Shown piece by piece: positions 1-44,940 of a DNA stretch of 44,940 nt; the stretch's first letter is position 1, and every line of letters begins with the position of its first letter. Made by a program: the position numbers and the translations under genes. Under the pieces are notes generated by a model, which was given only the letters and a program-made list of their open reading frames with translations, had not been told where the DNA came from and did no database searches. Origin of the DNA: Trichodesmium erythraeum GBRTRLIN201 (GTDB lineage: Bacteria; Cyanobacteriota; Cyanobacteriia; Cyanobacteriales; Microcoleaceae); contig JAGGDU010000066.1 in NCBI GenBank assembly GCA_018457135.1, positions 1 to 44,940 of the forward strand, in the 5' to 3' direction.

Positions 1-325
1 CAAAGCCGAAAATATTGAAGCCGCCATTGCTGCATACCAACAAGCTTTGCTGGTGCGCACCCAAACAGACTTCCCCATGGACTGGGCAACAACTCAAAAT
101 AATCTCGGCGCTGCCTACATTTACAGAATAAGGGGAGACAAAGCCGAAAATATTGAAGCTGCCATTGCTGCATACCAACAAGCTTTGCTGGTGTACACCC
201 AAACTGACTTCCCCATGGACTGGGCAATGACTCAAAATAATCTCGGCGCTGCCTACATTTACAGAATAAGGGGAGAAAAAGCCGAAAATATTGAAGTCGC
301 CATTGCTGCATTCCAACAAGCTTTG
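1..325 (+). repeat. 138-bp in-frame tandem repeat encoding TPR units
   Basis: A 138-bp unit (46 codons) recurs with starts at 1, 139 and 277; the third copy is cut short after about 50 bp of close match. Copies one and two differ at about six positions by eye (about 96 percent identical), so the TPR array expanded or was homogenised recently. More copies probably lie upstream of the window. Confidence 0.9.
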
Positions 326-2119
326 CTGGTGCGTACCCTGGAAGCAAACCCCATCGACCATCTACAAACCACCAACAACTTAGGCTACCTATATTTCGAC
401 AACCAAAACTGGCAACTCGCAGCCGACAACTATGAAAAAGCCATAGCTGCAGTGGAACTCAGCCGCAGTTGGGCAACTACCGACAAACGCCGCCAAGAGA
501 TTATAGCAGAAGCAATATCAGTTTATCAAAATCTGGTGCAAACATACATCAATTTAGAGCAATGGGATCAAGCCTTCAAAACAGCCGAACGCAGCAAAAC
601 TCGCAACCTAGTCGAACTTCTAGCCAAGCGCGACATCTATCCTAAAGGCGATGTTCCCCAAGAGATCATCGCCGAGCTAGATCGACTACGAAGCACCATT
701 CCATCACTAGAAAGGCGGTTACAAGGAGTTCTAGAGCGACTATCTGGAAATACAAGCCCACCAGAAGAACCCCAGCGGCGATCGCTCATGGCATCACAGC
801 AACAGCTACAACAAGAATTGCAGCTATCAAGGCAACAGCTAGAGGAGACACTTGAACGGATCAAGCCTATAGACTCCAGCTTCAGCCTGACTCAGAGGGT
901 AGAGCCGATTTCTTGGAGTGATACCCAAAGTCGAATTGATGAAAGCACTACCATAATTGAGTGGTATATTACGAAGGATAAAATTATCACCTTTATTCTG
1001 ACCGCCAACAGTCTGCTAGTCAAACAAACTGACAAAAAAACGCTTGAAGCCTTAGTAAATTGGGGAGATGATTATTTGACTGCATATTTGCAAGAAGACA
1101 AAAAACAGTGGCAAGACCATTTAGCCTCCAACCTCAAAAGGTTGGCCGAGATTCTTGATATCGATGGCCTCCTCACCCAGGTCGGCGAGATTTTTTACCA
1201 GCAAGGAAAGAAATGCGACCGCCTCATCCTCATTCCCCATCGGTTCCTACACCTATTTCCCCTCCATGCCATGCCTTTAGCCAATGGAGATTTACTCATG
1301 GAGCGCTTTCCTGGAAGTCTCAGCTATGCTCCCAGCCTCCAACTGCTGCAACTGAGTCAAACCTGGAACCGTTCCTCACTCAAACATTTTTTCAGTGTCA
1401 CGAACCCTACAGAAGACCTCAGTTTTACCGAGCCAGAAGTTGCCACTATTCGCGCTGACTTTTATCCTAACGATGACGTCTTAGAACGACAACAAGCTAC
1501 CAAAACTGCCCTCACCCAGGAACGTCTGGCTGAAACCAACGTGGCTCATTTTGCCTGTCGCGGTTATTTTAATTTTAAATCGCCTATTGATTCTGCTCTG
1601 CTGTTGGCAGGGAGTACAACTCCAACTCCTCAGGAAACTGCAGATGGAAATGGGATTAATTTGGAAAAATGCCTAACTTTAGGGGATATTTTCGCCTTAG
1701 ACTTGCGTCAATGTCGCCTCACCAGCCTCTCCGCCTGCGAAACAGGCCTGAGCGATTTTAAATCCCTTGGGGATGAATATATTGGTCTGCCCAGCGGTTT
1801 TCTCTATGCAGGGAGTCCAAGTGTGGTTAGTAGTCTCTGGACTGTTAATGACCTCTCCACAGCCCTTTTGATGATTCAGTTGTATAAAAATTTGCTAAAT
1901 TCCCAGGAGCAGACTAATGTAGCGATCGCTCTTAACCAAGCTCAACTTTGGCTGCGAGACCTAACCAAAAAAGAGTTGGAAAAATGGATTTTAGAAAATA
2001 AAATCCCCCTGAGTCCAACCCTGGAAATGAATCTAGCCTGTCGTTTGCATCAAATGTCAGATAAGTATCAGCCCTTTGAATCACCATTCTACTGGGCAGG
2101 GTTTTGCGCGATCGGCTAA
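2..2119 (+). CDS. TPR-CHAT protease-like protein, 5' partial
   Basis: The frame is open from the first bases, so the true start lies upstream; the first in-window ATG at 47 is internal. The N-terminal part is made of 46-residue TPR units (AENIEAAIAAYQQALLV... NNLGAAY), then a degenerate TPR region and a coiled coil (about residues 200-280 from the ATG at 47). A CHAT domain (caspase/separase-like Cys peptidase fold) fills the C-terminal half, with HRFLHLFPLHAMP, a SACETG motif carrying the Cys (codon 1736-1738) and the family tail PFESPFYWAGF. The usual HFACHG motif reads HFACRG here, so the catalytic His position (codon 1559-1561) is Arg; the protein may be a pseudo-peptidase or use another His. 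TPRs in such proteins sense partners. It heads a co-directional cluster with a caspase and EAD proteins. Family assignment is firm, activity doubtful. Confidence 0.93.
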   Translation, partial: KAENIEAAIAAYQQALLVRTQTDFPMDWATTQNNLGAAYIYRIRGDKAENIEAAIAAYQQALLVYTQTDFPMDWAMTQNNLGAAYIYRIRGEKAENIEVAIAAFQQALLVRTLEANPIDHLQTTNNLGYLYFDNQNWQLAADNYEKAIAAVELSRSWATTDKRRQEIIAEAISVYQNLVQTYINLEQWDQAFKTAERSKTRNLVELLAKRDIYPKGDVPQEIIAELDRLRSTIPSLERRLQGVLERLSGNTSPPEEPQRRSLMASQQQLQQELQLSRQQLEETLERIKPIDSSFSLTQRVEPISWSDTQSRIDESTTIIEWYITKDKIITFILTANSLLVKQTDKKTLEALVNWGDDYLTAYLQEDKKQWQDHLASNLKRLAEILDIDGLLTQVGEIFYQQGKKCDRLILIPHRFLHLFPLHAMPLANGDLLMERFPGSLSYAPSLQLLQLSQTWNRSSLKHFFSVTNPTEDLSFTEPEVATIRADFYPNDDVLERQQATKTALTQERLAETNVAHFACRGYFNFKSPIDSALLLAGSTTPTPQETADGNGINLEKCLTLGDIFALDLRQCRLTSLSACETGLSDFKSLGDEYIGLPSGFLYAGSPSVVSSLWTVNDLSTALLMIQLYKNLLNSQEQTNVAIALNQAQLWLRDLTKKELEKWILENKIPLSPTLEMNLACRLHQMSDKYQPFESPFYWAGFCAIG

Positions 2120-2303
2120 TAATGAAAAAACTTCAATCACACATCTCCAATAAGAAAAAATCTAGTCAATTATACCACAGAAATCATCAATTACTTCCCT
2201 ACTCCCTAGGGAGGTTAGATGTAAACTTCCTACCTACCTCCTCTTTTCTGGAAAATTATAATACAATAAATACTTAAGATTACCAGTCCAAACTGCCCAA
2301 ATA

Positions 2304-3806
2304 ATGAAAGAAATACCCCAGACCATAGGACTGCATAGTCCCAGTCTTGTACTCTATGCTTTCCATCTGCGCAACAGTATCAACCAGGGATTAAAACCTA
2401 CTTCAAAAGCACCCCGGTTGTGGGAACAGTTAGTAGATTTGGGAAATAAGCTGAATATTCCAGAACTGCAAAATCTGCAACAACAACTAATTAGTTATCA
2501 AAATAACCAGTATTTTCCCGCAGCAGAAGATAACCTAGAAAGTGAATATGAAATTTTATTACCTAATCAACAAACCAAATTAGACTTTGAAATAACCTCC
2601 AAGTCTGGTGATAGGCAACTTCAAGGATTACTCTGTCCATACCGAGTACACGATACTTATGCAATAGATTTCACCCTACATTCTCAAAGCACTTTTTTCC
2701 TATCTCAACTAGCTCAACTTAATCCCCAATACCTACTACTCCCCTCACAAATTCAAGCTTCTCTAGGGCAAACCCTATTACTTTTTGGACAACCAAGTGA
2801 ATTACAGGAAAACCATCAAGATTTTGCAGATGCTTGTGTTGCTAAATTACTGCCAACAACAAATAGAACTGAGCTAATAAATACAGGTCATTTACTGGGA
2901 AACCCGATTTTTGAATATGAAAGCCGACATAAAGACCCTAGTCAGCGACTTCATATTCTAGTTTGGTTGAAATGCCAAAATCTGGATCCAGAGGAAAAGA
3001 AAATGGATAAGGCATCCGAGTTAATACTTCTTCTTTTGTGGTGTCGTCATAAGATACAGTATATCTATCATCAATCTCGCGGGTGCGAGGGTCAGCTCAA
3101 ACAACTGTATAGCAAAATAGAACAGCACAAGAAAAGCTTCCGTCAAATTTCCCGATCACCAAATAGGCAAGAACAACTTAGACCATTACTTGTAGAATTA
3201 CAGGATATAGATATTAAGTATGCTGACTACTTAGAGGAATTGGAAGCCCACAAAAATACCATTGCTACTAATGAAAAAAATTATAGGATGAAACTAGAAA
3301 AGCTAGGGGAGCTACCCGATACTGACTTAAGTTTGTGGGAAGATTTTTTAAATTACATCCGCAAAAAATTGCAAAGTCAAATTCAAGCAGATCTGGAATT
3401 CCTGAGTCCTAAGCGTACTCACCTGCAAAATCTAAAAGCCGCAATAAAGGAAAACCTTACTCAGACACCTTCTGGCAACAAGACCCGAGGAATTACTGAC
3501 GAACTTCGTCATCAACTGTATAAAGCTCTGTTAGAGTGTGACCAATTTGAAACTAATCAAGAACTACAAAGTTTTTTCAAAGGTCAGGCTCGGCTCTCTC
3601 CTTGGGCCAATAGCTTACCAGAAGGTAAAAATACGGCCCAACGAGTCAGACTAGTGATTGGCTTTTTAGTAAATAAGTATCGTAGCGATACCAATGAGAA
3701 TGTACTGGTTATTTTGGTAAACTCCCTTAGTAGTACAATTGATCCAGCAGATACTCGGAATCAAACTTTATCTGAATTAGCAGAAAAGCTTAAGTATTGT
3801 TTATAA
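2304..3806 (+). CDS. Coiled-coil conflict-system protein with C-terminal effector-associated domain
   Basis: 500 residues. Residues 1-225 form an alpha/beta region I cannot assign firmly; its opening (LYAFHLRNSINQG... LWEQLVDLGNKLNIPEL) recalls the CATRA-N type module found in caspase/TPR-associated conflict systems, which is inference. Residues 260-390 are strongly helical and charged, probably coiled coil. Residues 395-497 match the N-terminal domain of the caspase at 4733-5914: both have L..C.QFE...LQS, a PW....LP block, RV.LVI..L.NKY.SDT.EN.LV and a trailing helix. This is an effector-associated domain (EAD), a death-like adaptor thought to bring sensor and effector together by like-with-like contacts. 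No nuclease or peptidase motif is visible, so the protein is probably the scaffold or sensor. It lies 184 bp after the CHAT gene on the same strand. Confidence 0.8.
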   Translation: MKEIPQTIGLHSPSLVLYAFHLRNSINQGLKPTSKAPRLWEQLVDLGNKLNIPELQNLQQQLISYQNNQYFPAAEDNLESEYEILLPNQQTKLDFEITSKSGDRQLQGLLCPYRVHDTYAIDFTLHSQSTFFLSQLAQLNPQYLLLPSQIQASLGQTLLLFGQPSELQENHQDFADACVAKLLPTTNRTELINTGHLLGNPIFEYESRHKDPSQRLHILVWLKCQNLDPEEKKMDKASELILLLLWCRHKIQYIYHQSRGCEGQLKQLYSKIEQHKKSFRQISRSPNRQEQLRPLLVELQDIDIKYADYLEELEAHKNTIATNEKNYRMKLEKLGELPDTDLSLWEDFLNYIRKKLQSQIQADLEFLSPKRTHLQNLKAAIKENLTQTPSGNKTRGITDELRHQLYKALLECDQFETNQELQSFFKGQARLSPWANSLPEGKNTAQRVRLVIGFLVNKYRSDTNENVLVILVNSLSSTIDPADTRNQTLSELAEKLKYCL

Positions 3807-3921
3807 AAAAATATAGACACAGCAGATTTCGGGCGAATGATGTACAGGGTAAATGCTAAAAATCATATATTACCAGTATATTGACGGTTTGGGGGTACCT
3901 GATAAATCTGAAATATGCTGT

Positions 3922-3990
3922 AAAATGTCAGAGAACGCTCGGCCCTTTGAATCGCCCTTTTACTGAGTTGTATTTTGTACTATTAGTCAA
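3922..3990 (+). pseudogene. Relic of a CHAT protease C-terminus
   Basis: In the frame of codon 3925, the peptide KMSENARPFESPFY, a TGA stop, then VVFCTIS parallels the end of the intact CHAT protein (QMSDKYQPFESPFYWAGFCAIG). The conserved Trp codon TGG has become TGA. Only the extreme 3' tail survives, suggesting a second CHAT gene was deleted here or that the tail was duplicated. No upstream CHAT sequence was recognised between 3807 and 3921. Confidence 0.75.
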
Positions 3991-4001
3991 TAGGAGGAAA
4001 A

Positions 4002-4397
4002 ATGTCATTATCTAAATACGAAGAAAATATAATAAAGTTTGTCGACCTAATAAAAAAACAACCTAATTTATTCAAAGAAAAAGAACGCACTAATTTGCGG
4101 CAGTTGCTTCAAAAGCTTCCAGATAATGTTGAAAAAATCTCTGATGCCATAGCCCTCTGGTGTAATGAACATCCGCAAATTCGAGATGCTTTTCTTAATA
4201 TCCGCATTAATAGCATTCCAGATCCTCGAGCTGCAAATGGTCGTGCTACTCCTCTCACAGGAAAGGAAACCAAGGAGATAATCGAAAACTTGGTTATTGA
4301 GAGCAGCGAGTCAAAAGAATCAGAACTATCAAAAAAAGGGAAAACCCTGATCAGTAGAGGCATTGATATTATTGGTAGTTTTTTTTCAACAAAATAA
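4002..4397 (+). CDS. Small helical protein of the CHAT/caspase cluster
   Basis: 131 residues behind a strong ribosome site, AGGAGG at 3992-3997, four bases before the ATG. The N-terminal half (residues 5-65) is predicted helical with amphipathic repeats (FVDLIKKQPNLF, LRQLLQKLPDNV, AIALWCNEHPQI). The rest is polar, with a short hydrophobic C-terminal helix (SRGIDIIGSFF). There is no signal peptide and no catalytic motif. I do not recognise the family. Its position between the EAD scaffold and the EAD-caspase, and its size, recall the small helical proteins that accompany CATRA-type conflict systems; this is context only. It could be an adaptor, inhibitor or membrane-tail effector. Confidence 0.7.
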   Translation: MSLSKYEENIIKFVDLIKKQPNLFKEKERTNLRQLLQKLPDNVEKISDAIALWCNEHPQIRDAFLNIRINSIPDPRAANGRATPLTGKETKEIIENLVIESSESKESELSKKGKTLISRGIDIIGSFFSTK

Positions 4398-4436
4398 TAT
4401 AGCAAATAGGCCGTCAGCAACTCATAGTAGTTGTAG

Positions 4437-4462
4437 GTTGGGTTGAAGCCACAAAACCCAAC
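4437..4462. repeat. Palindromic hairpin repeat
   Basis: Perfect 8-bp arms GTTGGGTT and AACCCAAC around a 10-base loop. The sequence around it (GTAGGTTGGGTTGAAG) looks like the short palindromes dispersed in many cyanobacterial genomes. There is no T-run after it, so it is probably not a terminator. It is the only structure I see in the 4398-4732 gap. Confidence 0.6.
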
Positions 4463-4732
4463 ATAGATTAATTCGGCTTGTAGTTCGACTTTAGTCCCTC
4501 TAAAGATATTAAGACTAAACCCTTATTTTTTTTAATATTCATATAAGTTTATACTCAGTTAAAATAATCACTACTAGTGTTAAATTATCTCAGAATTTGA
4601 TAAAATATACAACGTAAAAAAAAATGTTTCGCGTATCGCTCAATTAACTTGCTGGTTGAAATTCATCTCAGCGTTAAATTGTCCGATAATAGCGGCAGTC
4701 CTATAGGCAAAATTCCTTGATAGACTTATAAT

Positions 4733-5914
4733 ATGGCTGGCATTCCCCCTGAACTATATCAAAAATTGCGTCAATTTCTGTTAGACTGTGAACAATTTGA
4801 GAGCGATCGCGCCCTTCAGTCTATTGTTTCCACTTATCAACCACTAAGACCTTGGCGTTTTTTACCCCAAGCCAACAGTATGGCCAGTAGAGTAAACTTA
4901 GTAATTAGCTATTTACATAACAAATATCACAGTGACACCAAAGAAAATGCTCTTGTCTTACTGTTACGTCTCTTAAAAGATTTAATCGAAGAAGAAGATC
5001 AACGTCACCAACAACTAGTCAATCTAATTATAGAACTGGAAAATGCTTTTGCAGATAACTCAACTCTGGATAACCTTAAACCAGAAACCAAGACAGAAAC
5101 TACAATTCGAGGCACAAAAAAAAGAAAGCTCGAAGAAGAAAAACGTCAACCCATAAAAAATCGTTGGGCTTTTTTGGTAGGAGTCAACCGCTATAATGAT
5201 CCAGGAGTTCACAAGTTAAAATTCTGTGTAAAAGATGTGCAAAAATTAGAAAAGAAACTCAAAGAACTTGGATACACAGTCATGTGTTTACATGATGATC
5301 TTGAATCTGATAGCCGCCGCTTCCCCATCCACAACAATATAGAAGCTGAATTAATTAACCTATGCAATATGGTCGATGTAGATGACCTATTGCTGGTGTA
5401 TTTTGCTTGTCACGGTAAACTTGGGCGCGATGAACAACCTATGCTCATAGTCAGGGATACCCGTTTACCAACCATCGAAAAAACAGGTTTGTCTCTAGCC
5501 GACATAAAAAAATCCATGCATTCTAGCAAAGCAAGACGTTTAGTACTGACATTGGATGCTTGTCATATGGGAGTCGAAACCGGACGAGGAATTGACGAGC
5601 CCCAATTCATTCAAAATGCTTATGAATTAGCTGAAGGTTTTGCCTTAATTGCCGCGAGTACAGCACAGCAAAAAGCCCTAGAGTCACCAGAGAAAAATTC
5701 TGGAGTCTTCACCCACTACCTAATAGAAGGACTCAGCGGTGATGCAGACCGGGAGAAAAAGGGTTTCGTGACTGTAGACGATCTTAAGACTTATGTGCTC
5801 CATAGTCTTCGTCGTTGGAGTATCGAGAATGATGAAGAAATTCAAGAACCAACTGCCAAGACAGAAGGACTAGGGGATATGATAGTTGCAGATTATCGCT
5901 ATAGCCATGATTAA
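4733..5914 (+). CDS. EAD-caspase (metacaspase/orthocaspase-type peptidase)
   Basis: 393 residues in two parts. Residues 5-105 are an effector-associated domain nearly parallel to the C-terminal domain of the 2304-3806 product. A charged linker (110-140) leads to a caspase p20-like domain from 143: RWAFLVGVNRYNDPGVHKL, then the catalytic His in LVYFACHGKL (His227) and the catalytic Cys in LVLTLDACHMG (Cys277), then an Ala-Ser-Thr strand (FALIAASTAQQKA) and a GVFTHYLIEGL helix. Both catalytic residues are intact, so it is probably active, cleaving after basic residues if it behaves like other orthocaspases. It most likely acts as the effector recruited through EAD-EAD contact in a suicide-type response. 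The start at ATG 4733 begins the EAD directly and fits well. Confidence 0.93.
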   Translation: MAGIPPELYQKLRQFLLDCEQFESDRALQSIVSTYQPLRPWRFLPQANSMASRVNLVISYLHNKYHSDTKENALVLLLRLLKDLIEEEDQRHQQLVNLIIELENAFADNSTLDNLKPETKTETTIRGTKKRKLEEEKRQPIKNRWAFLVGVNRYNDPGVHKLKFCVKDVQKLEKKLKELGYTVMCLHDDLESDSRRFPIHNNIEAELINLCNMVDVDDLLLVYFACHGKLGRDEQPMLIVRDTRLPTIEKTGLSLADIKKSMHSSKARRLVLTLDACHMGVETGRGIDEPQFIQNAYELAEGFALIAASTAQQKALESPEKNSGVFTHYLIEGLSGDADREKKGFVTVDDLKTYVLHSLRRWSIENDEEIQEPTAKTEGLGDMIVADYRYSHD

Positions 5915-6154
5915 ACAAAGATAATTATCAAAAACTAAACTTACAGCCCTTTTCAAATTGATAAACAACATCGCCATAACTAAAACTTTGTACGGACCTT
6001 GCATCACAAAAATGCGTTTCATATCCCATAGCGAAACCTCCATAAATGCAACCTCCCTACCATGATTTACCGTGCAGGAAAACTGGGGTATCATAACAGA
6101 TAATAATTATACTTTAACAAAATGTTAGGTAATCAAAGAATCAGGAGAACTAGT

Positions 6155-7615
6155 ATGATGCGCGGTCAAAAAACTATGATGGTACTATTGAGTCTAGCTC
6201 TAAACTTGGTATTGGTAGCACCTCCTGTGAAAGCTGAACCAAAAGTTACCATAACCCCATCCAATTTAACCGTAGTAGGAACTAAATGTCCAGTTTTTTT
6301 TTACTGTCCTGTCCTGAAGCGCCGTCTAGTTTTACAAACTAATCAGGCCATCGCAAACTTACAAATACTCAGCCTAGATTTGGATCGAACCGATGGAACC
6401 ACCGTTTTACAAGGTAGCGCGATTAATCCAATTTTGTCCACAACCTCAGTGGAACCAAATCAACCACTGACTATCCCAGTTGAATTCAACTTAAACGATG
6501 CCAAAAGTGGTGAATTTAGTGGTGTTTTACTAGCCATCCATTCTGATGGACAACTGGTTATACCTATAATTGTACGAGTAAAAGATCATTGGCTGGGACC
6601 AATATTCCTCTTGCTATTAGGCGTTATGGTAAGTATTGGCATGTCTGCCTACCGTACTGATGGCAGAAACCGTGATGAAATTGTGGTGCTAGTTAGCCGC
6701 ATTCGCACTCAGATGAAAGCTGACCCAGAACTAGTAAAATCATTTCAGGTAAAAATCAATGGATATCTAATTGATGTAGACACCGATTTAACAAACAAGC
6801 GATGGGATGAGGCAAAGCAAGCTGTAGCAAAAGCTCAAACAACTTGGGATAAATGGCGAAAAAGTAGAGAAGACTGGTTAGCTTTATCCGAATTTGAGTC
6901 TTCCTTTCTAGATCTAGATAATCTCACCACTGATGCTCCCTATGTACAAACAGTAGGTAGCTACTTAGAGAATATTAAGCGACAAACAGCTGATAAAGAA
7001 AATCCCGAACAGTTGAGGAAAGAGTTAAATGATTTGCGGCAACAACTGGTTCGTTACCTGGGAGGTGAAGCTAAACTAGAGAGATTCGATAATCTTAGAA
7101 ATGAGTTAACTGGGTCAGCACAACAAGAGCAAGCACTTAGAGATATATCTCAATACTTGCAGCAGGAATTAAATAATCTTTCTCCAACTGAGCTAGAAGC
7201 TTTCCAAAGATGGGAGCAGGAGATTGATAATGAACTCAAACAACTAGACCAAGCCATTAAACAACAACAAATTTCCAACAATGAAGCTCAAAGTAACCTC
7301 AGCATAACTTCCAGGGGTGTTAGTAGCACCTATCCTGCCCGCCTTCCTAACCCAGTTCCTGATGTTCAACCTCTACAACTTAATCCTGTAGGGTCTGCCC
7401 GCAATCTATTTTTGTTTCAATTATTAAGTTATACAATTGCAATTTTCCTCCTGGCGGGTGCAGGCTTTAGACAACTTTATGTCACTCAACCCACCTTTGG
7501 AGCAAATCTTTGGACAGATTATTTTGCTCTGCTAGCTTGGGGTTTTGGAGCTGAGGCTACTCGCGATGCCGTTACCAAAACTATCCGCGAGTGGAAATTG
7601 CCCGGACTCAAATGA
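6155..7615 (+). CDS. Secreted/membrane coiled-coil protein with Ig-like domain
   Basis: ATG 6155 is preferred over the in-frame ATG at 6122 because AGGAG (6143-6147) sits seven bases ahead and the signal peptide then starts cleanly (MMRGQKTMMVLLSLALNL, cleavage near VKA/EP). From the new start: an extracytoplasmic beta-rich domain of about 115 residues (roughly 30-145, with a close Cys pair, TKCPVFFYC), a transmembrane helix (WLGPIFLLLLGVMVSIGMSAY, about 146-166), a long coiled-coil region (about 175-375), and a C-terminal hydrophobic helix (LLSYTIAIFLLAGAGF) followed by another hydrophobic stretch. This topology places the coiled coil in the cytoplasm. I do not recognise a named family. Being last in the CHAT/caspase cluster, it could be a membrane anchor or membrane-perturbing effector. 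Confidence 0.82.
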   Translation: MMRGQKTMMVLLSLALNLVLVAPPVKAEPKVTITPSNLTVVGTKCPVFFYCPVLKRRLVLQTNQAIANLQILSLDLDRTDGTTVLQGSAINPILSTTSVEPNQPLTIPVEFNLNDAKSGEFSGVLLAIHSDGQLVIPIIVRVKDHWLGPIFLLLLGVMVSIGMSAYRTDGRNRDEIVVLVSRIRTQMKADPELVKSFQVKINGYLIDVDTDLTNKRWDEAKQAVAKAQTTWDKWRKSREDWLALSEFESSFLDLDNLTTDAPYVQTVGSYLENIKRQTADKENPEQLRKELNDLRQQLVRYLGGEAKLERFDNLRNELTGSAQQEQALRDISQYLQQELNNLSPTELEAFQRWEQEIDNELKQLDQAIKQQQISNNEAQSNLSITSRGVSSTYPARLPNPVPDVQPLQLNPVGSARNLFLFQLLSYTIAIFLLAGAGFRQLYVTQPTFGANLWTDYFALLAWGFGAEATRDAVTKTIREWKLPGLK

Positions 7616-7626
7616 AACAAAGCCAA

Positions 7627-8070
7627 GTTAGGTTTTAGGTTTTAGGTTTTAGGTTTAAAAATTAACAAACAGAAAACAAATATCAATGTACTTATGGGAG
7701 CGATCGCTAATTTTAGGTTTTAAGTTTTAGGTTTTAGGTTTTAGGTTTAAACATTAACAAACAGAAAACAAATATCAATGTACTTATGGGAGCGATCGCT
7801 AATTTTAGGTTTGAAGTTTTAGGTTTTAGGTTTTAGGTTTAAAAATTAACAAACAGAAAACAAATATCAATGTACTTATGGGAGCGATCGCTAATTTTAG
7901 GTTTTAAGTTTTAGGTTTTAGGTTTTAGGTTTAAACATTAACAAACAGAAAACAAATATCAATGTACTTATGGGAGCGATCGCTAATTTTAGGTTTTAAG
8001 TTTTAGGTTTTAGGTTTTAGGTTTAAACATTAACAAACAGAAAACAAATATTAATGTACTTATGGGAGCG
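7627..8070. repeat. Five-copy 92-bp tandem repeat with TTTTAGG microrepeats and HIP1
   Basis: The landmark GGGAGCGATCGCT recurs at a strict 92-bp spacing (CGATCGCT at 7701, 7793, 7885 and 7977, and the altered GGGAGCGATAAA at about 8065). Each unit holds a run of three to four TTTTAGG heptamers, a conserved core (ATTAACAAACAG... TGTACTTATGGG) and one HIP1 octamer, lost in the last copy. The copies are almost identical, so the array is young. No reading frame runs through it. Confidence 0.92.
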
Positions 8071-8635
8071 ATAAAATCATCCCTGCCAGGAATTTAGGCA
8101 GAACCTCCAGTAGAGGCAAATAGTATTTACCCTCCTCAGATAGCATTTGCCCTCTACAGATAGTGTATTATCTACAAGTTTGTGTAAGTCCTAAAAATCT
8201 TACTTTGTCATTTTTTAATTACAAAAGCAGGGACGTTGCATGCAAGGTTTTTACTAAGGAACAGACAATTTATAGAAGAGGAAGTCGGATATATTTACCC
8301 CTTAATTTTTATGCCATGATCAGCCCACAATAATTAAAATAGGTGACCTTGAAAACCGAAAATCAGACACTTTACAGCACTTTTCAGATTTATCAACCAC
8401 ATAGTCATAAGTAAAACCAAACAAAAGCGAATAGCCAGAAAGCCCCTACTCTAATGACAACCGCCCTATTATTGGGTAAATTGCACAAGCAGCGATCGCA
8501 GAGGCTTACCTTAGCAATATAGCAAAAGCGATATCCAGCATTACTACAAATTTTTTTCCCCCGTCGAAACAAGCTCATGAAAAATTTTAAGTGTCTGGAA
8601 AATATCCACTGCAAATTGAAGTCTTTTTCTGATTT
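8071..8635. other. Intergenic spacer with a decayed palindrome
   Basis: No convincing gene. At 8228-8255 GGGACGTTGCATGCAAG is a worn copy of the widespread cyanobacterial palindrome centred on GACGTTGCATGCAACGTC. A second weak inverted pair (AGAGGCAAAT near 8112 and ATTTGCCCTCT near 8146) could fold. A 69-codon minus-strand frame (8405-8614) has no family look. Confidence 0.5.
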
Positions 8636-9100
8636 TTAAACCTCTTTTTTCTTCCTTAACCTGCTATAGAGCGATAAAAACTGAGCTTGTTGAATCCATT
8701 TATTAACTAAATCTAACGCCGGAGAAAGGTCACGACGTTGCATAGTTGATATTTGTAGCTTAAGTATTTGTTGATGCAATTTATGGACAGAAGTTTGAGA
8801 TAGTTGAGAAACTGAAACAATACCCCCATGAAGTAGTAGTCCGCAATATTCACAACCAACAGTAGGAACTCTAGCTAAATCTGCTAATGCAACCCATTTT
8901 TTTACAGATTGAACATTAATTTTTAATTGACTTGCTAGGATTAATTTTTCTTCAGAAGTTTTAGTTATTTCCAATAATTTTCTAGTAGTATTAATACCAT
9001 TTTTTGTTAGTAATATTTGATCCTTTTTACTTAAACCAGGCAACTTTTCAATAGACCAACTTTGAGATTTTATTGATGAAATTTCTAATGACTTTTTCAT
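8636..9100 (-). CDS. DUF4332 helix-hairpin-helix-like protein
   Basis: 154 residues. Residues 15-130 follow the DUF4332 pattern: a helix-hairpin-helix-like opening (IEKLPGLSKKDQILLTKNGI), LKINVQSVKKWVALADLARVPTVGCEYCGLLLHGGI, then LSQTSVHKLHQQILKL. Such modules resemble the DNA-binding hairpins of topoisomerase and polymerase accessory proteins; the biological role is not established. The ATG start gives a full-length domain, and nothing points to truncation. It stands alone between a repeat array and a MITE-rich spacer. Confidence 0.85.
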   Translation of the reverse strand: MKKSLEISSIKSQSWSIEKLPGLSKKDQILLTKNGINTTRKLLEITKTSEEKLILASQLKINVQSVKKWVALADLARVPTVGCEYCGLLLHGGIVSVSQLSQTSVHKLHQQILKLQISTMQRRDLSPALDLVNKWIQQAQFLSLYSRLRKKKEV

Positions 9101-10075
9101 ATTTATTTATTGTATTTTTGAATTTTTTATCGATCATCATTAAAACTAGGACCAACCAAAAAAAACCAGTTTTTACGATAAATCATTGTTTTTTCAGAAT
9201 ACTTTAGCAAAAAAAACTGGATTTCTGGGTTTCCCTACAGACAGCATATTTCAGGTTTATAGGACACGCCTACCAGGGCAAGATCTCCCCACATCATTTG
9301 CCCAAAACCAGCTATAAGTCCTTTAACAACTTAATAACCTGACTTCTAAATTCTAAATTCCTACTTTCTGACTTTAGCCATAACCTCCTCTTATACAAAA
9401 ACAAAAAACATATTGAAATTCCATACTGTAATTAGGGCTTCCTGATTAAACATCAAAGCATTAACACATAAAGGTACTAGCCTTTTCCTAGTCAAAAAAA
9501 GTCCCTGGTTTTCGGTTTTTCAAAGTTAAAAAAATAGCATTTTGGGCTAACAATGCCAGAAAAATCAAGAGACAAATATATCCAACTAGCCTTCCCAGGA
9601 AAAGTTAAAAGTGGGTTTTCGGCTCCTTAAAAAGACTTTTTCAACAAACCCTAATTAGCCATCACTTTCCCCGCTGCAGAATAATTGCAAATCTAGATTT
9701 TCTCCTATTGTCCACCATAAACTTCAACTAAACTTAATTCAAAATCAACTAATATACATTCCTACATACCAGGAAATTAATTATCATCAGAACTTATACC
9801 CTAAAATATATTTTTGTCATTACCAGGGACAGAGTTCCAGCCGTAGTCCATCAGAATAGTAATCTCAAGTCAATACTTTCGTAGTAGATGGGTAATACCA
9901 ATTACCAAATTTATTCAAGAATTAATACAAGCAAAATCACCTTATTAATAATTTAAGCTAAGTTAATATTAATTATTATTATATTTACTTTTACCTCTAC
10001 CTCAATACTTCCATACTTTTCTGCTCAATAAAATGTAAAAAAGATTTTGATAAATAATATAATTCCTATCTAATC
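9101..10075. other. Long AT-rich spacer with repeat relics
   Basis: No credible gene. It contains inverted AAACCAGTTTTT (about 9160) and AAAAAAACTGG (about 9211) arms and the MITE-like element listed separately at 9429-9658. The remaining sequence from 9660 to 10075 is AT-rich with no recognised structure. Confidence 0.6.
9429..9658. mobile_element. MITE-like element with IS-type ends
   Basis: About 230 bp bounded by inverted TAATTAGGG (9429-9437) and CCCTAATTA (9650-9658). The right end reads TTTTTCAACAAACCCTAA, close to TTCAGCAAACCCTAA beside the transposase pseudogene (25456-25470) and at 35721-35735. The left end matches less well beyond nine bases. It has no coding content, so it is probably a non-autonomous derivative of the same IS family. 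Confidence 0.5.
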
Positions 10076-10678
10076 TTAACCTTCTGACTCAATAAAACTT
10101 CTTAAAATTCCCATCAACTTACCAATATTATTCAAGAAATACTCATTAGGATCAACCCTTACTACTTGATCAAATAACTTCATAAATTTCCAGTTAGTAC
10201 CAGTAGTAACACAGCCATAAATTGTATAATTCTTGTTTTGCCGTCGATTAAATATTTGTGCTGCTACCATCTCAGCAATACACTGACCTAAACCTGATTG
10301 AATATTATCATTTTTGGCTTCCAAAATTATAGCAACCGGAGATTTAATTATTAATTGAGAAGGAGATTTACTGATAATAAAATCACAATAACCAATCAAT
10401 CCTAATTGACTATCCACATTAAATTCTCTACCAGAAAACAGACTAATATTTGACTCAAATTGTTTTTTTAACTCAATCAAAATTGGTGTAATAATCATTT
10501 CTGATCTAGCTTTTTCCGTAGCAATTTCTAAAGCAATAGGAGTATTATATTGCAGACATTGTTTTAAGAAATCGCTAATTTTTACCTCTGGAATTGTAGC
10601 GAAAAGTTCCAGACTTTCAAGAATATTCAGCCCAAAAGTTTGTTCAACTGTTTCTAGATTAAATTGACTATAAGACAT
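10076..10678 (-). CDS. Predicted PD-(D/E)XK-fold protein, function unknown
   Basis: 200 residues with no signal peptide or membrane helix. The core GLIGYCDFIIS (about residue 94), followed by VAIILEAKN (about 115-125) and GLGQCIAEMVAAQIF (about 130), reproduces the D...ExK layout of PD-(D/E)XK nuclease folds: an acidic residue on one strand, E-A-K on the next, then an amphipathic helix. This family of single-domain proteins is common in filamentous cyanobacteria and lacks an assigned role. It could be a nuclease or a nuclease-derived binding protein. Start ATG at 10678; no adjacent methylase or helicase suggests a restriction system. Confidence 0.75.
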   Translation of the reverse strand: MSYSQFNLETVEQTFGLNILESLELFATIPEVKISDFLKQCLQYNTPIALEIATEKARSEMIITPILIELKKQFESNISLFSGREFNVDSQLGLIGYCDFIISKSPSQLIIKSPVAIILEAKNDNIQSGLGQCIAEMVAAQIFNRRQNKNYTIYGCVTTGTNWKFMKLFDQVVRVDPNEYFLNNIGKLMGILRSFIESEG

Positions 10679-10958
10679 CTTAGTGTCGACTTCAGCTACA
10701 TAATTTATAGATTAACAAATTGGTTAATTCATATTTTTATATGATATCAAATTTACTTAATTTCGTAAAAAAAATATTTCATATTCAGCAAGGATGCAAA
10801 TATTCCTACTATTGAATGCTTACTGTGAGAGTGAGGTGCGCGATCGCTACCTTCTTTAATTTCCCATAATAATAAAGGACTTACCGCTAGCCGTGAGATA
10901 CAAATATACCCAGTAAGATCCAACACCACAAATTGCTCCCTACTCCCTAGTTCTTAAC

Positions 10959-12062
10959 CTATTCACCTATCAACTCAGCAAAGTCAGCAGCATTTAATAG
11001 AGGAATACTAGTTAATGTTAAATTTTCCGCCACATGCTCAGGAGACTTCATCCCCACCAGAGCCGAACATAAACCAGGAACACTACGGGTAAACTGGAGA
11101 GCAGATAGCGCATCTGTTTTCAGGCTCTTACTAAGGGCAGTCATAATTTTTTTTGGCAACTGCTCGAAGTTTTTAGCTTGAGCAATAGAAGCACTAGCGA
11201 TCGCATTTATCCCAAGTTTATTGGCTGCAGTAATAGCCGGTAAAATTTTGCCATCTACAAATTGAGTAGGAGTAATAACAGCTTCCAACATTGCTAAATT
11301 AACTGGTAGTTGAATGAATTGGAAGTGATCGCCTTTTCCCCCTGCTACTTCTTGAGCAATAGACTTAGTTTTACTTAAGTCAATATGTTTTGGATCAGTT
11401 GGCTGCACCCGAAAACCTTGCCAAGTAGCTATGCCATAAGAAGTTATTTTACCAGCATGAGCAGCCTTTTCTAGCACTGAAAAAACTGCTTTCAGACGAC
11501 GATAAAATTCATCCGTAGAAATAATTCCTAACTGAGTTTCTGGGTTATGCAAGTAATAAACATCAATAGTTTCTATACCCAAATTAATTAAGCTGCGTTC
11601 TAGCTGGTCTTGAATATATTCTGGGTGCATACAGTGAATTCCCGCCACCAGATCTGTTTCTTGAATATTAAACTTAGAGTTATTTATATATTCTCCTTTA
11701 AACCACTCTTCTCTTGCTCGGTTAGGAATAAAACCACCTTTAGAACAAATAACTAATTCTTCTCGTGATACAGTTTTTGATTCTATTAATTTAAGTAGAG
11801 CTTTTTTTAGACTTATTTCCCCGTGCTGAGACCGATAATTTATAGCAGTATCTATTAAATTTATTCCACCTTTTACTGATTTAAGAATAGCTTCTGTCAC
11901 TAAATTATCTGTAGCTGTATCCGAAGAACCTAGATATGTACCGATACCTATTGAACTAGCAGTAAAATTATTAAATTCTCGGAAGTGTTCTGGCAGACAT
12001 TCTATTTGATGAAGTTCAGAATAATGCTTAGTTTTTATTGCTGTAGCTTTTCCTAAAATCAC
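10959..12062 (-). CDS. Aldo/keto reductase family oxidoreductase
   Basis: 367 residues with an AKR barrel. The tetrad is visible as Asp and Tyr in NLIDTAINYRSQHGE, Lys in ELVICSKGGF and His in DVYYLHNPETQ, followed by AGKITSYGIATWQGF and a C-terminal NADPH-site region (TRSVPGLCSALVGMKSPEHV). It should reduce a carbonyl substrate with NADPH in the cytoplasm; the substrate is unknown. Translation begins with GTG at 12062 behind GAGGG; no nearby ATG serves better. The N-terminal 30 residues and an insert around residues 125-150 (between the Lys and His motifs) are longer than in classical AKRs, a trait of one cyanobacterial branch. It stands alone, with over 250 bp free on each side. Confidence 0.92.
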   Translation of the reverse strand: MILGKATAIKTKHYSELHQIECLPEHFREFNNFTASSIGIGTYLGSSDTATDNLVTEAILKSVKGGINLIDTAINYRSQHGEISLKKALLKLIESKTVSREELVICSKGGFIPNRAREEWFKGEYINNSKFNIQETDLVAGIHCMHPEYIQDQLERSLINLGIETIDVYYLHNPETQLGIISTDEFYRRLKAVFSVLEKAAHAGKITSYGIATWQGFRVQPTDPKHIDLSKTKSIAQEVAGGKGDHFQFIQLPVNLAMLEAVITPTQFVDGKILPAITAANKLGINAIASASIAQAKNFEQLPKKIMTALSKSLKTDALSALQFTRSVPGLCSALVGMKSPEHVAENLTLTSIPLLNAADFAELIGE

Positions 12063-12622
12063 TTTTTTTCAACCCTCATTAATTATATATACATATGAAT
12101 ATGGCGATGAAACTAATACTCGGACAAAAACCGCCATGGAGTCAGAAAATAGGCTCAAATATAAACAGACAAAACCTTTGAACTAAAAAAGATATAAACC
12201 CAAAGAGAGCAAAGGTTATAACAATTTTTTTACCATTGAAGTAATTAGACTAAACTTTGCTCATTTTTTCAACCAGAAAATGTTTAAGTATCAATAGCTA
12301 AGGACTCAAAACTGAATGTTTATACATCAAGATAATTAATTCTTTTTAGATCAGGTAGAAAATATATAGAAAAATCAGAAATGATTTGGAGAACAACGAC
12401 AACGTTATCAAAAAATTTATTTGTACTAAAACATAAATTTTCTAAGCAATAAGATACTTCTTTTTTTTCCTTTTCCACCGAATACTAACCATTAATTTCA
12501 AGCCGTCAAATATAGCAGTTGCCATAACCTTTAGAACATTCTCAATCTTCTCCAAACATAGTCAATACTGCCAATTTAACTTCTGAGCTATGACTTCTGA
12601 CCTCAGCCATAAGTGCGTGATA
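12063..12622. other. Intergenic spacer, nothing recognised
   Basis: AT-rich, with no plausible frame on either strand and no clear repeat or hairpin. The minus-strand promoter of the aldo/keto reductase should lie near 12070-12130, but I cannot pick boxes reliably. Confidence 0.5.
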
Positions 12623-13564
12623 TCAACATTCATCCTCTCGTATTACTAACAATACCCTAGTAGTTCTATTTATATCTTCTGGTACATCTGATAACATAAT
12701 CATACTTGTATCTAGATAGTCAATTTTCCAAACATATTCCACACCATCCATCATCACTTTACCCATTTCATGTTGACCCTCAGGGTCATTTTCAGGTGTA
12801 AAATCACAAAAATCTTGAATTTCTTTAAATAGTTCTTTTTGTTTTTTTCTCGACAATGCTAATACTTGCCGACTCATTTTATATTCTCCCAGACTTTTAT
12901 CTCCATTCCTAAAGCGATCATTTAACTTAGTTATTGTTCTTTGCCTAACTTCTTTCTCTGTTATTCTGTCCCATAATTTTTGAGCAGAATATCCTAGAGA
13001 TTTTACTGCATTAAAAGCTTCCAAATTCCAAGATGCAACTGATTCTATTTGAGCTTTCAAATATGACCAATTTATTTGATTCTCAATTTTAATCAACCTT
13101 TCTGGCTTAGACTTATCTTCTATTAACAATAAAGTTAAATATGGCATTTTTTCCAACTTATCCAATGGAGTTGGTAAAATATTTCCTCCATAATGATTAA
13201 TCCAAACTTGATAAATATAATCATTTCCCGATAACTGGAATAGAACATGTAGTGGTGCAACAGAAATAGAGCCTACTTTTGTGAAAAAAACTCCAGCTTT
13301 AGCAGTCACTTTCAAAGGACTTTCTAAATCCCAACTTTTCCCTGAAGAAAGTTTCAATAAAAATAATGGTTCATAATCTGTCGTCAAGTCAGATATTGTC
13401 GACATAGGTAGGAACATTTGATTTTTTTCAGTACGAGGATGACTTAAAATCCAATTCCAAGTTGATGCACCTATTGGAGCCTGACTAAATGCTTTCAAAA
13501 AATCACTTTCTTGAGGTTCAGATAATTGTTTATGTTGATTTAATAATTGTTTATTTCTGCTCAT
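12623..13564 (-). CDS. Uncharacterised protein with C-terminal DUF3768
   Basis: 313 residues. The last 65 or so residues (FTPENDPEGQHEMGKV, VEYVWKIDYLDTSM, TTRVLLVIREDEC) match the DUF3768 layout: an FTP.NDP.G.H opening, a WKIDYYD-like strand and an R-VL-I finish. Most DUF3768 proteins are only about 110 residues and often lie on plasmids or prophages. Here about 245 unrecognised residues precede it, including a helical stretch rich in Lys/Arg (residues 190-245). No signal peptide. It could be a fusion of two modules; function unknown. Confidence 0.75.
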   Translation of the reverse strand: MSRNKQLLNQHKQLSEPQESDFLKAFSQAPIGASTWNWILSHPRTEKNQMFLPMSTISDLTTDYEPLFLLKLSSGKSWDLESPLKVTAKAGVFFTKVGSISVAPLHVLFQLSGNDYIYQVWINHYGGNILPTPLDKLEKMPYLTLLLIEDKSKPERLIKIENQINWSYLKAQIESVASWNLEAFNAVKSLGYSAQKLWDRITEKEVRQRTITKLNDRFRNGDKSLGEYKMSRQVLALSRKKQKELFKEIQDFCDFTPENDPEGQHEMGKVMMDGVEYVWKIDYLDTSMIMLSDVPEDINRTTRVLLVIREDEC

Positions 13565-14445
13565 TTTTCTCTCAATAATTTATTTTTAAAGATAATTTAA
13601 ACTTTCTTGATTTTTATATTTAAGATTAACTGTACCTGATTTTTATACTTTGGTTTTCACTAGGAATAAATTATACGACAGGAGTTTGCACCCTATATTT
13701 TATAATATCCGACTTGAGAATAAAATATAAAAATTGATTAAGGTTTTAATTAATTATGGCTACTAGATTATAGTATAAGTACTTCTCTACCCGAATCTAT
13801 ATTGAGTTTTTTGGCCAAAATGCCCTATTTATCAACTTAGCTGTAGTAGTAAAATTTTTTCTAGGCGTCATTTTAATTATCAGTACCGACCTCTAAAACT
13901 GAAACCAAGAAAAATTAGAGTTAGATTTTTTCATCCCCTGAAAAGGGAAAGATTGAAATTTTATATTTTGTTCAACATCTCTGGCGGATTAAAATCTGCC
14001 ATCAAATTCAAAACTTTATACATATATTAAATTAAATAAGAGAAAATACTTGATTGACTGAGGATAATTATCAAAAATTTCCTAGGAACAGCAAATAGTC
14101 TTTCTACTATAATCTATTTCCATTAATATATTTATTAAGATATCATGTACAAAATTAGAAGTTATCGTCTTAATTTTAAAGGTTTTTAGTTCAAATTAAC
14201 CATTATAAAAATTATCACCACCAATGGGCAAATTACTATAACTAAATCAAATTATTTTTATATCTCCTGCTTAAGTATATAATTATATTTTGCTTCCTTA
14301 CTCTTAAGACTAGTTAAATGAATTGCCCTATAGTTCTATATAGATACTTATAGTAGTCCTTTTTTGGTTGTACCAATATCACAAAAACTGCTGTAAGCTT
14401 ATTTTTCGAATTTCCAATTTTGTATTAAATACAAATTCAGTTATC
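13565..14445. other. Long AT-rich spacer, nothing firmly recognised
   Basis: No gene-like frame on either strand and no strong hairpin. Divergent promoters for the flanking genes must lie here. The frame upstream of ATG 14446 stays open to 14368, but I do not count it as coding. Confidence 0.5.
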
Positions 14446-14817
14446 ATGGCAAATTTAAGTGGAACTTGGCTAGGTACTTATTGGCAACAAACAAATCCTA
14501 CAAGATTTGAAGCTACCTTTATTCAAGGTGGTAATACCTTAAGTGGCAATATTCTAGACGGTAATTATCTAGGAGAAGCTACATTAAGCGGTAAAGTTAT
14601 TGGACATAAGATTAATTTTGCAAAGCAATATCTCATAGGTTCACAATACATTATTAATTATGTTGGGACTATTTCTGAAGATGAAAATTTTATCCAGGGG
14701 CAATGGCTAATAAATAGATTTAATTCTGGAATTTGGGAAGCTCACAGAAGTAATGAAAACCTAATGTTAGACTTAAAAAATATTGTTTCTGAAGATTTAC
14801 CTCTATCTTTGAGTTAA
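14446..14817 (+). CDS. Small beta-rich protein, function unknown
   Basis: 123 residues from ATG 14446 (MANLSGTWLGTYWQQTNPTR). The frame stays open to an ATG at 14368, but the extra 26 residues look non-coding and the NLSGTW opening is typical of this type. The sequence alternates hydrophobic and polar residues with turns (GNTLSGNILDGNYLGEATLSGKVIG, shown only in part: SGNILDGNYLGEA), giving a predicted lipocalin-like or beta-sandwich fold. No signal peptide. The motif GTWLG.Y resembles small cyanobacterial proteins with no assigned role. It stands alone in a long non-coding region. Confidence 0.72.
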   Translation: MANLSGTWLGTYWQQTNPTRFEATFIQGGNTLSGNILDGNYLGEATLSGKVIGHKINFAKQYLIGSQYIINYVGTISEDENFIQGQWLINRFNSGIWEAHRSNENLMLDLKNIVSEDLPLSLS

Positions 14818-15703
14818 CCATTAATAACTTTTCATATTCTATAAGTAAATCAATTATGTCATCACCAAAAAAATACTCCTATATATTGTTTTCAAGCAAC
14901 TTAGAAACTAGGATAGTGCATTAAGAAAGTTTGGGAATGATCATATAATCATTGTCAACAAATACTTTCAATCATCATGAAATGTTCTACACGTGGCCAT
15001 CACAAATCTCTGATACATGGAGTCAAGAAAGTCAAATATATTATTATCTTAAATGTCAACCAATTTCAGTAACGCTTTCGACAGTTTAATACCATAGCAG
15101 AAAAATTCAACCTTAACAAATGTATACAGTTCTACAGGCTCACATTGAAGGCAGTAGTTTAACAGGAATTGCTCCCACAATTAGATAGATAACAAAAGAG
15201 TTCAAAAGTACTCAATATTCAGGATTAACCAAAACATAAGCCTAGTTTTTGTCAACAATAATTATTTAATAATAATAAATAAATTATTTTCATAATACCA
15301 TAAACATAATTAAAATCAATTAACCAGTAATATCTAGATAATTTAAAAAATTTAATTGTTCTACTCCAAAACTATAGGTGAATACTCTGGGAAACTTGGG
15401 CTAATAAAATACAAAAATATATTCAATTTGAGACGAGTCTCTAGAATTTACAAAGATTTTTATCAGATCAGCAAATCAAGTTTTAAAACTTATAGTTTCC
15501 TACTTTCAAAGATTAGGTTAATCAGACCTTTAAAAAAAATGAAGAGTTGTATCTAATGATTAGATTAGACTAAATTTAGTGTCGTAAATTTATTAGTTGT
15601 CTGCCTAGTTAATCACTATCACATTATACCAATTTACCTTGCCAATCTAGACAAAAAAGGTAACAGTAACTTTTGTGAAAAACAAAAAGTATTATTGAGA
15701 GTA
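14818..15703. other. Decayed region after the small beta-rich protein
   Basis: Apart from the transposase relic at about 14976-15190, this is AT-rich sequence with frequent stops. A 66-codon plus-strand frame (15356-15556) has biased, Lys/Ser-rich composition, no ribosome site and no family resemblance, so I do not call it. Confidence 0.5.
14976..15190 (+). pseudogene. Transposase relic
   Basis: Broken frames read MKCSTRGHHKSLIHGVKK near 14977 and YTVLQAHIEGSSLTGIAPTI at about 15123-15182. The latter matches the helix-turn-helix region of IS1-like transposases (HIEGSSLRGIAR-type). Stops and frame changes lie between and after, so it is dead. The ends of the element are not recognisable. Confidence 0.45.
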
Positions 15704-16276
15704 TTAAATTTTAGAAGTACTTACACCTATCTCATCTTTGATTTCATCAAGCTTTGACCACTTACTTAAGTTCCTGCTTTCTCTTTTCTCTTTCAGAATT
15801 GATTTTGGCATTAATAAACAACTTACAAAATATTGTGCTTGCCATTCAACAGAGTCTATTTTATTGCCTTCTACACCGCGAGCTTGTTCTGACTCTTTTG
15901 CTTTTCCATAATCATTGAAATCGAGTTTTAAGTGTTCTACAAGCACCTATCCTTTGTCTAGATTCAGATGTAGCACCCAATTACTAATTTTATAAGCAAA
16001 AGTTGATTCTTGAAACCATTGATACTTTTCTAAAATTTCCTCATTGATTTCAATAACTTGTTTAGTTCTTAATATTCAAGCAGCGATCGCTGCCCCTTCA
16101 TCAGGGGGAATATAATTCTAAACTACTCCCAAATCCCAAAAATCAGCCACTAAAGAAGCATGAAAAGGCCATTTGGGAGAAAAATTTGTGCTTTTGTGCA
16201 TTCCCGTCAGAAAATAATTTACCTGATACTAAATCAACTCTTTGACATAAAAGCTATAGGGTTTGAGGATACTCAT
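15704..16276 (-). pseudogene. ImmA/IrrE metallopeptidase pseudogene with four in-frame stops
   Basis: A single frame runs from ATG 16276 to TAA 15704 (191 codons) without a frameshift, but is broken by TAG 16231-16229, TAG 16120-16118, TGA 16078-16076 and TAG 15949-15947. Between the stops the family remains plain: IPPDEGAAIAA, RTKQVIEINEEILEKYQWF, STFAYKISNWVLH and EWQAQYFVSCLLMPK. The zinc motif HExxH expected before WVLH reads Y-K-I-S-N, so both His and the Glu are gone. The ATG overlaps the TGA of the XRE gene (ATGA), the normal layout of a translationally coupled regulator-peptidase pair. ImmA-type enzymes cleave the XRE repressor; here that partner is dead. Confidence 0.9.
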
Positions 16277-16614
16277 CGCTTATTCTCCCTTGCCGTTTGA
16301 GATATTTCATAAGCAAACTCAGGATTTTCTTTCATTCGTTGAAATAATACTTGCATCTCTCTTGGGTTTTGTTTGAGAACCTCCTCATACTGTTGAGGAA
16401 TTCTACCAGCCAGGAAAATCAATTCCTCTGGATTCAAATTGAGATTCTTCGCTAATCCGCGAATCACTTCTTCTTTTGGCGCATAGTCAGCGCGATCGTT
16501 TTCTAGCTTGGACAAATAGGTGAAGTCCACTCCTAAGTGCTTGGCCAACTCCCTTTGGGAATATCCTTTGTCCTTCCGGACTTTTCTAATTAGCTTTCCA
16601 AAACTCTTTCCCAC
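16273..16614 (-). CDS. XRE-family transcriptional regulator
   Basis: 113 residues. Residues 5-65 form a lambda-repressor-like helix-turn-helix (LIRKVRKDKGYSQRELAKHLGVDFTYLSKLEN, in parts: YSQRELAKHLGVDFTYLSKL). The C-terminal part (70-113) is helical and probably for dimerisation. Translation starts at GTG 16614 behind a consensus AGGAGGT (complement of 16623-16629). It overlaps the start of the ImmA/IrrE pseudogene by ATGA, so it was the repressor of a repressor-peptidase pair like those controlling ICEs or stress genes. The regulator itself is intact. With its peptidase dead it may repress constitutively or be on the way to loss. Confidence 0.92.
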   Translation of the reverse strand: MGKSFGKLIRKVRKDKGYSQRELAKHLGVDFTYLSKLENDRADYAPKEEVIRGLAKNLNLNPEELIFLAGRIPQQYEEVLKQNPREMQVLFQRMKENPEFAYEISQTARENKR

Positions 16615-16634
16615 GACTTTCTACCTCCTGGTCT

Positions 16635-16680
16635 GTATTTTAGACTACTTTGACGAAAATTTCAACTAAAAGTTTGACGA
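16635..16680 (-). promoter_or_regulatory. Candidate autoregulatory operator/promoter of the XRE gene
   Basis: Two identical octamers TCGTCAAA (minus strand; complements at 16649-16656 and 16673-16680) sit 24 bp apart, just upstream of the ribosome site, with a TAAAAT-like -10 box downstream of them. Paired operators over the promoter are the usual arrangement for an autoregulated XRE repressor. This is inference from position and repetition. Confidence 0.4.
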
Positions 16681-17403
16681 TTAAATCAACAATTTCTACA
16701 GGAATTTTGATTGACATTATGATCAATCTAAAGCAAGATAATGCTAAAGTTAAACATTCAGTCAATTTAAATCAGGATCTATATATAGTTTAATGCTCAA
16801 ATTGACTCATTGTAAATTAACCCAAAATCATTACAAGTATAGTCTACCTGAAAGATAGATCAATAAAACAAAACAGTTTTTTATTAGATGTCCTAACACA
16901 CTTAAATCTATCTTCCATAAACCCGGTTTCTATAATCCAAAAAGTGATAAATATTTACTACAAATAGTTAGGTAATCCTTGATAAGTTAGGATTCAAGAG
17001 TCATAAGGGAATAGCTTCGATCTAATTTTTTAGATTATAATTTATCCTATTACTCAAAGAGACATATCCTGTAAAGTCAATTGATACGCCCTTATTATTC
17101 ATAACATGATTTTTTATCCCTGTAAAATAATTAATGTGTGAGGACTAATGAGATATAAAAACAAATTAAATTTTGCAATACATTAGGGAATTATTGACAG
17201 TAAAATTGTGGTGAATTTTTTAGATAAATAAGTGTGCAAGTTGAACTAAACTTAATAACAAAAATTATGAGAATGATCCTAAATATACTCATAAACCTTG
17301 TCCCCTTAAAATTCATGAACATATTCTAGTGTTAATCTTCTATCGTTATGAATAATAACCACTCAACTAAACACCATATTCAATAGTATTAAATGTAATT
17401 CTT
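16681..17403. other. AT-rich spacer, nothing firmly recognised
   Basis: No gene-like frame. AAACCCGGTTTCT at about 16919 is a short palindrome of a type repeated in this genome. No terminator for the succinyl-CoA synthetase-like pair could be identified past 17404. Confidence 0.45.
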
Positions 17404-18276
17404 TTACAGTAAATTTCTAACTAAACTTGGAATATCAGAGGGTCGCTTTGCAACTGGTATATTAGCTCCTTCAAAAGCTCCAGTTCTTTCACTTTCAATT
17501 TCACGAACAACTTTATTACTAATTAAACAATTAACAGGACTATAATTTTGATTTATCGGAGCGCAAGTACCAGCAATATAAGCAATTACAGGTTTATCAA
17601 TTGTCTCTGAAATATAAGAAGCTGCTAGTTCTTCAGCTACACCACCAACTTCTCCCACTAACACAATTAACTCTGTCTGGTCATCCTCATCTAATATTTG
17701 CAACCACTGCAAGAAAGAAGAACCTACAATTGGATCGCAACCAAGACTCACACAAATAGACTGTCCCAACCTTGACCTTGTTAGTTCCCAGGCAACCTCA
17801 TAAGTCAGAGTATTGCTACGACTAATGATGCCTATTGGACCTGGAGTATAAAACTGAGTTGGATGAGTACCCAGTAACAGCTTCTCTGGTATAATAATAC
17901 CTGCACAGTTTGGCCCAACAATCAAAGTTTCCGTAGTCTCAGCTTTTCTTAATAGCTTAACCATATCCAGGGGAGGCACACCTTCTGTAATAATCACAAT
18001 TTGTTTGAGACCCGAAGTGATCGCCTCTAAAGCAGCATCTAATACCTGATAAGCAGGCATAACTATTACGCTAGTATCAATTACACCCATCTTTGCCACT
18101 GCCTGCTCTACCAAACTAAAGACAGGAATACCTAGCCATTCTTCTCCCCCTTCTCCTGGACTAATACCTGCCACCACATTTGTCCCACAAGACCTCATTG
18201 TTAAAGCTATCTGGGTAGATATTTTTTCTGTAACACCCTGAACTATAACTTTGCTATATTTAGTTAAATTCATCAT
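17404..18276 (-). CDS. sucD: Succinyl-CoA synthetase alpha-like protein lacking the phosphohistidine
   Basis: 290 residues, the usual alpha-subunit length. The CoA-binding Rossmann half (KVIVQGVTEK, VAGISPGEGGEEWLGIPVF, VIITEGVPPLDM, GPNCAGIIIPE) and ligase half (GPIGIISRSNTLTYE, VLVGEVGG, PVIAYIAGTCAP) align throughout with SucD. The segment that should read AP-x5-GHAG reads APINQNYSPVNC, putting Pro247 in place of the phosphorylated His, and the flanking glycines are lost too. The canonical phosphohistidine mechanism therefore looks impossible. It lies downstream of the beta-like gene on the same strand, 689 bp away, an unusually long gap for sucCD. It may be a regulatory or altered-chemistry acyl-CoA binding protein. 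Fold certain, reaction doubtful. Confidence 0.88.
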   Translation of the reverse strand: MMNLTKYSKVIVQGVTEKISTQIALTMRSCGTNVVAGISPGEGGEEWLGIPVFSLVEQAVAKMGVIDTSVIVMPAYQVLDAALEAITSGLKQIVIITEGVPPLDMVKLLRKAETTETLIVGPNCAGIIIPEKLLLGTHPTQFYTPGPIGIISRSNTLTYEVAWELTRSRLGQSICVSLGCDPIVGSSFLQWLQILDEDDQTELIVLVGEVGGVAEELAASYISETIDKPVIAYIAGTCAPINQNYSPVNCLISNKVVREIESERTGAFEGANIPVAKRPSDIPSLVRNLL

Positions 18277-18965
18277 ACTTTAGCCATTATTTATATAGGC
18301 ATTTATTACACAAACAATCATTTATCATATCAAAGGTTTTTATTTATAGCATTTCTCAAGCTACTGAGGTAAAGTTATTTTTTCTTTTCTATTATCACCG
18401 TAGGGAAGTTGCAGCAACTTCCCTACCTACTACTACGCAAAAAACAAATAGGTGTACATTACCAATATGGAAATTACTAAATAGTCAGTTACACATCTAT
18501 ACAAGCTACATTCTTGGCCTTCTTATGAGCTCAAATAATGAGAATGAGCTCAAAAAAACTGGAAAACACTTACTCAAATATTACTTGAGCTTTTTTTTGT
18601 CGAAAAAATGTAATGTTCAGTCTTTAGGACAAACAAGTCTCAAAATAATTAATTTTGAGCTATTAAAGGCATAAAAATTGTTCGTCATTCCCATTGTTCG
18701 TGCCTGGTGATCCTTAATATTTCGTAGGTCTATACCTCTTACCCTCACCCATAAATATATTCAGCAAGTCCTAATTAGAACAAGAAAATAATAACGCAAC
18801 AGCAATTATATAACCTATCAATTATATTTGAGTTCAAATTATTTACATGTAATTTATTCTCTTTTTAAACAAGTACATAAGATAAATTATATATTGATTG
18901 AAGTCTACATCCAATCCTTGTGCAAACATTAAACTCTATCAAGTATTTTGTGTAGGTGCTTATCA
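18277..18965. other. Spacer between sucC-like and sucD-like genes, with hairpins
   Basis: Holds a perfect palindrome (18400-18426, listed separately), two GAGCTC palindromes near 18526 and 18545, and a small hairpin CTCAA/TTGAG (18573-18589) followed by a T-run on the plus strand that looks like a terminator though no plus-strand gene precedes it. A worn IS-like end, TTCAGCAAGTCCTAA, occurs at about 18761. Confidence 0.5.
18400..18426. repeat. Perfect 13-bp-arm palindrome
   Basis: GTAGGGAAGTTGC and its exact complement GCAACTTCCCTAC flank a single A. It belongs to the GTAGGGA... short palindromes scattered in cyanobacterial genomes; a related copy lies at 29950-29977. It splits the sucC-like/sucD-like pair and could stop or stabilise the transcript. 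Confidence 0.85.
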
Positions 18966-20183
18966 CTATTTAGACAAATAAACAGCCTGGCTCACTGCAT
19001 CCTCTAAGTTTTCTATAACCTCTACAGGTAGATCTGATAAACGTTCCCTAGCTTTGCTAATTCTACCTCCTAATAAACGCAGCACAAACCGAATTTTTTT
19101 CTGGTCTATACTTGTTAATTTATTCAAATATTCATATACTATAGTAATTAACTCATCACTTGTTTCAACTATACCTATAACGTTTATTAAAACCACCTTA
19201 ATATTGTCTCTTTGACTAACTAAATCCAAAGCTGTAAACATTTGCGATCGTAAACTATTCTTAACTTCCAAATAATCACCTAGCTTAATATTTAGAAAAT
19301 TAGCTGGTTTTCCCTGAGCTTGTATAACCATATCTACAGTAGCCATTGTTAAACCCTTACCATTGCATAAAATTCCAATATTTCCCTGTAATTCTTTAAA
19401 TTTCAGTCGATAGTCTGGAATTATTTTTCTATTACTGACAGCATTAATATTGTTGAACACTAATAAAGAACTATCCTCTATTTCCTTAACTTCTTTCTGT
19501 TTAATTTCATAATTATCACTAATATTTTGCCCTACTATACTTAATAATTCTGGATGACGACCTAGAGCGTAATCATTAACACTAACCTTACCATCTAAAG
19601 CCATTACTTCTCCTTTTGGGCTAATACCCAGCGGATTAATTTCTATCATATCTAAATCCTTTTCAACAAATAATTGATACATTTTTTCCACTATATGACT
19701 GACTAATTCTATTAGTTTTCCTTCCAGTCCAATTTTCACCATTAAACGACGTGCATAAAAAGGAGAAAATTCTTGATTAACAACCACCTTTTGCATACTT
19801 TTAATCGCTGTTTCTGTATCAATACCCCCTTGTTTTGAACCAAGAAGTACAGGGCGACGTACTATTGGGTCTAAAACAACTGCCAAATATAATTCCTGGT
19901 CAGCATTGTACTTTGCCTCTGCCAACAAAACTGCTGGATACTCATCTTTAATTGGCAAATTAAAAATTGTCTGAGCTGCTGCTACAGCATCAATTGTATT
20001 TTCGACAAATTTAATACCCCCTAAGCTACTTCTTTCCCCAGTATGAACTTGAGACTTTAGTACAACTGGGTAAGGGATTTTTAATTTTTTTAAATCTTTA
20101 GGATAATCTATTCTTTGAGATGGCAAAACAGGTATTCCCATCTCACTAAACAATGCTTTTGCCTGATATTCTAATAAATCCAT
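18966..20183 (-). CDS. sucC: Succinyl-CoA synthetase beta-like (ATP-grasp) protein with lost glycine loop
   Basis: 405 residues, near the usual beta-subunit length. The ATP-grasp half is well kept: MDLLEYQAKALFSEMGIPVL, VVLKSQVHTGERSSLGGIK, the metal ligands Asn183 in MIEINPL and Asp197 in ALDGK, and RRLMVKIGLEGKL. In the C-terminal ligase half, CNGKGLTMATVDMV is kept, but the phosphate-binding LDVGGGA loop reads FLNIKLGDYLE (296-306), and the NIFGGI segment reads NVIGIVE. With the alpha-like partner's missing His, both halves of the phosphoryl-transfer site have decayed together while the rest is intact. Probably still an ATP/CoA-binding complex; ordinary succinyl-CoA synthesis is doubtful. 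Confidence 0.88.
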   Translation of the reverse strand: MDLLEYQAKALFSEMGIPVLPSQRIDYPKDLKKLKIPYPVVLKSQVHTGERSSLGGIKFVENTIDAVAAAQTIFNLPIKDEYPAVLLAEAKYNADQELYLAVVLDPIVRRPVLLGSKQGGIDTETAIKSMQKVVVNQEFSPFYARRLMVKIGLEGKLIELVSHIVEKMYQLFVEKDLDMIEINPLGISPKGEVMALDGKVSVNDYALGRHPELLSIVGQNISDNYEIKQKEVKEIEDSSLLVFNNINAVSNRKIIPDYRLKFKELQGNIGILCNGKGLTMATVDMVIQAQGKPANFLNIKLGDYLEVKNSLRSQMFTALDLVSQRDNIKVVLINVIGIVETSDELITIVYEYLNKLTSIDQKKIRFVLRLLGGRISKARERLSDLPVEVIENLEDAVSQAVYLSK

Positions 20184-20761
20184 ATCAACTTAACCTTTAA
20201 TTTTCTCTAGTTAATAAGAGTTAAGATATTTTATTTTAGCAAATTAACTTGAAAACTACATTTTGCAAAATAATTATCAATAAAATAGTCTTAATAATGC
20301 TAAGTTTATTAAAATTATTGTGCTTAGTATAAATTAGGAATTTCTTTTACCAATAAATGGTTCTATCTATTATCTAGTTTTGCCGATTTTTTATCTGTTA
20401 TAGCAATTTTATTTTTATAACTCATTTTTTGTTATGAGTATAAAAATATAAACATTATTCAACTATAGAAATTATCAATCTTCATTATTGTGACTACAAT
20501 AACTTTGACAATCACATTTTTTTTATTAACAAACAAATAGTAATTTAGTATAATATTTACCTTATGAAGCTGTTTCTAACAGTTACAATTTATCAGCATT
20601 ATTTCAGCTAATTAATGTTACTAAAAATTTAGATTTCACAACATAGAAATAGAAACACTATATATTTGATCTCTGATATTCAATTGTCAACAGTTACAGT
20701 AACTTTTATAATAAATATCAAATCGGAATGCTGAGGATAATAGTAACCTCAATTTTTAACT
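20184..20761. other. AT-rich spacer, nothing recognised
   Basis: Very AT-rich, with no gene-like frame and no strong hairpin. It should contain the promoter of the sucC-like gene near 20190-20260. Confidence 0.5.
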
Positions 20762-22270
20762 TTATTCATCACCTCTATGAACTGTTTTTACCCATTTTAG
20801 TCTCTTGGGTAATATAGACATTCGAGCAATAGTAACACCCATAACTACAAACCAATGCAACATATAAAAAGTTCCCCGCACACTTTCTAGTAAAGTTAGA
20901 AATAAAGACAATGGATTATCTTTACTCGAATTAAACTCCATCACCTTTTCCTCCTTTGCTAAGTTCATCTGTTGTTTCCGAGTTCGGCGTAAACCTATAA
21001 ACATACCTAGCAAAGAGACCATAACAGTAAACACAGTTAAAGGACTTGTTATTGGTAAACGACGTAAGATTATTGACATTAAAAAATCAGGCACAGCAGC
21101 AACTGATAATAGATATTGTGTTACCAAAAATTGCCATAAATCCCAAGTTTTACTAAATCTCATCCGGTTACGCAAAATCAATTTCCAGTAGTCTAAATAC
21201 CGTTGATATCCTCCTTCTGCCCATCGCGAGCGTTGATGCCACAAAGCTATAGGGCTAGTTACTCCCTCCTCCGTTACTGCCGGAAAAGCCAGATAATCTA
21301 TATCCCATTGGTTTAAGTGTAGGCGAATAGTTAAATCTAAATCATCAGTAATAGTCTGTTCATTCCACCCTCCACATTCTTCCAGAGCATTCATTCGTAC
21401 AAACTGGCCATTTCCTCTGAGCTCTCCAATCCCGCCAATGGCAATTCGCTGTTCCTGAAAAAAACCATCCACAACCATTTCTGCTGATTGTCCCTTCGTC
21501 CAAAAGTTTATACCTGCATTAGCGATCGCCTTTCTGATTTGTACTGCTCCTACTTCTTCCCTAGCAAAAAGTGGTACTACCTTTTGGAGTAGATCTGGTG
21601 TTACTTGTGCATCTGCATCAAATACTCCTAAAATTTTTCCCTTCACAAAAGGTATAGCAGCATTTAGAGCCCCTGACTTACCACCCCCAGCATCTGGACT
21701 TCTTCTAATCACTTTTAGCTGTTCATATTCCCGGGCCAATTGTTCTAATAATAAAGGGGTTTTATCCGTACTATTGTCATCTATCACCCAAAGTTCATAA
21801 CTATTAGTAGGATAATCTAAAGCCAGCATATTTTTTACCAACTTTCTGATTACAGCTTCTTCGTTTTTAGCGGCTACTAACAGAGATATATAAGGCCATT
21901 CAGTAAAATTTTCTTCTGACAGAGTTTTTGGAGCTAATTTTGGTTTAGCAAATAGTATTCTCAAAAATTGAACTGACAGTAAACCTGTCAAACCCAGAAT
22001 TATCCAATATCCCCACGAAAGCAAATGTAGGATAATAGTAGTAGTCCAGATAAGCCATAGCATAAGTGCTGCTTTACATCTACGACCATCATAAATATCC
22101 TGAAACTTTTTTTTCTCCACCACTTCTATTTTTTGCTCTATCTGGTTAACATCTAAAGTTTTCTGCCTTTCTGATACCTGATAATTTTCCTGTTCATTAT
22201 CTGAGGTATCGTTTTGATAAATTTTGGTTTCCTGATAGTAACTGTCTTTGGGTAAATAACTGTCCGGCAT
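20762..22270 (-). CDS. Membrane-bound processive family-2 glycosyltransferase
   Basis: 502 residues. A polar N-terminal tail (1-60) is followed by two transmembrane helices (about 66-106), then a GT2 domain: ISLLVAAKNEEAVIRKLV, YELWVIDDNSTDKT, the metal-binding GVFDADAQ (DAD 218-220), the catalytic-base TITDDLDL (308-312) and the acceptor-site QRSRW (346-350). The last two motifs mark processive enzymes of the cellulose/chitin/hyaluronan/poly-GlcNAc type. Further membrane helices follow (about 380-400, 412-427 and near 465-490). It should build an exported or cell-wall polysaccharide from a nucleotide sugar. No PilZ domain or co-polymerase gene is adjacent, so the product cannot be named. The ATG start places the tail in the cytoplasm. 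Confidence 0.92.
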   Translation of the reverse strand: MPDSYLPKDSYYQETKIYQNDTSDNEQENYQVSERQKTLDVNQIEQKIEVVEKKKFQDIYDGRRCKAALMLWLIWTTTIILHLLSWGYWIILGLTGLLSVQFLRILFAKPKLAPKTLSEENFTEWPYISLLVAAKNEEAVIRKLVKNMLALDYPTNSYELWVIDDNSTDKTPLLLEQLAREYEQLKVIRRSPDAGGGKSGALNAAIPFVKGKILGVFDADAQVTPDLLQKVVPLFAREEVGAVQIRKAIANAGINFWTKGQSAEMVVDGFFQEQRIAIGGIGELRGNGQFVRMNALEECGGWNEQTITDDLDLTIRLHLNQWDIDYLAFPAVTEEGVTSPIALWHQRSRWAEGGYQRYLDYWKLILRNRMRFSKTWDLWQFLVTQYLLSVAAVPDFLMSIILRRLPITSPLTVFTVMVSLLGMFIGLRRTRKQQMNLAKEEKVMEFNSSKDNPLSLFLTLLESVRGTFYMLHWFVVMGVTIARMSILPKRLKWVKTVHRGDE

Positions 22271-22764
22271 AATTCAACTAATCTTAAAATATCCAACTAC
22301 TAATAATTTTCTTATGTTTAAAAGACTAACCTATATTCCGCCTTAAAAACTATAGATATACCTCTAGAGTTGAGGCTTTTAGTTTTTAACGGTTTCAGGA
22401 ATTAAGTCTCTTTTAGTTTTAAACGGTCATACAATTATTTTTCGGAGATATCTATTTAGTGTTTTCGGCCACTCATAAATTTGTTGGAATAATCTAATTT
22501 ATAGCAAGCATTCAACTAACTGATATTCAGCTTTGGCGAGCTTCATACTAAGGCGCACAGCTTTTTGGGATAGGAGTTTGAAGGAATTGGGGCAACAGGA
22601 AAAGGTTTCGGAGCTTCCCAGCTAGTGTTTGAATGTTGACAACCATTTGCTCAAATTGCTATATGTGTAAGTATATTGTAAATATACTTGCTAAGTCGTG
22701 TAGTTGATCAATAAAAAAATAACTAAAGTTTAATTATAGTATTAATTATATAGAGTATATTTAG
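22271..22764. other. Spacer with repeated motifs and a MITE-like element
   Basis: CTTTTAGTTTTTAACGGT and CTTTTAGTTTTAAACGGT repeat at about 22377 and 22411, and TCTTTTAGTTTTAAA recurs at about 41958. A MITE-like element at 22500-22663 is listed separately. No gene is seen. Confidence 0.5.
22500..22663. mobile_element. MITE-like inverted-repeat element with a GC-richer core
   Basis: The element starts TATAGCAA and ends TTGCTATA, exact 8-bp inverted ends. Inside them CATTCAA (about 22509) and TTGAATG (about 22629) form a second inverted pair. The core (about 22530-22625) is visibly GC-richer than the neighbourhood and non-coding. It is either a non-autonomous element or a structured RNA; I cannot tell which. 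Confidence 0.45.
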
Positions 22765-23136
22765 ATGTCAATTAATCAATTAAAGCCAGCAGACAAAGGG
22801 GAAATAGCCGTTTATAGTCCATATTACCCAGAAAAAAGACGTAAATATTTAGGTCATGCTATTAGCTTGTATAAACAAAAAAGTTTAGAAGGAGCAAGAA
22901 GTATTGAAGGGAACGAAAATATTCCTTTTATTATTACCTGGAATGTTTCTATATTACCTGCAGATATAACTCGTTTTCGAATGCAGTTTAATGGTAATCA
23001 AGAACTCAGTTATGAATTAACAATGGCCAATTACGAATTTATTGATTTTTTAATAGATGTTTTACTGAATTACAATCGTACTCGTACAATAGATTTTTCT
23101 CAGAGTTTCTACGGCAAGCTACTCCGCTATGAGTAA
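22765..23136 (+). CDS. Small conserved-looking protein, function unknown
   Basis: 123 residues with balanced composition and codon use like the neighbouring genes. The first 50 residues are basic and polar; the rest has strand-like segments (IPFIITWNVSILPAD, TRFRMQFNGNQELSYELTM) and a helix (EFIDFLIDVLLNY). No signal peptide, membrane helix or catalytic motif. I do not recognise it, although it looks like a single-domain cyanobacterial protein. No clear Shine-Dalgarno lies before ATG 22765. Confidence 0.7.
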   Translation: MSINQLKPADKGEIAVYSPYYPEKRRKYLGHAISLYKQKSLEGARSIEGNENIPFIITWNVSILPADITRFRMQFNGNQELSYELTMANYEFIDFLIDVLLNYNRTRTIDFSQSFYGKLLRYE

Positions 23137-23815
23137 TTTAGGTTTAATGATCATTTTCAGCAAAGAATAGTGAAAAGAGTGCATTTAAACTATTACCTTT
23201 TAAAGAGGATTTTGAATTACCCAAGAATAACGGTTTTTTTAAAAAAAATACATTATGATTTAATTAGACTCAATCTTTATATTCATACAATCTATACCTA
23301 AATCAATAAAAACTTAACTATTTTGTGTCTGTTAGGAAGAAACAACTTGCAATTTGTGAGTCATTAACTTTGTTAGGGTGCATTTAGTTAAACTTTGAAT
23401 ATAATACTAAGTCAATTTATCCTTGATTGCTCAAATACAATCGTGGTTTCTTGTAAAGCATTTTATATTTCCTTGCTTAATAATAACTTACAGTTCCTTG
23501 GTTCAGACCAAGATAATCTAAAATTTTATTGACAAATAAATATTTTTATGATCTGCTTGCCATGTAATCTTTTCAAAGAATTACAAATATCACATAATTT
23601 TCATATTATCGGTTTTTGTGGCTTAACAATTGGAATGTATTTTCGTCACTACATTAATCTCAAAAAAAATAAGATAACCAACATCAGAAAAGATACTATT
23701 TGTCAATAATTGTTCAGACGATCTGACCCTGTTTCTTAGTTGAATTATCATAGGCATAAATAGTTTAGTTATCTATAATTTACTTTTCCCAGAAATTGCT
23801 CATGACACAACAGAG
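23137..23815. other. AT-rich spacer before the decayed IS
   Basis: A small hairpin, CTTGGT-TCAG-ACCAAG, lies near 23498, without a T-run. A short frame starting near 23551 reads MICLPCNLFKEL but has no family support. Nothing else is recognised. Confidence 0.45.
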
Positions 23816-25470
23816 TTAAGTAGGTTATGTGCAAAAAGTAGGAAAATAGTTGATTTTTTTTTGAATAAAAAATTGATGCTTATCAAAAATTATCATCATT
23901 TATTCAACTAGAAGTTAAAATTATTAAAAACACCCATACAAAAAATATAAAAAAAGAGAAAAAACCTCTTTTAAGAGAGTAGAAAGGTTGATTACTAAGA
24001 AAGCAAAAAAAGTAATTGCGATTGCAGTTGTAGAAGTTTTAGAAAGTTTAGCCATTACTTTTTTATGACTAAATCCTCTTTTGCTGCCTGCCAAATTTAC
24101 CTTCAATATAGTGACCTAATCTTTCATTACTCCTGAGCTTATTTTTCTGTTCTTTATCAAAATTGTTGAGTATTTCTTCCTAATAAACCACTGATTATAA
24201 TACCTTTGTCTTTACAGAATTTTCGGTTTTCTCATGTCAGCTAAATTTGGTCTGTATGAACTGACTCTAGGTAATAAACCATACAGTTTTTACACTCTTC
24301 AACCTGAGCCTTTAAATCTCAAGATTCCTTATACTTATCCCAACTTATTCTATGTAAAAATATATATCTATCTATACAACTTACAGATATTTTAGCTCCA
24401 AATTCTCTATTTTTTCCCCTTTTTTCTCTTACTATTGGACGCATGTGAGGTTGATTTAAACTTACTATTGTGTCATCTATTCGTTGTTCTTTGTTATCCC
24501 ACATCAATTGTTGTTGACGCTAAATTTCACGGAAATATCAAAATCTTTTATATTGTCTAGTACTCAAACTTTCATGACGGGCACCATTCTTGATTAACAG
24601 CCTTTTGAGTGCTTAAGTTTTTACTTACATATTTCAGTTATTTTTTGATAGCTTTCCTGATAGCCTTAGGAATTGGTCGTCTTTTTTTTGCCTACCTTTA
24701 AATATTCTTTTTTTGCTGTTTTACGGTGAATAATGGGTTTTGAGCGAAACTGACTTTTAACAGCCTTTTAAGAGAATATCTTAGATGATTTTGGTTTTAA
24801 TTCTGCCACAATTTAATAGATTTAAGTCCGTCAGATAGCTGGGAGCGCAGGTAGCATATTAAATTAATTTACCTTGATTTTTATACTCCTTGATTTCTTC
24901 TAATAAGGTTCTTTTTTTTGCTTCATATTCCTGATTTTTACTCTAATTTTTCACCATATCTGAATTAATTTCATTGATTAAATCTGCACCTATTATTTCT
25001 CTAAAATGAACCAATATTGAAGCATCAAAGGTATCCTGGTCTTTATAGGATTCCAGACCAATAAACTATTGTAAATAGGGGTTTTCCTTAATTTTTTCTA
25101 CTGTTTCCCTATCCCTTATACCTAATTTTTCTTTAATAATTAACACCCCTAATTCTATTCTCAAATTTAATCCAGGTGCTCCTATGCATGGTACAGAAAA
25201 AGATTGCATATACATCTTCATATTTCTCAGAAGGAATTAAACTAGCCATCACTACCCAAGGATTTTCTGGGGATAATTGGCCATTGAACGGCAGCTTAAA
25301 ATTTTCTGGTGGCGTTTCACGTTAGCCTACTTTTCTGCACATGTTATATGTATTATGTATAAATACTTGGTTTTTGGTATATTGTAGCTAAAAATTGGGT
25401 ACTATTTCTGATGAAAAATACCTAAAATCATTATCGTGTAATTTTTTTAGATTTATTCAGCAAACCCTAA
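23816..25470 (-). mobile_element. Decayed IS5-like insertion sequence
   Basis: The outer limits are inferred. TTCAGCAAACCCTAA at 25456-25470 recurs at 35721-35735 and in a variant at about 9640, so it looks like an IS end. A worn inverted counterpart (GTTATGTGCAAAAAGT) lies near 23825. Between them is a minus-strand transposase pseudogene. Length about 1.65 kb fits an IS of this kind. Confidence 0.55.
23924..25325 (-). pseudogene. IS5-family transposase pseudogene
   Basis: On the minus strand, pieces of one transposase appear in the right order with stops and frameshifts between them: ETPPENFKLPFNGQLSPENP and VVMASLIPSEKYEDVY (about 25320-25220), then IVSLNQPHMRPIVREKRGK and FGAKISVSCIDRY (24507-24319), then FGAKIS-to-DKY followed by a C-terminal AGSKRGFSHKKVMAKLSKTS and TAIAITFFAFLVINLSTLL (24106-23924). 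These match the N-terminal, DDE-core and C-terminal segments of IS5-like transposases. The gene is clearly inactive. Confidence 0.85.
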
Positions 25471-25731
25471 GTAAGGGTATTTAGCTGCAAAAAGATACAA
25501 AACTATAGAGATAAGATGCAAATATAAATAAACTTGATAAATGTGATTAGGCAATACCTATGAATTCCTGTACAAATTCCATTAACAAATTTTATTGACC
25601 AGGAAGTAAACATTAAAATATCATGACTAGTGACGTTTTATATAAGTTTTATAAAGCAGAATATCAAACAGTCATCCTTGCCCTAAAAATGCAATAATTA
25701 TTAAAAGTATATTTATGGCAGGAGTGAGGAT
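25471..25731. other. Spacer upstream of the BioD-like/DRTGG gene
   Basis: No gene. GGAG and GAGGA (25721-25730) just before GTG 25732 supply the ribosome site for the following gene. Confidence 0.5.
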
Positions 25732-26805
25732 GTGCCAAAATCTGCAAATTATTTGCTAATTGGATCGACTGAAGCCTACAGTGGCAAGTCTACAATTGCT
25801 ATAGGATTAGCTCATAAGTTACAAGAACAAGGTATAGCCATTGGTTATGGAAAACTCTTGGGAAACTGTTTAGCCACAAGATCCATTTCTACAGATGCTG
25901 ATGTTCAGTTTGTAACTGACACTCTCAAACTTTCAGACAATAGTATTCAACCAACTTTGTTGATGCTGAATGAAAGTATTATAAATAAGCGGTTGCTGGC
26001 AGAAGAAAAAACTGATTATCAAAAATCTCTAACACAATATCTACAGGTAAAGGGAGAAAATTTGGTAATATTAGAAGGACCTAGCAACCTAGATGAGGGT
26101 AGTTTGTTTGAATTATCACTGCCACAAGTTTCTGAAATTCTTAATTCTGCTGTAATTCTGGTAACTCGTCCAAACTCACATTCTTATATAGACTCTTTAC
26201 TTTCCGCCAAACAACGTTTAGGTAATTCCCTTATAGGTGTAATTATTAATGATGTGCCACTCCCAGCGCAAGAAACAGTGACGACTTTAGTAAAACCTTT
26301 TCTGGAAGCTAGAAATATACCTGTATTAGGAATATTGCCCAGAAGTAATCTATTACGCAGTGTTACAGTTGAAGAATTAGTGAAGCAGTTAAAAGCTCAT
26401 GTGCTTTGTCGTTCTGACCGCCTAGATTTAATGGTAGAGAGCTTGACAATTGGTGCAATGAATGTTAGTTCAGCTATCAAATATTTTCGTAAGGCTACAA
26501 ATATGGCTGTAGTTACAGGAGGCGATCGCACAGACATTCAGTTAGCAGCTTTAGAAACTTCGACCCATTGTCTAATTTTAACTGGACAACTTTCACCAGA
26601 TGAGTTAGTATTAAGTCGTGCTGATGATGCCGAAGTCCCTGTATTATCAGTAGAGTATGAAACCCTTTCTACAGTAGAAATAATTAATAGAGCTTTCGGA
26701 AGTGTTCGTTTACACGAACCTGTTAAAGTAGAATTCGTCAAAAAACTAATCGCACAACACTTTGATTTTGAACGCTTGCTCAGTCATTTTCAGTTGGGAG
26801 TATAG
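25732..26805 (+). CDS. Phosphotransacetylase-like family protein (BioD-like NTPase + DRTGG)
   Basis: 357 residues starting at GTG behind a good ribosome site. Residues 5-200 form a dethiobiotin-synthetase-like P-loop domain (LLIGSTEAYSGKSTIAIGLA, with GSTEAYSGKST as Walker A; LVILEGPSNLDEGS; GVIINDVP). Residues 215-325 form a DRTGG domain (MAVVTGGDRTDIQLAALETS, TGQLSPDELVLSRADDAEVP). The pairing equals the N-terminal part of long bacterial Pta proteins, without the acetyltransferase domain. It is a conserved cyanobacterial architecture, possibly a nucleotide-sensing regulator of acetyl-phosphate or related metabolism; its function is unproven. It is intact although flanked on both sides by dead genes. 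Confidence 0.9.
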   Translation: MPKSANYLLIGSTEAYSGKSTIAIGLAHKLQEQGIAIGYGKLLGNCLATRSISTDADVQFVTDTLKLSDNSIQPTLLMLNESIINKRLLAEEKTDYQKSLTQYLQVKGENLVILEGPSNLDEGSLFELSLPQVSEILNSAVILVTRPNSHSYIDSLLSAKQRLGNSLIGVIINDVPLPAQETVTTLVKPFLEARNIPVLGILPRSNLLRSVTVEELVKQLKAHVLCRSDRLDLMVESLTIGAMNVSSAIKYFRKATNMAVVTGGDRTDIQLAALETSTHCLILTGQLSPDELVLSRADDAEVPVLSVEYETLSTVEIINRAFGSVRLHEPVKVEFVKKLIAQHFDFERLLSHFQLGV

Positions 26806-26924
26806 CTAGTGTTTATTTGCAAAAACTAGTAATCTTATATTTTGGGAGTGTAATTAAGGGCTCTAAAATCTTGTTTATTGGCTCAATAAGTATATTCACT
26901 TATTCAATTAGATACATAGAAGGT

Positions 26925-28350
26925 ATAGGCATAGATTCCAAATACTATGAAAACTAATTGGTATGATTCCTAGCAACACTAAATGACAAACAGGTTCATC
27001 ATCTAAGTGTGAAGCATCAAATATCCAAACCTCACTACGATTATACTGACTATCAAAGACAACTGTTAAGATCCATCCTGTCTGGGTTTATTCAGTATTA
27101 GGATCATAGATAGGTTCCATTGGCTAACAGTTAGATGGTAAGTTTAGTCTAGTGAGAGCATTGGTTTGATGGTCGAAACGAGCGATCGCCCCAAACATTT
27201 CTTTACTAATATCTACTTGATGGTTGATGAACTCACAGATAAGTAAAGCAGGATATTTTCCTACTTCACTTCTGAGCAACTGTGGGAAATTTACAGGGGA
27301 TATCTAGCAATTTATAATTATCAATAATACGACCCTCTTGAACTAGAAGACCCAATGACAAAAAATGCCTTGAGCAACAGTATGATTTTGACCACTAGCT
27401 ACTTCTTGAAGGTAGTTATTTGTTTGCTCAAAATCTGCATAGCGGACTAAAGTAATTACTACCGTGCCCTATGATCTAGATAACCATTACCAAAATACTG
27501 CTGAAACTAAAGTTCAGTTTCTTACTAATTACCTATAGGTATTAACACTCACAAATAAAAATTTGTAACTACTATCTGTTTGCCAACTTCAAGCATCACT
27601 AAGGGTCTTTACTTGTGTCAAAGCTGACAATAATTGTAAACTTACAGGTGAAACCAAAAATATCAGATATAGACTTGCTAAAACAAAATTGTTAATTAGA
27701 GGAACTCCTGACATAGGTATTACAAATTTTTGCGGAATTTTTTCCCTACTATTACTACAGTATAGATTTAATGAACTACAAATATTGAGGAGTAACTCCT
27801 AAATTATAGATATTTCCTGTAATATTATCTCTTTTAGGATGTGCTGAATAGCTTTGGTGGTTTTCTAAATTCCCTAAATTTTTCATACCCAAAGTTTCTA
27901 AAGTCTTTCAGTTAATACAATAAGGATGCCCACCTTCCCATAAAGTTAAAAGTCTATCTGGCAAAACCAAAACCAAAGTATTAGCAGCATTTTTGACAAA
28001 TTTAGTTAATTAATCCTAAAATTTTCCTAAAGGGTTCATTCTATGAACACCAAAAATAGATATTCCTTTTTCTGTTTCTTCTTGATATTCTAATGTTTAC
28101 ATATAGCGGTAAATGGCTTTTAGTTCTTGAGCTCCCAAAACAGATAAATTAAAATGTACTACTAGGATAGCACCATCTTCATCAAACCAATGTCCTAATT
28201 GTTGTCCATAGCGTGATCATCTTGCAGGCCTATTTCTATATAAAGACCCTTTTTATCCAGGGGTTACTGCACCGAAAATAATGGAAAGGGGAGTAAGAAG
28301 AAATTCTCTAGATAGTTGGGCCAAAGCTTGAGCCCATCCTCATCTTTCTA
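26925..28350 (-). pseudogene. Carotenoid oxygenase (RPE65/CCD family) pseudogene
   Basis: Minus-strand translations give consecutive pieces of a carotenoid cleavage dioxygenase separated by stops and frame changes. From the 5' side: FLLTPLSIIFGAVTPG, GSLYRNRPAR, GHWFDEDGAILVVHFNLS, FVKNAANTLVLVLPDRLLTL, WEGGHPYCIN, ENHQSYSAHPKRDNITGNI, and near the end GWILTVVFDSQYNRSEVWIF and DASHLDDEPVC. The order and spacing match a full-length enzyme of about 470-480 residues. At least eight stops are visible, so it cannot make the protein. An intact paralogue may exist elsewhere. Confidence 0.92.
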
Positions 28351-28441
28351 TTGATTAATTTTTCAGATGTGTTTTTATTGTACAAAAACATATTTACTTG
28401 TTATAATCCCTTTGACAGTTTTATTACAATAGATAAAATCT

Positions 28442-28945
28442 TTGAGTCAATCAATTGATATACCTAAAGTAGATGATTTTTTAGAGGAACTTTTAGCAAT
28501 CCAACAAACAGGTTCTAAAAGAATTGCTATGTTGGGTTCTCGTCATGTTCCTATTACTCATCAACAATTAATTGAGTTGTTAAGTTATGCTTTGGTATTA
28601 GGTTCAAATCATATTATTACCTCAGGTGCAACGGGTACTAATTTAGCAGTGGTTCGGGGGGCAATGAGAGCTGACCCTAATTTAGTTACTGTAATTCTAC
28701 CTCAAAGTCTAGAACGACAACCAAGAGAATCTCGTAAAGAATTAGAAAAAGTAATTCATGTGGTGGAAAATCCAAAAAACAATCAATTATCTTTAGCTGA
28801 AGCGAGTTCTATTTGTAACCAAGAAATTGTATCTAGATGTCAACAGTTAATCTGTTTTGCTTTTCATGATAGCCATACTTTATTGAAAACTTGTCAAGAT
28901 GCTGAGGAACAACGTAAAGTAGTAACTCTGTTCTATCTTGATTAG
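28442..28945 (+). CDS. SLOG-fold protein annotated as DprA-like recombination mediator
   Basis: 167 residues starting at TTG 28442. A Rossmann-like SLOG core shows IAMLGSRHVPITHQQLIEL, NHIITSGATGTNLAVVRGAM and VTVILPQSLERQPRESRKEL, the nucleotide-binding G-S-R and S-G-A-x-G-x-N motifs. Cyanobacterial proteins of this type are often named DNA recombination-mediator protein A, but they lack the DprA winged-helix and are half its length, so a nucleotide or ligand-processing role is just as likely. It is first in a tight cluster with a MAPEG gene (17-bp gap) and a YajQ gene. No strong ribosome site precedes the TTG. Confidence 0.85.
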   Translation: MSQSIDIPKVDDFLEELLAIQQTGSKRIAMLGSRHVPITHQQLIELLSYALVLGSNHIITSGATGTNLAVVRGAMRADPNLVTVILPQSLERQPRESRKELEKVIHVVENPKNNQLSLAEASSICNQEIVSRCQQLICFAFHDSHTLLKTCQDAEEQRKVVTLFYLD

Positions 28946-28962
28946 TTAATTCTACTATAAAA

Positions 28963-29385
28963 ATGAGTCTCCTGGAATTACCACCATCATCAATCTTTTT
29001 AGATTGTATAGTTTTAGGTTCAATCCTGGTCTATGCACCTTTTTTGGTAGTAGCCTACGGTCGTGTTACAGTAGGCTATGATATGGGTGCGCCTCGTGCT
29101 ATGTTTGAAAAATTGCCTGGTTATGCTAAAAGGGCAACTTGGGCACATCAAAATTCTTTTGAAACTTTTATTTTATTTGCAGCAGCTTCTTTTATGGCTT
29201 ATTTAACTGAACTTGATTCTGCTTTAGCCATAGGAGCATCAGTTGCTTTTGTAATTGGGCGATTTTTTTATTCGATATTCTATATTTTGGATATACCTAT
29301 CGGGCGATCGCTCATGTTTGCTATTAGTTCTTCTGGTACAGCTATTTTGTTTATTCTCAGTTTAATTAGTGCCAATAATTTTTAG
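28963..29385 (+). CDS. MAPEG family membrane protein
   Basis: 140 residues with four hydrophobic helices (about 15-35, 62-85, 88-108 and 115-137). The MAPEG signature appears as [26 protein letters not shown], given in parts: [14 protein letters not shown] and [11 protein letters not shown], then [20 protein letters not shown] proteins are trimeric membrane enzymes of glutathione or eicosanoid metabolism; bacterial members like this often have no known substrate. It follows the SLOG gene by 17 bp and precedes the YajQ gene by 47 bp, so all three are probably cotranscribed. Confidence 0.93.
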
Positions 29386-29432
29386 TAAACCTTGTTTTAT
29401 TAGGTAAAATCAAAATAATAGATGAAAAAATT

Positions 29433-29924
29433 ATGGCATCTACATCATCATTTGATATAGTCAGCGATTTTGATAGGCAAGAATTAGTTAATGCTATAGA
29501 CCAAGCAGAGCGAGAAATTAAAGCTCGCTACGACTTGAAAGATTCTAATACATCATTAGAATTAGGCGAAGATACAATTACGATTAATACTAGTAGTCAA
29601 TTTAGTTTAGATGCGGTTCATACTGTGTTACAAACTAAAGCAGCTAAACGGAATTTATCTTTAAAAATATTTGATTTTGGTAAAGTCGAATCTGCTAGTG
29701 GCAATAGAGTTAGGCAAGAAGTTAAATTACAAAAAGGCATTAGCCAAGAAAATGCTAAAAAAATTACTAAGTTGATTAAGGATGAATTTAAAAAAGTTCA
29801 ATCATCTATTCAAGGTGATGCCGTTAGAGTTTCTGCTAAGTCTAAAGATGAATTACAAGCAGTAATGCAAAGATTAAAAGCAGAAGATTTTCCCATGCCA
29901 TTGCAATTTACTAACTATCGTTGA
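29433..29924 (+). CDS. YajQ-family nucleotide-binding protein
   Basis: 163 residues, exactly the family length. The full signature is present: [20 protein letters not shown] at the start, [20 protein letters not shown], a central [40 protein letters not shown] and the C-terminal [23 protein letters not shown]. YajQ proteins have two ferredoxin-like folds and bind nucleic acid or cyclic di-GMP in some bacteria. The cyanobacterial role is unknown. Third gene of the SLOG-MAPEG-YajQ cluster. Confidence 0.97.
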
Positions 29925-30357
29925 GTAGAAAAGAAGGAGTAGGTTGCAGGTAGGGACGTTTTATGGAATGTCCCTACAGGGTAACGGAAAAAATTTGATG
30001 ATTTATGAGCGATAATTTGTTTTATTTTTTATTATTTGAAATATCTAACCAGAGTCAACTTGGTGGTCTATTGTAATTATTGTGGTTAAGGGATGAAATG
30101 GGAGTATATTGCTCCCTTACTATGTTTTTATCATCCACATCTACAATTACTATAACTATGTAGCACTACGATAAACTTTCGGAGAACTGCAAATATTTTG
30201 AGAGGGGGAAAGTTAATATTTAATTATAATGAAAATCTTTAATAAGGGTTAGTGACTATGCTGATGACTTATATGGAAAAAGCAATAGGTAAAAGTTTGG
30301 TGACCTTTTTAAGTTATAAATTAAATTGGAACAAAAGGTAAAAAATATCACGATAAC
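29925..30357. other. Intergenic spacer with hairpin, between convergent genes
   Basis: Apart from the palindrome at 29950-29977, this is AT-rich sequence without a gene. The flanking genes converge, so only terminators are expected. Confidence 0.5.
29950..29977. repeat. Palindromic repeat / possible terminator after yajQ
   Basis: Eleven-base arms GTAGGGACGTT and AATGTCCCTAC (one mismatch) flank TTATGG. It lies 25 bp past the yajQ stop and belongs to the dispersed GTAGGGACGTT-type cyanobacterial palindromes. With no T-run it is at best a weak terminator or mRNA end-protector. Confidence 0.7.
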
Positions 30358-31530
30358 TTACTCTGGTTGAATTTCCCCTGCCTTTTCCCAACTTTCATAA
30401 GCCTCTGCCATTAAACCCAAATCTTTGAAAACATTCCCTCGCTCATACCAACCGTCATAAAAATTAGGCTTAATTTCTAAAGCTTTGTCATAACAATTAA
30501 CTGCCTGTGTCAAATTTCCTAAACTAACCAAAAAATTAGCCTTATTGTACCAAGCCAAATAATAATCAGAATTAATTTCTAAAGCTTTGTCACAACTAGT
30601 GATCGCCTCTTCCCATCTCTCCAATTTTCCCAAAGCTTCCCCACGGTTATTCCAAGCCAAATAGTCATCAGACTTAATTTCTAAAGCCTTGTCATGGCTG
30701 GTTATCGCCGACTCATATCTTCCTAACTGTACTAATGCCTTACCTCGATTGTACCAAACTTGATGATAATCAGGCTTCAAAACCAAAGCACTTTCCCAGC
30801 TATCAACTGCTCCCGCAAAATCACCAGCTTTTGCTTGCTCTAAACCCAACTTAGCCCATATTTCCGAATTTTGCTCGGCAGACTGCTGAATTTCCACTCC
30901 CACACCAAGCTCACTAACCATTGCCTGAATAACTACTCTTGGGTCACTTGTCTGTATCCCCAATTGTTGAGCAACAGTAGCTAATAAATTAGGATTTTCC
31001 TGAAGCTTAACTACTAAATTTTCCAAATCTTCATTTTCTTGATTTTCTCCTAAAGATGCTTGGGGAGGAGGGGAGAAATTAGAATCAGGCCCATCATACT
31101 CCCAAATTGCTCCACTATTATCCCGACTTAAAAGTTCAGTTCCAATATTATTAGCCAGATCTCCCAGAGTATGCAGAGAAGGAAGCGTTTGAGTCAAGTG
31201 AGCAAACCTAACCATTCTCTGAGCTAACTCATCATTAGGTTTGGGGGATGCTAATAATCTTTTTCCAAAACGTTGTAGCCATTCAAGCCAAGATTCAGCT
31301 TTGCCTCGCTCCCCCAAGTCATCGAAAAAATTCTTTACTCTTTCAGGGTACCAACCTTGGGCAATACCTTCTAATAGTTGACCAAAGAGAAAATCATAAT
31401 CTGTATCTGTTAAAGGTGGGAGAGACTCAGAGAGTGGTTTAGGGTCTGTTGGTTTTATTTGAGGTCGGGAGAATAACCCCAAAAAGTTTCCCCATAAACT
31501 TTTCAGCCATTGCCAAATTCTGCGAAACAT
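30358..31530 (-). CDS. TPR-repeat protein
   Basis: 390 residues. An N-terminal region (1-150) with a basic, Trp-rich start (MFRRIWQWLKSLWGNFLGLF), possibly membrane-associating, is followed by a linker and five regular 34-residue TPR units from about residue 228 (WAKLGLEQAKAGDFAGAVDS, WYNRGKALVQLGRYESAITS, WNNRGEALGKLERWEEAITS, WYNKANFLVSLGNLTQAVNC, WYERGNVFKDLGLMAEAYES). TPR arrays make protein-protein contacts; the partner is unknown. The N-terminal region resembles others in filamentous cyanobacterial TPR proteins. It stands alone. Confidence 0.92.
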   Translation of the reverse strand: MFRRIWQWLKSLWGNFLGLFSRPQIKPTDPKPLSESLPPLTDTDYDFLFGQLLEGIAQGWYPERVKNFFDDLGERGKAESWLEWLQRFGKRLLASPKPNDELAQRMVRFAHLTQTLPSLHTLGDLANNIGTELLSRDNSGAIWEYDGPDSNFSPPPQASLGENQENEDLENLVVKLQENPNLLATVAQQLGIQTSDPRVVIQAMVSELGVGVEIQQSAEQNSEIWAKLGLEQAKAGDFAGAVDSWESALVLKPDYHQVWYNRGKALVQLGRYESAITSHDKALEIKSDDYLAWNNRGEALGKLERWEEAITSCDKALEINSDYYLAWYNKANFLVSLGNLTQAVNCYDKALEIKPNFYDGWYERGNVFKDLGLMAEAYESWEKAGEIQPE

Positions 31531-32312
31531 TTTTTTGGTTAGTATATAAAGTAAAATATAAGCTAAAAGAACTCCAATTGAAGTGTAGCAAATAGTTTTT
31601 AACTCTCCTGGGAAGTTCGGTGCTCCCCTTTTAGAAGAGCTTTATTAGGGAAAGCCTTGTCTTATATATTATCTGTGAGAAGCTATCTGAGATTTTCTAT
31701 GCACTTTTACTGACGCTACAATAGCCTAATTAGGACATAAGAGAACTTTAATAACTATAATTAACGATAATTCTTTTAGCTATCCCATCAAAAGCTTAGG
31801 ATCGGCAGAACTCCCCAACTGCCTAACAGCCTAGGAGAATGTCAAAAGATGCAGCAATTATAGTCATTTCAGTTAAGATTCAGACAAGGCTTTGTTACTG
31901 TGAAAGTGTTTCAGATAAAAAAGTGTTTTATTCTTATTTGAAATGACTATCTTTATACTAATTAAGTTTTTAGAGTATGTGGGGAGTAAATTAAGTAAGC
32001 AAGTTATCAAATTTAAACCAAAAGGTACATCTCAATATTGTTGGAAATATTTGAGTAAAGTCTCTAAAAGCTGATATGAACCCTGGCATTCCTGTAGTAT
32101 AGTAATTTTGGACAGGAACTAGACAGGGGATATAACTTACCCAGTCCTAAGTACCCCCATCCTCTCGGTGGGAGAAGACCAAAAGGGTGAGTAGAATTTA
32201 CTACCAATACACAAGAGAGAGGGAGAAAATTGCTTAACTTCAAAATTGCCGGCAGGGTTTCGTATACTGAAGGATTTTGCTTTGCCTTTGTAAGCGCAAG
32301 GTCTAAAGTATT
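31531..32312. other. Spacer upstream of the TPR gene and downstream of hemL
   Basis: Contains the 91-bp MITE-like element at 31860-31950 (listed) and, just before it, an imperfect stem (CTGCCTAACAGCCTAG region, 31828-31845). At 32150-32190 a short GC-richer stretch (CCCCCATCCTCTCGGTGGGAG) can fold and may end hemL transcription. No gene. Confidence 0.5.
31860..31950. mobile_element. 91-bp MITE-like element
   Basis: Bounded by the inverted 12-mers ATAGTCATTTCA and TGAAATGACTAT. The similarity continues inward (TAAGATT / AATAAGAA). TA-containing ends and the absence of coding suggest a non-autonomous Tc1/IS630-like element. The same end, ATAGTCATTTCAGTTA, recurs at 36483-36498 at the start of cobK. 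Confidence 0.6.
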
Positions 32313-33611
32313 TCAAAGACTAGACATAACTTTTTTTGCCGTAGCCAAAGTCCGATCAATATCCTCCTCTGTATGGGCTAAAGAAGTAAACCCTGCTTCA
32401 AACTGAGAAGGAGCTAAATAAATTCCATGCTCCAACATTCCTCGGTGGAACTTGCTAAATTTGGTCAAATCAGACTTTTTCGCATCATCATAATTGTGAA
32501 CAGGTCCTTTATTGAAAAAGATACCAAACATTGCACTAATATGCCCACCCCAAATATCATTATTAGTTTCTTTAGCAATATTCAATAACCCATCAGCAAG
32601 TCTTTTAGTAATCTTATTCAGCTGATCATAAGTACCTGGTTTCTTTAGGAGTTCCAGAGTCTTAATACCAGCAGTCATAGCTAAGGGATTACCAGAAAGA
32701 GTACCAGCCTGATACATCGGACCTGCTGGAGCAACCATCGACATAATATCCTGACGACCGCCATAAGCTCCTACAGGTAGACCACCACCAATAATTTTGC
32801 CTAAAGTTGTTAAGTCTGGAGTAACGTTAAATTTTTCCTGAGCACCACCATAAGCAATACGAAAACCAGTCATTACTTCATCAAACACAAGTAATGCACC
32901 GTTTTCCTTTGTAATCATCCGTAGCCCTTCCAAAAATCCTGCATCTGGGACAATAAATCCAGAGTTCCCAACCACGGGTTCCAGGATAACACCAGAAATT
33001 TGGTCAGGGTTTTCCTCAAACAATTTTTTAACTGTCTCCAAATCGTTGTAAGGAGCAGTTAAAGTATTCTTAGTTACATGCTTAGGCACTCCGGGAGAAT
33101 CTGGTAGACCCAGGGTTGCTACACCAGAGCCAGCTTTGACAAGAAACATATCGGCGTGGCCATGATAACAACCTTCAAATTTAATTACTTTATCTCTACC
33201 TGTAAAGGCTCGCATTAAACGGAGTACTGCCATACAAGCTTCTGTTCCAGAATTGACAAAGCGGATCATCTCAATGCTAGGTACAGCATCAATAACCATT
33301 TTAGCGAGAGTATTTTCTAAAGCACAGGGGGCACCGAAACTTGTACCTTTTTCCAAAACTTCTTTCAGACCATTTAATACTTCTGGATGAGCATGACCAC
33401 AAATAGCAGGTCCCCAAGTACCAACATAGTCAATATATTGGTTGCCATCAACGTCCCAAATGTAAGCTCCCTGAACTCTATCAAATACTATAGGTTGACC
33501 ACCAACAGACTTGAATGCTCTGACTGGAGAACTAACTCCGCCTGGCATGAGTTTTTGGGCTGCTGCAAAAATTTCTTCGGATTTAGTGGTATTGAGTGTA
33601 GTAACTACCAA
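32313..33611 (-). CDS. hemL: Glutamate-1-semialdehyde 2,1-aminomutase
   Basis: 432 residues, standard length. A PLP-dependent class-III aminotransferase fold converts glutamate-1-semialdehyde to 5-aminolevulinate, the committed precursor of chlorophyll, bilins and haem. Signatures: [89 protein letters not shown] and the PLP lysine in [17 protein letters not shown] (Lys272). All are intact. It is a single gene, divergent from hisIE with 284 bp between the two starts. Confidence 0.99.
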
Positions 33612-33895
33612 TTTTAGTCTCCTTGTGTTTATTTCAATCCCAATAGGGGGATTTTTGCATGATCACCAAATTAATATAAAGTTATATCTATGAAATCTGG
33701 CTAATTTTAGCATTGCAGTGGATGTATGTTTACAGTAAATTATGGAGAATTATGAAGTTAATTTTTGATAATTTATCTATTCTATGATATATATGAAAAA
33801 AAAAGTAAAAGTAAATTAAAATTGAAGATTAAACATTAAAAAAATACCTGAAAAATATACTAAAATTTGTGTAAACTAATTTTTGAGGACACATA

Positions 33896-34555
33896 ATGTC
33901 TAACTCCCAAGCAGTAGTTTTAAGTGAATCAATTCCAGTGAAGCAGGTTCGTTACAATGAACAAGGACTTGTACCCGCTATTATTCAGGATTATTTAGAT
34001 GGTACGGTGTTAATGATGGCCTGGATGAACCAAGAATCATTACAAAAAACTCTAGAAACTGGGCAAACTTGCTTTTGGAGTCGTTCTCGGCAAGAGTTTT
34101 GGCATAAGGGTAAAACTTCTGGTCATTTTCAAAATATTAGGTGGCTGCGCTATGACTGTGATAGTGATACTTTATTAGTGGGAGTGGAACAGGTGGGAAA
34201 TATTGCTTGTCATATGGGGGAAAGGAGTTGTTTTCATCTTGTGGATGGGAAGGTTGTTCCACCACCGGCGGATATCTTGTCTCAGCTTTTTGATGTGATT
34301 AGGGATCGCCGAGACCATCCACAAGAAGGTTCTTATACTTGCCAATTGTTTGCTGGAGGAGATAATAAAATTCTCAAAAAAATAGGGGAAGAGTCCGCAG
34401 AAGTGGTAATGGCTTGCAAGGATGATCATAAAGAGTCGATCGCTGCAGAAGTGGCGGATTTGTTTTACCATACTTTAGTTACTCTAGCTTACCATAATGT
34501 TGAGTTACGGGATGTATATCGGAAGTTGGATGAACGCAGATCACAAAATAAATAA
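33896..34555 (+). CDS. hisIE: Bifunctional phosphoribosyl-AMP cyclohydrolase / phosphoribosyl-ATP diphosphatase
   Basis: 219 residues carrying both histidine-biosynthesis steps two and three. The HisI half (about 15-120) shows [37 protein letters not shown] and the zinc/magnesium region [20 protein letters not shown]. The HisE half (125-215) shows [34 protein letters not shown] and [20 protein letters not shown]. Both active sites look intact. Gene order is unlinked to other his genes, which is normal in cyanobacteria. ATG 33896 gives an N-terminus of usual length. Confidence 0.98.
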
Positions 34556-35731
34556 TAAGTAGGGTTCTCAAAAAAAACAGAAGGTGGGGAGGTTGGGTTC
34601 TGCTCAAAACAATAATATATATGAGCTTTAGCAACTCAAAATCTTGCTCTTTTTTTATTCCCAAAAGGATAGGGAGATGTTTCTAGTCTTTTCTTTTTAC
34701 CTATTCTATTTCTGGATATCCTGACTTCTTCGCCAAAAAGCTACGTTGCATACAAAGACACCAAATAGTTTCTACAGCTAAACTTAACTAATCTACAAGA
34801 ATCTATAAACTTGACTTACTATCTCAGTATCAAAGTGTTAAACCCTCCCTTTTACAAACTTTTTAGTAAAGTGTTTTTCCGAATATGATGCTTCTCTTGG
34901 TGGGTTTATGTATTGTGTATAGTGCCTTTCTATGTGATTTAAGCAACCTTCGATATTTAGCAGCAGTAGTTTGAGTGATTATTTTATTTCACTATCTGTA
35001 TGGAATTTTAAAATTTTTGCTGATAATTACAAATTATACCACTTAGGAAGCTTTGGGGCAAAAGAATAATAAATATATAATGCTTGTAAATTTGTACAGT
35101 GGAGCGATCGCTTTACCCATTAGATTAGTAATTGTACTTTTGCAATATCTCATCTAAAAACTTGGATTAGCAATTTTAGGTAGCCTTAGCAAAGCATGAA
35201 GTATCAGGAATTAAGTACTTCAAAACTTGTATTTTAAGGACACCAGCAGTTTTACTAAATTTTATTCTAATTAGTTGGTTTTTGGAAAGGAAAAAAAAAT
35301 TTATTGTTTTACTAAAATTGTTAATAGCTTAATATTAATTTTGTATCTTTATAACTCAAAAAAACTTTTGGGCAAACCAAAATTATGTAAGAATTTTAGC
35401 TTTTTATTAATCATAATTTCTCTAACTACTGCTGTATCTAAAGTTGAAAATTTTTTCCATCTATTTAGTGACAACTCTATCAAGATTACATCATCGAAGG
35501 ACTATTTGCTACTCAAAATCTCTAGAGATGTTAAAGCATTTAATTCCCTTAATTATTCATTATCTAAAATTTTTGGATTTTTCAGTTCCTTATAGATATT
35601 TACGGCGATCGCTATGAACTCAAATTATACCCTAATTCACTAATGCCTTGATAAAGAATGTAGGGTACAACTATTTCCAACTATTTCCCACAAAGGTGCC
35701 TTCTTTCTTTAACTTTTTCAGCAAACCCTAA
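34556..35731. other. Long AT-rich spacer between convergent hisIE and cobK
   Basis: No credible gene. A 106-codon frame at 35275-35595 is Lys/Phe/Ile-rich, without ribosome site or family look, and is left out. One HIP1 octamer lies at about 35104 and another partial at 35606. An IS-like end TTCAGCAAACCCTAA lies at 35721-35735. Confidence 0.5.
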
Positions 35732-35735
35732 CTAA
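35721..35735. repeat. Solo IS-end motif
   Basis: TTCAGCAAACCCTAA is identical to the outer edge of the decayed IS at 25456-25470. No transposase fragment is attached. It overlaps the last codon and stop of cobK, so an insertion or excision may have shaped that gene's end. Confidence 0.5.
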
Positions 35736-36484
35736 TTATTATAATTTCTGAGCCAAGAAACTGCACTTTCTACATCACTGACCTGCTCTCCTTCAGGAAG
35801 AGGCGGACGCTGTATCATTACTACTGGAATACTTAGTTCTCTTGCAGCAATAACCTTCGGGTAAGTAGCATCACCACCACTATTTTTACTGACTAGTGTT
35901 CCAATTTTATACTTTTGCAACAGCGATCGCTCCTCTTCCAGAGAAAAAGGTCCCCGCTCAGTCAATATTTTTCCAGGGGGTACTGAGGTATGTGGTTGGA
36001 GTGGTTCAATTATCCGCATCAGAAACCAGAGGTCTTTAAGGTGAGCATAACTTGCTAGTTCTTGTCTACCAATACTTAGAAATATTCGTGATCCTAATTC
36101 TGGTAAAACTTTGGCAGCAAATTTATTACTTTTCACCTCTAGCCAGCGATCGCCTTCAATTTTTTTCCAAGCAGGACGGACTAACATTAAATGAGGAATA
36201 TTTAGTTGTGAAGTGGCGATCGCTGCATTCCAGGAAATTTTGGATGCAAAAGGGTGGGTTGCGTCAATTAACAAATCTATTTTTTGTTCTCTTAAATAGT
36301 CTTTCAAACCAGACACACCACCAAAACCGCCAATTCGTGTACATTTGAAGAGCATAACTGATTTACTAGTACGACCCGCAAGAGAGCTTATTACCTCTAA
36401 CCCTGGTATAGTAGAGGCTAAAGATGTTAGCTTCAAGCTATCCCCAATACCACCTAGAATTAACACTCGTTTGTGTTTTGCCAT
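35732..36484 (-). CDS. cobK: Precorrin-6A / cobalt-precorrin-6A reductase
   Basis: 250 residues from ATG 36484 (MAKHKRVLILGG). The frame extends upstream to 36535, but those extra 17 residues are encoded partly by a dispersed-repeat end and are probably untranslated. The CobK pattern is clear: RVLILGGIGDSLKLTSLA, IDLLIDATHPFASKISWNA, PHLMLVRPAWKKIEGDRW, FLSIGRQELASYAHLKDLWF, GPFSLEEERSLLQKYKIGTL and VSKNSGGDATYPKVIAARE, with PVVMIQRPPLP near the end. It reduces precorrin-6A with NADPH in cobalamin biosynthesis. No cobalamin riboswitch was found upstream. Confidence 0.95.
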   Translation of the reverse strand: MAKHKRVLILGGIGDSLKLTSLASTIPGLEVISSLAGRTSKSVMLFKCTRIGGFGGVSGLKDYLREQKIDLLIDATHPFASKISWNAAIATSQLNIPHLMLVRPAWKKIEGDRWLEVKSNKFAAKVLPELGSRIFLSIGRQELASYAHLKDLWFLMRIIEPLQPHTSVPPGKILTERGPFSLEEERSLLQKYKIGTLVSKNSGGDATYPKVIAARELSIPVVMIQRPPLPEGEQVSDVESAVSWLRNYNN

Positions 36485-36535
36485 AGTCATTTCAGTTATC
36501 ACTATTATAGTACTTCTGGTTTTATTCCTACCCAT

Positions 36536-36994
36536 TATAGGGAACTTCTTAAACCCTTTTTTTGAGCACGAAGGTGGGGATATATAGGAATAGAGAGCAA
36601 GAAAAGCAATAAAGATAGGGAATCTAAAAAAACTTATTTTAATTAATTTTTAAATACATTTACTATTCCGAAATTTTGATTAATTTCTAAACGCATAAGT
36701 TATCTCCTTTAGCAATTTGGATATTAATAAGTACGTGCAAAGAGGTTAGTTAAAAGAGGTAGGATAACTAATTTTTTTCTCAGATATTACTTTTGGTTTT
36801 TAAGTTCGCTGTTTCTAAATTTACTTAGATAAGTTACGATGCATTAATGCTAACTTTTTCTCAAACTTCAGTTATTAAATAATTAATACAAATAGAATAA
36901 AATTTTTAGTTATAAGTCAGATGTATACAAGGTGTCTACCCCTACTCTCCCACTCAGTAGTCAAGTTGAAAAGTTTTTGATCAATGGTATTATA
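36536..36994. other. AT-rich spacer, nothing recognised
   Basis: No gene or strong hairpin. It holds the upstream region of cobK and the downstream region of the ZorB-like gene. Confidence 0.5.
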
Positions 36995-37840
36995 CTATCT
37001 CTCCACTGCACTAGGAGTAAAACGAACTTCTATCCTTCGCCGACTCTGATCAGGATTTCTATTTACCTCAGCATAATCTCCAGTAGAATTATATAATTGT
37101 GCAGCAGAATAAGCTCTAAATTGTAAACCCAACTCTTGCAGGCGAGAATTGTTTTGGAGTTTTTGTACTACTGCTAAAGCTCGCATTAAACCTAAATCTG
37201 CATTCGATCCTGCTGCCAAAATACTAACAGATCCATTACCCTTAGTAACCTGTTCTAACTGGGTATCTAAATTACTAACACTTCCTTGATTTATTTGACC
37301 ATCAGTATGACCAATTACTTCAACAATATAACCCTGGTATTCTTTAGCAAAATTCTCAATTTGCTTAACTAAATCTGACTCTATAAAACCTTTTAATTTT
37401 CCTGATATTTTGGCACTTCCTGACTCAAATCTCCGAGATTTTAAATCTCTAATTACTATCACAGGTGGAGAATTTAACTTGTCGATTTCTATTACTAACT
37501 CTGTCACCCTATTTGATTTTTGCTCTAACTCTTTTTTAGAAGTAGTTAATTTACCTTGAAGTTGTGTAACTTGGTTTTGTAAATTTCCAACTGTTCCTTG
37601 TAAACCTATCACTTCATTTCTCTTTTGTTGCAGTTGACTTTGTAAATTATTAACCTTTTGTTGAAGTTTCATAGCGCGATTTTGGTTGGCATCAGAAATT
37701 GATTCTATGAACAGAGATTTAATAATAGCTAAGAGTAATAACAAACTTAATATCATAAAAGAATTAGACATTAAATCTGTAAAAGCTGGCCAAATTTCTA
37801 GCTCCCGGTTATCCTCAATAATTCGTGAACGATGACGCAT
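36995..37840 (-). CDS. ZorB/MotB-like OmpA-domain motor protein
   Basis: 281 residues. A short basic cytoplasmic tail is followed by one membrane helix (about 18-45), with the proton-path Asp22 in WPAFTDLMSNSF, the same place as in ZorB/MotB stators. A coiled coil (about 55-125) leads to an OmpA-type peptidoglycan-binding domain (150-278): RFESGSAKISGKLKGFIES, YIVEVIGHTDGQ, GLMRALAVVQKLQ and PDQSRRRIEVRF. With the ZorA-like protein 263 bp upstream it should form a proton-driven 5:2-type inner-membrane complex anchored to the wall. It is intact. It might be a Zorya stator or a housekeeping TolR/MotB-like complex. Confidence 0.85.
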   Translation of the reverse strand: MRHRSRIIEDNRELEIWPAFTDLMSNSFMILSLLLLLAIIKSLFIESISDANQNRAMKLQQKVNNLQSQLQQKRNEVIGLQGTVGNLQNQVTQLQGKLTTSKKELEQKSNRVTELVIEIDKLNSPPVIVIRDLKSRRFESGSAKISGKLKGFIESDLVKQIENFAKEYQGYIVEVIGHTDGQINQGSVSNLDTQLEQVTKGNGSVSILAAGSNADLGLMRALAVVQKLQNNSRLQELGLQFRAYSAAQLYNSTGDYAEVNRNPDQSRRRIEVRFTPSAVER

Positions 37841-38103
37841 AATTAAATTAGAAATTAAAATATAACAAAGAAAGAATAGGGAATAAGAAGTATAGTATAG
37901 ACACTAAAAAAAACTATTATTCAGGATAAAGTTGTCAGGAAATATAACTATCAGAAATTAAGTGTGATAATTGAACTTTTTTTTACCTCTTTCCTAAAAC
38001 TTGAAACTATCTCACAAATCACAGAATATTGTTGTTTTGAATTAAAATATAGCTAGTTTTTTATAAGATTTTGATTACTAATAATAACTGATAACTGACT
38101 TAG

Positions 38104-39591
38104 CTATTGATTAGCTAAGCCATCAATAATTTGTGTCAAACTATCAATTTTATTTTTAGTTGCATTCATTTCATTAATATATTTCTGTAAATTTGTAGCA
38201 ATAACACTTAAATGAGAATTATTAAGATTAGCTTGGGTGCTTATACTTTGATTTATTTGATCTCCTAAATATTTAATCCCCTCACCAATACCATCTGTAG
38301 AATTATTGAAGGTATCTACTAACATTTTGATTTGAATTTGTACTTCCTCTAGATTATCCGCTTTAGATACTACTCTTCTTTGTAAAGTATCCAAAGTACC
38401 GACAGCTAAATGGAAACTTTGTGATGCTTCCTGTAGTTGCCTAATCACCTCAGAAAAAGATTTTTGATTACTTTGATGAGATTCTAATATTCTTAATGAA
38501 GTTTGATTATTATTACTAATTTGTTCTCCAAACCTAGCTAGTCTTTTACTATATCCTTGTAGTTCAATTACTACTATTTCAATTGCTTGAACAGCAGCAG
38601 CTAGAGTTGAAGTTGACTGAGAAAAATTACTTTGAATATTAGCTAATTCCGTTGTAGAATTAGCTAAACTTTGGGGAAACTGACTATGTTCAAATATTTG
38701 TGCGACCTCTAGAAATTTATCGGAAGCTATCTGAAAATCCTGAGAACTGTTAGCAATAGTAGCAGCAGCTTCTCCTAATCTTACAAAAGTCTGTTCTGCT
38801 AATTTATTTGCAGTAGCATTAGCATTATAAATTTCTTGAATTTTATCTTGTAGAGCTGACTCTACTCCTACTCTAACTGTTTGACCAAATGTTGTTAAAA
38901 ATTCTTCAAAAGAATAGGCAATAGTTTTTACTACTTTGTCAAGCTGAGTTTGACCTTGGATAGTTTGTAAGTAAATATTATCTAAATAATCTTCTAGTAA
39001 ACTGATTAGTCTAGTTTTTGCCAAACTAGCATTAAAAATTAAATTAATTAATGTAACTAGAGCACTAAATAATATTGCTACTAAACTCGTAACGAAAGCA
39101 ATTCCCATACCTTTTAAAGGTACTTCTAATTCCTTCAGTAAACTACTAACATCCGTAGCATTAGTATCACTAATTGTTTGGCTCAGAGATGTTAAATTAA
39201 TGGTAATACCAGCAAAAGTACCTAATAATCCAAAAGATACAAGTAGATTCGGTAAAATTCTACAAAAATATTCAACTTGCCTTAAAGAAACTAATCCTAA
39301 TAATCGCTGTCTACTATAAACTTGGTCTATTAATGCTCCTGTATTAACTTGCTCTAGTTTACTACTAGCATCAGCAAATCTCTCCTCTAAATACTTGATA
39401 AATTTAGGCTTATTATTTACTAACTGCTGACTAATAAGTCTCTTAACTTTATCTTCCTGATTTGCTAAGTCAAAATAAAGTACCATCCTGAGTAAGATAG
39501 CTACAAAAGATGGTATGATTACTAAAATAATTATTAGAGGTATTAAATAAGATGGTATTAGTGGCATAGTAGAATTTTTTATGGTAAGCAT
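38104..39591 (-). CDS. ZorA/MotA/TolQ/ExbB-like proton-channel protein with long coiled-coil tail
   Basis: 495 residues. Transmembrane helices are at about 13-37, 112-135 and 160-187; the last two carry the MotA/TolQ/ExbB patterns PNLLVSFGLLGTFAGITINL and GMGIAFVTSLVAILFSALVT. Residues 190-495 form a long helical, Gln/Ser/Asn-rich tail (heptad-like: ATIANSSQDFQIASDKFLE), as in ZorA, where the tail projects into the cytoplasm. An internal ATG at 39567 is an alternative start. Downstream on the same strand comes the ZorB-like gene. In Zorya defence this pair senses phage entry and signals to ZorC/D, ZorE or other effectors; none is visible within several kb, so defence is unproven. Confidence 0.85.
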   Translation of the reverse strand: MLTIKNSTMPLIPSYLIPLIIILVIIPSFVAILLRMVLYFDLANQEDKVKRLISQQLVNNKPKFIKYLEERFADASSKLEQVNTGALIDQVYSRQRLLGLVSLRQVEYFCRILPNLLVSFGLLGTFAGITINLTSLSQTISDTNATDVSSLLKELEVPLKGMGIAFVTSLVAILFSALVTLINLIFNASLAKTRLISLLEDYLDNIYLQTIQGQTQLDKVVKTIAYSFEEFLTTFGQTVRVGVESALQDKIQEIYNANATANKLAEQTFVRLGEAAATIANSSQDFQIASDKFLEVAQIFEHSQFPQSLANSTTELANIQSNFSQSTSTLAAAVQAIEIVVIELQGYSKRLARFGEQISNNNQTSLRILESHQSNQKSFSEVIRQLQEASQSFHLAVGTLDTLQRRVVSKADNLEEVQIQIKMLVDTFNNSTDGIGEGIKYLGDQINQSISTQANLNNSHLSVIATNLQKYINEMNATKNKIDSLTQIIDGLANQ

Positions 39592-39794
39592 TCGGCAGAT
39601 ATGATCAGCTATTGCTTTTGGCGTGGGATTAAAGCATGATTAATTGATCATTAAATCTTAGTTCCCTATTCCCTAATTAAGAATTTTATTTAATATCTAA
39701 AGGGGTATTGAAACCAGAGATGAAAACAAAATGACTAAAAAATCAGGGTTACAGTGGGACTAATGAAAGTCCCTGGTATTTGACTAACTATCAT

Positions 39795-40088
39795 CTAATT
39801 TTCTTCCCAATAACCAAAGATTTCCTCATAATAAGATAATATTTGGTTAACTTTTTCACGAATAGCATCCTCAGCATCTTCAGCATACTCTAACCATAAT
39901 CCTCCTACTTGGCTTTTGTTGTAGTCAAACAGCTCTGAGGAAGGAGGAGAAAATAAACCCACTTGTACTTTGCCTACTTGGCGTAAATGAGCCTCTAGTT
40001 CTTTATAGACTGCTAGTGAAAGTCCCTTACAGCTAATTTGATAACGTTGTTGTTTGTGTTTCCCAGTCTCCATTATAGTATTTCCCAT
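39795..40088 (-). CDS. Small conserved-looking protein, function unknown
   Basis: 97 residues; an internal ATG at 40073 (METGKHKQQRYQ) is a possible true start. The body mixes strands and helices (RYQISCKGLSLAVYKELEAH, VGKVQVGLFSPPS) and ends in a strongly acidic, aromatic helix (EEIFGYWEEN). The SCKGLSLAVYKELEAHLRQV stretch recalls small cyanobacterial proteins of unknown role. No signal peptide. It sits between the ZorA-like gene and pedR, all on the minus strand but separated by about 160-200 bp, so they may not share a transcript. Confidence 0.72.
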   Translation of the reverse strand: MGNTIMETGKHKQQRYQISCKGLSLAVYKELEAHLRQVGKVQVGLFSPPSSELFDYNKSQVGGLWLEYAEDAEDAIREKVNQILSYYEEIFGYWEEN

Positions 40089-40246
40089 TGAAGAACTATA
40101 TTAGGTCTAATCCCTAAATATCTTACCAGAATTAGTATTATTAGTATGGTAAAATGACCTAATAATAGCTATTTAAATAACTTTTGATGATAGTGAGGTA
40201 GATTGTAATACTATTCTTTATTCTCTTAACTATTAAGATATACCAA

Positions 40247-40510
40247 CTATTCAGTTAGCTGTTTGACATTACAACAATTAATATTATTGAAGCATACTTT
40301 ACCCCACTGTAAAGCCCAGCGTACAAGTTCTACTCGATTATGAGTTGAAGTCTTACTGAGAATATTACTGATATGGTTGTCTACTGTTCGCTTGCTAATT
40401 TCTAGCCGAGAGGCTATTTTTTCATTGGTCAACCCATCTGCTACTAGTTCTATAACTTGTAGCTCCCTCTCAGAAAGAGACGTATGGGTTTTAGACTTGC
40501 AACGAGTCAT
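40247..40510 (-). CDS. pedR: PedR-type single-domain LuxR regulator
   Basis: 87 residues, just a GerE/LuxR helix-turn-helix plus a Cys-bearing tail. LSERELQVIELVADGLTNEK, IASRLEISKRTVDNHISNIL and ELVRWALQWGKVC are diagnostic of PedR, the small cyanobacterial regulator that links photosynthetic electron flow to gene expression through thioredoxin. Cys73, Cys79 and Cys80 lie in the tail (GKVCFNNINCC); Cys near position 80 is the reported redox switch in this family. DNA-binding residues appear intact. It has no receiver domain and so is controlled by redox state rather than phosphorylation. Confidence 0.93.
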   Translation of the reverse strand: MTRCKSKTHTSLSERELQVIELVADGLTNEKIASRLEISKRTVDNHISNILSKTSTHNRVELVRWALQWGKVCFNNINCCNVKQLTE

Positions 40511-40751
40511 AAATTTTTCCTATATACAGAAAGTATATTTGCTTAATTATAATTTTAGGGATATCTTGACAAAAATCACGTTAATGAAATCTATTTAAGT
40601 GCTAAAACGACAGGAAAGTCTCCAGAGAATGGAATAAATTTCTTTTTGTCATTTACATATCAATAAATTTTTGATTTTGATCACCATCAAGATCATTAGT
40701 GATTTTAAATTTTTTATTACCGATTTATATTTTTACAAGACTCAAATCAAT

Positions 40752-41735
40752 ATGACCCATCCTTATGCTATTTGCCTTGGTGAAATTTTATTTGATTGTC
40801 TAGCGGACCAAGCTGAGAAAACTTTTAATAAAGTAGAGTCTTGGACAACCTACCCTGGTGGCGCACCTGCTAACGTTGCCTGTGGTTTAGTCAATTTGGG
40901 TACAACTGCTGCCCTCATTAGTTCTGTGGGTGAGGATACAGAAGGTAAAAAACTAGTACAAATTTTACAGGAAATAGGGGTAGATACTTCAGGTATTCAG
41001 GGACATCCTTATGCACAAACACGAAAAGTATATGTTTTACGTTCTAAAACTGGGGAGCGTGAATTTGCTGGTTTTGGAAAACAGACAACAACAGAGTTTG
41101 CCGATACCTACCTCAAAGCTGAACTTCTGCCAGAATCTTTGTTTTTGAATGGTGAATTTTTAATCTTAGGAACTCTAGGACTAGCTTATCCTCAAACTAG
41201 ACAAGCTATTTATCAGGCCCTTGATTTGGCTGATCGGTATCATCTTAAGATTATGGTAGATGTCAATTGGCGTCCTTCATTTTGGCCTAATCCTGATGAT
41301 GCTAAACCACTGATACAGTCGATCTTAAAAAGATCCGATTTTGTCAAGCTTTCTCTAGAAGAAGCTGAGTGGCTATTTGACTGTACCGACCCTGCTGCAA
41401 TTACTTATAGATTAGATTCAGTAGAAGGTTTACTATTAACTGCCGGTAATCAAGGCTGCGCTTATTACTTATCAGAAAATGAAGGAAAAGTACCTGCTTT
41501 TTCAGTAGATGCTGTAGATACTACCGGTGCAGGAGATGGCTTTGTAGCAGGTTTTATACATCAATTGCGCCAATATGGTATTCGCCGTTTACAGCAACCA
41601 GGAGTAGCAAAACAAATTGTTACTTATGCTAGTGCTGTGGGGGCAATAACTACTACTAAATTAGGAGCAGTTACAGCTCAACCTACTGAATCTGAAGTAG
41701 AAGCCTTTTTAGGTAGCTATTTACCAAAAAATTAG
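40752..41735 (+). CDS. PfkB-family carbohydrate kinase (fructokinase-like)
   Basis: 327 residues from ATG 40752 (MTHPYAICLGEILFDCLAD); the frame is open to 40671, but that 27-residue extension is hydrophobic and unlike the family. Signature one is YPGGAPANVACGLVNLG near residue 37; signature two with the catalytic Asp is VDTTGAGDGFVAGFIHQL (catalytic DTTGAGD). The central lid and KIMVDVNWRPSFW match fructokinases of the ribokinase fold. It phosphorylates a sugar, most likely fructose, with ATP in the cytoplasm; substrate is by resemblance. It stands alone, divergent from pedR. Confidence 0.93.
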   Translation: MTHPYAICLGEILFDCLADQAEKTFNKVESWTTYPGGAPANVACGLVNLGTTAALISSVGEDTEGKKLVQILQEIGVDTSGIQGHPYAQTRKVYVLRSKTGEREFAGFGKQTTTEFADTYLKAELLPESLFLNGEFLILGTLGLAYPQTRQAIYQALDLADRYHLKIMVDVNWRPSFWPNPDDAKPLIQSILKRSDFVKLSLEEAEWLFDCTDPAAITYRLDSVEGLLLTAGNQGCAYYLSENEGKVPAFSVDAVDTTGAGDGFVAGFIHQLRQYGIRRLQQPGVAKQIVTYASAVGAITTTKLGAVTAQPTESEVEAFLGSYLPKN

Positions 41736-42229
41736 TTTTAAAGTTTCGCCATTAAGTAAGCTAGGCCATTTTGTGTTATTATCATTTGTGTTATGAGTAG
41801 GTAGAGCAGGAAGGTATTAAATACCCAACTACTCTAAGAGCCTGTAGTTATCTAATTAATAGGGCACTTCACCTTAAAAACTAAAGTTATGGGGTTTTGT
41901 ATTTTTGTTAGTTTCTGTATACAAAAACTTTAAACAATAAGTACCAAAAAACCAAGTTTCTTTTAGTTTTAAACTTTACCGTAGAACATAAATCTATAGG
42001 CTTTTGAAACAGATAAAATGCTTGGTAAAATGATTATCTATGAATTAAGTATTTCAGGATGTTTAATTTAAGTAGAATCAATGAACCAAGAATCCTCATT
42101 TCAGGAGAATCTCTCTAACTAAAGGCCGGAGAATATCTCAAATAGCTAACATGGAAAATATATTAATAGTTCAGTGAGACTACAAAACTATCTTAACTTT
42201 TTGTCAATTTAAATTAGGGTGAAAAAAAT
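41736..42229. other. AT-rich spacer, little recognised
   Basis: No gene. TCTTTTAGTTTTAAA near 41958 recurs from 22411. A GGGTGAAAAAA stretch precedes the next ATG as a weak ribosome site. No strong terminator after the kinase. Confidence 0.5.
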
Positions 42230-42730
42230 ATGGGAATTTTCGATGAAATTGTCGGTGCTGTCAATAATCTTAATCAAGAGGGTACTGGTGAAAAGTTCAA
42301 TATTCTTGATATAGTGAATCAACTTAGCGGAACTCAAGGAGTAGGTGCTAGCCAAATTCAAATTGTTATGCATTATGTAAGTTCAGCTTTGCAGGAAAAA
42401 CGAGAAGAGTTAGGTAATGAAGGAGTTCAAGAAATTATCAATAAATTTGCAGGCACAACTCCCAACCCCGAAGCAGTTGACTCTCTATTTTCCAGTGATA
42501 AAGTTACTGATATTCTTGGCAAGATATCTGAAACAAAAGATTTTGATTACTCAAAAATTCAGAATTTACTGCCTACTATAGTTCCGGTAATTCTAAATTT
42601 ATTCAAAACTAATAACGATACTCAAGATCCTGAACAAGCATCTAATAATTTTTTAAGTAGTTTTTTAGATGCTGGTGGAGATGTTGATATAAATAATTTG
42701 ATGGGAATAGCTAGAGGTTTCTTGAAGTAA
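42230..42730 (+). CDS. DUF937/YidB-like protein
   Basis: 166 residues, entirely helical and soluble-looking. MGIFDEIVGAVNNLNQEG at the start, GVGASQIQIVMHYVSSALQE, DSLFSSDKVTDILGKISE and the C-terminal DAGGDVDINNLMGIARGFLK match the DUF937/YidB style of repeated short helices around Gly-rich turns. The role is unknown. No signal peptide. It converges with gntK; the shared inverted repeat between them may end both transcripts. Confidence 0.8.
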   Translation: MGIFDEIVGAVNNLNQEGTGEKFNILDIVNQLSGTQGVGASQIQIVMHYVSSALQEKREELGNEGVQEIINKFAGTTPNPEAVDSLFSSDKVTDILGKISETKDFDYSKIQNLLPTIVPVILNLFKTNNDTQDPEQASNNFLSSFLDAGGDVDINNLMGIARGFLK

Positions 42731-42740
42731 AAGAAAGGTT

Positions 42741-42816
42741 TTAGTTCTTAGGTTGTAGGTGTTAGATTATATGTTAATAAAATTAACTTTTTCACCTACT
42801 ACCTAGGACTTACTAA
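42741..42816. terminator. Imperfect inverted repeat between convergent genes
   Basis: TTAGGTTGTAGGTG (42748-42761) and CACCTACTACCTAGG (42793-42807) are near complements around an AT-rich loop, with short T-runs on each side. It lies between the YidB-like and gntK genes and overlaps the gntK stop, so it may act as a bidirectional terminator. Confidence 0.45.
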
Positions 42817-43315
42817 AAGTAAGAAATTTTAGATCATATAATTTTTTCCTAATGTATTTGATAATTTCTTTTGGAGATTTTGCAGCATCTACTATTATTG
42901 CTTCTCTTGGTTCCTCAAGAATATCAAATTGACTTCTTAGCATCTCAACTTTCATAAAGTGATTTTTTCTAGCTGTTAGTCTTTGGGAAAACAAATCAAA
43001 AGACCCTTGTAAATAAACTATTTTGACATTTTTTGTGTTTGTTACAAGGTAATTACGATAAGTCTTTTTAAGAGCAGAACAGGCGAAGACAACATTTTTA
43101 TGCTCTCCTAACCATTCATTAATTGCATTTCTTATCCTTTTTAGCCAAGGAGTTCGGTCAGCATCACTTAAAGGAATTCCATTGCTCATTTTTTCTATAT
43201 TAGCTTTGGGATGAAAAAGGTCTGCATCAAAAAAATGCCAATCTAGAGATTTGGCTAGTAATTTTCCTATGGTAGATTTTCCAGCACCAGAAACTCCCAT
43301 TATGATTATAATCAT
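42803..43315 (-). CDS. gntK: Gluconokinase
   Basis: 170 residues, usual size. Walker A is MGVSGAGKSTIGKLLAKSL (GVSGAGKS 7-14), followed by the substrate-binding FFDADLFHPKANIEKMSNGI, PLSDADRTPWLKRI, VFACSALKKTYRNYL and VYLQGSFDLFSQRLTARKNH, all gluconokinase (GntK/IdnK) signatures, ending with the LRSQFDILEEPRE lid. It makes 6-phosphogluconate from gluconate with ATP, feeding the oxidative pentose phosphate route. ATG 43315 starts MIIIIMGVSG; it is divergent from the CYTH gene, 45 bp away, so they share a short promoter region. Confidence 0.97.
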   Translation of the reverse strand: MIIIIMGVSGAGKSTIGKLLAKSLDWHFFDADLFHPKANIEKMSNGIPLSDADRTPWLKRIRNAINEWLGEHKNVVFACSALKKTYRNYLVTNTKNVKIVYLQGSFDLFSQRLTARKNHFMKVEMLRSQFDILEEPREAIIVDAAKSPKEIIKYIRKKLYDLKFLTFSKS

Positions 43316-43360
43316 TATACAATATTAAATGTTAATTCTCAAGATTTCTGAAGTGTTTAA

Positions 43361-43828
43361 ATGGCAATTGAGATAGAACGCAAGTTTTTAGTTAGAGGCA
43401 ATGGATGGAAAAATCAAGCTGTTGGACAAGTCTATCGTCAAGGTTATATGTCTACAGAAGATGGTATAACATTAAGGGCAAGAGTGGTAGGGGATCAAGG
43501 TTATTTAACTATTAAAGGACCATCATTTGGTAATTCTAGAGCGGAATATGAGTATGAAATTCCTCTGGAAGATGCTGAAGAGATGTTGAATAGTTTGTGT
43601 AGTTCCGGTTTAATTGAAAAGATTAGATATAAGGTTCATCATGGTGAGCTAGTCTGGGAGGTTGATGAGTTTGTCCAAGACAATGAAGGCTTAATTGTCG
43701 CTGAAGTTGAACTTGATGATGAAAACCAAAAAGTTGAATTGCCTGAATGGATAGGAGAAGAAGTTTCTCAGGATTACAGATATTCTAATTCTAATTTATC
43801 GAAAAATCCCTGGAAAAATTGGTCTTAG
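43361..43828 (+). CDS. CYTH-domain triphosphate-tunnel metalloenzyme
   Basis: 155 residues. The CYTH signature EIERKFLV lies at 3-10, followed by the basic and acidic tunnel strands: YRQGYMSTEDGITLRARVVG, YLTIKGPS, RAEYEYEIPLEDAEEML, KIRYKVHHGELVWEVDEF and LIVAEVELDDE, ending SKNPWKNWS. These enzymes hydrolyse inorganic tripolyphosphate or related triphosphates with divalent metal. All tunnel motifs look intact. The last codons are part of a 151-bp tandem duplication downstream. Confidence 0.95.
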   Translation: MAIEIERKFLVRGNGWKNQAVGQVYRQGYMSTEDGITLRARVVGDQGYLTIKGPSFGNSRAEYEYEIPLEDAEEMLNSLCSSGLIEKIRYKVHHGELVWEVDEFVQDNEGLIVAEVELDDENQKVELPEWIGEEVSQDYRYSNSNLSKNPWKNWS

Positions 43829-44080
43829 GATTTATAGTTTTGGTAAATTGAACTATGAATTTAGAATAATATAAGAATATTTTTTTTGAGATGTTAGATG
43901 GGTAAGTATTTAGAATATATTTTTTGTCATATATTCTAATCCTAATTTATCGAAAAATCCCTGGAAAAATTGATCTTAGGATTTATAGTTTTGGTAAATT
44001 GAACTATGAATTTAGAATAATATAAGAATATTTTTTTTGAGATGTTAGATGGGTAAGTATTCAGAATATATTTTTTATCA
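43780..44080. repeat. 151-bp tandem duplication covering the CYTH 3' end
   Basis: Two copies, about 43780-43929 and 43930-44080, start TATTCTAATTCTAATTTATC and TATTCTAATCCTAATTTATC and differ at only a few positions. The first holds the last 16 codons of the CYTH gene and its stop; the second repeats those codons with TGG changed to TGA. The spacing CGAAAAATCC at 43800 and 43951 gives the exact 151-bp period. Confidence 0.93.
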
Positions 44081-44940
44081 TATCCCTAAAAATAGCAGAA
44101 ATCAATAGGTAACACAACAAAATTTTGCCTCAACTTTTTTCGTCAATTTATTGACTGTTATCAATTTCATCAGAGCTACTATGATGAAGTCATAAAAATG
44201 ATTAAAAAATGAATCTTTAACCGAAATGTGTCAATGAGATAATTCTAGGCCATCAGGCTCAAGATACCCTTCACTAATCTTAATCCTCGAGTCAGAAAAT
44301 TCACCACAGTACTTTTATGAATTGGGTCAAAAAGTGGATAAGTTGTTAAACAAGAGCTATATTGCTACACATTTAAGTATTGACAAATTATAGCTAAAAG
44401 AACTTATAGCCCACATTCTGTAATTAAAATAGTGATATAAGAAATAGTATAAAATCCGTAGCTTGCTTAAATATTTATACTATAAAAATTATCTTCATTT
44501 ACCTTGATCAGGGGTAAAAATTTCAATGAAATATTAAGGATAAATACTTACTGAATCGTTGAATCTTATTAAACACTATAATTTTAATTCTTGGGGCAGT
44601 AGAATTATTTAATTTAAATAAAACCAAAACCTTGATTTTTTTTATTAAGCTATCTTCGAGCTTCAGTTACTGAAAAAAAATTAATCTTATTAAATGAATG
44701 GCGATAGTTTTTTTAATAGATATGTTTATTGCTAGTTGATGTTCATAAATTAGAGATATATTTTCCTGAAAAATGAAATATTTTACCTAATGCAATTGAT
44801 TTGATATCTTCCAATTTTCTCGAATTTTAGAAGAAAAAATACTTGATATTTCTATTATAATACTTATATAAAAAAACAGTTTATTTATATAGCAATCCCA
44901 TATTGGTCGCAACAGATATAATAGTAAGAATAACAGATCT
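44081..44940. other. AT-rich tail, nothing firmly recognised
   Basis: Frequent stops in all frames and no ribosome sites. A short frame near 44135 (FRQFIDCYQFHQSYYDEV) may be a scrap of an old gene but I cannot assign it. No hairpin or repeat stands out. Confidence 0.5.

Follow-up and report, generated by a model that had tools for sequence, protein, structure and literature searches.

The question raised by this locus is whether five neighbouring genes at one end of a contig, among them a caspase gene, act as a unit, and by what means. Cell death has long been associated with caspase-like proteases in Trichodesmium and other cyanobacteria; to our knowledge, the activators and targets of these proteases have not been established. 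The window (the whole stretch of DNA that was analysed, 44,940 nucleotides) is contig C66 in full, so the TPR-CHAT gene at its start is cut, and genes upstream of it were invisible to an earlier, sequence-only reading that had proposed a programmed-death cluster. The five co-directional genes of that reading are all present as plus-strand ORFs between positions 2 and 7615 (Table 1), and the intergenic gaps of 184–335 bp, taken from ORF coordinates, make a single operon plausible. The reading had made its case depend on the genes being conserved together. This mostly holds, and relatives of the scaffold (SCAF), small protein (SMALL), caspase and membrane protein (MEMB) have recurring neighbours, which argues that the gene set is more than chance. 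It is likely a self-destruct or immune locus of a filamentous marine cyanobacterium. PADLOC matched a generic caspase model in the window (E 9e-15), with all other matches weak (E 0.0037 or worse), and Cas genes were not found among the scanned ORFs.

Table 1. Genes of the cluster in the window
Gene	Position	Strand	Product
Truncated TPR-CHAT gene	2..2119	+	705 aa, 5' end open; SACETG / HFACRG
SCAF-bDLD1	2304..3806	+	500 aa; N-terminal alpha/beta domain, three long helices, C-terminal bDLD1
SMALL	4002..4397	+	131 aa, without Pfam family; recurs beside SCAF and TPR-CHAT
bDLD1-caspase	4733..5914	+	393 aa; intact dyad FACHG / LDACH
MEMB	6122..7615	+	497 aa; signal-like segment, beta-sandwich, hydrophobic segments, helical region

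A shared Death-like adaptor and a probable wider locus

The scaffold and the caspase do share an adaptor, as had been read from the sequence: it is bDLD1/EAD3 (PF20689), a bacterial Death-like domain resembling those of animals. Pfam places it at residues 396–477 of SCAF (E 5.8e-8; the domain spans about 395–497) and in the caspase (E 6.3e-10), together with Peptidase_C14 (E 1.3e-16). The His/Cys dyad of the caspase is intact (CHG and DACH). Against NF047832, 'caspase, EACC1-associated type', the protein scores 107.8 of 140 bits (E 5e-31), under the cut-off, and it has no PDB relatives by sequence at E 0.01.

The source genome has four bDLD1 matches, two on C66 and two on C103, the only other contig with any. 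On C103, one copy belongs to a bDLD1-iSTAND protein (PF19995, E 2.2e-18), beside a MoxR-like AAA+ protein (AAA_5, E 2.2e-12) and a vWA protein (CoxE, E 3.7e-5, slightly below cut-off); the other, just below the Pfam cut-off, lies on a 981-aa phosphoesterase protein. The adaptor is thus common to core (iSTAND) and effectors (SCAF, caspase and, more weakly, phosphoesterase). Also on C103 is a TPR protein of which only the N-terminal half is present: it is cut by the contig end, within the kind of repeat with which C66 starts. We infer that the two contigs join, noting that the same repeats occur at the ends of at least eight further contigs. In genome G380 a single contig holds bDLD1-iSTAND, MoxR, vWA, an NTD-TPR-CHAT-SMALL fusion (1468 aa, with SMALL at the CHAT C-terminus), bDLD1-caspase and MEMB, the last two 58% and 55% identical to those of the window; in that genome the MoxR, vWA and iSTAND genes are continuous with the caspase–MEMB pair. 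A bDLD1-iSTAND protein beside MoxR and a CoxE-like vWA was found in G326 and G231 as well. Since relatives and the second bDLD1 contig carry these components, an 'NTP-independent' reading of the cluster is probably wrong. At about even confidence, we read the five genes as the effector part of a conflict or cell-suicide locus of the MoxR-vWA-iSTAND kind, wired by bDLD1, in a Trichodesmium-like cyanobacterium.

In the bDLD1 tree, copies cluster by partner (iSTAND, STAND and effector types), and SCAF bDLD1 is nearest to the C103 phosphoesterase copy (56%, support 98/97, with long branches flagged there). The expectation that copies within one locus would be mutual closest relatives was borne out only in part, since grouping follows partner. 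Among six other genomes of the genus, a close caspase copy occurs only in Trichodesmium MAG_R02 (G391), a bDLD1 match only in G390, and full-length SCAF-bDLD1 in none. The G391 domain is broken by a gap of 100 Ns, and for that reason its 'half-deleted bDLD1' was rejected as a natural loss.

This patchy presence, the intergenic gaps, and the fact that similarity to MAG_R02 upstream of the caspase ends just past the SMALL gene end would all suit a loosely assembled island of signalling genes that share no function, their order on the contig being partly chance. Such an island is improbable, however, given that six genomes (the window, G380, L105, L109, L148 and L152) combine SMALL, bDLD1-caspase and MEMB and that SMALL and CHAT are fused in G380. 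The bDLD1-caspase adjoins MEMB in five further loci: L104 (where the caspase has an assembly gap), L105, L109, L148 (where MEMB is a fragment) and L152.

The TPR-CHAT protein, the scaffold and the CATRA comparison

The 705-aa protein has a CHAT domain (Pfam, E 4.6e-46) as well as TPRs; NF041237 matches it at E 1.5e-17 but with 63.7 of 300 bits, far below cut-off. Its CHAT Cys is kept (SACETG), whereas the His of the HG motif, which we take to be the catalytic one, is replaced by Arg (HFACRG, compared with CHG in most relatives), leaving the dyad incomplete. Judged by this substitution, the domain is probably not an active protease. Such inactivity is not general, since the His is retained in Plectonema (L105) and Calothrix (L152); it is nearly always present in the cyanobacterial triads of TPR-CHAT, SMALL and SCAF.

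The SCAF family belongs to this triad of TPR-CHAT protein, small protein and membrane protein. In the window, the C-terminal bDLD1 of SCAF occupies the place where relatives have hydrophobic segments, and the C-terminal hydrophobic segment is absent from the five bDLD1-bearing members and present in others. By a purpose-made Kyte-Doolittle scan with a set threshold, which supplied all transmembrane (TM) calls, a segment over threshold was found in 44 of 49 SCAF rows without bDLD1 (rows of at least 380 aa, some proteins being repeated). The other five (L061, L062, L063, L066 and L069) are shorter reads, and their longer versions (L013, L014, L020, L023 and L015) have it. The SCAF alignment (A2) held 32 of 37 matches and that of SMALL (A1) 30 of 37, fusions and some cut ORFs being excluded from each; in the phylum-wide searches with SCAF and with MEMB, no more than four candidates were scored in any genome. 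Structure prediction gave SCAF a weakly CorA-like fold, with a stalk of three long helices. This weak likeness to the CorA/ZntB family finds no support by sequence. The PDB matches of SCAF by sequence are of the coiled-coil type only (best E 0.036). CorA-like CRISPR effectors are another near known system for SCAF. The triad membership of SCAF and the pattern of bDLD1 in place of a hydrophobic segment go beyond the published descriptions that we found, as would the predicted CorA-like fold. A TM hairpin replaced by a Death-like domain would make the SCAF family a clear example of a signalling scaffold derived from a membrane protein.

The triad's components are of the same kinds as those of CATRA systems, in which a protease-TPR protein is accompanied by a mid-size protein and a small helical protein; the triad could be a cyanobacterial counterpart of them, either very remote or unrelated. 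The link to CATRA suggested by the sequence-only reading is not supported by profile searches. That the locus is itself a CATRA system (caspase/CHAT-TPR, CATRA and small CATASP protein) has in its favour the same part list and a CATRA-C match in one of 32 SCAF relatives (E 0.014). Neither the 500-aa nor the 131-aa protein has a CATRA or CATASP match (hmmscan, E up to 1), and SMALL has no Pfam family in the same search. CATRA-C (PF20270) passed its cut-off in none of 386 genomes of the phylum, the controls being silent too (0/14); weaker matches occurred in three of the 386 and not in the source genome. CATASP (PF20271) had no match in the source genome, although all controls were likewise silent, so that this is no evidence; the 25 listed families (of 47) include it for none of 30 SMALL relatives. 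Membership was rejected on these profile results, and the idea seems hardly likely.

The membrane protein and its caspase neighbours

A membrane partner had also been proposed, and MEMB has the features of one, with a signal-like N-terminal segment (18–36) and hydrophobic segments at 158–176 and 429–447, both over threshold. It has no Pfam family over its cut-off and only coiled-coil type PDB matches by sequence (best E 0.0016). Its layout comprises a PapD/MSP-like beta-sandwich (about 40–156), the TM segment 158–176, a long helical region that should lie on the cytoplasmic side, and a C-terminal helix pair, of which 429–447 is clearly hydrophobic and the second helix below threshold.

The MEMB family scan is limited to sequences that carry either of two peptide patterns; the MEMB alignment (A4) comprised 46 of 55 candidates and four earlier rows. 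A caspase is the nearest ORF in 18 of 58 loci, which include mutually close copies, or 18 of 107 nearest ORFs, compared with 6 of 326 ORFs at distances 2–5 and 1 of 169 further out. L148 and L161, having no MEMB ORF of at least 100 aa, stand outside this count, and two fragments (L149 and L158) are among the 18 yet outside the caspase tree. The adjoining caspases fall into two separate tree groups with different adaptors, and His and Cys are kept in all 20 MEMB-neighbour caspases of the tree. All four seed sequences of the caspase HMM come from caspases next to MEMB, and the counts could therefore miss distant caspases elsewhere. This adjacency, with its two adaptor-distinct caspase groups, goes beyond the published descriptions that we found. 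In the remaining 40 loci the nearest neighbour is not a caspase, and several MEMB genes adjoin housekeeping genes, from which it follows that MEMB must also function independently of caspases; among ten selected MEMB neighbours that had no caspase hit, Pfam found one CHAT, one TIR-AAA and no C14.

These 40 loci would also fit MEMB as an input, in which a periplasmic beta-sandwich senses envelope stress and the cytoplasmic helices hold the bDLD1-caspase until then, the caspase afterwards acting on soluble targets. A topology with the PapD/MSP-like domain outside and the long helices inside, following a signal-like segment, is consistent with this, and a membrane component is proposed as caspase sensor in the EACC1 system (PMC7159879, available part). 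We regard it as rather unlikely, since candidate sensors and a switch (iSTAND, TPR, MoxR-vWA) are already present in G380 and probably here.

A proposed mechanism and known systems

If the five genes are the effector half of a MoxR-vWA-iSTAND locus, bDLD1-iSTAND and the NTD-TPR-CHAT protein may act as sensors of an invader or of damage, controlled by the MoxR/vWA switch. The pseudo-CHAT TPR protein, SMALL and SCAF-bDLD1, the last a stalk protein whose membrane hairpin would have been exchanged for a Death-like domain, could then assemble into an oligomeric platform that clusters the bDLD1-caspase and activates it by proximity. The caspase would cleave MEMB, or be held by it, altering membrane integrity or signalling and leading to cell death or growth arrest. 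The locus offers a testable circuit in which a Death-like adaptor is the switch, joined by a defined platform and by a membrane protein that recurs beside caspases; this recurring position suggests a route by which the caspase could affect the cell membrane. If MEMB is the substrate, bacterial caspases have a gasdermin-like output other than gasdermin. More tentatively, MEMB could serve bacterial caspases in general as a membrane executor or gate, a functional gasdermin analogue (PapD/MSP-like outer domain, cytoplasmic helices, C-terminal membrane helices) paired independently with bDLD1- and EAD10-type caspases across Cyanobacteria and Chloroflexota, the CorA-like stalk of the window, with its hairpin traded for a Death-like domain, being an apoptosome-like platform for the caspase.

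Among known systems, ternary MoxR-vWA-iSTAND conflict systems with bDLD1/EAD3 were described by Kaur et al. 2020 (PMC7159879). As far as the available part of that paper goes, they share with the present loci the bDLD1-iSTAND protein beside MoxR and a CoxE-like vWA (C103, G380, G326 and G231) and the extra bDLD1 copies on effectors, following the EAD principle. The effectors differ, being here TPR-pseudoCHAT and SCAF-bDLD1 stalk proteins, a small protein and a caspase–MEMB pair; the word CHAT is absent from the paper's main text, and no MEMB-like or SCAF-like family was met in its available part. The two-gene EACC1-caspase system, in the available text of the same paper, likewise sets a membrane protein beside a caspase. 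EACC1, however, is mainly actinobacterial and has one TM helix with short extensions, whereas MEMB, of about 500 aa, combines two clear TM segments with an Ig-like domain and a long helical region, and the Pfam and NCBIfam results for the window proteins contain no EACC1 component. In type III-E CRISPR, the TPR-CHAT protein Csx29, with its substrate Csx30, requires H615 and C658 (PMC10028731, available part). The window protein shares the TPR-CHAT architecture but its CHAT differs in lacking the His, and the ORFs scanned contain no Cas gene; in the cyanobacterial triads the His is nearly always kept, and by analogy with Csx29 and Csx30 the second protein that follows could be a substrate.

A five-gene set, two members of which share a Death-like domain

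The contig (C66, 44,940 bases) is one of 241 in a 7.2-Mb genome, and five plus-strand genes occupy positions 2–7615, the first being interrupted by the contig start. Pfam assigned TPR and CHAT domains to gene 1, bacterial Death-like domain 1 (bDLD1) to the C-terminus of gene 2 and the N-terminus of gene 4, and a C14 caspase domain also to gene 4; no family matched gene 3, and none matched gene 5 above its cut-off. The sequence-only reading of a five-gene set with a shared EAD was borne out, with the EAD identified as bDLD1, named EAD3 in PMC7159879. The membrane protein gene is 94% identical in a Trichodesmium MAG, as is the caspase domain (94%) in G391, a genome assigned to the genus of the window, which makes the host Trichodesmium or a very near relative.

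Coordinates of features in the window and in related loci
Feature	Location	Strand	Remarks
TPR-CHAT	2–2119	+	
Scaffold	2304–3806	+	500 aa
Small protein	4002–4397	+	131 aa
bDLD1-caspase	4733–5914	+	
Membrane protein	6122–7615	+	497 aa
Tandem repeat	7628–8072		92 bp, 4.8 near-identical copies, TTTTAGG-type sub-repeats; just 3' of membrane protein gene
Stretch resembling this repeat	L104:717–783		5' of caspase
ORF	38104–39591	minus	495 aa, no Pfam match at E 1e-5
Fused protein of C103	L095:5241–8186	minus	981 aa; bDLD1 (below Pfam cut-off), calcineurin-like phosphoesterase, periplasmic ligand-binding domain; apparent TM segment between domains (by eye)
Small-protein domain fused to DUF2887 protein	L071:1429–2556 (G039)	minus	

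Related loci and a possible upstream half

Genome-wide, bDLD1 was matched four times, twice in C66 and twice in a second contig, C103, which carries on its minus strand a bDLD1-phosphoesterase-periplasmic binding protein, a bDLD1-iSTAND protein, a MoxR-like AAA+ protein, a vWA protein (CoxE-like, slightly below the Pfam cut-off) and, truncated by the contig end, the first part of a TPR protein. With its Death-like domain, the bDLD1-phosphoesterase protein looks like an unusual kind of membrane effector. The start of C66 falls within 138-bp repeats of the type found in this TPR protein. Since at least eight further contigs (C17, C50, C58, C96, C105, C132, C155 and C188) also end in the repeat, the C103–C66 join is uncertain, and the assembly must often have broken up TPR-CHAT genes in this genome. 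Among the contigs able to supply an N-terminal half, the specific N-terminal domain, vWA and bDLD1 were found in C103 only, and were absent from C17, C96, C105 and C132 (first 8 kb at most).

In G380, a single contig carries, in order, bDLD1-iSTAND, MoxR, vWA, a protein joining the N-terminal domain, TPR, CHAT and the small-protein domain, bDLD1-caspase and the membrane protein. In G326 and G231, iSTAND-MoxR-vWA is surrounded by scaffold-bDLD1, small-protein and TPR-CHAT genes, with neither caspase nor membrane protein within the stretch read. The gene orders in C103 and these three genomes suggest that the gene set belongs to the bDLD1-bearing MoxR-vWA-iSTAND ternary systems of Kaur et al. 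(PMC7159879).

The N-terminal domain recurs on large proteins (L084, L085, L086, L095, L107, L108, L109, L112, L149, L150, L159 and L160), mostly with vWA or MoxR genes in the same stretch, none being seen in L108 and L109. The small-protein domain also occurs in three further ORFs of 236–405 aa (L073, L074 and L075).

The CHAT motif and the caspase–membrane protein pair

Across 38 CHAT domains, the HG-motif His is lost in three of the five accompanying bDLD1-caspase (the window, G380 and Planktothrix) and in one of the remaining 33, which belongs to G231 (bDLD1-iSTAND locus). The window has Arg at this position, so TPR-CHAT probably serves here in structure or sensing rather than as a protease; proteolysis would fall to the bDLD1-caspase, which retains its His and Cys. 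As CHAT is intact in two bDLD1-caspase loci, the loss is a tendency and not a rule.

A profile scan found the membrane protein family at 60 loci in Cyanobacteria, Chloroflexota and one Desulfobacterales MAG. The nearest neighbour carries a caspase domain in 18 of 58 usable loci; counting ORFs of at least 100 aa, caspase domains occur in 18/107 nearest neighbours, 6/326 at distances 2–5 and 1/169 further out. The arrangement varies: bDLD1-caspase lies 5' on the same strand in Trichodesmium, Planktothrix, Plectonema, Calothrix and G380 (and in Rhizonema, which is not part of the count), caspase-EAD10 lies on the opposite strand in the Nostoc group, G167 and G060, and a caspase lies 5' in Chloroploca and 3' in Leptolyngbyaceae. 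Among the 39 caspase domains of one tree, the 20 that neighbour the membrane protein fall into two distinct groups (supports 91/93 and 98/95), the neighbour label needing 2 changes against 13.2 in shuffles (with long-branch warnings); in a tree of 60 membrane proteins, 20 with a caspase neighbour, it needs 6 against 16.9 in shuffles. The pairing therefore arose, or was retained and lost, on more than one occasion and involves different adaptors. It should not be over-read, since in 40 of the 58 loci the nearest neighbour is not a caspase; several adjoin housekeeping genes. Between the window and Trichodesmium MAG_R02, both genes look to be under purifying selection (dN/dS 0.30 for caspase, 0.22 for the membrane protein gene; a single sequence pair).

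Proposed mechanism and known systems

The 22 bDLD1 copies that were compared split into iSTAND, STAND and effector types, the last partnered with scaffold, caspase, phosphorylase, CHAT or phosphoesterase. The bDLD1-caspase and membrane protein pair of Plectonema, Calothrix and Planktothrix adjoins a bDLD1-STAND protein, and the stretch read there contains no iSTAND, MoxR or vWA; the caspase–membrane protein output thus seems to be coupled to different sensors. Our best reading, drawn from domain content and neighbourhoods, is that iSTAND, MoxR, vWA and TPR would form a sensor and switch driving assembly of a bDLD1 platform of scaffold, small protein and pseudo-CHAT, which would cluster and activate the caspase, and that the caspase would act on the membrane protein at the membrane. 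The main rival, in which the membrane protein is itself the sensor and holds the caspase, seems rather unlikely.

The suggestion that the cluster is a CATRA system was not supported by profile searches. Full-text literature searches, for families that are nameless, returned no description of the bDLD1-caspase/membrane protein pair or the scaffold/small protein/TPR-CHAT triad, which may be new; their scope excludes most subscription journals, the supplementary neighbourhood tables of PMC7159879 and the CATRA paper (Burroughs and Aravind 2020, as cited in PMC8195603). Published work already covers the ternary core, bDLD1 and the EAD principle.
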